NCBI RefSeq assembly: GCF_016907695.1
Contig: NZ_JAFBCK010000001.1
Span: 4,011,001 to 4,075,000, forward strand
DNA length: 64,000 nt
Direction: 5' to 3'
DNA from: Actinokineospora baliensis
GTDB lineage: Bacteria; Actinomycetota; Actinomycetes; Mycobacteriales; Pseudonocardiaceae
Position numbers and translations under genes: made by a program. Of this stretch, positions 1 to 64,000 are shown piece by piece. Numbering within the stretch: the stretch's first letter is position 1; each line of letters opens with the position of its first letter. A model generated the notes under the pieces. That model saw only the letters and a program-made list of their open reading frames with translations, did no database searches and was not told the origin of the DNA.

Positions 1-1
1 G

Positions 2-145
2 GCGGGGTACGACCCCGGGACGCCCGCGCTGGTCGTCGCCAGGCACGGGGTGTACGTGTGGGGGGACGACCTGATGGTCGCCAGGCACCGCGCCGAGTGC
101 CTGGAATGGCTGCTGCGGTTCAAGACCGCCATCGCGGAAGGGTGA
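2..145 (+). CDS. mtnB: Methylthioribulose-1-phosphate dehydratase, 3' end only
   Basis: Only the last 47 codons are in the window; the gene begins upstream. The readable tail (PALVVARHGVYVWGDD, then a segment ending CLEWLLRFKTAIAEG) has the pattern of the C-terminus of class II aldolase-fold proteins of the MtnB type, which dehydrate methylthioribulose-1-phosphate in methionine salvage. The stop codon lies 4 bases before the ATG of mtnD, so the two are almost certainly one operon, and mtnD supports the call. A different class II aldolase-fold enzyme cannot be excluded from so short a piece. Confidence 0.75.
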   Translation, partial: AGYDPGTPALVVARHGVYVWGDDLMVARHRAECLEWLLRFKTAIAEG

Positions 146-149
146 CCCG

Positions 150-719
150 ATGACCTTGTTGACCGTCTGGCCCGACACCGACCCCGCCACCGTGCTGACC
201 CGCACCCGCGACGAGGCCGAGATCCGGGCCGTCCTGGCCGAGCTCGGTGTCCGCTTCACCCGCTGGCCCGTGGTCGACCTCCCGCGCAACCCGCCGTCCG
301 ACGAGGTCATCAAGGCCTACCAGACCCGGGTCGACGAGGTCTCCGCGCGCGAGGGCTACCACTTCGTCGACGCCGTCACCATGACCCCGGTCGACACCGA
401 CGCCTGGCGCGAACAGGCCGCCACCGCCCGCGCCAAGTTCCTCTCCGAACACACCCACGACGACGACGAGGACCGCTTCTTCGCCCGCGGCTCCGGCATC
501 TTCTACCTGCACATCGACGGCAAGGTCCACGCCGTCCTGTGCGAGGCGGGCGACCTGCTCAGCGTGCCCGCCAACACCACCCACTGGTTCGACATGGGCA
601 CCCGCCCCGACTACATCTCCATCCGCTTCTTCCACGACGACAACGGCTGGATCGCCAACTTCCTCGACGACTCCATCGCCCACCACTTCCCCACCTACGA
701 CGAGATCACCGCGCAATAG
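150..719 (+). CDS. mtnD: Acireductone dioxygenase
   Basis: 189 residues, the normal length for the family. It oxidises the acireductone intermediate (1,2-dihydroxy-3-keto-5-methylthiopentene) in the methionine salvage pathway in the cytoplasm. The cupin metal ligands are visible: His101 and His103 in HTHDDDEDRF, Glu107, and His145 in PANTTHWFDMG. The ATG follows the mtnB stop by 4 bases, so translation is probably coupled. A strong hairpin 17 bases after the stop ends the operon. Whether it binds iron or nickel, which decides the products, cannot be told from sequence. Confidence 0.95.
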   Translation: MTLLTVWPDTDPATVLTRTRDEAEIRAVLAELGVRFTRWPVVDLPRNPPSDEVIKAYQTRVDEVSAREGYHFVDAVTMTPVDTDAWREQAATARAKFLSEHTHDDDEDRFFARGSGIFYLHIDGKVHAVLCEAGDLLSVPANTTHWFDMGTRPDYISIRFFHDDNGWIANFLDDSIAHHFPTYDEITAQ

Positions 720-735
720 GATCTTCCCCGCAACG

Positions 736-764
736 ACCCGGTCCACCCCAGCGATGGACCGGGT
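736..764 (+). terminator. Intrinsic terminator of the mtn operon
   Basis: Ten-base-pair perfect stem (ACCCGGTCCA paired with TGGACCGGGT) with a 9-base loop, 17 bases after the mtnD stop and ending 27 bases before the next start. No U-tract follows, as is common for actinobacterial terminators. Confidence 0.7.
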
Positions 765-790
765 GGCGGAACAGCAGATCGGGGTGATCA

Positions 791-3223
791 GTGGCGCGTC
801 GGGTGTTGCTCTCCTACGCGCACGAGTCCGAGGAGCACCGCGCGCTGGTCCGCTCGTTCTGGGCGTTCCTGCGCGGCAACGGTGTGGACGCGGTGTTCGA
901 CCAGGTCGCCGAAGACCAGCGGCAGGACTGGTCGCTGTGGACGGCCGAGCAGATCCGCGCCGCCGAAGTCGTCCTCTGCGTGGCCTCCCCGCAGTACCGC
1001 CACGCCGAGGGCAACGGCGTCCGCTGGGAAGCCCGCCTGATCCGCGCCGAGTTCTACGCCAGCGGCGGCGACCTGCAGAAGTTCGTCCCCGTAGTCCTCC
1101 CCGGCCACTCGCCCGACGGCGTCCCCGACTTCCTCGCCCCCGCCACCACCACCGTCTACACCGTCCGCGACCTCACGGTGCCCGGTGCCGAGGACCTGCT
1201 CCGCTTCATCCTCCGCAAGCCAAGGCTCGCCAGCCTCCCCCTCGCCGCCGAACCCGACCTGGACACCTGGACCGCGGAGGCCGTCGCCCCCGCGCCCCCC
1301 GACCAAGTCATCTCCCCGAACATCGGCGACATGACCCCGGTGGTCGGGCGTGATCAGGAGCTGGCCGACCTGCGCGCCGCCTTCACCGCGCCGAAGAAGG
1401 GCCGCGCCCCGGTGGTCCGGGTCCTGACCGGCATGGGCGGGGTCGGCAAGAGCAGCCTCGCCCGCGCCTACGCCGAACAGCACCTGGACGACTACGGCGT
1501 GGTCTGGTGGATCCACGCCGAGGATAAGGCCGCCCTCGACCGCCAATATCGCGACCTCCTCGACCTGGTCCGCCCGGCGTCCGAGGCCACCCTGGTCCGC
1601 AACCCCGTGCACGCGGTCAACACCTGGCTGTCCGACTACAAACGCCCCTGGCTGCTCATCCTCGACAACGTGCCGAGCACGGCCGCGCTCAACGGCCTCT
1701 ACCCGGCCAGGGGCAACGGCCACGTCCTGGTGACCAGCCAAGCAGGCCGCTGGCCCAAGCCCGACACCGTCCACCACATTGTCCCCCTACCGCACGCGGC
1801 CGCCGTCGAACTGCTCACCACCACCTCCGAAGACACCGACGCCGAGGCGGCCGCGGAACTCGCCGACGAACTCGGCGGTCTCCCCTTGGCCCTCACCCAA
1901 GCCGCCGCCTTCGCCGCCACCAACGGCATCGCTCTCGCCACCTACCTGCGCTTCTACCGAGACCGCAGCGCTGATCTGCAGGCCGACAACCAACCCGACG
2001 ACTACCCCCACACCGTCGCCACCACGTGGCTGTTGGCCATCGAGCGCCTGAGCCCGCTGGCCCGCGAAGTCCTCGACACCATCGCCTACCTCGCCCCGGA
2101 CGCCATCCCGGTCACGGTGTTGCACCCGTTAGCCGACGAACTGGCCTTGGTCCGCGCCATCGGCGAACTCCGCTCCCACAGCCTGATCACCCGAGGCCCA
2201 GAAGCAACGATCTCAGTCCACCGCCTGATCCAATCCGTGACCCGCCACCGCGATGGACTCGCCCACGCCGCTCGGGCAAGGGAGCTGGTTGCCGTCACTC
2301 TGCCCAAGCCCGTTCTGGTCCTGGAGACCATGAAGGTGTGGCAGGACCTCCACGCGCACGCCCTCGCCGTGGTAGGTCACCTTCCGGACGACCTGGAGAC
2401 CTTCGAGCTCCGACTCCGGATCGCGCTGCTGTACGACGACATCGGTGAGCGGCGGATCGCGGAGCTGCAGATCGCGGAGATGGTCGACGAAATGGTGGCG
2501 GCCTCGTACGGCGACAGTGCGCTGGTGCTTCGGGCTCGAGCCTCCCTGGCGGTGTGGATAAAGGACTTTGAGCGCGGGCGGTCGCTGCTGGAAGGGATCG
2601 CCGAGGAGCAGGCGCTGCTGCTCGACGCCGACCACCCGCACCTGCTGGACACCCGGTACTGGATCGCGCACTGCGTCTTCGAGCTGGGTGAGTACGAGCG
2701 TGCCGTGGAGCTGTTCGACGAGGTCGCCTCAGCCCGGGCCCGGGTGCTGGGGCCAAGCGCGTACCGCACCTTGCTTGCCAGGAGCTTCGTCGCCGACGCC
2801 GTGTCGGCGCTGGGCCGACCGGAGGAGGCCATCGCCATCTACGAGGAGATCCAAGCCGCGGCGGTCGCCGAGTTCGGGGAGGTCAGCGTGGAGGTCATCG
2901 ATCTGCAACCGCAGTATGCGGACCTGATCGGCGATGGTGGCAACCCGGTCGCGGCGCGCGACATCTTCACGACCATGGTGGAGCGGCTCGCTACGTTGCG
3001 CGGCGAGTTCGACCCGCTGACGATCGGGCTTCACCTGCCCTTGGCGTCCTGGACGGCGATTGCGGGCAATCCGCAGAACGCGGTGCGCATCGTGATTCGC
3101 ATGCTGACCCTCCTGCGCAGGAGCTTGAGCAAGCAGAACCCGCTGGTGAAGCAGTTCGAAGAGGGACTGCACTCGATCAAGAGTGGCCAAGCCGCGGGCA
3201 GGTCGCGGCGGAGGAGGCGATGA
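791..3223 (+). CDS. SEFIR-NB-ARC-TPR STAND ATPase
   Basis: 810 residues from a GTG start. Residues 1-165 are a SEFIR/TIR-like domain (LLSYAHESEEH near the N-terminus, then WEARLIRAEF and KFVPVVLPG), with an N-terminal Ser-Tyr strand and a C-terminal beta/alpha pattern. Residues about 185-480 are an NB-ARC-type STAND ATPase: Walker A GMGGVGKS at 214-221, Walker B LLILDN at 288-293, a GLPLAL helix, and VHRLIQ in the place of the MHD motif. The rest (about 480-800) is helical with degenerate TPR-like repeats ending in a basic tail. In bacteria such architecture is typical of signalling or anti-phage sensors in which the repeats detect a ligand and the N-terminal domain is the effector; that role is inferred here. 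The stop overlaps the start of the next gene (ATGA), which encodes a second SEFIR domain. No FxSxx-COOH peptide gene is adjacent. Confidence 0.85.
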   Translation: MARRVLLSYAHESEEHRALVRSFWAFLRGNGVDAVFDQVAEDQRQDWSLWTAEQIRAAEVVLCVASPQYRHAEGNGVRWEARLIRAEFYASGGDLQKFVPVVLPGHSPDGVPDFLAPATTTVYTVRDLTVPGAEDLLRFILRKPRLASLPLAAEPDLDTWTAEAVAPAPPDQVISPNIGDMTPVVGRDQELADLRAAFTAPKKGRAPVVRVLTGMGGVGKSSLARAYAEQHLDDYGVVWWIHAEDKAALDRQYRDLLDLVRPASEATLVRNPVHAVNTWLSDYKRPWLLILDNVPSTAALNGLYPARGNGHVLVTSQAGRWPKPDTVHHIVPLPHAAAVELLTTTSEDTDAEAAAELADELGGLPLALTQAAAFAATNGIALATYLRFYRDRSADLQADNQPDDYPHTVATTWLLAIERLSPLAREVLDTIAYLAPDAIPVTVLHPLADELALVRAIGELRSHSLITRGPEATISVHRLIQSVTRHRDGLAHAARARELVAVTLPKPVLVLETMKVWQDLHAHALAVVGHLPDDLETFELRLRIALLYDDIGERRIAELQIAEMVDEMVAASYGDSALVLRARASLAVWIKDFERGRSLLEGIAEEQALLLDADHPHLLDTRYWIAHCVFELGEYERAVELFDEVASARARVLGPSAYRTLLARSFVADAVSALGRPEEAIAIYEEIQAAAVAEFGEVSVEVIDLQPQYADLIGDGGNPVAARDIFTTMVERLATLRGEFDPLTIGLHLPLASWTAIAGNPQNAVRIVIRMLTLLRRSLSKQNPLVKQFEEGLHSIKSGQAAGRSRRRRR

Positions 3224-3717
3224 CGGTGCCGAGGGTGTTCCTCTCCTACGCCCAAGAGGACAACCACAACGAAGTGGTTCAGGGCTTCTGGGAGTTTCTC
3301 CGCACCAACGGCATCGACGCCCGCTTGGACCAGCTCGCCGCGGGGGAGCGGCAGGATTGGGTGCTCTGGATGGGGGAGCAGATCCGCGAGGCCGACGTCG
3401 TTCTGTGCATTGCCTCTGAGCGGTACCGGGAGCGGGCAGAGGGCCGCGCGAACCCCGACGAAGGCAGGGGTGCCCAGTGGGAGGCCCGCCTGATCCGGGA
3501 CACCTTCCACGCAAACCAGCACGACCTGCGGCGGTTCGTCCCCGTTGTCCTCCCCGGCCAGTCCACCGCCGGGATCCCCGACTTCCTGGCCCCGTCGACC
3601 ACCACCTACTACGTGGTCGAGGACTTCACGAAAGAAGGCGCCGAGAAGCTGCTGAGGTTCCTGCTCAAGAAGCCGAAGCTGCTTGACGTCCCGCTCGGTG
3701 CACAACCGGATCTGTGA
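3220..3717 (+). CDS. Stand-alone SEFIR-domain protein
   Basis: 165 residues, essentially a single SEFIR domain. It aligns from end to end with residues 1-165 of the protein encoded just upstream: FLSYAQEDNH, RQDWVLWMGEQIREADVVLC, QWEARLIR, RFVPVVLPGQS, IPDFLAP and LLRFLLKKPKL all have counterparts there. The reading frame stops at AQPDL, the point where the larger protein passes from SEFIR into its linker. It carries a short insertion (about 7 residues after YRERAEG). The ATG overlaps the upstream stop, so the two are co-translated. It could be a partner that joins SEFIR-SEFIR assemblies, a separate effector, or a truncated duplicate; sequence alone cannot decide. A strong hairpin begins directly after the stop. 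Confidence 0.8.
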   Translation: MTVPRVFLSYAQEDNHNEVVQGFWEFLRTNGIDARLDQLAAGERQDWVLWMGEQIREADVVLCIASERYRERAEGRANPDEGRGAQWEARLIRDTFHANQHDLRRFVPVVLPGQSTAGIPDFLAPSTTTYYVVEDFTKEGAEKLLRFLLKKPKLLDVPLGAQPDL

Positions 3718-3753
3718 CCGTGCGGGTCCCGGAGAAGGCCGGGACCCGCACGG
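3718..3753. terminator. Bidirectional terminator
   Basis: Perfect 15-base-pair stem (CCGTGCGGGTCCCGG and its complement) with a 6-base loop. It lies between two convergent genes and touches the stop of the SEFIR gene, so it can serve both strands. Confidence 0.85.
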
Positions 3754-3756
3754 AGC

Positions 3757-4398
3757 TCACTGCTGGTAGTTCAGCAACTGCTGGATCTGGCCGGTCCGGG
3801 ACTTGACCACCTTGTCCGCGAACGCCTTCACCTCCGCGCTGGCGCCTTCCTTGCCCTCGGTCAGCGCGAACTCCACCGCGTTGTGCTGGTGGGCGGTCAG
3901 CAGTGCGATGAACTGCTTCTCGAACTCGCTGTCGGGCAGTTTCCCCAGCTCGGCCAGTGCCTGGGCGTCGGTCACCGGCATGCCGCCGTGGTGGGAGTGG
4001 GCGTTGGGGTCGGGGTTGACGTCGGTGGACTGGGACCAGCCGGAGAGCCACTTCTTCATCTGGCCGACCTCCTGCTCCTGGGTCAGCCGGATGGCGGCGG
4101 CCAGGTTGCGCAGGTCTTCGCGGATCGGTCGCTTGTCGGCGAGGTGGATCAGCTCGATGCCGCGGTTGTGGTTGGCGATCGCCATCTGCAGGAACATCAC
4201 GTCGGCCAGGTTGTAGTCGCTGACGGCGGGGGCGGCGCTGGCGGCGCCGCTCGCGGTGGTCAGCGGGGCCGCGGCCGAGGAGGCCGGGGTGGTGGGCGCC
4301 AGGTGGTCGGCGTGGCCCGCCGCGTGGTCGGTGTGGCCGTTGCCCGCGCAGCCCGCGAGCGCGACGAGGCAGGCGGCGGCGATGAGTGGACGTCTCAT
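3757..4398 (-). CDS. DUF305-family lipoprotein
   Basis: 213 residues. The start at 4398 is chosen for its AAGGAGG ribosome site; longer frames upstream run through the neighbouring gene. The N-terminus has a lipoprotein signal with lipobox LAGC, then a His/Ala/Thr-rich spacer. Residues about 60-210 match the DUF305 four-helix fold: paired helices with ANHNRGIELIHLAD, QEQEVGQMKKWL, a HSHHGGM linker, and TAHQHNAVEFAL in the second half. Members are exported, helical and ferritin-like, often rich in His/Met and sometimes linked to metal handling; no reaction is established. Here His and Met clusters are visible but no copper genes are adjacent. Confidence 0.85.
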   Translation of the reverse strand: MRRPLIAAACLVALAGCAGNGHTDHAAGHADHLAPTTPASSAAAPLTTASGAASAAPAVSDYNLADVMFLQMAIANHNRGIELIHLADKRPIREDLRNLAAAIRLTQEQEVGQMKKWLSGWSQSTDVNPDPNAHSHHGGMPVTDAQALAELGKLPDSEFEKQFIALLTAHQHNAVEFALTEGKEGASAEVKAFADKVVKSRTGQIQQLLNYQQ

Positions 4399-4415
4399 GG
4401 GTGCCTCCTTGGGGG

Positions 4416-4449
4416 ACCCGGTCCGGACCCGCCGAGGCCCGGACCGGGT
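4416..4449 (-). terminator. Terminator after the LPMO gene
   Basis: Eleven-base-pair stem (ACCCGGTCCGG with CCGGACCGGGT) and a 12-base loop, 6 bases past the stop of the minus-strand LPMO gene and upstream of the DUF305 ribosome site. It separates the two transcripts. Confidence 0.7.
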
Positions 4450-4454
4450 GGCCA

Positions 4455-5231
4455 TCAGTTCTTGGCCCAGAGAGCCGGGGTGGTGCTCGGCTCCCAGCCC
4501 GCCAACGCGGTGTGGGCCTGCAGGCAGCGGTAGGAGCCACCGTTGTAGGTCACGGTCGCGCCTGCCGCGTAGTTGGTGCCCGCCGCCCACGTGCCCGACT
4601 GCGGCGGCGTGGTCGTGGTGGTCGGCTGCGTGGTGGTCGTCGTCGGACGAGTGGTGGTCGTCGTCGGCTGCGTGGTCGTGGTGGTCGGCTGGGTGGTGGT
4701 GGTGCCACCGCCGCCGACCTGCAGGTCGACGCAGCTGTAGAAGGCCATCGCGGTGTCGGCGATGTTCCACACGGCGAGCAGCTTCACCCGGCCGGACTTG
4801 CCGCCCAGGTTGACGGTGTGGGTCTTGGTCGCACCGGGCTGCGCGCCGTTGTCGTTGAAGACCGCGACCCGCTCGCTGCCGATGAAGTATTCCCAGGTCG
4901 AGGTCGCGTGCCGGGCGGTGAGCGTCCAGGTGAAGTTCACCGAGTTGCCGACCGAGGCCGCGGGCCAGTTCTTCGACTCGTCGCTGAGCTGGGAGAACTG
5001 CGAGAGACCGCCGTGGCAGTTCTTCTGCCCCTTGGGCCCCTCGACGCTCTGCGGCTCGTAGATGACCGGGCCGCAGTTGCTGACCTTGCCCGCCGCGCAG
5101 TTGGCCTGGCGGCTGGGCGGGGAGCTGATGTAGCCGTGCGCCGCGGCCTGGCTCGCGGGCAGGGCGACCATCAACAGCGGGGCGATGGTCGCCCCTGCCG
5201 CTGCCGCGGCGAATTTGCGCTTGTGCTTCAT
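4455..5231 (-). CDS. Chitin-active lytic polysaccharide monooxygenase (AA10) with CBM5/12
   Basis: 258 residues. The start at 5231 is chosen because GGAGGAG lies just upstream; a GTG at 5249 would overlap that site. A Sec signal peptide ends at residue 31, so the mature protein begins HGYISSPPSRQ with the copper-binding His1 that defines AA10 enzymes. The catalytic domain runs to about residue 175, with paired Cys and KLLAVWNIADTAMAFYSCVD near its end. A Thr/Pro linker of repeated TTTTTQP units follows, and the last 45 residues are a carbohydrate-binding module of the CBM5/12 type (NYAAGATVTYNGGSYRCLQA). It oxidatively cleaves crystalline chitin outside the cell; cellulose as substrate is less likely given the CBM and the DasR operator upstream. 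Confidence 0.93.
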   Translation of the reverse strand: MKHKRKFAAAAAGATIAPLLMVALPASQAAAHGYISSPPSRQANCAAGKVSNCGPVIYEPQSVEGPKGQKNCHGGLSQFSQLSDESKNWPAASVGNSVNFTWTLTARHATSTWEYFIGSERVAVFNDNGAQPGATKTHTVNLGGKSGRVKLLAVWNIADTAMAFYSCVDLQVGGGGTTTTQPTTTTTQPTTTTTRPTTTTTQPTTTTTPPQSGTWAAGTNYAAGATVTYNGGSYRCLQAHTALAGWEPSTTPALWAKN

Positions 5232-5724
5232 GGTTGCGTGCTCCTCCACAGGAGTGGACGGCGTTTCCGCGGGCCGCCGTTGGCGACCCGCGCAGGGGTG
5301 GAAACGGGGAGCGGGGGACGCCGCTTCCCGTCGGGCGTCGGCCGGACCCGGACGCCGGAGGGGTTGGTGCAGTTCAGCTGGGTCTAGATGTGCTGTGGTC
5401 TAGACCATAAACGCGCCTCTGATCACCCGTCAAGACGGCGCCTACCGCCGGGTCGGCGGTAAATTCACACAACCTCGCCCACGGTCGGCCCGGCGCGCAA
5501 GCGGCCGGACGGCCTATGTCATCACCAGCTGACCCGGGCGCCCGCGTGGCGCGGACCACCCGGCGCGCCGCGCGCGGCGCGCCACGGTTGTCATGGTGGG
5601 CCGATACCCTCCGGTACCTTGGGACACCTGTTCGAGCGGCACCGGTCGCGCGGACGCCGAGCGCGGGTTCGGGGCGGGGACGACCGCCCCGGGGCCGGGA
5701 CAACAGCAGCGGGAGAACGACCCA
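5232..5724. other. Intergenic region between divergent LPMO and parE genes
   Basis: 493 bases without a convincing gene. It holds the DasR-like operator (5379-5407) on the LPMO side. The parE side must contain the topoisomerase promoter, but no clear -35/-10 pair stands out; GGGAG before the GTG at 5725 serves as ribosome site. Confidence 0.6.
5379..5407 (-). promoter_or_regulatory. DasR-type operator (dre) pair
   Basis: TGGTCTAGACCA at 5396-5407 is a perfect 12-base palindrome identical to the core of the Streptomyces DasR-responsive element. A second imperfect copy (GGTCTAGA within 5379-5390) lies immediately beside it. The pair sits about 150-175 bases upstream of the LPMO start, where a repressor responding to N-acetylglucosamine catabolites would be expected to act. 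Confidence 0.8.
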
Positions 5725-7785
5725 GTGACTGCCGAGACCCTGTACGGGGCCGACGACCTCACGCACCTGGAGGGTCTGGAGGCGGTGCGCAAGCGGCCCG
5801 GCATGTACATCGGGTCCACCGACAGCCGGGGCATCAATCACCTGTTCACCGAGATCGTCGACAACTCCACCGACGAGGGCGTCGCGGGCCACGCCAGCCG
5901 GGTGGTGGTCACCCTGCACGCCGACGGCAGCGTCCAGGTCGACGACGACGGCCGCGGCATCCCCACCGGCGTGCACGCCAAATCCGGTTTGTCCGGTGTG
6001 GAGCTGGTGCTGACCAGGCTGCACGCGGGCGGCAAGTTCGGCGGCTCCGGCTACAAGACCTCCGGCGGCCTGCACGGCGTCGGCGCCTCCGCGGTCAACG
6101 CCCTGTCGCACCGCTTCGACGTCACCGTCAAGCGCGACGGCAAGGTCTACCGGATGTCCTTTGCGCACGGCGTGCCCGGCGTGTTCGACGGCGACGGGCC
6201 CAAGGCGCCGTTCACCCGCCAGTCCGGCCTCGAGGTCGTCGGCAGGATGCGCCGCAACGACACCACCGGCACCTCCAGCCGGTATTGGTACGACGCGCGG
6301 TACTTCGAGAACGGCGCCGCGCTCGACGTCGAGTCGGTCCGCGCGAAGCTGCGCAACACCGCGTTCCTGGTCCCCGGCGTCACCTACGTGCTGCGCCAGG
6401 AGGACCCCGAGGCGCCCGGCAGGTTCGCCGAGGAGTCCTTCCAGTTCCCCAACGGCCTCGTGGACATGGTCGAGTTCCTCAGCCCTGACGGCGAGCGCGC
6501 GGTCTCCGGCACCCTCCTGGTCACCGGCGAGGGCAGCTACCAGGAGAACGCCGCCGACGAGAACGGGGTGATGCGGTCCAAGGTGGAGCGCCGCGCCGAG
6601 GTCGAGGTGGCGCTGCGCTGGGGCACCGGCTACGAGCGCACCGTGGAGTGCTTCACCAACACCATCCGCAACGTGCACGGCGGCACGCACCGCAAGGGCT
6701 TCGAGCGGGCGGCGGTCAAGGCGCTGCAGGAGGCGATCACCAAGACCCGGGGTCTGCTCAAGCCCAGGGAGGACCCGCCGACCCTCGACGACGTGCTCGA
6801 GGGCATGACCGCGGTCGTGCACGTGCGCATCCCCGAGCCGCAGTTCACCTCCCAGACCAAGGACGAGCTGTCCACCGCGGGCATCACCAAGGTCATCCAG
6901 GGCGTGGTGGACAAGCACCTGCGCGAGTGGACCGAGGACCGGCGCAGCAAGGCCGAGGCCAAGGTCGTGCTGCAGAAGATCGTCGACGCGGGCCGGGTGC
7001 GGATCGCGCAGAAGCAGCAGAAGGACGCCGCGCGCCGCAAGACCGCGCTCGAGGGCGCCGCGATGCCCGCCAAGCTCGTCGACTGCCGCACCACCGGGGT
7101 CGCGCGCAGCGAGCTGTTCCTGGTCGAGGGCGACAGCGCGCTCGGCTCGGCGCGGATGGCCAGGGTCTCGGAGTACCAGGCGCTGCTGCCGCTGCGCGGC
7201 AAGATCCTCAACGTGCAGAAGGCCAGCCTCGCCGACACCCTGCGCAACGCCGAGATCGCCGCCATCGTGCAGGTGCTCGGCGCGGGCACCGGCCGCACCT
7301 TCGACCTGGCCGCGATGCGCTACGGCCGGGTCATCCTGATGGCCGACGCCGATGTGGACGGCTCGCACATCCGGACCCTGCTGATCACCCTGTTCGCCAA
7401 GTACATGCGCCCGGTCATCGACGACGGCAGGCTCTACGCCGCGATGCCGCCGCTGCACAAGATCACCACCCGCGGCCGGGGCGCGGAGACGGTCTTCACC
7501 TTCACCCAGCGCGAGATGGAGACCACCGTGGCCCGCCTGGAGAAGGCGGGCAGGCAGGTGGTCACGCCGGTGCCCCGGTTCAAGGGCCTCGGCGAGATGG
7601 ACGCCGACGAGCTGTGGGAGACCACGATGAACCCGGCCACCCGCTCGGTGCGGCGCATCACCATGGGTGACGCCGAGGCCGCCGAGACCGCGCTGGAACT
7701 GCTGATGGGGGAGAAGGTGGAGCCGCGGCGCAACTGGCTGGTCGACTCCGCCGCCCGCGTCGACCAGTCCGCCATCGACCTCTGA
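5725..7785 (+). CDS. parE: Type IIA DNA topoisomerase subunit B (topoisomerase IV-like)
   Basis: 686 residues from GTG 5725, placed by the GGGAGAA site and by the family N-terminus (VTAETLYGADDL); a frame extending to 5593 adds non-conserved sequence. Visible parts: GHKL ATPase with EIVDNSTDEG and the glycine loop GGLHGVGASAVNALS, a transducer domain, and a TOPRIM domain with LVEGDSALGSA and MADADVDGSHIRTLL, ending in the conserved PATRSVRRI and RRNWLVDSA. It pairs with the ParC-like subunit 69 bases downstream to decatenate chromosomes and relax supercoils. It is shorter than gyrase B of Gram-negatives and resembles the second, non-gyrase set of actinobacteria (ParY in Streptomyces); the gyrase genes should lie elsewhere, near dnaA. 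Confidence 0.93.
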   Translation: MTAETLYGADDLTHLEGLEAVRKRPGMYIGSTDSRGINHLFTEIVDNSTDEGVAGHASRVVVTLHADGSVQVDDDGRGIPTGVHAKSGLSGVELVLTRLHAGGKFGGSGYKTSGGLHGVGASAVNALSHRFDVTVKRDGKVYRMSFAHGVPGVFDGDGPKAPFTRQSGLEVVGRMRRNDTTGTSSRYWYDARYFENGAALDVESVRAKLRNTAFLVPGVTYVLRQEDPEAPGRFAEESFQFPNGLVDMVEFLSPDGERAVSGTLLVTGEGSYQENAADENGVMRSKVERRAEVEVALRWGTGYERTVECFTNTIRNVHGGTHRKGFERAAVKALQEAITKTRGLLKPREDPPTLDDVLEGMTAVVHVRIPEPQFTSQTKDELSTAGITKVIQGVVDKHLREWTEDRRSKAEAKVVLQKIVDAGRVRIAQKQQKDAARRKTALEGAAMPAKLVDCRTTGVARSELFLVEGDSALGSARMARVSEYQALLPLRGKILNVQKASLADTLRNAEIAAIVQVLGAGTGRTFDLAAMRYGRVILMADADVDGSHIRTLLITLFAKYMRPVIDDGRLYAAMPPLHKITTRGRGAETVFTFTQREMETTVARLEKAGRQVVTPVPRFKGLGEMDADELWETTMNPATRSVRRITMGDAEAAETALELLMGEKVEPRRNWLVDSAARVDQSAIDL

Positions 7786-7854
7786 GACACCCAGCCGCCC
7801 GCGCGCACACCCGGCGGGCGCTGACAGCTGAGAGCACGAGAGAGAGCCGCCACC

Positions 7855-10800
7855 ATGGCACGCCGCAAGGCCCCCGCGACCAAGGTCGACCCCACCGCGT
7901 TCGACCGCGCGGGCGCGACCGTCGTCGACAACCCGGTGCGCACGGAGATCGAGGACTCCTACCTGGAGTACGCCTACTCGGTCATCCACTCCCGCGCGCT
8001 GCCCGACGCGCGCGACGGCCTCAAGCCGGTGCACCGCCGAATCCTGTTCTCCATGCACGAGCAGGGCTACCGGCCCACGCACGCCTACGTGAAGTCCTCC
8101 CGCGTGGTCGGCGACTGCTTCGTGCGCGGCGCGCTGGTGTCCACCCCCGGTGGTCTGCGCCCGATCCAGGAGATCGAGCTGGGTGACGCGGTGCTGGACC
8201 CGGCCGGGCTGCCGGTGCCGGTGGTGGCCGTGTACGAGAACCCGGTCTCGGAACTGGTCCGCGTGCACTGGACCAATGGGCACAGCATGCTCGTCACCCC
8301 GGGCCAGCGGTTCCGGGTCGGCACCGGCGAGTGGGTCGCCGCCCGCGACCTCGCCGGGCACAGCACGGTGGCGGGCAGCGGCGCCCGCGAGGTCACCTTC
8401 AGCGACGACGGCTCGGCCTACGTGCTCGGGCTGGTGACGGCGGCGGGAACGGCCGTGGACGGGGACGTCCGGGTCGAGTCGCTGGACTCGGCGCCGGTGG
8501 ACCTCGTGCACGGGTGGGCGATCGGCGCCGGGCTCGACGCGCGGCGCGACAAGCGCGAGGCCCGCACCCCGACCCAGCGCGACCGGCACATCCTGACCAT
8601 CGCGGGCGGCCCGCTGCCCCCGCGCGACGCGGTGCCCGCGGTGGTCCTGGCCGACCGGGCGTCATGGGCGCCCTACTTGGCTGGCCTGTTCGACGGCGCC
8701 GGGCACGTCCGGCGCGGCGCGGGCCGGATCGCGGGTGTGGCCGATCCGGCGTTGCTGCGCCAGGTGTGGTGCCTGCTCGCTGACCTGGGCATCGACGCCG
8801 AGGTGTCGGACCGGGGGATGACCGTGTCCGGCCCGGCCGCCGCCCGGCTGGCGTCGCTGCTGCTGCCCTGGGTGCGCGACGCGCACAAGCACGGTGGTCT
8901 GCTGCGGATCGCCGGTCCGGCCGCCGAGCCGGTCACCGTCGCCGCCGTGGTGCCCGCCGGGGAGGGCACCACCTACGACATCCAGGTCGGCTCCGCCGAG
9001 CACGCCTTCGTGGTCGAGGGCCACGTGGTGCACAACTGCATGGGCAAGTACCACCCGCACGGCGACACCGCGATCTACGACGCGATGGTCCGCCTCGCCC
9101 AGGACTTCTCGCTCAACGCACCGCTGGTCGACGGGCACGGCAACTTCGGCTCACCGGATGACGGCCCCGCCGCCAGCCGCTACACCGAGGCGCGGATGTC
9201 CAACGAGGCGATGCTGCTCGTCGGCGAGCTCGGCGAGGACACCGTCGACTTCCGGCCCAACTACGACGGCTCGCTGCTCGAACCGGTGGTGCTGCCAGCG
9301 GCGTTCCCGAACCTGCTGGTCAACGGGACCTCGGGCATCGCGGTCGGCATGGCCACCAACATGATCCCGCACAACCTGGGCGAGGTGGTGGCCGCCGCCA
9401 GGCACCTGATCACCCACCCGGACGCCGACCTCGACAAGCTGATGGAGTTCATCCCCGGCCCCGACCTGCCCACCGGCGGGCTGCTGCTGGGCCTCGACGA
9501 GGTCCGCAAGGCCTACGAGACCGGCCGGGGCGTGGTGCGGATGCGCGCCAAGGTGGAGATCGGCCCGCTGGAGGGCAGCCGCCGCCAGGCCATCACGGTC
9601 ACCGAGCTGCCCTACCAGGTCGGCTCGGAGAAGATCATCGAGAAGATCACCGAAGAGGTGAACAAGAGCAAGCGGCTCACCGGCATCGCCGACGTCAAGG
9701 ACCTCACCGACCGGGAGAACGGCACCCGGCTGGTGATCGAGTGCAAGGTCGGGGTGAACCCGCAGGCGCTGCTGTCGGACCTGTACCGGCTGACCCCGAT
9801 GGAGCAGTCCTTCGGCATCAACAACCTGGTGCTCGTCGACGGGCAGCCGCGCACGCTGGGCCTCAAGGCGCTGCTGGAGGTCTTCCTGCGGCACCGCTAC
9901 GAGGTGGTCACCCGGCGCACCCGCTACCGCAAGCGCAAGCGCGAGGACCGGCTGCACCTGGTCGAGGGCCTGCTGCTGGCCCTGGTCGACATCGACAAGG
10001 TCATCCGCCTGATCCGCGGCAGCGACGACGCCGCGGCCGCGAAGGCGGGCCTGATCAGCCGGTTCAAGCTCTCCGAGATCCAGGCCACCTACATCCTCGA
10101 CACGCCGCTGCGCCGCCTCACCAAGTACGACAAGCTCGAACTCGAGGAGGAGCAGGAGAAGCTGCGCCGCGAGGTCGAGGAGCTCTCGAAGATCCTCGAC
10201 GACGACAAGGTGCTGCGCCGGGTCGTGTCGACGGAGCTGGGCAAGGTCGCCAAGGACCGCACCGCCGAGCGCCGCACCTCGCTGGTCGACGGCGACCTCA
10301 AGGAGGTGCTGGCCGCCTCAAAGCCCGCCGGGCCGCTGGAGGTCACCGACGACCCGTGCCAGGTGATCCTGTCGGCGACCGGCCTGGTCGCGCGCACCGC
10401 CGCCGAGTCGGAGGAGGCCTCCGAGGGCCGCACCCGCAAGGGGCGCGCCCGCCACGACGCGGTCGCGGCGCTGGTGCACTCGACCGCGCGCGGGCAGGTC
10501 CTGCTGATCACCAACCGCGGCCGGGCGGTCAAGACCGACGTGCTGCCGCTGCCGGTGCTGCCCGAGCAGAGCGGCACCGTGTCGGTCAGCGGCGGGATGG
10601 CCGCCGGCGAACTGGTGCCGCTGTCGACGGGGGAGCGGGTGATCGGCATCGCCCCGCTCGGCGACCAGGCGGCGGGCTCACCCGGCCTGGCGCTGGGTAC
10701 CCGCCAGGGCGTGGTGAAGGTGTGCGCCCCGGAGTGGCCGGTCCGCTCCGACGAGTTCGAGGTGATCACCCTCAAGGAGGGCGACGAGGTCGTCGGAGCC

Positions 10801-11259
10801 ACCTGGCTGCGCGACGGCTCCGAGACCCTCGTGTTCGTGACGGCCGAGGCGTCCCTGCTGCGCTACGCCGCGTCCCTCGTCCGCCCCCAGGGCCTCAAGG
10901 GCGGCGGAATGGCGGGCGTCACCCTGCCCTCCGGCGGCAAGGTCGTCTTCTTCGGCGGCATCCGCATCGACGACCCCGACCACGGCGACCCCTTGGTAGT
11001 AACGTCCACCGGCCAGTCCGTCAAGGTCACCCCCTTCGCCGAATACCCCCCCAAGGGCCGAGCCACCGGCGGCGTCCGAGCCCACCGCTTCCTCAAGGGC
11101 GAAACCGCCCTGACCCTCGCCTGGATCGGCCCCCGCCCCGCAGGCTCATCCCGCACCGGCTCCGCAATAGAACTTCCCACCCCCGACCCCCGCCGCGACG
11201 CCTCCGGCCACCCCCACCCCGGCCCCGACGTCATCGGCCACTTGGTCGAGCGAGCCTAG
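7855..11259 (+). CDS. parC: Type IIA DNA topoisomerase subunit A, interrupted by an intein
   Basis: 1134 residues as encoded; removing the intein (residues 88-394) leaves 827, normal for an actinobacterial ParC. The N-extein ends at KSSRVVGD and the C-extein resumes at CMGKYHPHGD, which together rebuild the family sequence. The DNA-cleaving Tyr is residue 443 of the precursor (136 after splicing) in AASRYTEARM. Further on are the tower and coiled-coil (LELEEEQEKLRREVEELSK) and beta-pinwheel repeats. The ribosome site is a GAGAGAGAG stretch. The intein splits the winged-helix region holding the quinolone-contact segment, so the enzyme cannot work unless splicing occurs. The last 80 codons become strongly C-rich as they run toward the repeat cluster. 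Confidence 0.93.
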   Translation: MARRKAPATKVDPTAFDRAGATVVDNPVRTEIEDSYLEYAYSVIHSRALPDARDGLKPVHRRILFSMHEQGYRPTHAYVKSSRVVGDCFVRGALVSTPGGLRPIQEIELGDAVLDPAGLPVPVVAVYENPVSELVRVHWTNGHSMLVTPGQRFRVGTGEWVAARDLAGHSTVAGSGAREVTFSDDGSAYVLGLVTAAGTAVDGDVRVESLDSAPVDLVHGWAIGAGLDARRDKREARTPTQRDRHILTIAGGPLPPRDAVPAVVLADRASWAPYLAGLFDGAGHVRRGAGRIAGVADPALLRQVWCLLADLGIDAEVSDRGMTVSGPAAARLASLLLPWVRDAHKHGGLLRIAGPAAEPVTVAAVVPAGEGTTYDIQVGSAEHAFVVEGHVVHNCMGKYHPHGDTAIYDAMVRLAQDFSLNAPLVDGHGNFGSPDDGPAASRYTEARMSNEAMLLVGELGEDTVDFRPNYDGSLLEPVVLPAAFPNLLVNGTSGIAVGMATNMIPHNLGEVVAAARHLITHPDADLDKLMEFIPGPDLPTGGLLLGLDEVRKAYETGRGVVRMRAKVEIGPLEGSRRQAITVTELPYQVGSEKIIEKITEEVNKSKRLTGIADVKDLTDRENGTRLVIECKVGVNPQALLSDLYRLTPMEQSFGINNLVLVDGQPRTLGLKALLEVFLRHRYEVVTRRTRYRKRKREDRLHLVEGLLLALVDIDKVIRLIRGSDDAAAAKAGLISRFKLSEIQATYILDTPLRRLTKYDKLELEEEQEKLRREVEELSKILDDDKVLRRVVSTELGKVAKDRTAERRTSLVDGDLKEVLAASKPAGPLEVTDDPCQVILSATGLVARTAAESEEASEGRTRKGRARHDAVAALVHSTARGQVLLITNRGRAVKTDVLPLPVLPEQSGTVSVSGGMAAGELVPLSTGERVIGIAPLGDQAAGSPGLALGTRQGVVKVCAPEWPVRSDEFEVITLKEGDEVVGATWLRDGSETLVFVTAEASLLRYAASLVRPQGLKGGGMAGVTLPSGGKVVFFGGIRIDDPDHGDPLVVTSTGQSVKVTPFAEYPPKGRATGGVRAHRFLKGETALTLAWIGPRPAGSSRTGSAIELPTPDPRRDASGHPHPGPDVIGHLVERA
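8116..9036 (+). other. Intein in ParC with degenerate LAGLIDADG region
   Basis: 307 residues (88-394 of the ORF). The N-terminal splicing block starts at Cys88 (CFVRGALVSTPGG, then IELGDAVL). Block B is NGHSMLVTPGQRF, where the usual TxxH is TPGQ, so the block-B His is Gln151. Block F/G is TTYDIQVGSAEHAFVVEG followed by VVHN, with the penultimate His and terminal Asn intact, and the +1 residue is Cys395. Between the splicing halves lies an endonuclease-like region with two LAGLIDADG-type helices: VLGLVTAAG (190-198) has lost its acidic residue, while LAGLFDGAG (275-283) keeps Asp280. Homing activity is therefore probably lost. Splicing is inferred from the restored extein. Confidence 0.92.
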
Positions 11260-11379
11260 AAAGGCCCACCAACTCCTGAGCCAGCTCACCGGCTCAGCCC
11301 TGCCAGTCCGCCTCGGGCATCGGGGGTCGGCTCGTCGCCTGGCGGCGACCTCGCGACCCGGGCGGTGGGGTGTGGGGGG

Positions 11380-11526
11380 TGCTCGATGGGGCGAACTTGG
11401 TTTGCGCGGGGCCCCTGCGCTACCCGTGGCAGGACCGCAAAGCTGGGGCCGAAAAGCATGGCCCTGTCCGCGCACAACGCTACGGGCACCGCCACCCCAC
11501 ACAAACCAAGTCCGCCCCATCGAGCA
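11380..11526 (+). repeat. Palindromic element, copy 1
   Basis: 147 bases bounded by terminal inverted repeats: TGCTCGATGGGGCGAACTTG at the left, and its complement with one mismatch at the right, ending CCCCATCGAGCA. The centre contains GGGGCCGAAAAGCATGGCCC, itself a small hairpin. The core is in the opposite orientation to copies 2-4. No ORF of note is present, so it is non-autonomous or simply a structured element. Confidence 0.85.
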
Positions 11527-11546
11527 TTTAGGTGGGCGGCTTCCTG

Positions 11547-11680
11547 GGAGCGGTGGCCGGGCTGGCGGGGCTGGCTCGGTGGGCTGGGGTGGGTGGGACG
11601 GCTCGGGAGATTGTTCTGGCACCACCGCTCCCGGAAGCAGCCCACCCAAACCCAGCCCACCGAGCCAACCCCGCCAGCCC
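11547..11680. repeat. GC-rich inverted repeat between palindromic copies 1 and 2
   Basis: GGGAGCGGTGG at 11547 is matched by CCACCGCTCCC at 11622-11632, and the following GGCTGGCGGGG and GGCTCGGTGGGCTGGG blocks are matched by complementary blocks in 11641-11680. The same sequence, in reverse, flanks copy 3 near 37947-37972, so it travels with the element. Confidence 0.7.
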
Positions 11681-11740
11681 AACCACCCGACTCCGACCAC
11701 CGAACCCAGCCACTGGACACTCGGACCTTCCGGTGCCAGA

Positions 11741-11886
11741 TGCTCGATGGGGCGGACCTGTTTTGCGTGGGGGAGCGGCAGTCGTAGCGTTGTGCGCTGC
11801 AGGGCCATGCTTTTCGGCCCCAGCTTTGCGGTCCTGCCACGGCTGGCGCAGGGGCCCCGCGCAAAACAGGTTCGCCCCATCGAGCA
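11741..11886 (-). repeat. Palindromic element, copy 2
   Basis: 146 bases with ends TGCTCGATGGGGCGGACCTG and CCCCATCGAGCA. The core reads GGGCCATGCTTTTCGGCCCC on the plus strand, the reverse of copy 1. It is preceded by a CACTGGACACTCGGA segment that also precedes copy 4. Confidence 0.85.
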
Positions 11887-11997
11887 CCCCCAACCCACCA
11901 CGGACCGGGCAGCAATGCCGCAGGCGAGCCGTTGTCCAGCGCCAACCACCTCTGTACTGTGTCGGCACCCATAAACCCAATGAGGTGAGTTGCGCTC

Positions 11998-14712
11998 GTG
12001 ATCGGTGCCGTAGTAGGCCGCGACCCACTCCTAGCCGAGATCCACGACCGCCTGTCGCACGGCGGCGGCGTAGTCCTCACCGGCCCCAGCGGCATCGGCA
12101 AGACCACCATCCTCGACGCCCTCACCGCCGCACACCCATCAGTCCTCCGCGCCACCGCAGCCGAAGGCGAACGCTGGATCCGCAGCGGCGTCCTCGCCGA
12201 ACTCCTGGCCCAAGTACCCTCCCCGATCATCGCCGCGCTGCCCGACGAGTTCCGGGCCGCCGCGACCGAGGTCCTCACCGGCCGCCGCGACGACGGTGGG
12301 ATGCCGTTGCGGCATGCCTGGCACCTGTCGTTGCTTGCCATGGCCGCCAAAGCGCCGGTGCTCGTGCTGCTCGATGACGTCCAGTGGATCGATGCGGTGT
12401 CTGCGGAGGTCATCGCCTACGCGGTGCGCCGCATCGGGTCTGCGCCGGTTCGTGGGGTGGTCGCGGGGCGGCTACCCGAGATCGTGCCGCTCGATGACGA
12501 TGGCCCTAGCGCGATCCCGCCCACCGCGCTCATCCCCGGTCCCGTGCTGCGCTTACCCGTCCCGCCGCTGACCGCCGAAGACCTCGCCGCGCTGTTCGAT
12601 GCCTACGGACTACCCGCGCGCACTGCCGCTGCGATCCACGCAGACTCGGCGGGCAATCCCTACCTAGCGCTCACCTTGGCTGGCGCGTCCACTGACCGTG
12701 AACCTCTCCCGCCCTCCGTGGCCCTCTTAGTCCGGGAACGGTTGGCTCAACTCGCACCGACAGAACGCGAAACCCTGCTCTGGTGCGCTCTCGCATCCCG
12801 CCCCACCGTGCGCCTCTTACACCGCGCGGGACGTGGTGATGCTGCTCGCGATATCGCCCGTGCGGCCGAGGTCGGTCTCGTGGTGACCGACGCGGAGAAC
12901 ATCAGGTTCACCCCACCCGCTGCCGCGACTCTTATCGCCGACCTCGCCAACGCCGAGGATCGCGTCGCAGCGCACACTGAACTCGCCGCGGCCGTCACCT
13001 TCGATGCCGACCGGGAACGCCACCGCGCGCTGGCTTCCGCGGACCCGGGCGCCGCCGTGGCCCGCTCGCTGGTCGTCGCCGCGGAAAGCGCGCAGCGCCA
13101 GGGATCCCGCGACCTCGCCGCCGAGCTGTACCTGCTCGCGGCCGACCGCACCCCGCCCGACCACCAGGTTCACCGCGTGCAGTGGCTGGTCGCGGCCGCC
13201 GAGACCGCTGCCGTCGCCGCGCGGCCCGAGTTGGCCCGCCGCGCCGCCGAGGCTGTGTTGGAGGGTGACGCCGCGCCGCTACAGCGGGTCAAGGCGCGGA
13301 TGGCGTTGATCCACCTCGCGGGCCAGAGCGTCGCCACGGAGCGGGAGTTGTTCGCGCTGGCCATGGCCGACGCGGGGGACTGCCCGCGCTCGGGCGGGTT
13401 GCTGCACCTGTGGCAGTCCTGGGCGGCGATGATCAACGGGTGGCCTGCGGAGTCGATCGCCGAGTCCACCAAGTCCGCAGAGCTGGCCCGCGCCGTGGGC
13501 GACACCTCCATCGAGGCGATGGCCCTGGCGGGTGTCGCGCTGATGAAGCGCCTGGCAGGCGAACCGGACTTCGACGACCCGCTGCGCGCCGCGCTGGCCC
13601 TGCCGCCGCCGGACATGGACGGGTGGCTGCACTTCTCCCCGGTGTACGTCATGGCCCGCTTCGCCGCGCTCGACGAACGGCTCGAGGACGCCCGCGCCAT
13701 GTTCCTGGGCATGCTCGGCATGGTCGAGCGCGGCGCGGTCGAGGAACTGGTCAACGTGCTCAGCGCCCTCGCCGAGGTCTCCACCAGGATGGGCCGCTGC
13801 CGCGACGCCGTGGACTACGCCGCCCGTGCACAACGCATCTGCGGCCAGGCCCGGCTCAGTCCAGGACCCGGGTGGTACACCAGCGCGATGGCGGAACTGG
13901 CCGGTGGCAGCGTCGACCGCGCACTCACCTACGCCGAGCGCGGTGTGCGGGCTTCGGAGCAGGAGTCCGATCTCGTGTACTTGCGCAGGCACCTGCACTT
14001 GCTCGGCCAAGCCCTACTGCGCACGGGTAGGCCTAGCGAGGCCGTCGCCGCACTACGCCGCGTCCCTGAGCTCGAGGCGCCGCGCGGTATCCGCGACCCT
14101 ACGATGTTGCGCTGGCACAGCGACTTGGTCGCTGGCCTAGTGGCGACCGGTGAGCTCGACGAGGCGGCTGACTTGCTCGTCGACTGCCGCGACCGCTTGA
14201 CCAGGGTCCCCGAACCCGCTGGCGTGGCCGCGCAACTCGACCGCGCCGAGGCGTTCCTGCAGGCCGCCCGCGGCGACACCGACTCCGCGGTGGACCTGTT
14301 GCGCGGAGCCGAATCGGTGTTCACCGCGTTGGGTCAGCCGCTGGAGACCGGGCACTGCCTGCTCGTGCGCGCCCGCGTCGAACGCGGCAGGCGCCGCTAC
14401 GCCGCGGCCCGCGAACCCGCCCGCCGCGCGGTAGCCCTGTTCACCGCCGCCGAGGCGACCCCGTGGACCGAGCACGCCGAGCGGATGCTCGCCCGGCTCG
14501 CCGGGGCCGTTGACGCCGGGCGCCCGCGCAGCGAGCTGACCGGCACGGAGGCCCGCATCGCCGAGATGGTCGCCGAGGGCGCCACCAACCGGGAGATCGC
14601 CGACCGCCTGTTCATCAGCGTCAAGACCGTCGAGGCGGCCCTCACCAGGGTCTACCGCAAACTCGGCATCCGCTCCCGCACCCAGTTGGCGGCGCACCTG
14701 CGCGAGGGGTGA
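11998..14712 (+). CDS. Large ATP-binding LuxR-family (LAL) regulator
   Basis: 904 residues from GTG 11998 with GAGGTGAG upstream. Walker A GPSGIGKT is at residues 29-36 and Walker B LVLLDDVQWID at about 120-130. A long helical TPR-like middle follows, and the last ~55 residues are a LuxR-type helix-turn-helix (ELTGTEARIAEMVAEGATN, then EIADRLFISVKTVEAALTRV). LAL proteins are cytoplasmic, ATP-responsive transcription activators, many acting on catabolic or secondary-metabolite genes. The next gene downstream is a secreted protease 570 bases away; regulation of it is only a guess. A second LAL gene lies at 16659-19430. Confidence 0.9.
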   Translation: MIGAVVGRDPLLAEIHDRLSHGGGVVLTGPSGIGKTTILDALTAAHPSVLRATAAEGERWIRSGVLAELLAQVPSPIIAALPDEFRAAATEVLTGRRDDGGMPLRHAWHLSLLAMAAKAPVLVLLDDVQWIDAVSAEVIAYAVRRIGSAPVRGVVAGRLPEIVPLDDDGPSAIPPTALIPGPVLRLPVPPLTAEDLAALFDAYGLPARTAAAIHADSAGNPYLALTLAGASTDREPLPPSVALLVRERLAQLAPTERETLLWCALASRPTVRLLHRAGRGDAARDIARAAEVGLVVTDAENIRFTPPAAATLIADLANAEDRVAAHTELAAAVTFDADRERHRALASADPGAAVARSLVVAAESAQRQGSRDLAAELYLLAADRTPPDHQVHRVQWLVAAAETAAVAARPELARRAAEAVLEGDAAPLQRVKARMALIHLAGQSVATERELFALAMADAGDCPRSGGLLHLWQSWAAMINGWPAESIAESTKSAELARAVGDTSIEAMALAGVALMKRLAGEPDFDDPLRAALALPPPDMDGWLHFSPVYVMARFAALDERLEDARAMFLGMLGMVERGAVEELVNVLSALAEVSTRMGRCRDAVDYAARAQRICGQARLSPGPGWYTSAMAELAGGSVDRALTYAERGVRASEQESDLVYLRRHLHLLGQALLRTGRPSEAVAALRRVPELEAPRGIRDPTMLRWHSDLVAGLVATGELDEAADLLVDCRDRLTRVPEPAGVAAQLDRAEAFLQAARGDTDSAVDLLRGAESVFTALGQPLETGHCLLVRARVERGRRRYAAAREPARRAVALFTAAEATPWTEHAERMLARLAGAVDAGRPRSELTGTEARIAEMVAEGATNREIADRLFISVKTVEAALTRVYRKLGIRSRTQLAAHLREG

Positions 14713-15280
14713 GCGGCGAGGGTTTCCCCCGATGACCGCGCGCCTCGGCGCCACCTACGGTTGGCGCCAACAGGTCGGACCTCCTCGAAAAGCCCCGTTG
14801 AACAGGTGCGGTGCTGGGCGGTGAATGTCGGTGCCACCGGCGTCCGGATCGTCGGTGGCGGATTTCGGCTGTCGGATTCCCGGTGGTCGGATCGACCTGG
14901 CCGTGTGTGCGGACCCCGTCGGCGTACTCATCCTTGCGCCCGAGGTCGGCGGGGTCCGCGCCGCGTGTGGAAGCCTTGACGGTCCAGGCATTCACAGTTA
15001 ACTCCGGTGCCCGGTCGCCCGTGGTGACCGTGGTCCATTCCGGTGGTCGTTGAAGGCGAAATCGCTTCGGACTGAATGGGAAATGCGCTGGATATCGCCT
15101 GTTTTCCCACTGCGCGCATATCCGGTAACAAGTTCCCCTTGCCCTGTGCTGTCACCACGAGCACCATTCGGAACACCACCGGATACGTCGCGAGTGAGGG
15201 CTTAGCGCATTCGGTGGCAACACTCGGGCCCGTGTCGATGGGGCCTGTTTTCCCCTGCATCTCCCACCGTTGGAGCACAT
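14713..15280. other. Intergenic region before the secreted protease
   Basis: 568 bases, clearly lower in G+C near the right end than the genes around it, consistent with promoter DNA for the protease. A 7-base-pair hairpin (GGCGCCA with TGGCGCC, 14747-14768) could end the LAL transcript. Short frames here have poor codon bias and no ribosome sites, so I call none. Confidence 0.5.
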
Positions 15281-16417
15281 GTGAAACGCACACTCATCGC
15301 CGCAGTGGTGTTGACCGCCGCGGCGGGCGCCGTGGCCGCCGTCCCCGCTTTCGCGGGCCAGCAGGCCGCTCCCGCCGCCGACACCGCGGGTGTCTCCGCC
15401 GAGGTCCTCAGCGCCATGGAGCGCGACCTCGGCCTGTCCCGCGACGCCGCGCTGGCCCGGCTCGACAGCGAGACCAAGGCCACCGCGCTCGAGGCCGACC
15501 TGCGCGGGCGGCTCAGCGACTCCTTCGGCGGCGCCTACTACAACGCGGGCACCGGCAAGCTCGTCGTCGGCGTCACCGACGCGGGCAAGGCCGCCCAGGT
15601 CCGCGCGGGCGGCGCCGACGCGACCGTGGTGCGCCACAGCGCCCGCCACCTCGACGCCACCGCCGCCGGGCTCGACACCAAGACCGCGCCCACCGGCGTC
15701 ACCGGCTGGTACGTCGACGTCCAGCGCAACACCGTCACCCTGACCACCGCGCGGGGCACCGCCGCGGCCGCGAAGGACTTCGTGGCCACCTCGGGCCTCG
15801 ACGCCTCGGCCATCACGGTCGTGGAGTCCACCGAGTCGCCCCGCCCGCTCTACGACGTGCGCGGCGGCGACGCCTACTACATCGGCTCCGGCTCGCGCTG
15901 CTCGGTCGGCTTCTCGGTGCAGGGCGGCTTCGTCACCGCCGGGCACTGCGGCCGCTCGGGCGCCACGACCAAGGGCTCCAACCAGGTCGCCCAGGGCACC
16001 TTCGCCGGGTCCTCCTTCCCCGGCAACGACTACGCCTGGGTCCGCACCAACACCAACTGGACCCCGCGCGGCGTCGTCAACCGCTACAGCGGCTCCACCA
16101 CCGTCGCGGTCAAGGGCGGCACCGAGGCCGCGGTCGGCGCGTCCATCTGCCGCTCCGGCTCCACCACCGGCTGGCGCTGCGGCACCGTCCAGGCCAAGAA
16201 CCAGAGCGTCAACTACCCGCAGGGCACCGTGAGCGGCCTGATCCGCACCAACGCCTGCGCTGAGCCCGGCGACTCCGGCGGCTCGTGGCTCTCGGGCAAC
16301 CAGGCCCAGGGCGTCACCTCCGGCGGCTCCGGCAACTGCTCCTCCGGTGGCACCACGTACTTCCAGCCCCTGACCGAGATCCTCTCCGTCTACGGCCTGC
16401 GCCTCGTCACCAGCTGA
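15281..16417 (+). CDS. Secreted S1E serine protease (streptogrisin / alpha-lytic type)
   Basis: 378 residues from GTG 15281 (GGAG seven bases upstream). A Sec signal peptide (about 1-29) is followed by a pro-region of about 160 residues, needed for folding in this family, then a mature chymotrypsin-fold domain starting near YDVRGGDAYYIGSGSRCSVG. The catalytic triad is visible: His in VTAGHCG, Asp in PGNDYAWV, Ser in EPGDSGGSW. Cys pairs fit the streptogrisin pattern. There is no C-terminal binding module. It degrades extracellular protein. An excellent terminator follows. Confidence 0.93.
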   Translation: MKRTLIAAVVLTAAAGAVAAVPAFAGQQAAPAADTAGVSAEVLSAMERDLGLSRDAALARLDSETKATALEADLRGRLSDSFGGAYYNAGTGKLVVGVTDAGKAAQVRAGGADATVVRHSARHLDATAAGLDTKTAPTGVTGWYVDVQRNTVTLTTARGTAAAAKDFVATSGLDASAITVVESTESPRPLYDVRGGDAYYIGSGSRCSVGFSVQGGFVTAGHCGRSGATTKGSNQVAQGTFAGSSFPGNDYAWVRTNTNWTPRGVVNRYSGSTTVAVKGGTEAAVGASICRSGSTTGWRCGTVQAKNQSVNYPQGTVSGLIRTNACAEPGDSGGSWLSGNQAQGVTSGGSGNCSSGGTTYFQPLTEILSVYGLRLVTS

Positions 16418-16432
16418 CGCACCCGCACCAGG

Positions 16433-16460
16433 ACCCGGGCGCCCTCACGGGCGCCCGGGT
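16433..16460 (+). terminator. Intrinsic terminator of the protease gene
   Basis: Perfect 12-base-pair stem (ACCCGGGCGCCC and its complement) with a TCAC tetraloop, 16 bases after the stop and followed by TCGCTT. Confidence 0.88.
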
Positions 16461-16658
16461 TCGCTTGTCCGCTGGGGGATTGATCGCAGGGCAGGCAGGT
16501 CCGGGCGCGGGCTGCTTGCGGGGCGAGGGCCACGGAGTCTTCGGTGTGGCGCCTCCAGTGCGAGCAGCGCCTGTCCTCCTGTGCGGCTGGTGCGTCGTCT
16601 GGTGGCACCGGTTTTCACCGGGGTGGCGGGTGTTCGGCCCGTCCGCCAGCAGGGCGGG

Positions 16659-19430
16659 TCAGTCGCAGGGGAGGTCGGTCCTGGTGCGGACGCCGCATTT
16701 GCGGAGGGCGTTGGCGACGTGGTCCTCCACCGTGCGGACCGAGATGAACAGGGCCTCCGCGATCTCCTTGTTCGTACTACCCCGCGCCGCCATCCGCGCC
16801 ACCGCTGCTTCCCGGGGTGACAAGGCGTCCCCGTATCCCCTCCTGCCGCCTCGGTGGCGGGGGGTGATGCCGTGTTTGCGCAGGACCTGGGCGCAGCGGG
16901 CGGCGTCCCAGCGGGCGCCCAGGTCGGTGAAGCCCGCGACCACGTCCAGCATCGGCTGCTTGTCCCCGCCTGCCAGCCGCACTTCCGCGAACGCCTCCCG
17001 GGCCTGCAGCAGCGCGTACGGGCGCCCCATCGCCTCGTACTCGCCCTGGGCCGCGGCGAACAGGTCCGCCGCCTTGGCCCTGGTCGCGACATACCCGGCG
17101 GCTTGCAGCGCGGCGGCGCCCGCGGCGGGGGCGTCCCGGTCGAGGACGGCCTCGGCGAACTCGCGGTGCAGCGCGATCGCCCCGGTGCGGTCCCCGACGG
17201 CCACCATCGCCGCGCACGCGGGGGGCACGATCGCCGTCGCCCACACCCAGTTCCCGTGGCGGCGGACCACGGTCAGCGCGGGCCCCAGCAACGCCACCGC
17301 CTCGTCCGCGCGGCCACCGGAGAGCGCGATCCTGGCCCGGGCCGCCATCGCCGCGGTCAGCAGCGGGATGGTCAGCGGGGCGTTGTGGTCGGTGATCGCC
17401 CGCAGGTCCACCTCGGCGTCGGCCAGCGCCCCGGTGGCCAGCGCCAGTTCCGCCGACACCAGCCGCGCCTCGGTGTCGAGCATCGGCAGCCGGTGCGCCC
17501 CCGCGCCCGCCCGCACGTGCCCGACCCGCTCGGCCAGGTCCGTCCACCGACCGGCGGCGAAGTCCAGCCGCGACCGGGTCCCGGCGACCAGCCGGTTGGT
17601 GTAGAGGCTCGAGTCCTCGTCGACCAGGGTCGGGATCAGCGCGAGCAGTTCCCGCGCCCGCGCGTCGTGCCCCAGCCACACCGCCGCGTCGGCGCCGTTG
17701 CTGGCCCCGCGCAACAGGTGCAGCCGGGCCTCCGGTGTCGACCCGCGCGCCAGCGCCGCCCGCCACACCGCCCAGCCGTCCGGGTCCCCCGAGTACATCA
17801 GCACCGAGGCGTGGTTGACGTGCACCGCGGTGTGCACGGCGTGGTCGTCGAACGAGCCGAGCATGTCCAGCGCCCGCTTCGCCCAGGCCAGGTGCTCGGT
17901 GATCGTGCCGGAGGTGAACGACGGGATCGCCAGCGCCGCCATCGCCCTGGCCGCCAGGTCCGGTCGCGCGTCGAGTTCGCCGACGGCGGTGCGCAGTTGC
18001 TCGCGCCCCGCCCCCGCCTCCCCGGTCTGCGACACCAGCAGCATGCCCAGCCCGAACCGGATCTCGCCGCGCAGCCCCTCCGGCAGGTCGGGCACCGCGA
18101 GCACCGACCGCAGCGCCGCCACCGCCTCGTTGTGGCGCAGACCGGGTTGCGCTGCCCGGCTCAGCAGCGCCGCGACCCTGGCCCTGGTCGGGACATCGAT
18201 GCCGGACCCGGCCACCACATCGGCCAGCAGGTCCACCGCGGTGTCCCCGTCGCCCAAGGCGACCGCCCTGGTCGCGGCGGCCTCGGCGTGGCGGACCCAG
18301 TCGGCGACCAGCCCGGCGTGCTTGCAGTGCCTGGCCAACCTGGCGTGCGGCACCGGGTTGGCCTCGGCGAGCGCCGCCGCCGCGGCTCGGTGCGCGCGGC
18401 GCAGTTCGTCGGGGGCGAGCAGGTCGATCACCGCGCGGGTCGCCAGCGCGTGCCGGGTGGCCAGCAGCCCGGGCGCGCACTGCCGGAGCAGGCCGTGCGC
18501 GAGGGCACGGTCGATCGCCCCGGCCGCGGTGGGCCTGTCCAGCCCGGCGACCCGGCTCAGCAGGTGTTCGTCCACCGGCGCGGCCAGGGTGGCCGCGGCG
18601 GCGACCACGTCACGTACCGCGGCGGGCAGTGCCGCCAACCGTTCCGCGATCGACCCGCGCAGGGCCACCGGCGCGGTCAACCGGTCCAGCACCGACCGCG
18701 GCGCGTCGGCCAACCGGGGCGCGGGTTCGGCGGGCAGCGCCCGGCACACCTCCTCGACCACGAACGGCACGCCACCGGTCAACTCGTGTAGACGTGTGGC
18801 GAACTCGTCGGTGACCTTGGTCAGCCCGAGCAGCGCCGCGGCGAGCTCACCGACGTCGGCGACCCGCAGCGGGCGCACCGTCGTCTCCACCGCGCGCGCC
18901 CACCGGGGCAGGTACCCGGCCAGGTCGACCACCGGCCGCTCGGTGCGCACGTTCTCCGGCCGGTAGGTCACCAGCAGCTTCAACCTCGGCGGTAGCCCGC
19001 GGCACAGGAACCGCAGGAACTCGTAGGTCGTCTCGTCGGACCAGTGCAGGTCTTCCACGACGAGCACCGCCGGTCCCAGTTCGGCCAGACCCGCGCGAAC
19101 TCTGGGAAAAACGTCCACCCGGTCCACCCGACCCACCGGCGGGCTGAACACGTCCAGACCTTTCAGCGCGTCGAGCACCGGGCCAAGTGGGAACGGCTCG
19201 CGCAGCGGCGGGCACTCACCGACCAACCAGTGGTGCCCGAGCAGGTCGGGGTGTCCGCGCAACTCGTCGACCATGCGGCTCTTGCCGATCCCCGCCTCGC
19301 CCGCGACCAGCAGGAGCGCGGGCGCGGTCGCCGAGGACAGCCGGGCCAGCTCGCTCGCGCGGCCGACCAGCGGCGCGCGGTCGACCGGTGGTGATCTGTC
19401 CACAGTGGTTCCCAGAGGAGCCGTTTCCAT
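16659..19430 (-). CDS. Large ATP-binding LuxR-family (LAL) regulator
   Basis: 923 residues, ATG at 19430 with AAGGTG upstream. The N-terminus carries an AAA-type ATPase: PLVGRASELARL, Walker A GEAGIGKS, and Walker B-like LVVEDLHWSD. The middle is alpha-helical with TPR-like repeats. The C-terminal helix-turn-helix is LuxR type (SPREAAVARMAARGSTNKEI, then FISVRTVEDHVANALRKCGV). It differs in sequence from the LAL gene at 11998 and is not a recent copy. It is transcribed away from the dioxygenase gene at 19626 with a 195-base gap, so a shared control region is possible. Confidence 0.9.
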   Translation of the reverse strand: METAPLGTTVDRSPPVDRAPLVGRASELARLSSATAPALLLVAGEAGIGKSRMVDELRGHPDLLGHHWLVGECPPLREPFPLGPVLDALKGLDVFSPPVGRVDRVDVFPRVRAGLAELGPAVLVVEDLHWSDETTYEFLRFLCRGLPPRLKLLVTYRPENVRTERPVVDLAGYLPRWARAVETTVRPLRVADVGELAAALLGLTKVTDEFATRLHELTGGVPFVVEEVCRALPAEPAPRLADAPRSVLDRLTAPVALRGSIAERLAALPAAVRDVVAAAATLAAPVDEHLLSRVAGLDRPTAAGAIDRALAHGLLRQCAPGLLATRHALATRAVIDLLAPDELRRAHRAAAAALAEANPVPHARLARHCKHAGLVADWVRHAEAAATRAVALGDGDTAVDLLADVVAGSGIDVPTRARVAALLSRAAQPGLRHNEAVAALRSVLAVPDLPEGLRGEIRFGLGMLLVSQTGEAGAGREQLRTAVGELDARPDLAARAMAALAIPSFTSGTITEHLAWAKRALDMLGSFDDHAVHTAVHVNHASVLMYSGDPDGWAVWRAALARGSTPEARLHLLRGASNGADAAVWLGHDARARELLALIPTLVDEDSSLYTNRLVAGTRSRLDFAAGRWTDLAERVGHVRAGAGAHRLPMLDTEARLVSAELALATGALADAEVDLRAITDHNAPLTIPLLTAAMAARARIALSGGRADEAVALLGPALTVVRRHGNWVWATAIVPPACAAMVAVGDRTGAIALHREFAEAVLDRDAPAAGAAALQAAGYVATRAKAADLFAAAQGEYEAMGRPYALLQAREAFAEVRLAGGDKQPMLDVVAGFTDLGARWDAARCAQVLRKHGITPRHRGGRRGYGDALSPREAAVARMAARGSTNKEIAEALFISVRTVEDHVANALRKCGVRTRTDLPCD

Positions 19431-19625
19431 GCTGCACCTTTTGCCGGGGGCGAACGACTCGCGGAGCCCGGAGGCGTGCGTTCACCACGGATCCGCTCAC
19501 GGTAGCGCCTGAGTTAAGCCCGTATCACCACGGATTGCAACGGGTCTGTCACTGCAACAGCATCGTCTGTGCCAATCCGTGACGATCGCCAACCCGGTGG
19601 TCTCGTCGTAGGAGGTACTCCCGAA

Positions 19626-20288
19626 GTGACTGAACTCCCACCCCTGGAAGAAGCGGGCGAGGGCAACATCACCCGCAAGCGCCTGCTGCAGCTCGGTGCC
19701 CTCGTGGTTCCCGCCGCTGGGCTCATCGGCGCCACCGCCGCGGGCGGTTTCGCCGCGGCCAGCCCCGCCGACGTCCGCCCGGACGGCGCCGAGGCGCTCA
19801 ACCTGGCCTGCACCCCCGGCCAGCAGACCACCATCGCGCAGACCGAGGGCCCGTACTTCAAGCCGGGTTCCCCGCAGCGCACCAGCCTGATCCAGCCCGG
19901 CACCACCGGGACCAGGCTGACCGTGAGCGGCTACGTTTTCAGCCGCTCGTGCAGGCCGCTGGCCAACGCGCTGCTGGACTTCTGGCAGGCCGACAGCCGG
20001 GGCGCCTACGACAACTCCGGCTACACCTTCCGCGGCCACCAGTACACCGACGCCAACGGCAAGTACACCCTGACCACGATCGTGCCCGGCCTCTACCCCG
20101 GCCGCACCCGGCACATCCACGTCAAGGTGCAGAACCCCGGCGGTCGGATCCTCACCACGCAGACGTACTTCCCCGGTGAGCCGCGCAACAACACCGACAC
20201 CATCTACGACCCGCGGCTGCTGATGAACGTCCGCACGGTCGGTTCGGCGAAGGAAGCCACCTTCGACTTCGTGCTGAACGTGGCCTGA
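19626..20288 (+). CDS. Secreted intradiol ring-cleavage dioxygenase
   Basis: 220 residues from GTG 19626, chosen because GGAGGT lies 9 bases upstream; an earlier GTG at 19569 lacks one. The N-terminus TRKRLLQLGALVVPAAG resembles a twin-arginine export signal with Lys between the two Arg, followed by a hydrophobic stretch. The catalytic domain has TEGPYF, the GAYDNSGYTFRGHQYTD segment with candidate Tyr ligands, and GLYPGRTRHIHVKV with the two His iron ligands. Intradiol enzymes split catechol-type rings between the hydroxyls using ferric iron. The exported type in actinomycetes is thought to act on lignin-like or plant phenols; the substrate is unknown. No ring-degradation genes adjoin it. 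Confidence 0.87.
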   Translation: MTELPPLEEAGEGNITRKRLLQLGALVVPAAGLIGATAAGGFAAASPADVRPDGAEALNLACTPGQQTTIAQTEGPYFKPGSPQRTSLIQPGTTGTRLTVSGYVFSRSCRPLANALLDFWQADSRGAYDNSGYTFRGHQYTDANGKYTLTTIVPGLYPGRTRHIHVKVQNPGGRILTTQTYFPGEPRNNTDTIYDPRLLMNVRTVGSAKEATFDFVLNVA

Positions 20289-20599
20289 TGAACGACCACC
20301 GCGCTCCGGTGTGGACAGTCCGAGGGCTGTGCGCGCCAGGCGCGGCACCACGTCCGACGGCGTGACCCGCCGCCGGTCGACGCCACCCGACGCGGCGGAA
20401 AACCGAAGGCGGACCGTGCACCTACGCCTCGCGCCCCGCCACCGCCCGCGTCGGGCCCGGCGGCACGGCGGTACAGGTGTTGACGTCGGGCTCGCGGTCG
20501 CCCCCGAGCCGGACCGGCCGGGGAACGGCCACGGGGGTAGGGGCGCCGGGCACAGCAGGGCCCGGCGCCCCGTCTCTACGCCTGGAGAGAAAACCCAGC
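20289..20599. other. Intergenic region between dioxygenase and GntR genes
   Basis: 311 bases between convergent genes. Apart from the terminator at 20540-20571 I see no gene or motif. Confidence 0.5.
20540..20571. terminator. Bidirectional terminator
   Basis: GGGGCGCCGGGC pairs with GCCCGGCGCCCC across an 8-base loop and is followed by GTCTCT. It lies between the convergent dioxygenase and GntR genes, 28 bases past the GntR stop. Confidence 0.78.
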
Positions 20600-21403
20600 T
20601 CACCGCGACCAGTCGGCCCTGTGGTGTCCACTGTGGACGTCGAGCTGGTAGCCCTTGGCGGAAAACCGCGCCAGCACGCTGAACCGGTCGCCGCGCACCA
20701 CCGTGTGCCGCCACTCCACCGGGGTCCGCTCGGCAAGGCCGAGCCGGTCGATGGCCAGCGCCGCGGTGGTCTCCGGTGTCGCCAGCAACCGCCGCTCACC
20801 CGGGGTCGGCAGCACCGCGCGGATGCGCTCCTGCCCGCCGGTGAGCCGGATCCCGCACCGGCTGTCGAGTTCGCGGTACAGCGAGGTCTCGGCGAAGTCC
20901 GCCTCGCGCAGCGCCGCGGTCAGCGCGTACGGCAGCCACACCCGGTCCACCGCCAGCGGTGCCCCGCCCGCGAACCGCACCCGCTCCAGGTACAGCAGCG
21001 GCGTCGACTCCTCCAGCCCCAGCTTGCTGGCCACCACCCCGTCGGCGCGCACGTCGAGCGTGCGGACCTGGCTGTAGGCGCTCATCCCGCTGTCGCGCAC
21101 CGACGCGAACAGGCTGTAGAGCGCCCCGAGCGGCTGGGTGATCTCGGTCTGCCTGCCCAACCTCGGCGGGTGCCCGCGCCCGGCGACCACGGTGCCGTCG
21201 GCGCGCAGCCTGCGCAGCGCCTCGCGCACCGTGTTGCGGCTGACCGCGTACTCCGCGGCCAGCGCCAACTCGCCGGGGAAGGCGTGCTCGAACTCGCCGC
21301 CCTCGACCCGGCGCAGCAGGTCGGCGTGCAGTTGCGCCCACAGCGGGGTGGACAGCGTGCGGTCGAGCCGGGTCGCACCGGGGCGGTCGACGGCCGGGAT
21401 CAC
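20600..21403 (-). CDS. GntR-family (HutC subfamily) transcription regulator
   Basis: 267 residues, GTG start at 21403. The N-terminal winged helix is clear (ALAAEYAVSRNTVREALRRL, about residues 45-70) and is followed by a UTRA ligand-binding domain (TPLLYLERVRFAGGAPLAV, YRELDSRCGIRLTGG), the HutC architecture that binds small effectors such as sugars phosphates or amino acids. DasR belongs to the same subfamily, but this protein has no feature tying it to chitin control and is 15 kb from the dre site. It lies 132 bases downstream of the epimerase gene on the same strand and might be co-transcribed. Confidence 0.87.
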   Translation of the reverse strand: MIPAVDRPGATRLDRTLSTPLWAQLHADLLRRVEGGEFEHAFPGELALAAEYAVSRNTVREALRRLRADGTVVAGRGHPPRLGRQTEITQPLGALYSLFASVRDSGMSAYSQVRTLDVRADGVVASKLGLEESTPLLYLERVRFAGGAPLAVDRVWLPYALTAALREADFAETSLYRELDSRCGIRLTGGQERIRAVLPTPGERRLLATPETTAALAIDRLGLAERTPVEWRHTVVRGDRFSVLARFSAKGYQLDVHSGHHRADWSR

Positions 21404-21535
21404 CCCCGCTCACCCCCTCGAGTCCGCGCGGATCGGTCCCGGTCGAACCTAGCAGGTGGGTGCGGGCGGCCGGTGGCACAACCGCCGATCCCGCCCCTCG
21501 AGACCCCGGACCGTCCACACAGGAGCGAGCGCGGG

Positions 21536-22513
21536 TCAGCCGACCATCTCGTGGCCGCGCACGGCCTCGCGCTGGCGGGGCAGCGCGGTGTTGTCGAGGT
21601 ACCACTCGTAGGTGGCCGCGATGCCCGCCCGCAGCCGGGTCCTGGGCTCCCAGCCCAGGCCGGTCATGGTGCGGATGTCGAGCACCCGGCGCGGCGCCCC
21701 GTCCGGGGCGGCGGGGTCGAACTCGATCGCGCCGGTGTAGCCGATGGTCTCCGCCAGCATCTTCGCCAGGTCCGCGGTGCTGATGTCGCGGCCGGTGCCG
21801 ATGTTGACCGGGGTCGGGTCGTCGTACTGCTCCAGCAGCGCCACGCACGCCTCGGCGAGGTCGTCGACGTGCAGGAACTCCCGGCGCGGGGTGCCGCTGC
21901 CCGGCACGGTCACCGACGGCGCCCCGATCTGGGCGGCCTCGTGGACCGCGCGCATGAGCCCGGCGAGCCCGTGCGGGGCGTGGAAGTCGTCGCCGGGCCC
22001 GTAGAGGTTGGTCGGCAACGCGCTGATCCACGCCAGCCCGTCCTGCTCGCGCACCGCCCGCACCTGCGCCAGCCCGGCGATCTTGGCGATGGCGTAGAAC
22101 TCGGTCGCGGGTTCCAGCGGGCCGCTCATCAGCGAGGACTCCCGGATCGGCTGCCGGGATTCCCTGGGGTACAGGCACGCCGAGGCCAGGAACAGCAGCC
22201 TGGGCACCGCGACCACGCGGGCCGCGTCGAGCACCGAGGTCTGGATGCGCAGGTTGTCCGACAGCACGTCGGCAGGCCCGCCCGCCCCGCCGCGGCCGCC
22301 GCGCTCGGCCGCCAGCACGACCACGTCCGGGCGGTGCTCGGCCAGCCAGGCGCCCGCCGCCGCCCGGTCCCGCAGGTCCACTTCGGACGACGTGGCCAGC
22401 ACCAGGTTCTCGTGGCCAGCCGCGCGCAACCGCCTGCACAGCGCCGACCCGGCCAGGCCGCGGTGGCCCGCGACGAGGATCCGGCTCGCCGGGGTGAGCT
22501 GCGGAGCACGCAT
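21536..22513 (-). CDS. fcl: GDP-L-fucose synthase-like NAD-dependent epimerase/reductase
   Basis: 325 residues; ATG at 22513 chosen because GGAGGGA precedes it, longer frames being unconserved. It is an extended short-chain dehydrogenase: Rossmann motif VAGHRGLAGSA at about residues 14-24, LASACLYP, the YAIAK catalytic Tyr/Lys, and NLYGPGDDF, all typical of GDP-fucose synthase. Such enzymes convert GDP-4-keto-6-deoxymannose to GDP-fucose by epimerisation and reduction. The partner dehydratase Gmd is not in the window, so another deoxysugar is possible. A perfect palindrome lies about 50 bases upstream. Confidence 0.83.
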   Translation of the reverse strand: MRAPQLTPASRILVAGHRGLAGSALCRRLRAAGHENLVLATSSEVDLRDRAAAGAWLAEHRPDVVVLAAERGGRGGAGGPADVLSDNLRIQTSVLDAARVVAVPRLLFLASACLYPRESRQPIRESSLMSGPLEPATEFYAIAKIAGLAQVRAVREQDGLAWISALPTNLYGPGDDFHAPHGLAGLMRAVHEAAQIGAPSVTVPGSGTPRREFLHVDDLAEACVALLEQYDDPTPVNIGTGRDISTADLAKMLAETIGYTGAIEFDPAAPDGAPRRVLDIRTMTGLGWEPRTRLRAGIAATYEWYLDNTALPRQREAVRGHEMVG

Positions 22514-22924
22514 GGGCAGTCCCTCCGTCCTGTGGCCTGCCGGTCCCCGGGGTCCGCCTGTCCCGGTGATCACCGGCGGTCCCGGCCAGGATGGCATCCA
22601 CCAGCCCGCCGCGCCGCTGCCCGCCCCGGCGCGGGTGGCCGGTGGCGGGCCGGGGCTCGCCCGGTAGACCACAGCCAGTGGCATATGGCCGGGTTTGGGC
22701 CCTCTGGCATCACCCATCACGTGGGGATGCGACGCCGTGGTGATCACGCGCTGTCGGTCTCGACCCGGTGCCGTGCGGGCGTTACCCCTCGATCGGGGTC
22801 ATATTCGAGTGGGGTTTCGCACCGGCATCTGACCCGCCGCGTCGTCGTCGCACCCGCGGTCTGTGCCAACCTGGATCGCGAGCCCCGCGCCCGGCGCGGG
22901 TGGGAGCACCCGGGAAGGGGCGGC
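22514..22924. other. Intergenic region between divergent epimerase and surE genes
   Basis: 411 bases without a supported gene. It contains the palindrome at 22563-22576 and a lower-GC stretch around 22660-22830 suited to promoters in both directions. AGGGG before 22925 is the surE ribosome site. Confidence 0.5.
22563..22576. promoter_or_regulatory. Perfect 14-base palindrome upstream of the epimerase gene
   Basis: CCGGTGATCACCGG, perfectly symmetric, 50 bases before the epimerase start on the minus strand. It could be an operator; the regulator is unknown, the GntR protein encoded downstream being one candidate. Confidence 0.35.
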
Positions 22925-23695
22925 ATGGCCGAGACAGCCCTGGTCACCAACGACGACGGCATCGACTCACCGGGGCTGCACGCCCTGGCGCGGGCCGCCG
23001 TGCGCGCGGGCCTGGCGGTCACCGTCGCCGCCCCGGCGGCCGAGGCCAGCGGCACCGGCGCCGGTCTGACCGCCACCGAGGACCACCGCCACCTGGTCGT
23101 CGAGCCGAGGGACCTGCCCGGCGTGCCCACCCCCGCCCTCGCCGTCTCGGCCCACCCGGGCCTGATCGCCCTGGTCGGCTGCAACGGCGGCTTCGGCCCC
23201 AGCCCCGACCTGGTCATCTCCGGCATCAACCGCGGCGCCAACACCGGCCGCTCCGTCCTGCACTCGGGCACCGTCGGCGCCGCCCTCACCGCGGCCGTCG
23301 TCGGTATCAGCGCCCTGGCCTTCTCCCTCGACATCCCCCTCGACGAGTCGGCGGCGGCGCACTGGGAGACCGTGGAAGCGGTGTTCCCCGAAGTCCTGGC
23401 CGCCCTCCGAGACTTCCCCCCAGGCACAGTCCTCAACGTCAACGTCCCCAACGTGCCCCCCGACCAGCTCAAACCGATCCGGTGGGCCCGCCTGGCCGAG
23501 TTCGGCTGGGTCACCAACGCCGTCCACCGCCTCGAAGACGGCCGAGTGGAACTGACCACGGTGAAGGTCGAGGAGAAACCCGCCGAAGGTACCGACGGAG
23601 CCCTCCTCACCGCAGGCCACGTCACGGTGACAGCCCTGAGTTCAGTCTCCGAAGACCCCACCGTCCACGGCCACCCCACCTACTGGTCCAGCTGA
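22925..23695 (+). CDS. surE: 5'/3'-nucleotidase SurE
   Basis: 256 residues, matching the family length. The metal-binding start VTNDDGIDSPGL is present, followed by VAAPAAEASGTGAGLT, the SGINRGANTGRSVLHSGTVG core, and GTVLNVNVPN, all SurE signatures. It removes phosphate from nucleoside monophosphates, and in some bacteria cleaves short polyphosphate, in the cytoplasm. ATG 22925 follows an AGGGG site. The 3' end is convergent with the STAS gene, 19 bases away. The last third shows rising C-rich codon use. Confidence 0.92.
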   Translation: MAETALVTNDDGIDSPGLHALARAAVRAGLAVTVAAPAAEASGTGAGLTATEDHRHLVVEPRDLPGVPTPALAVSAHPGLIALVGCNGGFGPSPDLVISGINRGANTGRSVLHSGTVGAALTAAVVGISALAFSLDIPLDESAAAHWETVEAVFPEVLAALRDFPPGTVLNVNVPNVPPDQLKPIRWARLAEFGWVTNAVHRLEDGRVELTTVKVEEKPAEGTDGALLTAGHVTVTALSSVSEDPTVHGHPTYWSS

Positions 23696-23714
23696 CGACT
23701 TCCCGCAGTTGACC

Positions 23715-24086
23715 TCAGCGGCGCCGCTGCTGCGGGATCCGCACGCTGGCCGCCGCCAAGGCGTCCGCGACGGTCGCGTAGGGGGCTATCTCGCCCAGTA
23801 GCCGGGTTACTTCCATTGCCCTCAGCACCGGCGCGGCGCAGCAGGCGACGGCCACCTCACCGCCAGCGGTGCGGGCTTGGTGCTGGGCCTGGGTCAGCAT
23901 GGCCAGGCCGCACGCGCCGACGAAACCGACGTGGGTCAGGTCGACCACCAGCAGGCGGGGTCGGCGGGCGAGGCGGACGGTGAGGGCGGCGGCGATGGTG
24001 GGGCGGGTCGCGAGGTCGATGTCGCCGCGGAGGCGCAGGACGGGGATGTCGCGGGCGGTCATCCGGTCGTGGCTGATCGAGATCAT
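23715..24086 (-). CDS. STAS-domain protein (anti-sigma antagonist type)
   Basis: 123 residues; start 24086 chosen over 24176 because the domain begins here and the extension is not conserved. The single STAS domain has LRLRGDIDLATRP and LVVDLTHVGFVGACGLAML. In anti-anti-sigma factors the last segment normally carries a phosphorylatable Ser (DSSGL or GSAGL); here it is GACGL, so the acceptor is Ala or Cys. It may act without kinase control or be a diverged scaffold. No anti-sigma kinase is adjacent, as is frequent in actinomycetes. Confidence 0.8.
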   Translation of the reverse strand: MISISHDRMTARDIPVLRLRGDIDLATRPTIAAALTVRLARRPRLLVVDLTHVGFVGACGLAMLTQAQHQARTAGGEVAVACCAAPVLRAMEVTRLLGEIAPYATVADALAAASVRIPQQRRR

Positions 24087-24213
24087 GTGTGGCGCTCCCT
24101 GTGTCGGGGCGGCCACGAGGAAAATGAAGTCCGAGTTCGCGTTGCTACCCGAAGCGCATCTCCGACGCAGCGTCACCTTGCGGTCGGGTCACCACCCACG
24201 CTACGCCCCGGGT

Positions 24214-25182
24214 CTACAGCCAGCCCCGGCGCGCGGCGAGCAGGCCCGCTTGGAACCGCGTGTCGGCGCCCAGCGTGGTCATCATCTCGCCGATGCGGCG
24301 GACCACCGTGCGCTGGGCGACCCCCAGTGCCCTGGCGATCGCCTGGTCCTTGAGCCCGGCGGCCATCAGCGAGAGCACCTGCCGGTCGCGTTCGGAGAGG
24401 GTGGCGGCACGTTCGGCGCTGCCACCGAGGACGGGCGCGGCTTGGTCCCAGAGCGCCTCGAAGCACACCACCAGGCCCTCGACCAGGGGCGCGGCGTGCA
24501 CGAGCAGCCGGGTCCTGGTTTCGGCGGAGGCGAACGAGACCGGCATCAGCGCCACCCGGCGGTCGACGATCATCATCTTCATCGGGGCCGAGGCGAGGGT
24601 CCTGGCCTGCTCGCCCGCCTCGATGCAGGCCATCATCTGCTCGTAGTGGCCGGGCAGCGCCAGCGCCGGACCGTGGTAGAGCGACCGGTACCGCACCCCC
24701 CGGCTCAGGGAGACCAGCTCCTGGTCGTTCTGCACCGGTGTGCCGTGCAGGTACGGCGGCGCGTCGATGATCAGCACCTCTTCGCGGGCGCCGAGCTGCA
24801 GCTGGGCCAGCCGGTGCTGGATCGCGTCGTTGCCCTCCAGGATCTCCACCAGGCTCGACTCGGCGGAGGTGGGCGTCTCGCGCAGCCGCAGCGCCAGTTC
24901 GCGGGCGGCGGCGCGCAGCCCCTCGAGTTCCTGCTGCCTGCGCGACACCAGCGCCTCGATCGAGACCTCCGGCGGCGCCACCACGTACCGCATGGGCCGC
25001 GCGAGCAGGGTGGACACCAGCCCGGCCGCGGTGAGGTTGCGCAGTGCGCGGCGGACCGCGGGCAGCGGCAGCTCGGCCGAGTCGGCGATGTCCTGGGCGG
25101 TGCCGCGCGGCGTGGTGGCCAGCGCGAGGTACACGGCGTTGTCCGTCTCGCTGAGGCCGACCGGCCCTAACAGGTGCGCCAT
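24214..25182 (-). CDS. Regulator with TrmB-like N-terminal and LuxR-like C-terminal HTH
   Basis: 322 residues, ATG at 25182. Residues about 10-60 form a TrmB/winged-helix module (DNAVYLALATTPRGTAQDIA, then PAVRRALRNLTAAGLV). A coiled-coil (VSRRQQELEGLRAAAREL) and a phospholipase-D-like regulator domain follow (MKMMIVDRRVALMPV). The C-terminus has a LuxR-type helix-turn-helix (LSERDRQVLSLMAAGLKDQ, then RALGVAQRTVVRRI). Proteins of this build are common, mostly unstudied actinomycete regulators, often next to secreted-product or lanthipeptide genes. No target is evident here. Confidence 0.8.
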   Translation of the reverse strand: MAHLLGPVGLSETDNAVYLALATTPRGTAQDIADSAELPLPAVRRALRNLTAAGLVSTLLARPMRYVVAPPEVSIEALVSRRQQELEGLRAAARELALRLRETPTSAESSLVEILEGNDAIQHRLAQLQLGAREEVLIIDAPPYLHGTPVQNDQELVSLSRGVRYRSLYHGPALALPGHYEQMMACIEAGEQARTLASAPMKMMIVDRRVALMPVSFASAETRTRLLVHAAPLVEGLVVCFEALWDQAAPVLGGSAERAATLSERDRQVLSLMAAGLKDQAIARALGVAQRTVVRRIGEMMTTLGADTRFQAGLLAARRGWL

Positions 25183-25418
25183 GGCGGAACTCTAGTCGCG
25201 CGCGCCGCGCCATCACAGCCCCTCGTGGTGGGTCCTGTGAAAATCCACCGGTGTCCTGATCACGCCGTTGTCCTGTTGCGCCCTCGTTCCCCGGCGGCGC
25301 GCGGGGCAGGCTGGGTGAGCGCGATCAACCTCCTCGAAATTCCTGCTGAAAGGCCCGCCATGTCCCACGCGATCCGACGCACCCGCCGCCCTGCGCGGGC
25401 TTTCGCGTCAGCGTGATC

Positions 25419-25456
25419 CTGAGCTGGGCCACCCACGCCCGGGTGGTCCAGCTCAG
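25419..25456 (-). terminator. Terminator of the first PucR-type gene
   Basis: Sixteen-base-pair stem (CTGAGCTGGGCCACCC with its complement, one G-T wobble) and a 6-base loop, overlapping the stop codon of the minus-strand gene. Confidence 0.82.
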
Positions 25457-26532
25457 CGGGGACCGGCCAGCGCCTGACCGCGCAACGCGAGTTCCAGCGC
25501 CAGCCGCCGGGGCGGGTCGACCAGGTCGGCGCCCAGCAGCCCGGTCAGCTGCCGCACCCGGTAGCGCACGGTCTGCGGGTGCACGTCCAGGTGGGCCGCG
25601 ATCTCGTTGACACCCTGGGTTCGCAGCCACACCCGCAGCGTCGCGATGAGCCGGTCCCGCTGCTTCGGCGGGAGTGACGCCAGCGGCTCCAGGGCCCGGT
25701 CGGTCAGCCTGGCAAGGAGGAACTCGTCCGAGGTCAGCAGCAGCGCGGCCAGGTGGTCGGCACAACGCAGCACACCAGTACCGGGCAGGACACCCCTGGC
25801 GACCAGCTCCACCGCGCGCCGCGCGATCAGCAGCGACTCGCGGGCTCGCGCGGGCGGCACCGGCGGCCCGACGACAACCAGCCCCGCCAGGTCCGGCGGT
25901 ACGCGGTCTGCGGGCACCAGCAGGCACGGGTTGTCCGGGTCGACGAGCCCAACTGTGTCGACGTCTTGTGCGTGCTCCAGCAGCACGACGCTGACCTCCT
26001 CGGGCACCGGCCACTCGGCGGCGGCCGCCAGGTCGACGAGCTCGGCCGGGGTCGCCTCGCCCGCCAGCAGGAGGTGCAACAACCGGCGCCTGCGCTCGCG
26101 GAGCACGTCGTCGGCCTGATCGCGGGCCGCGGCGTACCCGGCCCGCGCGGTCGCGCACAGGTCATCGACGTGCGCGAACACCAGATCGGCTAGGTCGAGC
26201 AGCACCTCGGTGGACACCCCGCCGTCGCGGCCGAGTTCGCTGAGCCGCCGCCACAGGACGCGCGCACCGACCCGCACCGCGGTCTGCAGCGCGTCCAGGG
26301 ATCGCCCCTTCGCGTACTCGACCCGGCCCGCGTACCGCAACGCCGCAGTCGGGTCACCGCCCGGTCGGAGCGCCGCCGTGACCGCCGCGACCAGCACCCG
26401 GCTGCCCGCGTACTCCGGCACCGCCGCCTTGATCTCCGCGACGACCTCGGCGACCAGGTCGGTCCGCCGCAACCGGGCGACCAGCTCCACCGGCACCGCC
26501 GCCCACAGGCCCGTCTGCCGCTGCCCGGTCAT
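25453..26532 (-). CDS. PucR-family transcription regulator, paralog 1
   Basis: 359 residues. An all-helical N-terminal half contains YAGRVEYAKGRSLDALQTAV and ADLVFAHVDDL. A nucleotide-binding-like middle follows, and the C-terminal PucR helix-turn-helix reads TLRVWLRTQGVNEIAAHLD, then VHPQTVRYRVRQL. Two paralogs of the same architecture lie at 39402 and 42667, on the other side of the mce operon. The gene is divergent from the mce operon. Its promoter (26573-26602) is nearly the same as those of the two paralogs. PucR-type proteins are usually activators of catabolic genes responding to small metabolites; control of mce is inferred from position only. Confidence 0.85.
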   Translation of the reverse strand: MTGQRQTGLWAAVPVELVARLRRTDLVAEVVAEIKAAVPEYAGSRVLVAAVTAALRPGGDPTAALRYAGRVEYAKGRSLDALQTAVRVGARVLWRRLSELGRDGGVSTEVLLDLADLVFAHVDDLCATARAGYAAARDQADDVLRERRRRLLHLLLAGEATPAELVDLAAAAEWPVPEEVSVVLLEHAQDVDTVGLVDPDNPCLLVPADRVPPDLAGLVVVGPPVPPARARESLLIARRAVELVARGVLPGTGVLRCADHLAALLLTSDEFLLARLTDRALEPLASLPPKQRDRLIATLRVWLRTQGVNEIAAHLDVHPQTVRYRVRQLTGLLGADLVDPPRRLALELALRGQALAGPR

Positions 26533-26572
26533 GGCCGCTCCCTCCCGAAGCCCGGCGGGTGTTGCTCGGCCG

Positions 26573-26602
26573 ACGATAAATATCCGGTGTCGCGGGTGTC
26601 AA
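26573..26602 (-). promoter_or_regulatory. Promoter of PucR paralog 1
   Basis: On the minus strand TTGACA, 18 bases, TATCGT, followed by CGGC. The -10 ends 40 bases before the ATG. The same layout (TTGACACC, then TANSGTCG) precedes the other two paralogs. Confidence 0.68.
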
Positions 26603-26677
26603 CGATCTCCCGGGGACAAACCCGAATGCCGTTCTTGCGCGCCGCGTGACAATTCTGCGGGGCGGCGCGACATGTCG

Positions 26678-26706
26678 TTGTCGCCGAAGTGACCCGCTGG
26701 TAACGT
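26678..26706 (+). promoter_or_regulatory. Possible mce operon promoter
   Basis: TTGTCG, 17 bases, TAACGT, then CGCC. It is weaker than the PucR promoters but has a similar -10 and lies 65 bases before the first gene of the mce operon. Confidence 0.42.
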
Positions 26707-26770
26707 CGCCATTGCTGACGCGAAAAGCGTTGCGGTGCAACAGTTTCGGCATTCTGGTGAATGGGGCCCG

Positions 26771-27889
26771 ATGGGTTTCTCCTGTCCTTCCCGAGTGACG
26801 CTCGGGGTCGCGGCCGCCCTGCTGGCCGCCGGTGCGGGCGTCGTGGCGGTGGACGCGCAAGAGCGCGCCGCGGCGCCCGGCACCTTCGGGTGCGCGCTGC
26901 CGGGCGGGGAGTACGTCGACGTCCCGGTGGAGTTCGGTCTCACGGTGCCCGAGGCGGCCCCGGTCGGCACCCCGGTCACCGTGACCCCCTCCGCGCGCCT
27001 CGTCCTGCCCGCGACTCTCCGCTCCTATGGGTCCACAGTGGAGGGATTGGTCGCCGCTGAGATCGTTGTGCGGCAGGAGAAAACGTCGGAGGAGCTTGAC
27101 ATCGCGGCTGCTGAGTTGCCCGCTGCGGGTGACTTGACTGTCACGGCGGCCAGTGAGGGCGTCGAAGTGACGCCGGAGCAGGGCAAGGCACAGGTTCGGC
27201 TCACCGGTCTGACGGCCTCGCTGCGCGTCGGTCAGACCACGATCTCGTGCACCGCCAACGCGGTGGAGGGCGCTCTGGGGTCGGTCGACATCACTCCAGC
27301 CGCCGTGGCCGACTTGCCGCCCGGGTTGCCGTACAACTTCGACCTGACCGTCACCACCCGCCTGGCCAAGCTCAAGTCGGATGTGGTCATCGGCCCGGGG
27401 ACGTTCAGTTCGGTCATCGGCTTCCTCCCTGGCCCGGACGGCCGCTTGCCGCTCACCGGCGACCTGTCGCTGCCGCCCGCGAAGGCGTACCTGGTGGTGT
27501 TCCGGTTCATGCCGGTCACCAACACCATCACGCTCACCCCGGTCGGCCAGGCCACCGGCAGCGCGGTGCTCACCATCGACGGCACCCCGAACGCCAACGC
27601 CGACATCGACGTCGTCCTGCGCGTGGACCTGCGGGTGTCGGAGGTCTTCCAGGACGGCGTGCCGCTGGCCGTCGGCGACGCCTGCCACACCGCGACCCCG
27701 ATCGACATCCGGCTCAGGGGCAAGGTGCTGGTGGTGCCCGGCTCGGTCAGCACGCTCACCAGCGTGATCACCATCCCGCCGTTCACCGGCTGCGGCACCA
27801 CCGAGGACCTCGACCCGCTGATCACCGGTCTGGTCTCCGGCCCGGGCAACCCGCTCACCAACCGGCTCGTCACCCGGCCGCCGGTCTAG
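26771..27889 (+). CDS. Secreted protein of unknown function, first gene of the mce operon
   Basis: 372 residues from ATG 26771, where the signal peptide (VTLGVAAALLAAGAGVVAV) begins; a GTG at 26735 would add 12 residues. The mature protein begins with a Cys-containing segment (GTFGCALPGGEYVDVPVEFG) and is predicted mostly beta, with three visible Cys. It resembles the DUF6801-type secreted proteins of actinomycetes, recognised by eye only. The stop is 9 bases before mceG, so it is in the mce operon and may act in the envelope with the importer, for example in substrate presentation; this is inference. Confidence 0.75.
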   Translation: MGFSCPSRVTLGVAAALLAAGAGVVAVDAQERAAAPGTFGCALPGGEYVDVPVEFGLTVPEAAPVGTPVTVTPSARLVLPATLRSYGSTVEGLVAAEIVVRQEKTSEELDIAAAELPAAGDLTVTAASEGVEVTPEQGKAQVRLTGLTASLRVGQTTISCTANAVEGALGSVDITPAAVADLPPGLPYNFDLTVTTRLAKLKSDVVIGPGTFSSVIGFLPGPDGRLPLTGDLSLPPAKAYLVVFRFMPVTNTITLTPVGQATGSAVLTIDGTPNANADIDVVLRVDLRVSEVFQDGVPLAVGDACHTATPIDIRLRGKVLVVPGSVSTLTSVITIPPFTGCGTTEDLDPLITGLVSGPGNPLTNRLVTRPPV

Positions 27890-27898
27890 GGGGCCGCG

Positions 27899-28912
27899 AT
27901 GGGCGTCGAGGTGGTGGTGGAGGGCCTGGGCAAGTCGTTCGGCACCCAGGCCATCTGGCGGGACGTCACGCTGACCCTGCCCGCCGGGGAGGTCAGCGTC
28001 CTGTTGGGACCGTCAGGCACCGGCAAGTCGGTGTTCCTCAAGTGCTTGATCGGCCTGCTGCGCCCGGAACGCGGCCGGGTGCTGATCAACGGCGTCGACC
28101 TGTGCTCCTGCGCCGAACGCGACACCTACGAGATCCGCAAGCTCTTCGGCGTGCTGTTCCAGGACGGCGCCCTGTTCGGCTCGATGTCGGTCTACGACAA
28201 CATCGCCTTCCCGCTGCGCGAGCACACCCGCAAGAGCGAGAAGGAGGTGCGCGCCATCGTCATGTCCACAATGGACAAGGTCGGCATGCGCGGCGCCGAG
28301 CACAAACTCCCCGCCGAGATCTCCGGCGGCATGCGCAAGCGCGCAGGCCTGGCCCGCGCCCTGGTCCTCGACCCCCACATCATCCTGTGCGACGAGCCAG
28401 ACTCCGGCCTCGACCCGGTCCGCACCGCCCTGCTCAGCCAACTGCTCATCGACCTCAACGCCCAAACCGACGCCACCATCCTGATCGTCACCCACAACAC
28501 CACGGTGGCGCGCACCGTGCCGGACAACCTGGGCATGCTCTTCCGCAAGGAGTTGGTGGTGTTCGGCCCCCGAGAACTCCTCCTCACGACCGACATCCCC
28601 GTGGTGTCCCAATTCCTCAACGGCCACAAAGAAGGCCCCATCGGCATGTCCGAGGAGAACGACACCCCCGACGCAGGCCCAACCACCCACTCAGGCCCTC
28701 ACGAGATCACCCCCCAACTACCCCCCACCCCCGGCCTCCCACCCCGCGCCGCCGTCCGCCGACGCAAGCTCCGCCTCCTGCGCACCCTCGACACCCTCCC
28801 CGCCCACACCCGCACCGCCACCCTCGCCACCATGACCCCCGAAGACCTCGACCACTACGAAACCTGGCGCCGCCGCACCTCCGCCATCCCCTTCGCAGGC
28901 GGCCCCCAATGA
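27899..28912 (+). CDS. mceG: Mce transport ATPase (MceG/Mkl family)
   Basis: 337 residues. ABC ATPase with Walker A GPSGTGKS (about 39-46), Q-loop VLFQDGALFGSMSVYDN, signature ISGGMRKRAGLARAL, Walker B IILCDEPDSGLDP, and His-loop VTHNTT. The signature SGGMRKR is the form found in lipid importers of the MlaF/MceG class. About 90 extra C-terminal residues are present, Pro/Thr/Arg-rich. It powers uptake through the two YrbE permeases encoded downstream. In Mycobacterium mceG is unlinked; here it is inside the operon. The stop overlaps (ATGA) a repeat-rich frame rather than yrbEA, which is unusual. Codon use becomes strongly C-rich over the last 90 codons. Confidence 0.93.
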   Translation: MGVEVVVEGLGKSFGTQAIWRDVTLTLPAGEVSVLLGPSGTGKSVFLKCLIGLLRPERGRVLINGVDLCSCAERDTYEIRKLFGVLFQDGALFGSMSVYDNIAFPLREHTRKSEKEVRAIVMSTMDKVGMRGAEHKLPAEISGGMRKRAGLARALVLDPHIILCDEPDSGLDPVRTALLSQLLIDLNAQTDATILIVTHNTTVARTVPDNLGMLFRKELVVFGPRELLLTTDIPVVSQFLNGHKEGPIGMSEENDTPDAGPTTHSGPHEITPQLPPTPGLPPRAAVRRRKLRLLRTLDTLPAHTRTATLATMTPEDLDHYETWRRRTSAIPFAGGPQ

Positions 28913-29709
28913 CCTCGCCCCGCCACATCCACGCCGCGCGCGTGCTCTCGCCGACCACTCTTAGCAGAGTCGCCGCTGTCCACCTGCCGCCCCATCGCAG
29001 CCATCCAGTTCGCCGGTGGCCCTCGATGACTCCGCCTCGCTCCCACTGCGCCGAGGCCCACCTGCTGCTGCGCCTCGGCCATTCCACAGACCGGCGGCGC
29101 TCGATGCCCCAGCCCCGCCGCCACCCCATCCACGCCGCACGCATGCCACTGCGGAACACCGTGGTCCCGGGCGCTGTGGTGGTTGGTCTCGCCGTTCCCC
29201 ACCTGGTGCCGCCGCACCTCGGCCATCCCGATCACCGGCGGTTCCCGGTGACTTCGCCTTGCCGCCACCGCACCGCGCGCGTTCTATCGCCGAACGCCGT
29301 GGTCAGCCGCGCCGTTCCCCTACTGCCGTCGCGCCATCGCCCTCCACACCCCTCGACGATCCCACCTTCCGCCCGCCTCCGACGCCGCGCCGGCACACTC
29401 CCACGTCCGCGAGTCCCTGCTCCTAGCCCGAGTCATCGCACCCGGCGGCCCCCTATGACCCCGCCCCGCCAGCACCGCGCCGCGCGCGTGCTCTCGCCGC
29501 CCACCCTGATCGGTCTCGTCGCCGCGCACCTGCCGCCGCACCTCAGCCATCCCCATCACCGGCGGCCCCCGATGACCCCACTCCGCCACATCCACGTCGC
29601 ACGCTTGCCACTTCGGCGCACCCCATCCACCGCCCACCTCCGGCACCACATCCCGCCCGCACACCTCAGCGACAGCGAGCCCCGACACCTCCCCGGCGGC
29701 CCCCGATGA
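28909..29709 (+). CDS. Repeat-built Pro/Arg/His-rich ORF between mceG and yrbEA (uncertain)
   Basis: 266 codons. The start overlaps the mceG stop and the stop overlaps the yrbEA start, both by ATGA, so the frame fits the operon exactly. The product is made of six degenerate units, each starting Met or Val: a 39-residue unit MTxPRxHxAARVLSPxTL...LPPHxSHPxxRRxP appears nearly complete as units 1 (28909) and 5 (29455), and the rest are shortened or lengthened. There is no signal peptide, membrane segment or known domain, and composition is Pro, Arg and His throughout. I do not recognise it. It may be a translated spacer that keeps ribosomes coupled across an expanded junction, or a non-functional repeat array whose open frame is an accident. 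Confidence 0.4.
   Translation: MTSPRHIHAARVLSPTTLSRVAAVHLPPHRSHPVRRWPSMTPPRSHCAEAHLLLRLGHSTDRRRSMPQPRRHPIHAARMPLRNTVVPGAVVVGLAVPHLVPPHLGHPDHRRFPVTSPCRHRTARVLSPNAVVSRAVPLLPSRHRPPHPSTIPPSARLRRRAGTLPRPRVPAPSPSHRTRRPPMTPPRQHRAARVLSPPTLIGLVAAHLPPHLSHPHHRRPPMTPLRHIHVARLPLRRTPSTAHLRHHIPPAHLSDSEPRHLPGGPR
28909..29709 (+). repeat. Degenerate tandem array with ATG-bearing unit junctions
   Basis: Unit starts are at 28909, 29026, 29104, 29248, 29455 and 29572, with yrbEA beginning at 29706. Almost every junction reads like CGGCGGCCCCCGATGAC (unit 4 starts with GTG, unit 3 lacks the AC). The same junction sequence joins mceG to unit 1 and unit 6 to yrbEA. Units are 78 to 207 bases. It looks like repeated duplication of a gene-gene coupling junction. 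Confidence 0.75.
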
Positions 29710-30485
29710 GCGCCCCCCTCCGCGCCGCAACCGGGGTGTTGCGGGAACTCGGCGGTCTCTTCGCGCTGGGGCTCGATGTCGTGGTGGGGATGGCGCGGCC
29801 GGTGCGGTGGGGGGAGGTGGTGCGGCAGTTCTGGTTCATCGCCAGTGTGTCGATCTTGCCCGCGGCGTTGGTCGCGATCCCGTTCGGGGCGGTGATCACG
29901 TTGCAGTTGGGGTCGTTGACCGCGCAGATCGGGGCTGAGTCCTTCAACGGGGCGGCCAGCGTGCTCGCTGTGATCCAGCAGGCGAGTCCGATCGTCACCA
30001 CGCTGGTCGTCGCGGGGGCGGGGGGTTCGGCGATCTGCGCGGACCTCGGGTCGCGGACCATCCGCGAGGAGATCGACGCGATGCGGGTGTTGGGGGTGTC
30101 GCCGGTTCAGCGGTTGGTGGTGCCGAGGGTGGTGGCGGCGATGGCGGTGGCCGCCCTGCTCAACGGGATGGTCAGCGTGGTCGGGGTGTGCGGCGGCTAC
30201 TTCTTCACCGTCGTCGTCCAGGACGGGACGCCGGGGGCGTTCCTGTCCAGCTTCTCCGCCCTCGCCCAGTTGCCGGACCTCTGGGTGGCCGAGTTCAAGG
30301 CGTTGCTCTTCGGGTTCCTCGCCGGGCTCGTCGCCGCTTACCGGGGGCTCAACCCGCGCGGCGGCCCGAAGGGCGTCGGCGACGTGGTCAACCAGTCCGT
30401 GGTCATCACCTTCCTGCTGCTGTTCTTCGTGAACTTCGTGATCAGCGTGGTGTACCTGCGAATCGTCCCGGCGAAGGGGGCCTGA
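29706..30485 (+). CDS. yrbEA: Mce permease YrbEA (MlaE family)
   Basis: 259 residues. MlaE-type permease with five or so membrane helices: an N-terminal amphipathic segment, FIASVSILPAALVAIPFG, the loop REEIDAMRVLGVSPVQRLVV that contacts the ATPase, and FLLLFFVNFVISVVYL near the C-terminus. It forms the membrane channel with YrbEB. The ATG overlaps the stop of the repeat ORF; the next gene starts at TGATG over its own stop. Confidence 0.93.
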   Translation: MSAPLRAATGVLRELGGLFALGLDVVVGMARPVRWGEVVRQFWFIASVSILPAALVAIPFGAVITLQLGSLTAQIGAESFNGAASVLAVIQQASPIVTTLVVAGAGGSAICADLGSRTIREEIDAMRVLGVSPVQRLVVPRVVAAMAVAALLNGMVSVVGVCGGYFFTVVVQDGTPGAFLSSFSALAQLPDLWVAEFKALLFGFLAGLVAAYRGLNPRGGPKGVGDVVNQSVVITFLLLFFVNFVISVVYLRIVPAKGA

Positions 30486-31294
30486 TGATCACGCGCACCG
30501 CGGGCGCGCTGGAGCGCCTCGGCGAGCAGTTGCGGTTCTCCCTGCGCGCTCTCGCCTGGATCCCGTTCGCCCTCACCCGCTACTCCCGCGAGGTCGTCCG
30601 CCTGCTGGCCGAGGTCAGTTTCGGCAGCGGTGCCCTCGCGGTGATCGGCGGCACGATCGGGGTCATGGTGGGTCTCAGCGTCTTCACCGGCACCGTCGTC
30701 GGCCTGCAGGGGTTCGCCGCGCTCAACCAGATCGGCACCTCCGCGTTCGCCGGGTTCCTCTCCGCGTACTTCAACACCCGCGAGATCGCCCCGCTGGTCG
30801 CCGGGCTCGCCCTGTCGTCGACCGTCGGGTCCGGGTTCACCGCCCAGCTCGGCGCGATGCGCATCTCCGAGGAGATCGACGCGCTGGAGGTGATGGCGGT
30901 GCGGTCCATGCCGTACCTGGTGACCACCCGGATCGTCGCCGGGTTCGCCGCGATCATCCCGCTCTACGTCGTCGGCCTGCTGACCTCCTACCTCGCCGCC
31001 CGCGTCACCACCGTCGGCGTCTACGGCCAGTCGGCGGGCACCTACGACCACTACTTCTCGCTGTTCCTGCCACCGGAGGACGTCATCTGGTCGTTCGTGA
31101 AGGTGCTCGTGTTCAGCGTCGCGATCATCCTCACCCACTGCTTCTACGGCTACCGCGCTTCCGGGGGCCCGGCGGGTGTCGGGGTCGCCGTCGGCCGGTC
31201 GGTGCGGACCGCGATCGTCGTGGTGTCCATTATGGACTTCTTTCTCAGCCTCGCGATCTGGGGCGCTTCAACGACTGTGCGGGTGGCCGGATGA
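30485..31294 (+). CDS. yrbEB: Mce permease YrbEB (MlaE family)
   Basis: 269 residues. Second MlaE permease. It has the same EEIDALEVM ATPase-contact loop (ISEEIDALEVMAVRSMPYLV), several hydrophobic helices, and the C-terminal YGYRASGGPAGVGVAVGRSV signature of YrbEB proteins. It is translationally coupled to YrbEA upstream and overlaps mceA downstream by ATGA. Confidence 0.93.
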   Translation: MITRTAGALERLGEQLRFSLRALAWIPFALTRYSREVVRLLAEVSFGSGALAVIGGTIGVMVGLSVFTGTVVGLQGFAALNQIGTSAFAGFLSAYFNTREIAPLVAGLALSSTVGSGFTAQLGAMRISEEIDALEVMAVRSMPYLVTTRIVAGFAAIIPLYVVGLLTSYLAARVTTVGVYGQSAGTYDHYFSLFLPPEDVIWSFVKVLVFSVAIILTHCFYGYRASGGPAGVGVAVGRSVRTAIVVVSIMDFFLSLAIWGASTTVRVAG

Positions 31295-32490
31295 GCCGCC
31301 TGCGCGACCAGGCGCTCGGACTGGTCTTCCTCCTGCTGCTCGGCGCGCTGGGCTGGCTCGCCGTGGCCGTCTACGCCAAGGAGTTCACCTCCGCCGCCGT
31401 GGTGACGTTGCGCGCCGACCGGGTCGGCAACCAGCTCAGGGTCAACGCCGACGTCAAGGTGCGCGGTGTGATCGTCGGCAGCGTCCGGGCGGTCAGCACC
31501 ACCGGTGACGGCGTGTCCGTCGAGTTGGCCATCGATCCCGACCGGCTCGGCCAGCTCCCCAGCAACTCGACCGCTCGGCTGCTGCCCAAGACCCTGTTCG
31601 GCCAGCGCTACGTCAGCCTGGTCCTGCCCGACGAGCCCGCCCGCCCCCTCGCCGACGGCGATGTCATCCGCCAGGACACCACGACGCGCGCCATCGAGGT
31701 CGAGAAGGCGCTGCGCGACTTGATGCCCGTGCTGCAAGCCGTCGCGCCGCACAAGCTCTCCAGCACGCTCGGTGCCCTCTCGCAGGCGCTGGAGGGCAGG
31801 GGCAAGTCGCTGGGGGAGACCCTGGTCGGCCTCAACTCCTACCTCGACCAGCTCAACCCGAGCCTGCCGAAGATCCAGGCCGACATCACCGCGCTCGCCG
31901 ACACGTTCGCCGTCTACGAGACCGCCGGACCCGACATCGTCGACGCCTTGGCCGGGTTGACCGTCACCACAAAGACTTTCGCTGAGCAGAAGGACAACGT
32001 CGCCGCCCTCTTCGACACCATGACCGACACCGCCGCCGACCTCGAAGGCTTCGTGACGGCCAACCGCGCCACCCTGATCGGCCTGTCCGCCGCCAGCCGC
32101 CCCACCCTGGAACTGCTGGCCCGCTACTCACCCGAGTTCCCCTGCCTCACCCAGGCCGCCGTCGCCCTCAGGCCGCGCGTCGACACCGTGCTCGGCAAGG
32201 GCACCAACGAACCGGGCCTGCACGTCAAGCTCACAGTCAAGCCCGGTCGCGGCGCCTACCAGCCCGGCCGCGACAAACCCGCCTTCACCGCGACCGGCGG
32301 CCCCCGCTGCTACCCGGCGGGCCTCAGCCAGGGCAGCGTGATCCCGGCCGTGGCGAACTCGCCGCAGGAAGGCCGGTTCATCGCCGAGTTGCTTGCCCCG
32401 GTGGAAGGCGTCACCCCGGCTGAGATGGGTGATTGGGGTGGCCTGCTCGTCGGACCACTGCTGCGCGGCGCGGAGGTGGAGCTCTCATGA
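31291..32490 (+). CDS. mceA: Mce-family protein A
   Basis: 399 residues. One N-terminal membrane anchor (LGLVFLLLLGALGWLAVAVY), an MCE/MlaD domain at about 38-115 (VNADVKVRGVIVGSVRAV, LFGQRYVSLVLP), a helical region to about 300, and a Cys-containing tail (GAYQPGRDKPAFTATGG, then PRCYP). Mce proteins form hexameric tubes that carry hydrophobic substrates across the periplasm-like space; six different proteins, A-F, make the tube in actinomycetes. Confidence 0.92.
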   Translation: MSRLRDQALGLVFLLLLGALGWLAVAVYAKEFTSAAVVTLRADRVGNQLRVNADVKVRGVIVGSVRAVSTTGDGVSVELAIDPDRLGQLPSNSTARLLPKTLFGQRYVSLVLPDEPARPLADGDVIRQDTTTRAIEVEKALRDLMPVLQAVAPHKLSSTLGALSQALEGRGKSLGETLVGLNSYLDQLNPSLPKIQADITALADTFAVYETAGPDIVDALAGLTVTTKTFAEQKDNVAALFDTMTDTAADLEGFVTANRATLIGLSAASRPTLELLARYSPEFPCLTQAAVALRPRVDTVLGKGTNEPGLHVKLTVKPGRGAYQPGRDKPAFTATGGPRCYPAGLSQGSVIPAVANSPQEGRFIAELLAPVEGVTPAEMGDWGGLLVGPLLRGAEVELS

Positions 32491-33509
32491 CCGCGGACCT
32501 GCGCGGGCCGCTGCTCAAAGGCGCCGTCTTCACCGTGGTCACGGTCCTGGCGACCCTCCTGCTCGCCGCGACCATCGCCAACCGGGGCACCGGCGACACC
32601 GCCGTCTACAAGGCCCGCTTCACCGATGTCACCTCGCTCAACGCGGGTGACGACATCCGCATGGCCGGGGTCCGGGTCGGGCAGGTGCGCGACATCTCGG
32701 TGGTGGACCGCCGGTTCAGCGAGGTCGAGTTCGATGTGGACCGCCGCTACGCCCTGGCCCCGTCGATCACCGCCACGGTCCGCTTCCGCAACCTCATCGG
32801 CCAGCGCTACATCGCCCTCGACCAGGGCGCGGACTCCGGGAAGCTGGCCGAAGGCAGCACCATCCCGCTCGAGCGCACCAGACCCGCCGTGGACCTGACC
32901 GCCATGTTCAACGGGTTCAAGCCGCTCCTGCAAGCGCTTTCGCCCGAGGACGTGAACAAGCTGTCGCTTCAGATCGTCCAAGTCCTGCAGGGCGAGAGCG
33001 GCACCGTGGGTGATCTGGTGCGCCACATCGGGTCGCTGACCACCACGCTCGCCGCCAAGGACGACGTGGTCGGTCGAGTGATCGACAACCTCAACACCGT
33101 TCTGTCGCAGGTAGATGCCAAAGATGAGCAGCTGTCCACTTTGGTGCTCACCACGCAGCAGCTGGTCAGCGGGCTGGCCAAGGACGCCGCCCCGATCGGT
33201 GACGCCATCGACGGCATCGCCGCGCTCACCAACGCCACGGCAGGCCTGCTCGACCAGGGCCGCGAGCCCCTGCGCCGCGATGTCGACGCCCTGGGTTCGT
33301 TGTCGAAGTCGTTGGCCGACAACACACCCGAGTTCGAGAAGTTCCTCACCGCACTCCCGGTCAAGTACGAGGCCATCGGGCGGACCGCCTCCTACGGTTC
33401 CTGGCTGAACTTCTACCTCTGCTCGGCTACAACCGACGTCGCCCCCGCCCCCGGCCAGGCCCCCGGCGACATCGGGATCCCGATCACCGACGCGAGGTGC
33501 CGCCCGTGA
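32487..33509 (+). CDS. mceB: Mce-family protein B
   Basis: 340 residues; the ATG overlaps the mceA stop as ATGA. N-terminal anchor VVTVLATLLLAATIAN, MCE domain (AGDDIRMAGVRVGQVRDISV, LIGQRYIALDQG), a long helical region, and a Cys at WLNFYLCSATTD shared by Mce-B proteins. It has no lipobox and is probably membrane-anchored. Confidence 0.92.
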   Translation: MTADLRGPLLKGAVFTVVTVLATLLLAATIANRGTGDTAVYKARFTDVTSLNAGDDIRMAGVRVGQVRDISVVDRRFSEVEFDVDRRYALAPSITATVRFRNLIGQRYIALDQGADSGKLAEGSTIPLERTRPAVDLTAMFNGFKPLLQALSPEDVNKLSLQIVQVLQGESGTVGDLVRHIGSLTTTLAAKDDVVGRVIDNLNTVLSQVDAKDEQLSTLVLTTQQLVSGLAKDAAPIGDAIDGIAALTNATAGLLDQGREPLRRDVDALGSLSKSLADNTPEFEKFLTALPVKYEAIGRTASYGSWLNFYLCSATTDVAPAPGQAPGDIGIPITDARCRP

Positions 33510-34498
33510 AGCCGTTCCAGGAGCGCGACCCGGTCCGGATGGGCCTGGTCGGAGCGCTGACCATGGCGTTGGTCGCCCTGCTGGTGTTCGGCTGGGACCA
33601 CCTCCCTGCCCTCGGCGGCACCACCTACACCGCCCAGTTCCGCGAGGCGGCGGGCCTCAAACCCGACGACGAGGTCAGGGTCGCCGGGGTGAAGGTCGGC
33701 GCGGTCACCAAGGTCGAGCTGACCGGCACCCACGTCACGGTCACCTTCCGCGCCAAAGACGTCTGGCTCGGCGACCAGACCGTGGCCGCCATCAAGATCA
33801 AAACCCTGCTCGGGCAGAAGAACCTTGCCCTGGACCCGTTGGGAACCGAGGAACTCGACCCCGACACCCCGATCCCGCTCGAGCGCACGCTCACCGCCTA
33901 CGACGTCAACGACGCGTTCGCTGACCTGGCCAAGACGACCGGTGAGATCGACACCGATCAGCTCGCCGAGAGCTTCCGGACGCTGTCGCGGACCTTCTCC
34001 GCCACCACCCCCGACGACGTCCGCACCGCGCTCGACGGCCTGTCCCGCCTCTCGCGCACCATCGCCGGTCGTGACCAGGAGCTCAAGCGGTTGTTGGCCA
34101 GCACCAAGGGGATCAGCAAGACCCTGGCCGACCGCGGCGACCAGTTCCAGGCGCTCATCAACGACGGTGACACGCTGCTCGCCGAGTTCGCCCGCCGCCG
34201 CGACGCGATCAGCGCGCTGCTCACCGGCACCAGGGACCTGTCCAAGCAGCTGTCCGGCCTGGTCGCCGACAACCAGCAGCAGCTCGCGCCCGCGCTGCGG
34301 CAACTGGAACGCGTCACCGAGGTGTTGCGCCGCAACCAGGACAACCTCGACCGGAGCCTGCGCCTGGCCGGTCCGTTCTACCGGCTCGTCGGCAACGCCG
34401 TGGGCAACGGGCACTGGATCGACAGCTACATCTGCGGCCTCATCCCGGTCGCCGACGGGTCCGCGGGCTGCGTCCCGCCCGCACCGGGGGGACGCTGA
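33506..34498 (+). CDS. mceC: Mce-family protein C
   Basis: 330 residues; GTG 33506 overlaps the mceB stop as GTGA and has GAGGTG upstream, so it is preferred to GTG 33497. Anchor VGALTMALVALLVFGW, MCE domain (DDEVRVAGVKVGAVTKVELT, LLGQKNLALDPLG), then coiled-coil-like helices. The C-terminal Cys pair sits in IDSYICGLIPVADGSAGC. Confidence 0.92.
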   Translation: MKPFQERDPVRMGLVGALTMALVALLVFGWDHLPALGGTTYTAQFREAAGLKPDDEVRVAGVKVGAVTKVELTGTHVTVTFRAKDVWLGDQTVAAIKIKTLLGQKNLALDPLGTEELDPDTPIPLERTLTAYDVNDAFADLAKTTGEIDTDQLAESFRTLSRTFSATTPDDVRTALDGLSRLSRTIAGRDQELKRLLASTKGISKTLADRGDQFQALINDGDTLLAEFARRRDAISALLTGTRDLSKQLSGLVADNQQQLAPALRQLERVTEVLRRNQDNLDRSLRLAGPFYRLVGNAVGNGHWIDSYICGLIPVADGSAGCVPPAPGGR

Positions 34499-35469
34499 TG
34501 CTCCGCCGCACGCTGAAGTTCCTCGCGCTGGGGGCGGTGTCGGTGCTGCTCGTCGTCGTCGGCACCGCCGCGCTGTTCGACACCGGGAAGTACCGCACGG
34601 TCACCGCCTACTTCGCCGCCGCCGTGGGCCTCTACCCGGGCTCTGACGTGCGGGTGCTCGGGGTCGCGGTGGGCATCGTAGACGCTGTGGAACCGTTGGG
34701 GCCCAACGTCAAGGTCACCATGACCATCGACGCGGGCGCGCCGGTCCCGCCCGGCGCGACCGCGCTGGTCATCACCCCCAGCCTGGTCAGCGACCGCTAC
34801 GTGCAACTGGCCCCGGTGGCCACCGACGACCGGCGCATCGCCGACGGCGCCGTCATCCCGCAGACCCGCACGGTCGTGCCGGTGGAGCTCGACGAGCTGT
34901 TCACCAGCCTCGACCGGCTGACCACCGCCCTGGGCCCGCAGGGCGCCAACGCCGACGGCGCGCTCAGCGACCTGATCCACACCGGCCAGGCGTACCTGGA
35001 GGGCAACGGCGCCGACCTGGGGCAGACGATCCGCGATCTCGGCGACCTGGCCCGCACCCTCAACGGCTCCCAGGACGACCTGTTCAGCACCGTCGACGGC
35101 CTGTCCAAGTTCACCGCGGTGCTTGCCGCCAACGACGGCCAATTGCGCCGGGTCAACGAGAAGCTGTCCACGGTCACCGGATTCCTCGCCGACGAACGCG
35201 CCAACTTCGACGCCGCGCTGCACGAGCTGGCCGGGGCGCTGAGCGTGGTGCAGGGCTTCGTCCGGGACAACCGCGGCCTGGTCAAGTCCAACGTGGACAA
35301 CCTGATCAGCACGACGAAGGTGTTGGTGGACCAACGGGCATCCCTGGCCGAGGCACTCGACGCCACCCCGCTGGCGCTGTCGAACCTGTTGCGCGCCTAC
35401 GACCCGGCGACGCGCACGATCGACAGCCGGGCGAACCTGAACGAGTACTCCTTCCCCGGAGGTCGATGA
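34498..35469 (+). CDS. mceD: Mce-family protein D
   Basis: 323 residues. Anchor FLALGAVSVLLVVVGTAAL, MCE domain (GSDVRVLGVAVGIVDAVEPL, SDRYVQLAPV) and a helical C-terminal half, shorter than many MceD proteins that carry a Pro-rich tail. Start TGATG overlaps the mceC stop. Confidence 0.92.
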   Translation: MLRRTLKFLALGAVSVLLVVVGTAALFDTGKYRTVTAYFAAAVGLYPGSDVRVLGVAVGIVDAVEPLGPNVKVTMTIDAGAPVPPGATALVITPSLVSDRYVQLAPVATDDRRIADGAVIPQTRTVVPVELDELFTSLDRLTTALGPQGANADGALSDLIHTGQAYLEGNGADLGQTIRDLGDLARTLNGSQDDLFSTVDGLSKFTAVLAANDGQLRRVNEKLSTVTGFLADERANFDAALHELAGALSVVQGFVRDNRGLVKSNVDNLISTTKVLVDQRASLAEALDATPLALSNLLRAYDPATRTIDSRANLNEYSFPGGR

Positions 35470-36434
35470 TGCGCGCGCTGGTCTTGGTGCTCGTGGCCGT
35501 GTTGGCCTCCGGCTGCGGTTCCGGTCTCTACGGTGTCGACCTGCCCGGCGGCGCCGATGTCGGTGACCACCCGTTCCGCGTGACGGCGGTGTTCCGGGAC
35601 GTGCTCGACCTCGTGCCGCAGTCGGGGGTCAAGGTCGAGGACGTGGCGGTGGGCGAGGTCGAGCGGATCGACCTCGCTCCGGACGGGCGGTCGGCGCTGG
35701 TGACGATGGTGGTCAACGGGTCGGTGCGGCTCTCCGGCACCGCGCTGGCCCGGCTGCGGCAGTCGAGCGTGCTGGGGGAGAAGTTCGTCGAGCTCGACGA
35801 CCCGGCGGAGGAAGCCCGCGAGGGCACCCTGACCGACGGCGCGGTCATCCCGCTGGAGCGCACCAACCGCAACCCGGAGGTCGAGGAGGTCTTCGGGGCG
35901 CTCGCGATGCTGCTCAACGGCGGGGGAGTGGCGCAGCTGCGCGACATCACCCGTGAACTCAACGCGGCGCTCGACGGGAACACCGGCGACATCCGCGCAC
36001 TTCTGTCCACTGTGAACACTTTCACCGCCGGGCTGGACGCGCACCGCACCGAGATCACCCGCGCGCTGGACAGCCTCGACCGGCTGTCCGCGGCGCTGGG
36101 GGAGCGGGCGCCGCGGATCGCGGGACTGCTCGACGGGCTCGGGCCGGGCATCCAAGTCCTGGCCGACCAACGCGGTCAGTTCGTCTCGATGCTCACCGCG
36201 CTCGACTCGCTGTCGGGGGTCGCCACCGACACCGTGACCAAGGTGCGGGCCGACCTGGTCGCCTCGCTGCGGGCGCTGGAGCCGACGCTGCGGCAGTTGG
36301 AGAAGGCCGGGCAGCAGTTGCCGCAGGCCATGGACCTGCTGTTCACCTTCCCCTTCACCGACGCCGCCCTCGACGCGATCAAGGGCGACTACCTCAACGC
36401 CCACCTGTCGTTCGACTCCCGCGGCGGCCGCTGA
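35466..36434 (+). CDS. mceE: Mce-family lipoprotein E
   Basis: 322 residues; the start overlaps the mceD stop. A lipoprotein signal with lipobox LASG before Cys17 makes this the LprK/MceE-type lipid-anchored subunit. The MCE domain is at about 38-115 (VKVEDVAVGEVERIDLAPDG, VLGEKFVELDDP), followed by a helical region. The fifth position in the operon and the lipobox agree with the Mycobacterium arrangement. Confidence 0.92.
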   Translation: MMRALVLVLVAVLASGCGSGLYGVDLPGGADVGDHPFRVTAVFRDVLDLVPQSGVKVEDVAVGEVERIDLAPDGRSALVTMVVNGSVRLSGTALARLRQSSVLGEKFVELDDPAEEAREGTLTDGAVIPLERTNRNPEVEEVFGALAMLLNGGGVAQLRDITRELNAALDGNTGDIRALLSTVNTFTAGLDAHRTEITRALDSLDRLSAALGERAPRIAGLLDGLGPGIQVLADQRGQFVSMLTALDSLSGVATDTVTKVRADLVASLRALEPTLRQLEKAGQQLPQAMDLLFTFPFTDAALDAIKGDYLNAHLSFDSRGGR

Positions 36435-37621
36435 TGCTCACGCGCCGGGTGCGGGTCCAGGTGGCCGCGTTCGCCCTCATCGCCCTGGTCGGCGTCAGCT
36501 ACGTCGGCGCCAGGTACGTGGGCCTCTTCGGTGTCGGCGGCTACGTGGTGAAGGCCAGGCTGGCCGACTCGGGCGGGGTGTTCACCAACGCGGAGGTCAC
36601 CTACCGCGGCGTCGGCATCGGCCGGGTCGGCGACCTGCACCTGGTCCCCGACGGCGTCGAGGTCGACCTGCACCTGCGCGACGACGCACCGCCGGTCCCC
36701 GCCGAGGTCGACGTCGTCGTCGCCAACCGCTCCGCCGTCGGCGAGCAGTACCTGGACCTGCGCCCCCGCCGCGACGGCGAACCCCACCTGCGGGAGGGGT
36801 CGGTCATCGCCCGCGCCCACAGCCGCCTCCCGCTGCCGAGCGAAACCGTCCTGCTCAACCTCGACCGCCTCGTCAACTCCGTCCCCGGCGACGAACTGCG
36901 CTCCGTGGTCGACGAGCTCTACCTGGCCACCCAGGGCACCGGCCCCAGCCTCCAAGCCCTCCTCGACGCGTCCGCGGCCTTCACCGAGGCCGCCACCGCG
37001 CACCTGCCCCAAACCCTGTCCCTGATCACCGACTCCGGCACGGTCTTGACGACCCAGGCGGCCCAGTCCACCGCCATCAAGGACTTCGCCGCCAACACCA
37101 AGCTCATCGCCGCCCAACTGACCCACTCCGACGCCGACCTCCGCACCATCCTCACCACCGCCCCGGGCGCCGCCACCGAGATCCGCACCCTCCTCCACGA
37201 AACCGGCCCCACCCTGAGCGTCCTGTTCGCCAACCTGCTGACCACCACCAACGTCCTGGCCCCCCGCCAACCCGCCCTGGAACAACTCCTGGTCACCACC
37301 CCCCAAGCCCTGGCCGCCGCCCAAGAAACAATCCACCCCGACGGCGCCCACTTCAGCCTGGTCACCACCTACTTCACCCCCACCCCCTGCACCACCGGCT
37401 ACGAAGCCACCCCCCACCGCAACGGCCTGGACACCACCCCCGCCCCGTGGAACACCAACGCCCACTGCGCCACACCCCCCACCACAGGGAACGTCCGAGG
37501 CTCCCAAAACGCCCCCTCCCCCGGCGTCCCCCCAGCCACCCGCCCCGGAACCTTCACCCCCACCGCCGACACCCCCCGCCTGCGCGGCTCCCTGTCCGAA
37601 CTCCTCTCCCTAACCCCCTAG
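36434..37621 (+). CDS. mceF: Mce-family protein F
   Basis: 395 residues. Anchor VAAFALIALVGVSYVGARYV, MCE domain (NAEVTYRGVGIGRVGDLHLV, AVGEQYLDLRP), a helical middle, then a long Pro/Thr-rich tail from about residue 330 with three Cys. It closes the operon. Codon choice becomes extremely C-rich toward the 3' end, as in mceG and parC, and the stop runs directly into the second repeat cluster. The mce-associated (mas) genes that follow mceF in Mycobacterium are absent. Confidence 0.9.
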   Translation: MLTRRVRVQVAAFALIALVGVSYVGARYVGLFGVGGYVVKARLADSGGVFTNAEVTYRGVGIGRVGDLHLVPDGVEVDLHLRDDAPPVPAEVDVVVANRSAVGEQYLDLRPRRDGEPHLREGSVIARAHSRLPLPSETVLLNLDRLVNSVPGDELRSVVDELYLATQGTGPSLQALLDASAAFTEAATAHLPQTLSLITDSGTVLTTQAAQSTAIKDFAANTKLIAAQLTHSDADLRTILTTAPGAATEIRTLLHETGPTLSVLFANLLTTTNVLAPRQPALEQLLVTTPQALAAAQETIHPDGAHFSLVTTYFTPTPCTTGYEATPHRNGLDTTPAPWNTNAHCATPPTTGNVRGSQNAPSPGVPPATRPGTFTPTADTPRLRGSLSELLSLTP

Positions 37622-37739
37622 ACGACACTCCACGGACGGAGCGAGCGGACATCCAGACCAGGGCGAGTGATCCAAGGCCGCCAACCGCCTGGCCAAGCCC
37701 AGTCGCCCCAAAACCCGGAAGCTCCCCTGCCATCCCCCA

Positions 37740-37972
37740 CCCGACCCCGACGCCTCAAGCAACCACCGCTCCCAGAAACCGCTGGCGCCACCCCAACCCA
37801 CCGAGTCACCCCGCCTGCCCGCCCACCGCTCCCGGCAGCGGCCGTGCCACCCATCCCACCGGCCCAGCCCACCCAACCTGGCCACCGCTCCCGGAAGCCA
37901 CTGGTGCCACCCCAGCCCACCGAAGCCGACCCCGCCAGCCCGACCACCGCTCCCCGGAAGCCGCCCACCTAC
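37740..37972 (+). repeat. GC-rich degenerate repeats beside palindromic copy 3
   Basis: Four loose copies of a unit containing CCACCGCTCCCGGAAGCC, then TGGTGCCACCCCAGCCCACC. The last copy, ending CCGCCCACCT, is the reverse of the sequence directly after palindromic copy 1. Confidence 0.65.
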
Positions 37973-38120
37973 TGCTCGATGGGGCGGACTTGGTTTGTGT
38001 GGGGTGGCGGTGCCCGTAGCGTTGTGCGCGGACAGGGCCATGCTTTTCGGCCCCGGCTTTTGCGGTCCTGTCACGGGTAGCGCAGGGGCCCCGCGCAAAC
38101 CAAGTTCGCCCCATCGAGCA
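37973..38120 (-). repeat. Palindromic element, copy 3
   Basis: 148 bases, ends TGCTCGATGGGGCGGACTTG and CCCCATCGAGCA, core GGGCCATGCTTTTCGGCCCC, same orientation as copies 2 and 4. Confidence 0.85.
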
Positions 38121-38213
38121 CACCCGACCCACCCGAACCGGCCCCGCCAACCCAGCCCGCTGAGTCAGCCCTGCCAGCCCGGCCACTGGACACTCGGAGT
38201 CGCTGGTGCCATC

Positions 38214-38360
38214 TGCTCGATGGGGTGGATCTGTTTTGTGTGGGGGGACGGCAGTCGTAGCGTCGCTTCGCTGCAGGGCCATGCTTTTCGGCCCCTGCTT
38301 TGCGGTCCTGCCACGGCTGTCGTAGGGGCCCCACGCAAAACAGGTCCACCGCATCGAGCC
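38214..38360 (-). repeat. Palindromic element, copy 4
   Basis: 147 bases, ends TGCTCGATGGGGTGGATCTG and CGCATCGAGC with more mismatches than the others. The core again reads AGGGCCATGCTTTTCGGCCC. It is preceded by the CACTGGACACTCGGA segment, as is copy 2. Confidence 0.82.
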
Positions 38361-38576
38361 TGCAGTTAACTCGCGACCGGGCCCGATGGCGCAGCCGAGG
38401 CGAGGACCCGATGCAAGGCGCGAAGCGACGAGCCGAAGATCATCTACCCCAAGATCCCCCGAATACACAGCCTACCGAGGCACACCGACAAACCAGGCAC
38501 ACGAACAGCGCCCTGTGGACAAACTAGACCGTTGTGGATGAGCTAGACCGTTGTGGACAACCTCCGAGAACGGAGA

Positions 38577-39107
38577 TCACCCCACCCCGTCCAACGCCCG
38601 GCAACTCCCCGCCTCCCGATAAGCGTCCTCAATCCCCGGATTCTCCCGCAAATCCCGCAACGGCCCCCGATTGTCCGCCAACCCACTCAACCCGTCCGCC
38701 AACTCCGCCACCGCCATCTGAAACGCCACCGGATCCGCCACCGACACCCCAGCCAGTTTCGACCGCGCCGAATCCACCGAAGTTCGAGCCCCCTCCAGCC
38801 CCGCCAACGCCTTCTCCACCGCCGCCCCGCCATCCGCCACCGGCGGCGCTCCCGCATTCGTGATCCCGTCCCCAACAGCCGTCAGCGACTCGCTCAGCGA
38901 CGTCAGGAACGTCAGCAGCCCCTCCTTCGCCCGCACCGGATCACCAGGATCCACGGCAGGCAACTGCGACAGCCGCGCACCGTTGAGCACCATCGTCGAA
39001 CAGATCCGGTCCACCCACCCCACAGCGGGTGCCTGCGCGGGCGGGGCGGAGCAAGCTGATGCCAACGCGGCGCCGGTGATGGCCAGCGCGATGCGGGGTG
39101 ACGGCAT
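38577..39107 (-). CDS. Small helical lipoprotein of unknown function
   Basis: 176 residues; start 39107 chosen for GGAGG upstream and the signal that follows. Lipobox LASA before Cys23. The mature part is helical (LLTFLTSLSESLTAVGDGI, EKALAGLEGARTSVDSARSK) with Cys in DRICSTMVL and AGSCRALDGV that could form a disulfide. I do not recognise the family. It is convergent with mceF across the repeat cluster. The 3' half shows the same C-rich drift. Confidence 0.72.
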   Translation of the reverse strand: MPSPRIALAITGAALASACSAPPAQAPAVGWVDRICSTMVLNGARLSQLPAVDPGDPVRAKEGLLTFLTSLSESLTAVGDGITNAGAPPVADGGAAVEKALAGLEGARTSVDSARSKLAGVSVADPVAFQMAVAELADGLSGLADNRGPLRDLRENPGIEDAYREAGSCRALDGVG

Positions 39108-39333
39108 GGGGGCCTCCAAGGCGGTCTGGCTGGACCGTACTGACACGGCCGCCGGGCCCGGAAGCGTCGAGCGTGTTTTTATCACCTCCGCACACATTCC
39201 GGACGCGGCTTTGCGCGATCGCACAATTGTCACCGCAACACAAAACGGAGGTTCGGTTTCCACCGGGACCACACCCGTGGTACGCGGACTTCTGCGCCAT
39301 ACGAGTGTTCCACTCCCCGGACATCCGTTTCGA

Positions 39334-39363
39334 TTGACACCTTCGCGCGGGCGAACTTATGGT
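39334..39363 (+). promoter_or_regulatory. Promoter of PucR paralog 2
   Basis: TTGACA, 18 bases, TATGGT, then CGCT. It is nearly the same layout as the promoters at 26573-26602 and 42613-42642, and its -10 ends 38 bases before the ATG. Confidence 0.68.
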
Positions 39364-39401
39364 CGCTGGCACAAAACAACGGGTCGGTGGAAGGGGACGG
39401 C

Positions 39402-40652
39402 ATGGTGCACCGGCTCGATGAACGGGCGATCGCGTTGTGGGCGAGTCTGCCGAGGGAGTTGGTGGCGCGGTTCCGGCCGGTGGTCGGGCGGCTCACGCAG
39501 GACATGGTCCGGGAGATCCAGCGGGCGGTGCCCGCGTACGCGCAACCGCTGGAGGGGCATTTCGGGGCGATCATGATGGCGGGGGTGGAGCAGTCGGTGC
39601 TGCGGATCCTCGACACCGTGGGGATCGGGGGGCCGTCGGACGAGAACTGGGCGGCGGTGTTCCGGCAGTTGGGCAGGGTGGAGTTCGCGGAGGGCCGCAG
39701 CCTCGACTGCCTGCAGACCGCCTACCGCGTCGGCGGTCGGGTCGCGTGGCGGCACCTCGCGGCGTGGGGGCAGCAGCAGCGGCTGCCCACCGCGATGCTC
39801 ACCGTCGCGGCCGAGGCGATCTTCGCCTACGTCGACGAGATCTCCACGCTGTCCATCGAGGGCTACACCGCCGCGCAGGCGCAGTCCGCGGGCGTCATCG
39901 AGCGCGCCAGGCGCAGGCTGGTCGAACTCGTCCTCAGCGACCCGCCCGGGTCGATGACCGCTCTCACCGAACTGGCCGCCACCGCCCGCTGGCGCGTGCC
40001 CGACACCGTCGCCGTGGTCGTCGTCGAGCAGGCCGTCGACGGTGAACCCGATGTGCTGGCCGGACCGCACGACCCCGAGGTCCTCGTCGACCTGGACCTC
40101 CCGTGCCTCGTGCTGCCCGACCCCGCGCGGCAGCTGCGCGCCCTGCACCCCCACCTGCGCGGCCGCCGCGCCTGCGTCGGGCCGCTCGTCCCGCTGCGCG
40201 AGGCCGCGACCTCGCTGAACTGGGCGCGCCGGGCGATGGCGTTGGTGCGCAGGGGCATCATCGGCGGCGACACCTCGCTCACCTGGTGCCACGACCACCT
40301 GTCCACCCTGTGGCTGCTGGCCGACGAGTTCCTCGTCCGCGAACTCCGCCGCCGCGCCCTCGCCCCGCTGACGGGCCTGACCGCCAAACAGCGCGCCCGC
40401 ACCGCCGAGACCCTCCTCGCCTGGCTCGAAACCCGCGGCAGCGCCCCCGAGATCGCCCAACGCCTCGACATCCACCCGCAGACCGTGCGCTACCGCATGC
40501 GCCAGGTGGACAAGCTGTTCGGCCCCCAACTCGCCAACCCCGACACCCGGCTGGAGCTGGAGATCGCCCTGCGCGCCGACCGCCTGCTGCGCACGGGCGA
40601 AGACCTACCGCCCACGCCACCGCGCAGGCGACCCAACACCGTCCACAGTTGA
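39402..40652 (+). CDS. PucR-family transcription regulator, paralog 2
   Basis: 416 residues; ATG 39402 follows AAGGGG, and GTG 39387 is less likely. Same build as paralogs 1 and 3: helical N-terminal half with LGRVEFAEGRSLDCLQTAYR and AEAIFAYVDEISTLSIEGYT, a variable middle, and a C-terminal PucR helix-turn-helix (LAWLETRGSAPEIAQRLDI, then HPQTVRYRMRQVDKLF). It is preceded by the shared-type promoter. Target genes are unknown; the neighbouring mce operon is a candidate. Confidence 0.86.
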   Translation: MVHRLDERAIALWASLPRELVARFRPVVGRLTQDMVREIQRAVPAYAQPLEGHFGAIMMAGVEQSVLRILDTVGIGGPSDENWAAVFRQLGRVEFAEGRSLDCLQTAYRVGGRVAWRHLAAWGQQQRLPTAMLTVAAEAIFAYVDEISTLSIEGYTAAQAQSAGVIERARRRLVELVLSDPPGSMTALTELAATARWRVPDTVAVVVVEQAVDGEPDVLAGPHDPEVLVDLDLPCLVLPDPARQLRALHPHLRGRRACVGPLVPLREAATSLNWARRAMALVRRGIIGGDTSLTWCHDHLSTLWLLADEFLVRELRRRALAPLTGLTAKQRARTAETLLAWLETRGSAPEIAQRLDIHPQTVRYRMRQVDKLFGPQLANPDTRLELEIALRADRLLRTGEDLPPTPPRRRPNTVHS

Positions 40653-40665
40653 CACTCCGCCTGGA

Positions 40666-41805
40666 CTACCTGGGTGGCCGGACCGTCCAGCGCAGGGGGA
40701 TCTGGCGGTAGTCGGGGGTGCTGGACGAGCCGATGATGGTGCCGGTGTTGTTGAGGGCGACCGGGGTGGCGTTCGCCGTACCCGCGGTTCCGAGGTCGTA
40801 GGACCGACCGGCCCGCCACAGGAACGCCCTGGTCTGCGCCCCGTCCGGCGACTTGGACCACCCGACGACGTCGCCGAGGTCGTTCACCGCGACCGCCGCG
40901 CTCTGCCCACCGGCAGGCGACCCCAACTCGATCGCCACCCCGTCGCGCCACAGCGTCGCCCGCCCGCCGGACACGCCCACGATGTCGCCGCGCTCGTTGA
41001 TCGCCTGCCGGTTGCTCGACACCGTCGCGTCACCGGCCCCCGCCAACGCGGGCAGCGCGCTCACCTGCGTGCCCTCCCACCGCAGTCCGACGCCGTTCTG
41101 GTTGCCGACGATCACGCCGCTCTCGTTGGCCGCGACCGGGATCGGCTCCCGGGTGCCGCCGGGGTGGGCGGCCAACCGGGCGCATCCCTGGGCATCGCAA
41201 CGGAAGGCGTAGGAGTCACTGCCGAACATGGGCAGGAAGTAGCCCGCCGCGGTGCCGTTCTCGGTCACCACGCCCAGCGACACGTGCGGCCCGGCCGTCG
41301 GCGCGGCGAGCCTGGTGAAGGTCCCGTCGCGCCAGAGCCCGATGTTCTCCATGTGGTAGCCCTGGACGGAGTTCGGGTAGGTCACCGGGACGTAGCCGCT
41401 GTCGGTGATGTCCCCGGTCGACACGTACGACCGCGACGGCCCCGACAGCACCGACTCGGTCCCACCCGCCCACACCTTGGGCGTCCGCTCGTAGTACCCG
41501 CTGCCGCCGGGGACGTACTCGGTCCCCACGACCTGCCCCAGGTTGTTGATCCCGCTCGGCGACCCCACCCCCAGTTGCGCCACGGTGTTGCCCTGCCACA
41601 ACCACGCCCGCTCGGCGTTGTCGAGCGCGCCACCACCCACGATCTGCCCGCTGTCGTTGATGTCGCGCACCTGCGCGCTGGTCACCCCCTGCGGAAACGG
41701 CAAGGCCCCGTCGGTCAACAACGGACTCCGAAACGCCGCGTCGGCGGGCACCCCCAACACCGGAACCAGGACGACGACGACCGCACCCACCCAGCAACGC
41801 CTCAT
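40666..41805 (-). CDS. Secreted HAF-type repeat protein
   Basis: 379 residues; start 41805 begins the signal peptide (VGAVVVVLVPVLGVPADA). The mature protein consists of about seven repeats of the HAF type, each with an IND/NxxGxIVG core: INDSGQIVGG, INNLGQVVGT, INERGDIVGV, VNDLGDVVGW, LNNTGTIIGS, and WLW/LWRDG strands between. Such repeats probably fold as a beta-propeller; no reaction is established. It is convergent with PucR paralog 2, 13 bases apart. Only a weak AGG ribosome site precedes the start. Confidence 0.72.
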   Translation of the reverse strand: MRRCWVGAVVVVLVPVLGVPADAAFRSPLLTDGALPFPQGVTSAQVRDINDSGQIVGGGALDNAERAWLWQGNTVAQLGVGSPSGINNLGQVVGTEYVPGGSGYYERTPKVWAGGTESVLSGPSRSYVSTGDITDSGYVPVTYPNSVQGYHMENIGLWRDGTFTRLAAPTAGPHVSLGVVTENGTAAGYFLPMFGSDSYAFRCDAQGCARLAAHPGGTREPIPVAANESGVIVGNQNGVGLRWEGTQVSALPALAGAGDATVSSNRQAINERGDIVGVSGGRATLWRDGVAIELGSPAGGQSAAVAVNDLGDVVGWSKSPDGAQTRAFLWRAGRSYDLGTAGTANATPVALNNTGTIIGSSSTPDYRQIPLRWTVRPPR

Positions 41806-41933
41806 ATCGGTCAACCTACCGGCGCGCCCTCCACTGCAGACAGCGCCTGAACAGCCCAAATTTCGCCATCTCGAACCTCGAACCTCTTACCCCACAAGAG
41901 ATCTCACTCCCGTGCTCGACGTAGGGTCACCCC

Positions 41934-42572
41934 GTGACCGATCCGTTCCCCTCACTCGAGGCCAAGGCCGCCTACGACGCCGTCGCGGCCCAGTACGCCG
42001 AGCTGTTCAGCGATTCGCTCAGGACCAGGCCACTCGAACGCGCGCTGCTGGCCGCGTTCGCCGAACTCGTGCTCGCCGGTGACTCCGGTCCGGTTGGCGA
42101 CATCGGCTGCGGACCAGGCCACGTGACCGCGTACCTGAAGGCTCTGGGACCCGACACCTTCGGCATCGACCTGTCCGCCGAGATGGTCGCGTTGGCCCGC
42201 CGGGCACACCCGGACCTGAAGTTCGACGAAGGGGACATGACGGCCCTCGACCTGCCCGACGCGTCCCTCAGCGGCATCCTCGCGCTCTACTCGGTCATCC
42301 ACACCCCGCCGCCGCGGCTGCCCGCCGTCTTCGCCGAGTTCCACCGGGTTCTGGCGCGGGGTGGCCACCTGCTGCTCGGGTTTTTCGCCTGCGACGACCC
42401 GGTGCCCCAGGGGTTCGACCACAAGGTGCTGCTCGCCTACCGCTGGTCGCCCGACACCCTCGCGGACCTGCTCCGCCGGGCCGGGCTTGTCGAGGTGGCC
42501 CGGTTGCTGCGCGAGCCCCACGACGGTGAGCGGTTCCAGCAGGGCCATCTCCTGGTGCGCAAGCGCTCTTGA
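41934..42572 (+). CDS. Class I SAM-dependent methyltransferase
   Basis: 212 residues, GTG start. The methyltransferase motif I is VGDIGCGPGHVTAYL and motif II is FGIDLSAEMVALARR. FDEGDMTALDLPDASLSGIL and FHRVLARGGHLLLGFF complete the type-11 fold. Substrate is unknown. TAGGGT lies 6 bases before the GTG and could be a -10 box giving a nearly leaderless message, or a ribosome site. It lies between two PucR-type genes. Confidence 0.85.
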   Translation: MTDPFPSLEAKAAYDAVAAQYAELFSDSLRTRPLERALLAAFAELVLAGDSGPVGDIGCGPGHVTAYLKALGPDTFGIDLSAEMVALARRAHPDLKFDEGDMTALDLPDASLSGILALYSVIHTPPPRLPAVFAEFHRVLARGGHLLLGFFACDDPVPQGFDHKVLLAYRWSPDTLADLLRRAGLVEVARLLREPHDGERFQQGHLLVRKRS

Positions 42573-42612
42573 GCGGGGCTTTGTGCCCGTGGACAAGGCT
42601 GGCTGGACTTCG

Positions 42613-42642
42613 TTGACACCTCCAGCCGTCCGTTCTTAGCGT
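42613..42642 (+). promoter_or_regulatory. Promoter of PucR paralog 3
   Basis: TTGACA, 18 bases, TAGCGT, then CGGGG, 24 bases before the ATG. It matches the two other PucR promoters in spacing and in the CC after the -35 and CG after the -10. Confidence 0.7.
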
Positions 42643-42666
42643 CGGGGAACACCTCCGGGAGGGACG

Positions 42667-43836
42667 ATGACGCTGGCGCACCGGGCGGGGGAGAGCGCGG
42701 TACCGCTGTGGGGGGCGGTCGTGCCGGAGTTGGCCGGGCGGGTGCGGCCGATGGCGGGGGCGCTGATCCGGGACGCGGTGGTCGCCATCCAGGACGCCGT
42801 GCCGCAGTACCGGCGGCCGTTGGCGGGGAAGTTCCGGGAGGTGCTGGTCGGGGCGGTGCGGGCGGCGGTGCTGCAGTGCTTCGAGTTCATCGAGGACCCG
42901 CGCGCCGACCGCGACGAGTGGCTCGCGGTGCTGCGGCACGCCGGTCGGGTCGAGTTCCACGAGGGCCGCACCATGGACGCCCTGCAGACCGCGGTCCGCG
43001 TCGGCGCCCGGTCGGTGTGGCGCCACGTCAGCGCGGCCGGGCAGGACCTGGGCATCGAGGCCGACACCCTGCTGGCGGTGGCCGAAGCGATCTTCGCCTA
43101 CGTCGACGACCTGTGCGTGGTGGCGGTCGAGGGCTACACGCAGGCCCGGGCAGCCGCCGGGGGAGCACTGGACCAGCGCCGCACCCGACTGCTGCACGCC
43201 CTCCTCACCGACCCGCCCCCCAGCACCCGAGCAATAGCCGACCTCGCCGCCGCAGCAGCCTGGCCCCTACCCCCCGCCCTGTCCGTGGTCTTGCTGGACC
43301 ACCCCACCGACCGCCTCCCACCCAACGCCCTCACTGACCTAACCCACCCAGACCCCCACCTCGTCATAGCCACCCCCACCGACCCCGCCGACTGGGCCGC
43401 CCGCGTCGTCATCGGTCCCGCTGTGCCCCCTCAAGACGCCTGCCGCTCGTTGCGGGTGGCTCAGCGGGCACTCGCGCTCGTGCACCGCGGCATCCTCCCC
43501 GCAGGTCAGGTGATCCGGTGCGACGACCACCTGGTCACCCTCCTGCTGTTCGCCGATGAGGCCCTCGTCCACCAGATCGCCAGGCCCGTGGTCGACGCTC
43601 TCGCGCGTCTCACCGACAAGCAGCGGGACCGGGTCGCCGGGACGTTGCGGGTGTGGTTGGACACCCGGGGCGACATCGCCGAGGCGGCGGGCAGGTTGGG
43701 GGTGCACCCGCAGACGGTGCGGTACCGGATGAACCACCTCGACGCGCTGCTCGGGGAGCGCCTGGCGGATCCGGAGCAGCGCTTCCTGCTGGAGCTGACC
43801 GCCGGGGTCTGGGGAAAGGGTGATGCCCCCGCCTGA
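42667..43836 (+). CDS. PucR-family transcription regulator, paralog 3
   Basis: 389 residues, ATG with GGGAGGG upstream. It shares with the other two HAGRVEFHEGRTMDALQTAV, AEAIFAYVDDLCVVAVEGYT, and a C-terminal helix-turn-helix RVWLDTRGDIAEAAGRLGV, then HPQTVRYRMNHLDALLGERL. Paralogs 2 and 3 are more alike than either is to paralog 1. Its stop lies inside a strong terminator hairpin. Confidence 0.86.
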   Translation: MTLAHRAGESAVPLWGAVVPELAGRVRPMAGALIRDAVVAIQDAVPQYRRPLAGKFREVLVGAVRAAVLQCFEFIEDPRADRDEWLAVLRHAGRVEFHEGRTMDALQTAVRVGARSVWRHVSAAGQDLGIEADTLLAVAEAIFAYVDDLCVVAVEGYTQARAAAGGALDQRRTRLLHALLTDPPPSTRAIADLAAAAAWPLPPALSVVLLDHPTDRLPPNALTDLTHPDPHLVIATPTDPADWAARVVIGPAVPPQDACRSLRVAQRALALVHRGILPAGQVIRCDDHLVTLLLFADEALVHQIARPVVDALARLTDKQRDRVAGTLRVWLDTRGDIAEAAGRLGVHPQTVRYRMNHLDALLGERLADPEQRFLLELTAGVWGKGDAPA

Positions 43837-43855
43837 CGGTTCAGGCGGGGGCATC
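43822..43855. terminator. Bidirectional terminator
   Basis: Perfect 15-base-pair stem (GATGCCCCCGCCTGA and complement) with a CGGT loop, containing the stop of PucR paralog 3 and standing before the stop of the convergent protease gene. Confidence 0.88.
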
Positions 43856-43880
43856 GGGTCGGACCAGACCGGACCGGGGA

Positions 43881-46816
<2,936 letters not shown>

Positions 46817-47368
46817 CGTACCTCCCGCAGGGGGCGCCGCGAACGGCGCTGGAGGGTTTGCCGCGACCGAGCCGCACCCGCTCGTTCGCGGCACCGATAG
46901 CGTTACCGGCGAATACTGGCCCCTGTGTGATGGTCCCGGCAAGAGCGGGCCTGCAGTGGGATGTTGCCGTTTCTTCACACCTGTTGTGGCCGCACTCCGC
47001 GCTCGCCGGAAATCGCGACCCGCGATGCGGATGCGCTCCGCTATGGCCCGCACGCCCGCGCACGTTCGTCGTAGTGGTCCGGACCAAGCGCTGGTCAGAA
47101 CGGTGACAGACCGCGATCGTCGCTGTTTGTCAACAGTGAAAACCCTTGCCTACCCGGTCGGCCGATACCTCTCGCCCGCCTTGTCCGACTCCGGTTTCGG
47201 TATGTCACCGGGATTACCGGATCGGGGTATCTCCATTCGGTGGGCGGTGTACGGCGTTAATTGCGCGGCGATTTCCACGGCCGCTGCCCCCAAATCGAAC
47301 GCGGTACTGCCGATCGTGCAACGATCCACCCCTTCCGCTCCCGGCGACCCTTGGCTACGTTCCGGTAG
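46817..47368. other. Intergenic region between divergent carboxypeptidase and XRE-type genes
   Basis: 552 bases with lower G+C than the surrounding genes. I see no supported gene. It should hold the promoters of both flanking genes; no -35/-10 pair is clear enough to call. Confidence 0.5.
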
Positions 47369-48274
47369 GTGGACCCGGCCCCGCACTGCTTCGCCGACGC
47401 CCTGCGCGCGGCCATCGCCGACAGCGAGATCACCCTCGAACGCGTCGCCGAGCAACTGCGCGCCAGGGGCACCCCGGTCAGTCTCGCCACGCTGAGCTAC
47501 TGGCAGACCGGCCGCAGCCGCCCCGAGCGCCCCCGCTCGATCGCCGCCCTCGGCCACCTGGAGGACCTGCTCGGCCTCGGCGCGGGGGCGCTGCGCGGCC
47601 TGTTGGAGGCGCCCCGCCCGCGCGGCCGCTCCGCCAGGCGCACCCCCCGCCCGCTCGCCGCGTCCGCCCCGTGGGCCGACACGGCGGAGTTCCGCAGGCT
47701 CGTCGCCGAGCTCGACCTCAGCCACGACACCGCCATCACCCGGCTCTCCGCGCACGACCGGATCGTGATCGGCCCCGACCGCGCCAAGACCGTCCAGCGC
47801 ACCCGCCAGGTGCTGCGCGCCGAACGCGACGGCGTCGACCGGCTGGTGGTCACCGGCTGGGCCGAGCGGGAGGGCGGCGCCCCGCCGACGCTCACCGGCA
47901 CCCGCAACTGCACCCTCGGCCGGGTCAACGTCGACCTGCGCGGCGGTCAGGTCGCCGCCGAGCTGCTCTTCGACCGCCCGCTCGGCCGCCGCGAGACGAT
48001 CATCGTCGAGCACGAGTACCACCTGCCCAGCCCCCGCCCGATCGCCTACGGCCACCAGCGGGTCAGCCGGATGCCGGTCCGCGAGTACCTGCTGGAGGTC
48101 CGCTTCGACCCCCGCGCCCTCCCGCGCTACTGCGTCCAGTTCACCGACGTGGGCGGCCGCGAGCAGGTCAGGGCGCTGACCCTGGACTCCGCCTACACCG
48201 TGCACACCATGGCCCTCGACCTGGAGCCTGGCCGCCACGGCATCCGCTGGGCCTGGGGCACCCCGGAGGTCTAG
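47369..48274 (+). CDS. XRE-like HTH protein with uncharacterised C-terminal domain
   Basis: 301 residues, GTG start. Residues about 8-65 form an XRE-like helix-turn-helix (ITLERVAEQLRARGTPVSLA, then LSYWQTGRSRPERPRS). A basic linker follows, then a 200-residue region with alternating strands (DRIVIGPDRAKTVQRTRQVL, TIIVEHEYHLPSPRPIAYGH) unlike any family I know; it looks like a beta-rich ligand-binding or lectin-like module. Similar two-part proteins occur in Pseudonocardiaceae as hypothetical proteins. Function unknown. Confidence 0.75.
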   Translation: MDPAPHCFADALRAAIADSEITLERVAEQLRARGTPVSLATLSYWQTGRSRPERPRSIAALGHLEDLLGLGAGALRGLLEAPRPRGRSARRTPRPLAASAPWADTAEFRRLVAELDLSHDTAITRLSAHDRIVIGPDRAKTVQRTRQVLRAERDGVDRLVVTGWAEREGGAPPTLTGTRNCTLGRVNVDLRGGQVAAELLFDRPLGRRETIIVEHEYHLPSPRPIAYGHQRVSRMPVREYLLEVRFDPRALPRYCVQFTDVGGREQVRALTLDSAYTVHTMALDLEPGRHGIRWAWGTPEV

Positions 48275-48322
48275 GCGCGTCGTCGTCGCGGGTTTGTCGG
48301 GCGGGTGCGGCATGCTGGGGCG

Positions 48323-48646
48323 GTGAGCACCGAGCCGCTGATCCAGGATCCGCTCTACGCCGGGCTCTCGGCGTTGGCCAGGCAGGAGGCCACCCGCTTC
48401 GCCGAGCGCAACCTGCGGGTGCGCCGGTCGCCGGTCGTGCACGCGGTGCGGATGACGCCGTGGGTGGCCGGGCTGGCGATGCCCGCGCCCGCCTGCGGCC
48501 AGGGCTGGTCGGGCGCCGGTGCGGGGGAGCTGCACCCGGCGGCGGAACCGGTCAACTGCGGTCACTGCCTCGCCTCGGCCGAGGCCAGGGCCGCGGCCGT
48601 CACCGGTGCGTCGACCTCGCAGCCGACTTTGCCGTTCCCCGCGTGA
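48323..48646 (+). CDS. Small Cys-containing hypothetical protein
   Basis: 107 residues from GTG 48323. The second half has Cys in PACGQGW and a CxxC in VNCGHCLASAEA with a nearby His, a pattern seen in small zinc-binding proteins of actinomycetes. There is no signal peptide. Its stop overlaps the GTG of the kinase gene (GTGA), so it is translated together with that gene. Function unknown. Confidence 0.6.
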   Translation: MSTEPLIQDPLYAGLSALARQEATRFAERNLRVRRSPVVHAVRMTPWVAGLAMPAPACGQGWSGAGAGELHPAAEPVNCGHCLASAEARAAAVTGASTSQPTLPFPA

Positions 48647-49554
48647 CGCCGGTGATCAGCGTCCTCGGCGAGGCGCTGGTGGACCTCGTGGCGGCGCCGG
48701 ACGGGCGGACGTTCACCGCGCACCCCGGTGGCGGCCCGGCCAACGCCGCGATCGCCGTCGCCCGCCTCGGTGGCGCGGCCGTGCTCAGCACCCGCTTCGG
48801 CGACGACCTCTTCGGCGCCATGGTCCGCGCGCACCTCGACGACGCGGGCGTCCGGACCGTCGTGCTGCCCTCGGCCACCAACGAGACCAGCGTCGCCTTC
48901 GCCGCCACCGACGAGCACGGCGTGGCGACATACGACTTCCGCGTGGCCTGGGACGTCGACTCCGTCCCCCTGGTGCCGGGCGCCCGGTTCCTGCACACCG
49001 GGTCCCTCGCCGCGGCGCTCGCGCCCAGCGTGGTCGAGTCGGCCATGCGCGCCTCCCGCGCCGCCAAGGTGCCGGTGAGCTTCGACCCCAACATCCGGCC
49101 CGCCCTCGCCGGGCGCCCCGAGGTGGCCCGGTCCCGGTTCGAGCGGCAGGTCGGCCTCGCGGACGTGGTCAAGGTCAGCGAAGAGGACCTCGAGTGGCTC
49201 TACCCGGGTACCGACCCGGAGAGCCGCGCCGAGTCGCTGCTCATCCTGGGGCCCCGGCTGGTGGTGCTGACCAGGGGGCCGCGCGGCGCGCTCGCCGTCA
49301 CGACCTCCCTGGCCGTCGAGCGCCCTGCCCCGCCAACCGCCGTGGTCGACACCGTCGGCGCGGGCGACGCCTTCACGGCGGGACTGCTGTGCGCGCTCGC
49401 CGCCGCGGGCGGTCCGATCAGCGGTCTCGACGAGGCGACCCTCGCGGGCGCGCTGGAACTCGCCAACGCCGTCGGGGCGCTCACCTGTGCCCGCCCGGGG
49501 GCCGACCCGCCGCGCCGCGCCGAACTCGGTGTGTGGGCCCGGGTGCTCGACTGA
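48643..49554 (+). CDS. PfkB-family carbohydrate kinase
   Basis: 303 residues. GTG 48643 overlaps the preceding stop; GTG 48652 is an alternative. PfkB signatures are present: GGGPANAAIAVARLGG near residue 27, SFDPNIRPALAG, KVSEEDLEWLYPG, VVLTRGPRGALAV, and the second signature VDTVGAGDAFTAGLLCAL with the catalytic Asp. Fructokinase-type sugar phosphorylation is likely; the exact sugar cannot be read from sequence. Confidence 0.88.
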   Translation: MTPVISVLGEALVDLVAAPDGRTFTAHPGGGPANAAIAVARLGGAAVLSTRFGDDLFGAMVRAHLDDAGVRTVVLPSATNETSVAFAATDEHGVATYDFRVAWDVDSVPLVPGARFLHTGSLAAALAPSVVESAMRASRAAKVPVSFDPNIRPALAGRPEVARSRFERQVGLADVVKVSEEDLEWLYPGTDPESRAESLLILGPRLVVLTRGPRGALAVTTSLAVERPAPPTAVVDTVGAGDAFTAGLLCALAAAGGPISGLDEATLAGALELANAVGALTCARPGADPPRRAELGVWARVLD

Positions 49555-49786
49555 GCGGCGGCCATCACCGGGCCGGGTGACCGATTGTCGGGGTCTGAGG
49601 TCCGACCACCCGGCCATCCGGCCCAACATCACCCGTACGGCGTTCCATCTTCCGGGTGACGGTTGCGCCGGAGGGTCTCGCCGGGGCGCCGCACCGAGTA
49701 CGACGTACGGTGGGGGCCGTTCGCAGCGGTCGCCCGGTGTCCTAGTCTGTTCACCGTCCGTTGCCGCGTCCTGTGGAGTCAGTCAC

Positions 49787-50629
49787 ATGCCTGCTGCCGA
49801 GTCCGAACCCTGGGGAGAGCTGCCCCGGGGCATGGCGATCGACTTCGACGCGCCCAACCAGGCTCGGCTCTTCGACGCCCTTCTCGGAGGTCGGGACAAC
49901 TACGCCGCCGACCGCGAGGCCGTGGAGCGGCTCGCCGCGCTGGCCCCCGGTGTGCGGCAGATGGCCCGCGACCACCGCGAGTGGTTCTGCCGGGCGCTGC
50001 GGCTGCTGGTGACCCAGCGTGGCGTGGACCAGTTCATCGATCTGGGCTCCGGGCTGCCCACCGTGGACAACACCCACCAGATCGTGCAGCGGCACAACCC
50101 CGAGGCCAAGGTCGTCTACATCGACAACGACCCGGTCGTGCTCGCGCACGGCAGGGCGCTGCTCGAGGAGAACGACAACACGCACATGCTCGACTACGAC
50201 ATCACCGAGCCCGAGTACGTGACCTCCGACCCCGACCTGCGCCGCAGGCTCGACTTCGACCGCCCCATCGGCCTGATGCTCTGCGCCGTCACCGGCCACC
50301 TGCTCGACGACGTCGTGGCCCGCACCACCGTCCACGGCTGGATCGACGCCCTCGCCCCCGGCTCCTACGTCGTGATCAGCCAGCAATACGACCACGCCGA
50401 CGGCAGCCACTACGCCGACCTCGCCACCGCACTGCGCGACGGGTTCCGCAACACCAGGATCGCCACCGCGTTCCGCGACCGCACCGAGGTCGAGTGCTGG
50501 TTCAAGGGCCTCGAGCTGATCGAGCCCGGCCTGACCTTCCTGCACGAGTGGTGGCCGGACGGCCCGAGGATGACCCCCCTGACCGACATGAACTTCATGA
50601 TGCTCGGCGGCATGGGCCGCAAGCTCTGA
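49787..50629 (+). CDS. DUF574-type SAM-dependent methyltransferase
   Basis: 280 residues; ATG 49787 with GGAG upstream. The N-terminus has DFDAPNQARLFDALLGGRDN, the mark of the actinobacterial DUF574 family, followed by FIDLGSGLPTVDNTHQIVQ (SAM-binding motif I) and VVYIDNDPVVLAHGRALL. MLCAVTGHLLDD and VVISQQYDHADGSHY complete the fold. Many paralogs occur per actinomycete genome; substrates are unknown. Confidence 0.9.
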   Translation: MPAAESEPWGELPRGMAIDFDAPNQARLFDALLGGRDNYAADREAVERLAALAPGVRQMARDHREWFCRALRLLVTQRGVDQFIDLGSGLPTVDNTHQIVQRHNPEAKVVYIDNDPVVLAHGRALLEENDNTHMLDYDITEPEYVTSDPDLRRRLDFDRPIGLMLCAVTGHLLDDVVARTTVHGWIDALAPGSYVVISQQYDHADGSHYADLATALRDGFRNTRIATAFRDRTEVECWFKGLELIEPGLTFLHEWWPDGPRMTPLTDMNFMMLGGMGRKL

Positions 50630-50654
50630 CCCGACCGGGGAAGCGCGGCGCCGC

Positions 50655-51419
50655 TTAGCGGCCCGCGCCGACCCGGTGGGCGAGGAGGGTGCCACCTGCC
50701 ATTGCCGCTGGGAAGACCAAGAGGGCGGCGAAGGGGATCAGGCACAGCAGGTACACGGGGATGCCGAAGCCCAGGGTCAGCGCCCGCCGCCCGCGCAGGG
50801 CTCGGCGCCGGTCGCGCAGGCTGACGCCGCGGCGGACGAAGGGGATGGCGGTGAGTTCGATCGCCAGCAGCCAGGCGCCGACGCAGACCGCCAGGACCGG
50901 CACCACCGTCTGGCCGAGCACCGGGATGAAGCCGAGGGCGAACAGCACGATGGCCCACGCCAGTCCGCGCAGCACCAGCAGCAGCGCGTCGCGCAGTCCG
51001 ATCCACGCCGCTCGTGCCCAGCCGATCTCCTGGACGCCGGGGACGCCGCCGAGTTCGCGGTCCTCGACCTCCTCGGCGATGCTCTCGTAGAACGGTCCGC
51101 CGACGATCAGGGTCAGGGCGGTGAACAGCAGCAGCGACACCGCCGCGACCGCGACCACCAGCGAGATCCCGACCCCGATCCGCAGCGCGGTGCGCAAGGT
51201 CGCCGACCAGTCGTCGGCGAACGGGGTGGCCCAGGCGACCAGGTCGTCGGCGTTGACGGCGAGGGTGATCAGCCCGGCGAACAGCAGCACGCTGGTCAGC
51301 AGCACCGGCAGCGCGCCGCGCAGCAGCAGGGACCGGTTGCTCAGGACGAGGGTGAGGCCGCGGCCGAGAAGCCGGGCGCCGGTGCCGAGGTCGCGCAGTG
51401 CGGTGATCACGGGCGGCAT
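50655..51419 (-). CDS. EI24-domain (CysZ-like) membrane protein
   Basis: 254 residues with four or more membrane helices (ALPVLLTSVLLFAGLITLAV, ISLVVAVAAVSLLLFTALTL, VLALAVCV-type segments, and IPVYLLCLIPFAALLVFPAA). GGPFYESIAEEVEDREL is the characteristic hydrophilic segment of EI24/CysZ proteins. CysZ imports sulfate in enterobacteria, but actinobacterial members have no proven role. It is divergent from the ABC transporter gene with a 76-base gap. Confidence 0.83.
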   Translation of the reverse strand: MPPVITALRDLGTGARLLGRGLTLVLSNRSLLLRGALPVLLTSVLLFAGLITLAVNADDLVAWATPFADDWSATLRTALRIGVGISLVVAVAAVSLLLFTALTLIVGGPFYESIAEEVEDRELGGVPGVQEIGWARAAWIGLRDALLLVLRGLAWAIVLFALGFIPVLGQTVVPVLAVCVGAWLLAIELTAIPFVRRGVSLRDRRRALRGRRALTLGFGIPVYLLCLIPFAALLVFPAAMAGGTLLAHRVGAGR

Positions 51420-51431
51420 CCTACGGCGTAG

Positions 51432-51462
51432 TTGACCTCGACATTACTGGAGGTTTTACCGT
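51432..51462 (+). promoter_or_regulatory. Promoter of the ABC transporter gene
   Basis: TTGACC, 19 bases, TACCGT, followed by CGGGG, 34 bases before the ATG. The -10 and the CGGGG after it resemble the PucR paralog 3 promoter, so this is probably the common housekeeping type here. Confidence 0.58.
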
Positions 51463-51495
51463 CGGGGCAGGCACAGTGATCGAGGGGGAACGCGC

Positions 51496-53367
51496 ATGGA
51501 CATGCAGATGGTGGCCTGGAGCTCGCTCTACCGGACGCTCAACTCCAGCGAGGGGCGGCCGAGCGGCTGGGCCACCCTGCGCCGGGTCGCGGCCTTCGCC
51601 GGACCGCACCGCCGCCGGATCGGCTGGTTCTTACTGGTCAGCGTCGTGCTCTCGGCGCTGGCGGTGGCCACCCCGGTGCTGGCCGGGCGCGTGGTCGACG
51701 CGATCGTGCACCACGCCGAGCCGGGCGTGGTCCTCTGGCTGGCCGCGGTGATCGCCGTCGCCGCGGTGGTGGAGGCCGGGTTCGGGCTGGTGGGCCGGAA
51801 CCTGTCGGCGGGCATCGGCGAGGGGCTGATCCTGGACCTGCGCACCCGGGTGTTCGACCACGTGCAGCGGATGCCGGTCGCGTTCTTCACCCGCACCCGC
51901 ACCGGCGCGCTGGTCAGCAGGCTCAACAACGACGTCATCGGCGCGCAGCGGGCCTTCAGCGACACCCTGTCCGGGGTGGTCGGCAACCTGGTGACGCTCA
52001 CCCTGACGCTGGTCGTGATGATCGGCATCTCCTGGCAGGTGACCGTGCTGGCGCTGGTGCTGCTGCCGGTGTTCGTGATCCCCGCGCGCCGCATGGGCCG
52101 CAGGCTGGCGGACCTGCGCCGGGAGGCCGCCGAGCACAACGCGGCGATGAGCACCAGGATGACCGAGCGGTTCTCCGCGCCGGGCGCGACGCTGGTGAAG
52201 CTGTTCGGCCGCCCCGACCGCGAGTCGGCCGAGTTCGCCGCCCGCGCCGCCAGGGTCCGCGACATCGGCGTGCGTTCGGCCATGGTCCAGTGGGTGTTCG
52301 TCACCGCGCTCACCCTGGTCTCCGCGCTCGCGCTCGCCCTCGTCTACGGGCTCGGCGGGTACCTGGCGTTGACCGGTGCCCTGGAGCCGGGCGCGGTCGT
52401 GGCCCTCGCGCTGCTGCTGACCCGGCTCTACGCGCCCCTGACCGCGCTGGCCGGTGCCCGCGTCGAGGTGATGAGCGCGCTGGTCAGCTTCGAGCGCGTC
52501 TTCGAGGTCCTCGACCTGGTGCCGTTGATCACCGACGCGCCCGGCGCCGAGCCCGTCCCCGACGGCCCGGTCTCCGTCGAGTTCGACCACGTCGACTTCG
52601 GCTACCCGGCCGCGGACAAGGTGTCCCTCGCCTCCCTGGAGGAAGTGGCCACTTTGGACACCCGAGCGGGCGGGAAGGTGTTGCACCAGGTGTCTTTCCG
52701 GGCCGAACCCGGCACGCTGGTCGCCATCGTCGGCTCCTCCGGCGCGGGGAAGTCGACCATCGCCCAGCTCGCCACCCGCCTCTACGACCCCGATTCCGGC
52801 GCGGTCCGCCTCGCGGGCGTCGACGTCCGCTCCGTGACCGCGGGCTCCCTGCGCGACACGGTCGGCCTGGTCACCCAGGACGGGCACCTGTTCCACGAAT
52901 CCATCCGCGCCAACCTGCTGCTGGCCAACCCCGCCGCCACCGACACCGAGTTGTGGGACGCGTTGCGCCGCGCCCGGCTCGCCGACGTGGTCGCCGCGCT
53001 CCCGGAGTCCTTGGACACCCTCGTCGGCGAACGCGGGTACCACCTGTCCGGCGGTGAGCGGCAGCGGCTGACGATCGCTCGGCTGCTGCTGGCCCGGCCG
53101 CGGGTGGTCATCCTCGACGAGGCCACCGCGCACCTGGACGCCACCTCCGAGGCGGCCGTGCAGGAGGCGCTCGCGGAAGCCCTCGTCGGTCGCACGGCCA
53201 TCGTGATCGCGCACCGGCTCGCCACGGTCCGGGCGGCCGACGAGATCCTGGTCGTCGAGGGCGGGCGGATCGTGGAGCGGGGAACGCACACCGCCCTGAT
53301 CGCCGCGGGCGGCCGGTACGCGCAGCTGCACCGGACCCAGTTCGCCACCGAACCCGCGGCCGCCTGA
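51496..53367 (+). CDS. ABC exporter, fused membrane and ATPase domains
   Basis: 623 residues; ATG 51496 with GAGGGGGA upstream. Residues about 40-340 are a six-helix type-I exporter domain, with FDHVQRMPVAFFTRTRTGAL as the coupling region. The ATPase has Walker A GSSGAGKS, signature LSGGERQRLTIARLLLARP, Walker B VVILDEATAHLD and the H-loop IAHRL. It acts as a homodimer or heterodimer; no second half-transporter is adjacent, so a homodimer is likely. Substrate unknown: lipid, drug or peptide are all possible. Confidence 0.9.
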   Translation: MDMQMVAWSSLYRTLNSSEGRPSGWATLRRVAAFAGPHRRRIGWFLLVSVVLSALAVATPVLAGRVVDAIVHHAEPGVVLWLAAVIAVAAVVEAGFGLVGRNLSAGIGEGLILDLRTRVFDHVQRMPVAFFTRTRTGALVSRLNNDVIGAQRAFSDTLSGVVGNLVTLTLTLVVMIGISWQVTVLALVLLPVFVIPARRMGRRLADLRREAAEHNAAMSTRMTERFSAPGATLVKLFGRPDRESAEFAARAARVRDIGVRSAMVQWVFVTALTLVSALALALVYGLGGYLALTGALEPGAVVALALLLTRLYAPLTALAGARVEVMSALVSFERVFEVLDLVPLITDAPGAEPVPDGPVSVEFDHVDFGYPAADKVSLASLEEVATLDTRAGGKVLHQVSFRAEPGTLVAIVGSSGAGKSTIAQLATRLYDPDSGAVRLAGVDVRSVTAGSLRDTVGLVTQDGHLFHESIRANLLLANPAATDTELWDALRRARLADVVAALPESLDTLVGERGYHLSGGERQRLTIARLLLARPRVVILDEATAHLDATSEAAVQEALAEALVGRTAIVIAHRLATVRAADEILVVEGGRIVERGTHTALIAAGGRYAQLHRTQFATEPAAA

Positions 53368-53521
53368 TCGCGGTTCCCACGAACGGGTGAAGTCGTTCCC
53401 ACGGGCGAGGTCTTGTCCCGATAGGACAGTCGAGGATCGGTCGAAGCGGTGCAGCTCAACGGCTCGCGGCCGGTAACGCTACGGCAACCGGGGGACTTCA
53501 CAGGCAGGTCATGCTTGACCA

Positions 53522-53761
53522 ATGCCTCGATCCGCCGACACCGCAGCCGACCTCCGCGCCATCGCCGACGAGGTCTGCGCGGACCTCACCGACGCGTACC
53601 CGGCGCTGCGGACCGTGGTGCAGGCGGTCGTGCTGCAGGCCGCGGGGGAGTTGGTCATCCGCGCGCGGGCACCCCGCGAGTTCCGCTTACTGCTGCACCG
53701 CCGCGCCGACGCCCGGTTGGCCGCCATGGCGGGGGTGTTCACCCCGATCCGATCGGACTGA
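53522..53761 (+). CDS. Small helical protein of unknown function
   Basis: 79 residues: IADEVCADLTDAYPALRTVV, then VIRARAPREFRLLLHRRADA. It resembles a small group of actinobacterial proteins thought to fold as a three-helix dimerisation bundle; this is recognised by eye. The ribosome site is poor. Codon bias fits a real gene. It stands alone before a repeat region. Confidence 0.5.
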   Translation: MPRSADTAADLRAIADEVCADLTDAYPALRTVVQAVVLQAAGELVIRARAPREFRLLLHRRADARLAAMAGVFTPIRSD

Positions 53762-54322
53762 GCCCGGCCCCGGGCCTGCTCCGCCCGCGACTGGCACGTC
53801 CGTGCTGGCCGCCACGGAGGACACCGTGTCGGCGGCCGCCTTCTCGCCGGTGCGGGGTCGTCGATGCTGCCCGGCCCGCCTGCGGTGCGTCGGGGGGCTC
53901 GTCGCGGATGGCCAGGGGAGGCGCCGTGCTCGCGCGGGCGGTGGATCTCAGCCCCCTTTGTATGGCGGGCGGGGATCTTCGCGGGGGTTGTTGATGGCGC
54001 CGGTGACGACCACTGTTCGCCCGCCTGCGGCGCGTCGGAAACGACTTGCCGGGGCAGGTCATCACCGTGGATGGCCAGGGCGGCGCCGTGTTCGTGTGGG
54101 CGGGCCGTCTCGACTCACCCTGTTGTGTGGCTGGGGGGGCTTCTCGCCAGGGTGGGGTCGTCGATGGTGCCGGTGACGTCTGCCGTCCGCCTGCCTGCGG
54201 GGGCAGGCCGTCGTCGCGGGCATCCCAGGGAGATGCCGTGCTCGCGCGGGCGGTCGATCTCAGCTCACCCCTTCGTGTGGTGGGCGCTTACCATCTACGC
54301 CAGCCGCCGAAGGGGACCGCCG
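53762..54322. other. Repeat-containing region upstream of the LytS-type kinase
   Basis: 561 bases without a credible gene; most of it is the three-unit tandem repeat at 53840-54290. AAGGGGA at its end is the kinase ribosome site. Confidence 0.6.
53840..54290 (+). repeat. Three degenerate tandem repeats of about 140-160 bases
   Basis: Units begin near 53840, 53978 and 54140. Shared pieces include GGTCGTCGATG, CCGGTGACG, CGCCTGCGG, GGATGGCCAGG, GCCGTGCTCGCGCGGGCGG and GATCTCAGC, in the same order. The last unit ends 30 bases before the kinase start. Confidence 0.65.
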
Positions 54323-55387
54323 ATGCCGCAGGACGACCAGCGTTCGTGGCTGCCGTTCGCCCGGCGGGCTCCCGCCGATCCCGGCGCGGTCCTGGCCTCG
54401 GCGCGCCGCATCGGGGAGGATCTGGCCGACGGTCTCACCGGTACGGGGGTCGCCTCCGCGGCCCGGGGCCTGCGCGGTCTCGTCGCCGCCGACGCCGTTG
54501 GGTTGGCCGATCTTTCCGGCCGCCCGACCTGGGCGGGCCCGGTTCCCGGCGGTACGAAGTGGTTGGCCCAGGTCGACGAGGTCCTGCACAGCGAGACCCG
54601 CGTCGGCCGCCCGCCGCTGGTCGTCTCGCCGTTGCACGTGCACGACGAGTTGGCCGGTGTGCTCGTCGTCGCCGGGGCGGTGTCGCCCCGAGCGAGCCGG
54701 GAGGCCACCGAACTGGTGGTCGCCGCGCTGGAGCGGGCCAGGTTGGAGGCCTCCGCCGAGCAGGCCGCCCAGGCCGAGCTGCGGGCCCTGCGCGCCGAGA
54801 TCTCCCCGCACTTCGTCTACAACGCGCTGACCGTCATCGCCGCGCTGGTGCACTCCGACCCCGAGCGCTCGCACGAGCTGATGCTCGACTTCGCCGACTA
54901 CAACCGCTACAGCCTGGCCCGCCACGGCGACTACACCACTGTGGCCGAGGAGTTCCACGCGATCGAGACGTACCTGGCGCTGCAGCGGGCGGTGCTGGGG
55001 GAGCGGCTGCGGGTGCAGGTGCGGGTCGCGCCCGAGGTGCTCGCGGTGGCCATCCCGTACCTGGTGCTGCAGCCGCTGGTGGAGAACGCGGTGCGCCACG
55101 GCGTCGAGCCGCGGCCCACCGGCGGGGTCGTGCAGGTGCGGGGCGAGGCCGAGGGCGGCGACTGCGTCATCACCGTCGACGACGACGGGGTGGGGATGGC
55201 CCCCGCGCACGCCGAGGCGATCCTGGCCGGTCGCGGTCCCGCCGACAGCGTCGGGTTGGCCAACGTCGACCGCAGGCTGCGCAACGTCTACGGCCCCTGG
55301 TACGGGCTGGTGGTGGAGACCGAGCGGGACGCGGGCACCAGGGTGGTCGTCCGGATGCCGATGTTCGCCCCGGGGGTCGTGCCGTGA
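54323..55387 (+). CDS. LytS-type sensor histidine kinase
   Basis: 354 residues, ATG 54323. Residues 1-145 look like a GAF-type sensing domain without membrane helices, so the input is cytoplasmic. The LytS-family kinase core starts with a coiled-coil (EQAAQAELRALRAEISPHFV) and the phospho-acceptor His in SPHFVYNAL, then LQPLVENAVRHGVEP and DDDGVGM, with a final GLANVDRRLRNVYG. It phosphorylates the response regulator encoded next, which overlaps its stop (GTGA). The operon continues into symporter genes, as in the E. coli pyruvate-responsive BtsSR and YpdAB systems, though those kinases are membrane-bound. Confidence 0.88.
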   Translation: MPQDDQRSWLPFARRAPADPGAVLASARRIGEDLADGLTGTGVASAARGLRGLVAADAVGLADLSGRPTWAGPVPGGTKWLAQVDEVLHSETRVGRPPLVVSPLHVHDELAGVLVVAGAVSPRASREATELVVAALERARLEASAEQAAQAELRALRAEISPHFVYNALTVIAALVHSDPERSHELMLDFADYNRYSLARHGDYTTVAEEFHAIETYLALQRAVLGERLRVQVRVAPEVLAVAIPYLVLQPLVENAVRHGVEPRPTGGVVQVRGEAEGGDCVITVDDDGVGMAPAHAEAILAGRGPADSVGLANVDRRLRNVYGPWYGLVVETERDAGTRVVVRMPMFAPGVVP

Positions 55388-56181
55388 ACGCCGAGAGCCA
55401 GGTTGGCGCCGCGAACGGGGTGCGGGTGCTGGCCGTCGACGACGTGCGGGCCGCGTTGGACGAGCTGTGCAGGCTGCTGCGCGCCTCCCCGGACGTCGCC
55501 AGGGTCCGCGCGGCGCAGGACGCGGTCAGCGCGCTGAAGGTCATCCAGGCCGAGCCGTTCGACGCGGTCTTCCTCGACATCTCCATGCCCGGCCTCAACG
55601 GGCTGGAGTTGGCGTCCCTGCTGGCCAAGCTCAGCGACCCGCCGGTGATCGTGTTCGTCACCGCCTACGACGGGCACGCCGTGTCCGCCTACGGCATCGG
55701 CGCGGTGGACTACCTGCTCAAACCGGTCCGCGCCGAACGCCTCGCCGACGCGCTGACCCGGGTCGTGCGGGCCACCGCGGCCCGCCGCGCCACCGCCGCC
55801 GAGCAGGAGGTGGCGCGCCCCGACGCGATGCCCGCGCTGCCGGTGGAGACCGACGGCAGGACCCGCTACGTGCGCCGCGCCGAGGTCGAGTTCGCCGAGG
55901 CGCACGGCGACTACGTCCGGCTGCACACCGCCACCGGCGTGCACCTGGTGCGCATGCCCATCTCCCGGCTGCAGGAGTACTGGGAGGGCTCCGGCTTCGC
56001 CAGGGTGCACCGCGGGTTCCTGGTCGCCCTCGACGCGGTCCGCGAGCTGCGCAGCGACTCCGTCGGCGGCATGCTGGCCCACACCGACCTCGGCGACGTC
56101 CCGGTGAGCCGCCGCCACGCCCGCGAGTTGCGCGAGCGGTTGCTGCGGGCGGCGCAACGGGGAGAGCTGGGCAAGCGGTGA
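55384..56181 (+). CDS. LytR/AlgR-type response regulator
   Basis: 265 residues, GTG start coupled to the kinase. Receiver domain with the phospho-acceptor Asp in FDAVFLDISMPGLNG and Lys in DYLLKPVRAERL. The C-terminal LytTR DNA-binding domain has VEFAEAHGDYVRLHTATG and FARVHRGFLVALDAVREL. It should control the symporter genes that follow and bind direct repeats upstream; the tandem repeats at 53840-54290 are worth checking for sites. Confidence 0.9.
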   Translation: MNAESQVGAANGVRVLAVDDVRAALDELCRLLRASPDVARVRAAQDAVSALKVIQAEPFDAVFLDISMPGLNGLELASLLAKLSDPPVIVFVTAYDGHAVSAYGIGAVDYLLKPVRAERLADALTRVVRATAARRATAAEQEVARPDAMPALPVETDGRTRYVRRAEVEFAEAHGDYVRLHTATGVHLVRMPISRLQEYWEGSGFARVHRGFLVALDAVRELRSDSVGGMLAHTDLGDVPVSRRHARELRERLLRAAQRGELGKR

Positions 56182-56528
56182 GCCCGCACCGCAGGGTGGC
56201 CGTCACCAGCCCGCAGACCCGGCTCGCGCACGCCCGCCGCCGCCACCGCACCGCGTGGCGGCCGCCCACCATGGACCCGGCCGAGGTGCGCCAGGCCCTG
56301 CGGGTCTACCAGGCGCAGCGCACCAGGGCCGCGGCCGCGCTGGGCACCCTGTTCGCGCTGCTGTTCGGCCTCCCGGTCCTGCTCGACCTCACTCCGGAGT
56401 GGGACGACGTGCGGGTCTTCGGCGTCCCGTTGTCCTGGATCGCGATCGTGGCCATCCCGTTCCCTGCCATGGTCGCCCTCTCGCACTGGCACCTGCGCCG
56501 CGCCGAGCGCGCCGAGGACACCGGGTGA
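56178..56528 (+). CDS. Small membrane protein preceding a symporter
   Basis: 116 residues from GTG 56178, which overlaps the response-regulator stop; ATG 56271 (MDPAEVRQALRVYQAQ) is an alternative. Two membrane helices are visible (AAALGTLFALLFGLPVLLDL and SWIAIVAIPFPAMVALSHW). In position and size it matches the DUF485-type proteins that accompany acetate symporters, and it may help assemble the transporter encoded next, whose GTG overlaps its stop. Confidence 0.72.
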   Translation: MSPHRRVAVTSPQTRLAHARRRHRTAWRPPTMDPAEVRQALRVYQAQRTRAAAALGTLFALLFGLPVLLDLTPEWDDVRVFGVPLSWIAIVAIPFPAMVALSHWHLRRAERAEDTG

Positions 56529-58282
56529 TCGCGGTCTTCGCGGTCGCGCCGGTCGTGCTGCTGACCCTGCTGGTCGGGTTGCGCGGGGTCGCGGCGATCC
56601 GCACCACCTCCGACTTCCTAGTTGCCTCCCGCCGGGTCTCCCCGCTGCTGAACTCGGCCGCGGTCTCCGGCGAGTACCTCTCCGCCGCCTCGTTCCTCGG
56701 CGTCGCCGGGCTCGTGGTCAAGGACGGCATGGGCGCGCTGTGGTACCCGGTGGGGTTCACCGCGGGCTACGTCGCGATGCTCGTGCTGGTCGCCGCCCCG
56801 ATGCGCCGCTCGGGGGCGGTGACCGTGCCGGACTTCGCCGAGGCGCGGCTGGCGTCCACCCCGCTGCGCAAGCTCGCCGCCGTCACCGTGCTGGTGATCG
56901 CCGGGCTCTACCTCGTGCCCCAGTTCCGCACCGCCGGGCTCGTGCTCAGCGTGGTCAGCGACGGCCCGTACTGGGTGGGCGTGGTGATCGCCGCCGTCGT
57001 GGTCAGCGTGACCCTGGCCGTCGGCGGGATGCGCGCGGCGACCTACGTGCAGGCCTTCCAGTTCTGCTTCAAGCTGGTGCTGTTCATCGTCCCGGCGATC
57101 TGGCTGCTGCTGCAGGTCGGCCCGCAGGTGCGGCACGAGGCTGTGCACCCGGTCGAGTTCACCCACTTCACCCGCGACACCCCGGTCGACTTCGGGCTCG
57201 AGGTCACCCTCCTGCTCGACGAGCCGCTGACCGCGCGCACCGGCGACGGGGCGCCGCTGTGGATCCCGGCGGGGGAGTACCGGGTCGCCGAAGGGTCCAC
57301 TGTGGTCTTCCCGGCGGGCGCGCCGGTGCCCGGCCTGCGCGGCGGCGCGGCACCTGGCGGCCCGGACTGGCAGCGCCCGCTCCTGGACACCTCGCACGCG
57401 GGCCACCCGGTGCTCGGGACATGGGCGGTGCTGGTCGCCACGATGCTGGGCACCATGGGCCTGCCGCACGTGCTGATGCGCTTCCACACCAGCCCGGACG
57501 GCCGCGCCGCGCGCCGCACCGCCGCGATCACCGTCGGCCTGCTCAGCGTCTTCTACCTGTTCCCCGGCATCTACGGCACGCTCGCCAAGGTGCTGGTGCC
57601 GCAGCTGTACCTGTCCGGCGCCACCGACACCGCCGTGGTCGCTCTACCGTCCCAAGTGGACTCCGGGCCGACCGGGACGGTGTTCACCGGGCTGCTCACC
57701 GCGGGCGCCTTCGCCGCGTTCCTGGCCACCTCGCTCGGCCTGCTGCTCGTCGTCGCGGGCGCCATCTCCCACGACCTGGTCCCCGGCGGCCTGGCCAGGC
57801 TCCGGTTCACCGTCGTGGCCGCGGCCGCCGTCGTGGTCCTGCTCGCCCTGCCCTCGGCCCGCCTGGACGCGGGCGTGCTGGTGACCTGGGGGTTCACCGT
57901 GGCGGCGTCGACCTTCTGCCCGCTGCTGGTGTTGGGCATCTGGTGGCCGAGGCTGACCGCCGCCGGTGCGATCGCCGGGGTGGCGGCCGGGCTCGCGGCC
58001 ACCGCGGGCGCCATCGTGGCGACCCTGTTCGGGCCGCCGGTGTCGGGCTGGCCCGCGATCCTCATCGCCCAGCCCGCGCCCTGGTCGGTGCCGCTGGCCT
58101 TCGCCACGATGGTCGGGGTGTCGCTGCTGGGCCGCCCGCCCGCGTGGTCGCAGGCCGCGATGCTGCGGCTGCACCTGCGGGAACGGCACGACCTCGGCCG
58201 CGGCGGTGACCTGGGCCACTCGTCCTGGTCGGCACGCCGTTCGTCGGCCGCTCGTCGCATCATCCGTCGATTGGGCCGCTGA
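56525..58282 (+). CDS. Sodium:solute symporter, acetate/pyruvate type, copy 1
   Basis: 585 residues, GTG overlapping the previous stop. The SSS fold has about 13 helices with SGEYLSAASFLGVAGLVVKD in helix 2 and FRTAGLVLSVVS. A hydrophilic insertion of about 75 residues (LLLDEPLTARTGDGAPLW to about RPLLDTSHAGHP) is typical of the cation-acetate branch. GLPHVLMRFHTSPDG is also a branch marker. It imports a small carboxylate with sodium or protons; acetate, pyruvate and propionate cannot be told apart. Confidence 0.87.
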   Translation: MIAVFAVAPVVLLTLLVGLRGVAAIRTTSDFLVASRRVSPLLNSAAVSGEYLSAASFLGVAGLVVKDGMGALWYPVGFTAGYVAMLVLVAAPMRRSGAVTVPDFAEARLASTPLRKLAAVTVLVIAGLYLVPQFRTAGLVLSVVSDGPYWVGVVIAAVVVSVTLAVGGMRAATYVQAFQFCFKLVLFIVPAIWLLLQVGPQVRHEAVHPVEFTHFTRDTPVDFGLEVTLLLDEPLTARTGDGAPLWIPAGEYRVAEGSTVVFPAGAPVPGLRGGAAPGGPDWQRPLLDTSHAGHPVLGTWAVLVATMLGTMGLPHVLMRFHTSPDGRAARRTAAITVGLLSVFYLFPGIYGTLAKVLVPQLYLSGATDTAVVALPSQVDSGPTGTVFTGLLTAGAFAAFLATSLGLLLVVAGAISHDLVPGGLARLRFTVVAAAAVVVLLALPSARLDAGVLVTWGFTVAASTFCPLLVLGIWWPRLTAAGAIAGVAAGLAATAGAIVATLFGPPVSGWPAILIAQPAPWSVPLAFATMVGVSLLGRPPAWSQAAMLRLHLRERHDLGRGGDLGHSSWSARRSSAARRIIRRLGR

Positions 58283-58344
58283 CCCCTCTGCGCGCCGCGC
58301 CCCGTCCCTACGGTGACGCGGAACACCATCGAGGGAGGCGCCCG

Positions 58345-58698
58345 ATGAGTAAGTCCCCAGACCCCGACACGCACCAACCCGACCACGAGCCGGACTGGGC
58401 GGAGGTCCACGGCAGCGCCGAGTTCGTCGAACTGCGCCGCCGGTTACGCCGCTTCGTGTTCCCGATGACCGCGATCTTCCTGGTCTGGTACCTGGTCTAC
58501 GTCCTGCTCGCCGACTACGCGCACGGGTTCATGGCCACCAAACTGGTCGGCGACATCAACGTCGGCCTCGTGCTCGGCCTGCTGCAGTTCGTCTCCACCT
58601 TCGTGATCACCAGCCTCTACGTGCGCTACGCCGACCGGAAGCTGGATCCGCTGGCCACCGGCATCCGCGAGCGCGTCGAGGCCGGTGAGGCCAAGTGA
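58345..58698 (+). CDS. DUF485 membrane protein
   Basis: 117 residues, ATG with GAGGGAGG upstream. DUF485 features: FVELRRRLRRFVFPMTAIFL, YVLLADYAHGFMATKLVG, then a second helix and FVITSLYVRYADRKLDPLA. This family (YjcH in E. coli) is almost always encoded directly before ActP. Its stop overlaps the GTG of that gene. Confidence 0.92.
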   Translation: MSKSPDPDTHQPDHEPDWAEVHGSAEFVELRRRLRRFVFPMTAIFLVWYLVYVLLADYAHGFMATKLVGDINVGLVLGLLQFVSTFVITSLYVRYADRKLDPLATGIRERVEAGEAK

Positions 58699-60320
58699 GC
58701 GCCGTCGCCGCCGGGGTCACCGGCAACAACCCCGCCCTCAACATCGGCATCTTCGCCGTGTTCGTCGCGATCACCCTGGTGGTCGTGTTCCGGGCCAGCC
58801 GCAACACCAAGACCGCCGCCGACTACTACGCCGCGGGCCGCGCGTTCACCGGACCGCAGAACGGCGTCGCCATCGCGGGCGACTACCTCTCCGCCGCCTC
58901 CTTCCTCGGCATCGCGGGCGCCATCGCGCTCAACGGCTACGACGGGTTCCTCTACTCCATCGGCTTCCTGGTGGCCTGGCTGGTCGCGCTGCTGCTGGTG
59001 GCCGAACTGCTGCGCAACACCGGCAAGTACACGATGGGCGACGTGCTGGCGTTCCGGATGCGCCAGCGCCCGGTCCGCGCCGCGGCGGCCACCTCCACCC
59101 TGGTGGTGTCCTTCTTCTACCTGCTGGCCCAGATGGCCGGTGCGGGTGGACTGGTCGCGCTGCTGCTGGGCATCACCAACAAGACCGGCCAGGCCGTCGT
59201 GATCGCCGCGGTCGGCGTCATCATGATCGTCTACGTGCTGGTCGGCGGCATGAAGGGCACCACGTGGGTGCAGATCATCAAGGCGGCGCTGCTGATCACC
59301 GGCGCGCTGGCGATGACCATCTGGGTGCTGGCCAAGTTCGGCTTCAACCTCTCCAGCCTGCTCGGCGGCGCCGTCGACGCGGGCGGCAAGACCGGTGAGG
59401 CGCTGCTGAGCCCCGGCAAGCAGTACGGCGCCACCGGGACCAGCAAGCTCGACTTCCTGTCCCTGGGCCTGGCGCTCGTGCTCGGCACCGCGGGGCTGCC
59501 GCACATCCTGATGCGCTTCTACACCGTGCCCACCGCCAAGGAGGCCCGCCGCTCGGTGGTCTGGGCGATCTGGCTGATCGGCATCTTCTACCTGTTCACC
59601 CTGGTCCTGGGCTACGGCGCGGGCGCCATCGTCGGCCCCGACGCCATCAAGGCGGCGCCGGGCAAGGCCAACTCCGCCGCGCCGCTGCTGGCCCAGGCGC
59701 TGGGCGGACCGGTCCTGCTGGGACTGATCGCCGCGGTCGCCTTCGCCACCATCCTGGCCGTGGTGGCCGGGTTGACCATCACCGCCTCGGCGTCGTTCGC
59801 CCACGACATCTACGCCAACATCATCAAGAAGGACAAGCTGGCGGACAAGAACGCCGAGGTCCGCGTCGCGCGGATCACCGCGGTGGTCATCGGCATCGTG
59901 GCCATCGTCGGCGGCATCGTCGCCAACGGCCAGAACGTGGCGTTCCTGGTCGCGCTGGCCTTCGCGGTGGCGGCGTCGGCGAACCTGCCGACCATCCTGT
60001 ACTCGCTGTTCTGGAAGCGCTTCAACACCTCCGGCGCCCTCTGGAGCACCTACGGCGGCCTGGCGGCGAGCATCATCCTGATCGTGTTCTCCCCGGCGGT
60101 CTCCGGCAAACCCGCCACCGCCTCGACCCCCTCGATGATCCAGGGCGTCGACTTCCACTGGTTCCCCCTGGAGAACCCCGGGATCGTCTCCATCCCGCTG
60201 GCGTTCTTCCTCGGCTGGCTCGGCACCGTCCTGTCCAAGGAACGCCGGGACGACAAGTACGCCGAGATGGAGGTCCGCGCCCTCACCGGCGCGGGCGCGG
60301 AAAAGGCGACTCCGCACTAG
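58695..60320 (+). CDS. actP: Cation/acetate symporter, copy 2
   Basis: 541 residues, GTG overlapping the DUF485 stop. SSS family with IAGDYLSAASFLGIAGAIAL in helix 2, YTMGDVLAFRMRQRPVRAAA, FFYLLAQMAGAGGLVALL, LGTAGLPHILMRFYTVP and ASASFAHDIYANI, all ActP markers. It takes up acetate and related short carboxylates. It is more typical of ActP than copy 1 and lacks most of the long insertion. Two strong hairpins follow. Confidence 0.91.
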   Translation: MSAVAAGVTGNNPALNIGIFAVFVAITLVVVFRASRNTKTAADYYAAGRAFTGPQNGVAIAGDYLSAASFLGIAGAIALNGYDGFLYSIGFLVAWLVALLLVAELLRNTGKYTMGDVLAFRMRQRPVRAAAATSTLVVSFFYLLAQMAGAGGLVALLLGITNKTGQAVVIAAVGVIMIVYVLVGGMKGTTWVQIIKAALLITGALAMTIWVLAKFGFNLSSLLGGAVDAGGKTGEALLSPGKQYGATGTSKLDFLSLGLALVLGTAGLPHILMRFYTVPTAKEARRSVVWAIWLIGIFYLFTLVLGYGAGAIVGPDAIKAAPGKANSAAPLLAQALGGPVLLGLIAAVAFATILAVVAGLTITASASFAHDIYANIIKKDKLADKNAEVRVARITAVVIGIVAIVGGIVANGQNVAFLVALAFAVAASANLPTILYSLFWKRFNTSGALWSTYGGLAASIILIVFSPAVSGKPATASTPSMIQGVDFHWFPLENPGIVSIPLAFFLGWLGTVLSKERRDDKYAEMEVRALTGAGAEKATPH

Positions 60321-60342
60321 TAACACTCTCTCCCGCCACCCA

Positions 60343-60408
60343 CCCCCTCGTCCCCACCCGGCATCGTTCCCGGCTTGGCGGGGCAGGGGCCGGGCGGGGA
60401 CGAGGGGG
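60343..60408 (+). terminator. Terminator hairpin 1 after actP
   Basis: A 20-base left arm (CCCCCTCGTCCCCACCCGGC) pairs with GCCGGGCGGGGACGAGGGGG with one mismatch, the largest stem in this part of the window, 22 bases after the stop. Confidence 0.8.
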
Positions 60409-60411
60409 CAT

Positions 60412-60452
60412 GCGAAGGCCCGTCGGCTCCCCTGCGGCCGACGGGCCTTCGC
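60412..60452 (+). terminator. Terminator hairpin 2 after actP
   Basis: GCGAAGGCCCGTCGGC pairs perfectly with GCCGACGGGCCTTCGC around a 9-base loop, directly after hairpin 1. The pair forms a double terminator. Confidence 0.82.
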
Positions 60453-60518
60453 GCGTGGGCGTCGTCATGGGCTCCCGTTCGGCGCGCCTCCCCGGATCGG
60501 GTGATGATCAATGGAATG

Positions 60519-60538
60519 TATGCACTCAGTCCTGCATA
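60519..60538 (+). promoter_or_regulatory. Inverted repeat, possible operator
   Basis: TATGCA, 8 bases, TGCATA, 12 bases before the start of the HNH nuclease gene, in locally AT-rich DNA. The position fits a repressor site overlapping the promoter. Confidence 0.38.
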
Positions 60539-60550
60539 ACGGGAGTGATC

Positions 60551-61198
60551 ATGCGTTCCACTGTCCCTGTCCTGGCCGCCCTGGCCCTCGCGCTCACCGC
60601 CTGCGACCCCAACGCGCTGGGCACCGGTGGCACCTCGGTCCCCGCGCCCGCCCCGGGCGCCCCCGGCGACCACGCCGCCCAACTGGCCGCCCTTGGCCAA
60701 CCCCAACCCGAGGACACCGGCGCGCACTACGACCGCAAGGCCTGGGGTGAGTGGGCCTACGACTCGGCCAGCAAGTGCAACACCCGCGAGCAGATCCTGG
60801 TGCGCGACGGCGACGGCGAGGTCGTCGACGGCCAGTGCAAGCCGACCTGCCCCAAGGACTTCTGCTGGACCAGCCGCTACGACGGCGTCACCACCAAGGA
60901 CCCGTCGGCCCTGCAGATCGACCACATCGTGCCGATCGCCGAGGCCAACCGCTCCGGCGCGCGCAACTGGACCGCCCCGCAGCGCGCCGCCTACTACAAC
61001 GACCCGGCCAACCTCGTCGCGGTGACCGCCCGCTCCAACCAGAGCAAGAGCGACGGCGACCCGGGCAAGTGGAGCCCGACCCAGGGCTACTGGTGCGACT
61101 ACGCCACCGGCTACATCGCGGTGAAGGTCAAGTACAAGCTCACCGTGGACGACGCCGAACTCGCCGGGCTCACCAAGATGCTGGCCACCTGCCCGTGA
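60551..61198 (+). CDS. HNH-family (DUF1524-like) nuclease lipoprotein
   Basis: 215 residues; ATG 60551 with GGGAG upstream. Lipoprotein signal (VLAALALALTAC, lipidated Cys18), then a Pro/Ala spacer, then a nuclease domain: Cys pairs in SKCNTREQILVRDGDGEVVD and CKPTCPKDFCW, the catalytic LQIDHIVPIAEANRSGA, and YNDPANLVAVTARSNQSKSD with the later Asn/His positions of the HNH fold. Exported HNH nucleases of this sort occur widely in actinomycetes and probably degrade extracellular DNA for phosphate or nutrients. Confidence 0.85.
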   Translation: MRSTVPVLAALALALTACDPNALGTGGTSVPAPAPGAPGDHAAQLAALGQPQPEDTGAHYDRKAWGEWAYDSASKCNTREQILVRDGDGEVVDGQCKPTCPKDFCWTSRYDGVTTKDPSALQIDHIVPIAEANRSGARNWTAPQRAAYYNDPANLVAVTARSNQSKSDGDPGKWSPTQGYWCDYATGYIAVKVKYKLTVDDAELAGLTKMLATCP

Positions 61199-61206
61199 CG
61201 GCGCGA

Positions 61207-61234
61207 GGGGGCCGCGGCCGAAGCCGCGACCCCC
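61207..61234. terminator. Bidirectional terminator
   Basis: GGGGGCCGCGGC pairs with GCCGCGACCCCC (one mismatch) around a CGAA tetraloop between convergent nuclease and protease genes. Confidence 0.78.
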
Positions 61235-61256
61235 TGCTGGAAAGGCGCTGTCCGGG

Positions 61257-61973
61257 TCAGACGCCCGCGATGCTCTGGATCCAGCTGCGGTAGGAGCCCA
61301 CCGAGGTGTAGTTGGTGATGCTCTGCCGGTCGCTGGTGGAGGCGACACCGATCTGGCGGCCGTTGCCGAACATCGGGCCACCGGAGTCGCCACCGGCGGT
61401 GATGCCGTTGACCCGGCGGGCCTGGACCGCGACACCGTTGTAGGCGTCGCGGGCGTTGGTCGAGGTCACCTGCACGGTCGCGACCTTGAGGTAGCGCGAC
61501 TGGCAGTTGATCTCCGGCTGGCCGGTGCAGGTGGCACCCCAGCCGTAGACCTGCACCTGCTGGCCGACCCGGGCGTCGGACGTGGTGCCCAGCGGCGCGT
61601 AGGTCGCCGACACGCTGCGGTCCAGGCGCGCGATGGCCAGGTCCGAGGCGGAGTGCCGGTAGATCTGCGAGGCGTTGGCGGTGGTGCCACCGGTGGTCTG
61701 GTCCAGGCTGCCGATCCGGAAGCTGATCGTGCCGCTGGCCACGCAGTGCTTGGCGGTCAGGATGTACTGCGGGGCGATGATGGTCGCCGAGCAGGACTGC
61801 TGGCCGTTGCTGAACAGGCGCGCCGCCCACGGGGCGTTGCTCGCCGTGCCGCCACCGATGATGGCGGGGGTGAGGACCGGGTCCCCGGCGGGCGCGGCGT
61901 TGGCGGCGGGCATGGCGGCCAGCACGGACAGCGCGGCACCCGCGACGGCCACCGCGATCTTCGTCTTCTTCAT
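61257..61973 (-). CDS. Secreted trypsin-like serine protease (S1)
   Basis: 238 residues; ATG 61973 begins the signal peptide (VAVAGAALSVLAAMPAANA), longer frames being upstream noise. After a short pro-peptide comes IIGGGTASNAPWAARL, an activation junction. The triad is in TAKHCV, SASDLAIARL and [12 protein letters not shown], and Cys pairs fit chymotrypsin-fold enzymes. The S1 pocket position before GDSGGP is not the Asp of trypsin, so specificity may differ. It carries no binding module. Confidence 0.9.
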   Translation of the reverse strand: MKKTKIAVAVAGAALSVLAAMPAANAAPAGDPVLTPAIIGGGTASNAPWAARLFSNGQQSCSATIIAPQYILTAKHCVASGTISFRIGSLDQTTGGTTANASQIYRHSASDLAIARLDRSVSATYAPLGTTSDARVGQQVQVYGWGATCTGQPEINCQSRYLKVATVQVTSTNARDAYNGVAVQARRVNGITAGGDSGGPMFGNGRQIGVASTSDRQSITNYTSVGSYRSWIQSIAGV

Positions 61974-62364
61974 GCGTTTCTCGATTCTGCGGCAATGCCG
62001 CGGCAGGGGTGAATCGGGAATGGTCCGCACAGTCGGCCCCGTGCGGGGTAACAATCGTTCCAGCCCGGAATACCGGCGAAATCCCAGGTCAGCTAGTCCC
62101 GGCGACCGGCAGCGACCGGACGGTCACGCTGTCAAGAAGCCACCTTTTCACCCAAAAGACACGATCGGCAAGGGTGGGATGTTCCCACCGCGTTCCCATT
62201 GTTCGGAATGGCAATTGGTAACGACGCACCCCGGATTGCGTTGAATGGATTTCACGATCCGGGCACCCGCGCGCGGCGCGGCCGGGGTGGCGGCGCCACT
62301 AGCATCGGGCGCGGTGGGCACGGCGACGAGGCCGGGTCCGCGATCGACTCAGGAGGTCGACCAG
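61974..62364. other. Intergenic region between divergent protease and paaZ genes
   Basis: 391 bases, lower in G+C in the middle (about 62040-62240). It presumably holds both promoters. I see no gene. AGGAGG at 62351-62356 is the paaZ ribosome site. Confidence 0.5.
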
Positions 62365-64000
62365 ATGGCGCTGCTGCGCAGCTACGTATCCGGCCGCTGG
62401 CACACCCCGGACGACGGGGTCCCGCTGCTCGACGCGGTCACCGGCGAGGAGGTCGCCCGGATCTCCTCGGCCGGGGTCGACATGGGCGGCGCGCTCGAGC
62501 ACGGCCGCCGCGTCGGCGGACCCGCGTTGCGCGAGCTGACCTTCCACCAGCGCGCCGCGCTGCTCAAGGTGCTCGCCACGCACCTCACCGAGCACAAGGA
62601 CGAGCTCTACGCCCTGTCCGCGCGCACCGGCGCCACCCAGCGCGACTCGCTGGTCGACATCGACGGCGGCATCGGCGTGCTGTTCACCTACAGCGGCAAG
62701 GGCCGCCGCGAACTGCCCAACGCGAAGGTCCTCGCCGAGGGCCCGGTCGAGCGGCTCAGCCGCGAGGGCACCTTCGTCGGCAGGCACATCGCCGCGCCGC
62801 TGCGCGGGGTCGCGGTGCAGATCAACGCCTTCAACTTCCCGGTCTGGGGTCCGCTGGAGAAGTTCGCCCCCGCGTTCGTCGCGGGCGTGCCGACGCTGAT
62901 CAAGCCCGCCAGCCAGACCGCCTACGTGACCGCGCGGCTGGTGGAGCTGATGCTCGAGTCGGGCGCCCTGCCCGAGGGCAGCCTGCAGCTGGTCAGCGGC
63001 AGCGCGGGCGACCTGCTCGACCACCTCACCCCGCAGGACCTGGTCGGCTTCACCGGATCGGCGACCACCGCCCGCAAGCTGCGCTCGCACCCCACCGTCG
63101 TGGCCAACTCGGTCCGCTTCACCGCCGAGGCCGACTCGCTCAACTGCTCGATCCTCGGCCCGGACGCCACCGCGGGCACCCCCGAGTTCGACCTGTTCGT
63201 CAAGCAGCTGGTCGCCGAGATGACGGTGAAGGCGGGGCAGAAGTGCACCGCCATCCGCCGCGCGTTCGTCCCCTCCGGGCAGCTGGACGCGGTCGCCGAC
63301 GCGGTCAGCGCCCGCCTCGCCAAGATCACCGTCGGCAACCCGGCCAACCCGGACGTGCGCATGGGCGCCCTCGCCAGCCTCGACCAGCGCGAGGAGGTCC
63401 GCCGCTCGGTGCGGTCACTGGCCGAGGCGGGCACCGTGGTCTTCGGCGCGCTCGACCACGTCGACACCCTCGACGCCGACCCCGAGCGCGGCGCCTTCCT
63501 GTCCCCGGTGCTGCTGCGCGCCGACGACCCTGACCGCGCTCAGCCGCACGAGGTCGAGGCGTTCGGCCCGGTCAGCACGCTGCTGCCCTACGACGGGGTC
63601 GACCACGCCGTCGAGCTCGCCGCCCGCGGCCTGGGCAGCCTGGTCGGCTCGGTCGTCACCGGCGACGCCGACTTCGCCGCGGAACTCGTCCTCGGGGTCG
63701 CGCCCTGGCACGGCAGGCTCCTGGTGCTCGACACCGACAACGCCAAGGAGTCCACCGGCCACGGCTCGCCCCTGCCCGCCCTCGTCCACGGCGGCCCCGG
63801 CCGCGCGGGCGGCGGCGAGGAGATGGGCGGCATCCGCGGCGTCCTGCACCACCTGCAGCGCACCGCGATCCAGGCCAGCCCCCGGGTCCTGGCCGCCATC
63901 ACCGGCGAGTGGGTCCCCGGCGCCCCGCGCACGGTCGAGGACGTCCACCCGTTCCGCAAGACCCTGGCCGACCTGCGCGTCGGCGACAGCGTCACCGCGG
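62365..64000 (+). CDS. paaZ: Bifunctional PaaZ, oxepin-CoA hydrolase / semialdehyde dehydrogenase, 3' end missing
   Basis: The first 545 codons; the frame is open to the window edge. ATG 62365 has AGGAGGTCG upstream. The aldehyde dehydrogenase domain has INAFNFPVWGPLEKFAPAF, LIKPASQTAYVTARLVELML, GFTGSATTARKL, and the catalytic Cys in VKAGQKCTAIRR; a Glu corresponding to the general base is in FTAEADSLN. The family continues with a MaoC-like hydratase domain beyond the window. PaaZ opens the oxepin-CoA ring and oxidises the resulting aldehyde in aerobic phenylacetate breakdown. No other paa gene is in the window. Confidence 0.93.
   Translation, partial: MALLRSYVSGRWHTPDDGVPLLDAVTGEEVARISSAGVDMGGALEHGRRVGGPALRELTFHQRAALLKVLATHLTEHKDELYALSARTGATQRDSLVDIDGGIGVLFTYSGKGRRELPNAKVLAEGPVERLSREGTFVGRHIAAPLRGVAVQINAFNFPVWGPLEKFAPAFVAGVPTLIKPASQTAYVTARLVELMLESGALPEGSLQLVSGSAGDLLDHLTPQDLVGFTGSATTARKLRSHPTVVANSVRFTAEADSLNCSILGPDATAGTPEFDLFVKQLVAEMTVKAGQKCTAIRRAFVPSGQLDAVADAVSARLAKITVGNPANPDVRMGALASLDQREEVRRSVRSLAEAGTVVFGALDHVDTLDADPERGAFLSPVLLRADDPDRAQPHEVEAFGPVSTLLPYDGVDHAVELAARGLGSLVGSVVTGDADFAAELVLGVAPWHGRLLVLDTDNAKESTGHGSPLPALVHGGPGRAGGGEEMGGIRGVLHHLQRTAIQASPRVLAAITGEWVPGAPRTVEDVHPFRKTLADLRVGDSVTA

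Follow-up and report, generated by a model that had tools for sequence, protein, structure and literature searches.

Locus and insert

In the window, the whole 64,000-nucleotide stretch of Actinokineospora baliensis DNA that was analysed, one uninterrupted reading frame at 7855-11259 on the plus strand encodes an A subunit of a type IIA topoisomerase, of the ParC type and 1134 aa long. Matches to Pfam DNA_topoisoIV (4.1e-145) and NCBIfam PRK05561 (1.1e-243) each fell in two stretches flanking an insert. A first-pass annotation of this DNA had described the insert as a 307-aa intein at 8116-9036, with Cys1, a C-terminal VVHN and Cys as the +1 residue, and this was borne out by the in-frame junctions, the relatives and the fold. 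The view that the site differs from that of the mycobacterial GyrA intein also held: the insert interrupts VVGD|C, and RY|TEA (Tyr443|Thr444) is intact in the window ParC. The ligated exteins were computed to comprise 827 aa with a mass of 89.5 kDa, in agreement with an earlier estimate of ∼89 kDa. The VVGD/E|C junction is referred to below as site b and the RY|TE junction of GyrA/ParC as site a; site b lies within what we take to be the quinolone-resistance-determining region. Coordinates are given in Table 1.

Table 1. Features of the parE-parC locus, in window positions
Feature	Position	Strand	Basis or remark
parE-type gene	5725..7785	+	DNA_gyraseB 7e-42, PRK05644 1.1e-209; directly upstream of parC; ORF extends back to 5593
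parC N-extein, 87 aa, ending KSSRVVGD (-1 = Asp)	7855..8115	+	Frame and family matches
Site-b intein, 307 aa, Cys1-Asn307, 31.8 kDa	8116..9036	+	Protein residues 88-394; sequence, relatives and fold
Block B, T61-P62-G63-Q64, Gln codon CAG	8296..8307	+	Gln where nearly all inteins have His
Degenerate LAGLIDADG motif 1, YVLGLVTAAG, with Ala110 in place of the acidic residue	8419..8448	+	E/D at this column in 46/80 distinct relatives
Degenerate LAGLIDADG motif 2, YLAGLFDGAG, with Ala195 in place of the acidic residue	8674..8703	+	D at this column in 46/80
Blocks F and G: T286, D288, H296, H306-N307	8971..9036	+	Invariant in 80/80 distinct site-b inteins
parC C-extein, starting Cys+1 MGKYHPHGD	9037..11259	+	Stop codon 11257-11259
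Empty site a, Tyr443/Thr444, RY|TEA	9181..9186	+	GyrA-type intein site; filled in ParC of some relatives

Two further features were observed near these genes. A gene of secreted polysaccharide monooxygenase type (LPMO_10 + CBM_5_12) lies near parE at 4455-5249 on the minus strand, and nested inverted repeats with arms of 122 nt (89%), 58 nt (84%) and 32 nt around TGCTCGATGGGGCG lie downstream of parC at 11345-11921.

Profile-library support for the insert was weak, with matches to Hint_2 at 5.4e-5 (24 bits against a cut-off of 28.4), LAGLIDADG_3 at 0.0026 and TIGR01443 at 0.026. The insert with 12 flanking residues per side was modelled with AlphaFold2 (pLDDT 87.2, pTM 0.82). The predicted structure has a Hint fold, and its best match among solved structures was PI-SceI (E 7.5e-14). 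Intein-free homologs with contiguous flanks were also found, site b of ParC being empty in 5/16 genomes of the genus. Despite the weak library matches the identity was regarded as settled, because 55/55 loci of the family Pseudonocardiaceae share the junctions and the predicted fold is of PI-SceI type. From sequence and the modelled fold, the insert is taken as confirmed to be a true intein, belonging to a family of alleles that occupy a site of their own in type IIA topoisomerase A subunits.

The insert shares with PI-SceI and other bifunctional inteins a Hint domain carrying an inserted two-motif LAGLIDADG domain. It differs from them in having Ala110 and Ala195 in place of both catalytic acidic residues, and it is ∼120 aa shorter than its 435-aa relatives. 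The Mxe GyrA intein ('GyrA-a', inserted at RY|TE) is a different allele: the window intein lies ∼49 residues upstream of that site, carries Gln where the Mxe GyrA-type intein has the block-B His, and gave no better match to the Mxe structure (1am2) than E 0.17, over its last 34 residues, so that no close sequence kinship was seen.

Distribution of site-b inteins

A reading of the intein as unique, or as a novelty of this genome, was abandoned, VVGD|C being commonly occupied. Searched with the window intein, 297 Pseudonocardiaceae genomes gave 63 with matches; 55 of these contain strong site-b relatives, and the other 8, matched weakly (E 1e-7 to 1e-5), are not counted. All 55 loci have VVGD/E|C...HN|C junctions, and no stop codon occurs within their frames. 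In Actinokineospora site b was filled in 11/16 genomes and empty in 5, with intein lengths of 435, 353, 334, 327, 307, 307, 265, 265, 265, 130 and 129 aa; the window intein and its A. diospyrosa counterpart share 87% identity.

Scanning named genomes yielded 58 site-b loci, in Pseudonocardiaceae and Micromonosporaceae. In an order-wide sample of 397 genomes matches were found in 21, of which 10 lie outside Pseudonocardiaceae, and a sample of 396 genomes from the phylum Actinomycetota added two site-b inteins, in genomes G751 and G648, both in GyrA. When further GyrA site-b inteins were sought in the classes of G648 and G751, the starting genomes alone matched (1/40 and 1/39). The sequences were reduced to 80 distinct site-b inteins, 57 of them supplied by the named-genome scan. 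Two loci were left out of the 80: G088 (L166/L095), which was counted among the 55 family loci, and G400 (L107/L108, split across two contigs), which was read separately. One locus at a contig end (L055) was left out of the automated sequence reading.

No phage origin was found: tblastn of phages with the window intein gave only partial matches below 60% (32 records), and with the G648 intein only distant inteins of TerL/helicase type (38 records). Plasmids yielded 3 Leptospira HINT-domain matches, covering 26% of the query. Four scans of viral contigs gave no site-b intein, the single match of one scan (L154) being a different intein with His.

On the host tree, occupancy of site b changed at least 5 times among the 16 genus genomes. 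The Mantel correlation between intein and host distances was weak at 0.27, a value reached in 0/999 permutations (62 rows); given this weak agreement, descent of the site-b inteins is not simply vertical, and the likely causes are exchange from one lineage to another or unequal rates. The grouping of the shortened forms partly contradicts the host tree. One locus (L040, Kutzneria sp. 744) was excluded from the trees because its frame is broken after the insert; this intein-bearing parC frame breaks early, with ∼556 aa of exteins, and represents an assembly error or a pseudogene.

The +1 residue at occupied site b was Cys in 80/80. An empty-site pattern matched 46 of the 297 family genomes; at the +1 position 32 of these have Val, 10 have Cys and 4 have Thr. 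The state of the site was thus scored in these 46 and the 55 occupied genomes out of 297, and the identity of the empty loci as ParC was confirmed for the 5 of the genus. One of the genomes with an empty site and Cys, G236, falls among occupied Actinokineospora on the tree. Such sites may be scars of precise loss; alternatively they are pre-adapted targets.

Site a of ParC was filled in 6/16 genus genomes (G045, G136, G228, G078, G119 and G100), either alone or together with site b. The RY|TE inteins in ParC of the last four (L177, L182, L183 and L184, from G228, G078, G119 and G100) have Ser for Thr at B7, reading SENH, and in G228 (L177) a single ParC carries inteins at both sites. GyrA of G751 (L186), from a different class of the phylum, likewise carries two inteins, at site b (TTGQ) and at RY|TE (TGTH). 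GyrA of the window genome itself (L002-L004, G000:C1:1394468-1398010) carries another intein, at RY|TES, whose block B is a normal THNH, and the LAGLIDADG motifs of this intein (L002) keep their acidic residues and look intact.

Block B

Block B of the window intein reads VTPGQRFR, and the register set by TPEHRFRV (L151) and TPDHRF (L154) in other inteins places Gln at the position of the block-B His. This Gln was present in 80/80 distinct site-b inteins; the codon is CAG 66 times and CAA 14 times. Because the named-genome scan was run with Gln-containing and N-terminal patterns, the 58 loci it gave are no independent test of the residue. Sampling free of the Gln motif gave Gln in 55/55 family loci and 9/9 Micromonospora loci, and block B read as TPGQ in G400, TTGQ in G751 and TPSQ in G648. 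As a control, block-B His was found in 20/20 distinct site-a inteins of ParC/GyrA (THNH 5, SENH 14, SHNH 1). It was also present in 10 inteins of 7 other loci from the phylum search (8 re-matched by script, two of L148 by eye) and in 2/2 phage relatives. No His-bearing site-b member was found among the 80 distinct sequences from the Actinomycetota sampling.

The remaining splicing residues were invariant in the 80: C1, T61 (Thr B7), D288 (Asp F4), H296 (His F13), H306, N307 and Cys+1; the -1 residue is Asp in 78 of them and Glu in the other 2. Two arginines of TPGQRFR were considered as compensating residues and dropped: position 65 is R in 78, L in 1 and K in 1, and position 67 is R in 68/80, with H, M, K, W or Q in the rest.

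The block-B His (His B:10) is described in a 2014 review as the most conserved intein residue (PMC4031507), and its loss usually abolishes or weakens the first splicing step (PMC7765530, PMC10663303). That review names two inteins without it: one is a pseudogene, and the other, Tko CDC21-1, relies on Lys (PMC4031507; PMC7765530, PMC6333167). Tko CDC21-1 and its orthologs resemble the site-b inteins in naturally lacking the His, and the Tko intein splices (PMC4031507, PMC6333167). According to these sources compensation there is by Lys58 and the -1 residue is Leu, whereas the site-b inteins have an invariant Gln at the His position itself and Asp or Glu at -1; the host proteins also differ. The intein of Arthrobacter FB24 Arth_1007 (DnaB), which also lacks the His, is reported as a degraded pseudogene (PMC4031507), whereas the site-b family keeps its other splicing residues in 80/80. 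Neither reviewed case matches the site-b family, in which complete forms and minimal forms alike have a fixed Gln.

All 80 inteins have Cys1, a terminal Asn and Cys+1, as class 1 requires (Cys or Ser first; Asn, Gln or Asp last; Cys, Ser or Thr at +1), with TxxQ in place of the class 1 TxxH. As the block-B His is near-universal and not absolute, Tko CDC21-1 splicing without it (PMC4031507), they were termed class-1-like. Class 3 inteins use Cys at F4, together with the Trp and Thr of a WCT triad, in place of a nucleophile at position 1; here F4 is Asp288 in 80/80 and Cys1 is present. No description of a ParC intein or of a TxxQ family was found in searches of open-access literature. A passage mentioning 23 archaeal GyrA sequences with inteins gives no insertion site (PMC9348778), and site b may be present among them.

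Endonuclease domain

With both catalytic residues replaced, the homing endonuclease of the window intein looks dead; neither this nor the missing block-B His had been noticed in the first-pass annotation. Both LAGLIDADG acidic residues were kept in 42/42 distinct site-b inteins of at least 425 aa. Of the 38 shorter ones, 34 were without both residues and 4 (337, 353, 360 and 368 aa) kept both. Two relatives within the genus have lost the entire domain, leaving Hint-only forms of 129-130 aa. This series suggests that the C-terminal ∼75-120 aa went first, followed by the catalytic residues and then the whole domain. Over 64 occupied rows (36 intact, 28 decayed) of a 69-row host tree built by a quick method, the intact or decayed state changed at least 6 times.

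Omega was higher for the endonuclease remnant (0.33-0.45) than for intact endonucleases (0.13-0.16). Values for the Hint domain were 0.08-0.29, those of groups with dead endonucleases (0.19-0.29) exceeding those of intact groups (0.08-0.17), so the splicing part is somewhat relaxed too. The flanking exteins were strongly constrained (0.01-0.16).

Discussion

The site-b inteins probably form a splicing-competent, class-1-like family that lost its block-B His long ago and was kept by selection on splicing after homing died. We infer that the Gln was fixed before the split of the hosts sampled and that Gln64 assumed some of the function of the His. Splicing would then follow the four class 1 steps: Cys1 would attack the carbonyl of the -1 Asp, Cys+1 would take over the N-extein, and Asn307 would cyclise, leaving the 827-aa ParC. 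The His-to-Gln change would have been acquired before the family spread into its present hosts. Judging from its conservation, Gln64 could stand in for the His, hydrogen-bonding to the scissile amide or to the tetrahedral intermediate and straining it. Persistence after decay of the endonuclease would be expected, since loss of splicing would ruin ParC and exact excision is rare.

Some points speak against this explanation. Loss of the block-B His usually harms the first step (PMC7765530, PMC10663303), and Asp at -1 is not a bulky residue of the sort by which Ssp DnaB M86 makes up for that loss (PMC6333167). Hint omega is raised in the groups with dead endonucleases, and intein and host distances agree weakly.

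Conditional splicing could instead serve as a post-translational switch of ParC, an idea that goes back to the first-pass annotation, where splicing was said to control topoisomerase activity, and that a slow Gln-type first step would sharpen. Since the insert lies just ahead of the HPHGD loop, unspliced ParC is plausibly inactive; mini-forms persist without homing, and conditional splicing has been described for other inteins (PMC7360933, PMC6195587). The patchy occupancy does not look like that of a needed switch, with repeated changes within the genus and 5 of its 16 genomes living without a site-b intein, and we consider this reading unlikely.

The intein might also be crippled or dying, the His-to-Gln change causing poor splicing and the precursor staying mostly unspliced or being cleaved, in a host where gyrase suffices and ParC is dispensable. 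The His is normally needed and one known His-less intein is a pseudogene (PMC4031507, PMC7765530); the dead endonuclease of the window copy and the relaxed Hint domains point the same way. Against this, Gln also occurs in 42/42 full-length forms with intact-looking endonucleases, the other splicing residues and Cys+1 are kept throughout the 80, the family frames are free of stops and the flanking exteins are under strong constraint. Moreover, in G751 and G648 the site-b intein sits in GyrA, the product of an essential gene. We regard decay of splicing as quite improbable. That the inserts belong to class 2, class 3 or a bacterial intein-like domain starting by another route, as the missing His might suggest, is very improbable given Cys1 and the F4 Asp in 80/80 (Cys at F4 being the class 3 signature; PMC7765530), the conserved topoisomerase host and the His-Asn|Cys end.

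A further step beyond splicing competence with a long-lost His would be to regard the site-b inteins as an old, actinobacteria-wide clade whose native catalyst in block B is Gln and whose splicing starts differently, with natural minimal forms of 129-130 aa and a catalyst invariance that outlives the endonuclease; on the sequences compared, we hold this proposal to be evenly balanced between right and wrong.

The block-B His has been regarded as indispensable, or almost so, for initiating splicing. A family with fixed Gln, in both mobile and 129-130-aa forms, would provide a natural experiment on the start of protein splicing, in which the role of this position could be examined by Q-to-H and Q-to-A swaps. 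The graded loss of the endonuclease at one site within one genus bears on how inteins persist once homing is dead. In the window genome ParC and GyrA both bear inteins, and each would need splicing.
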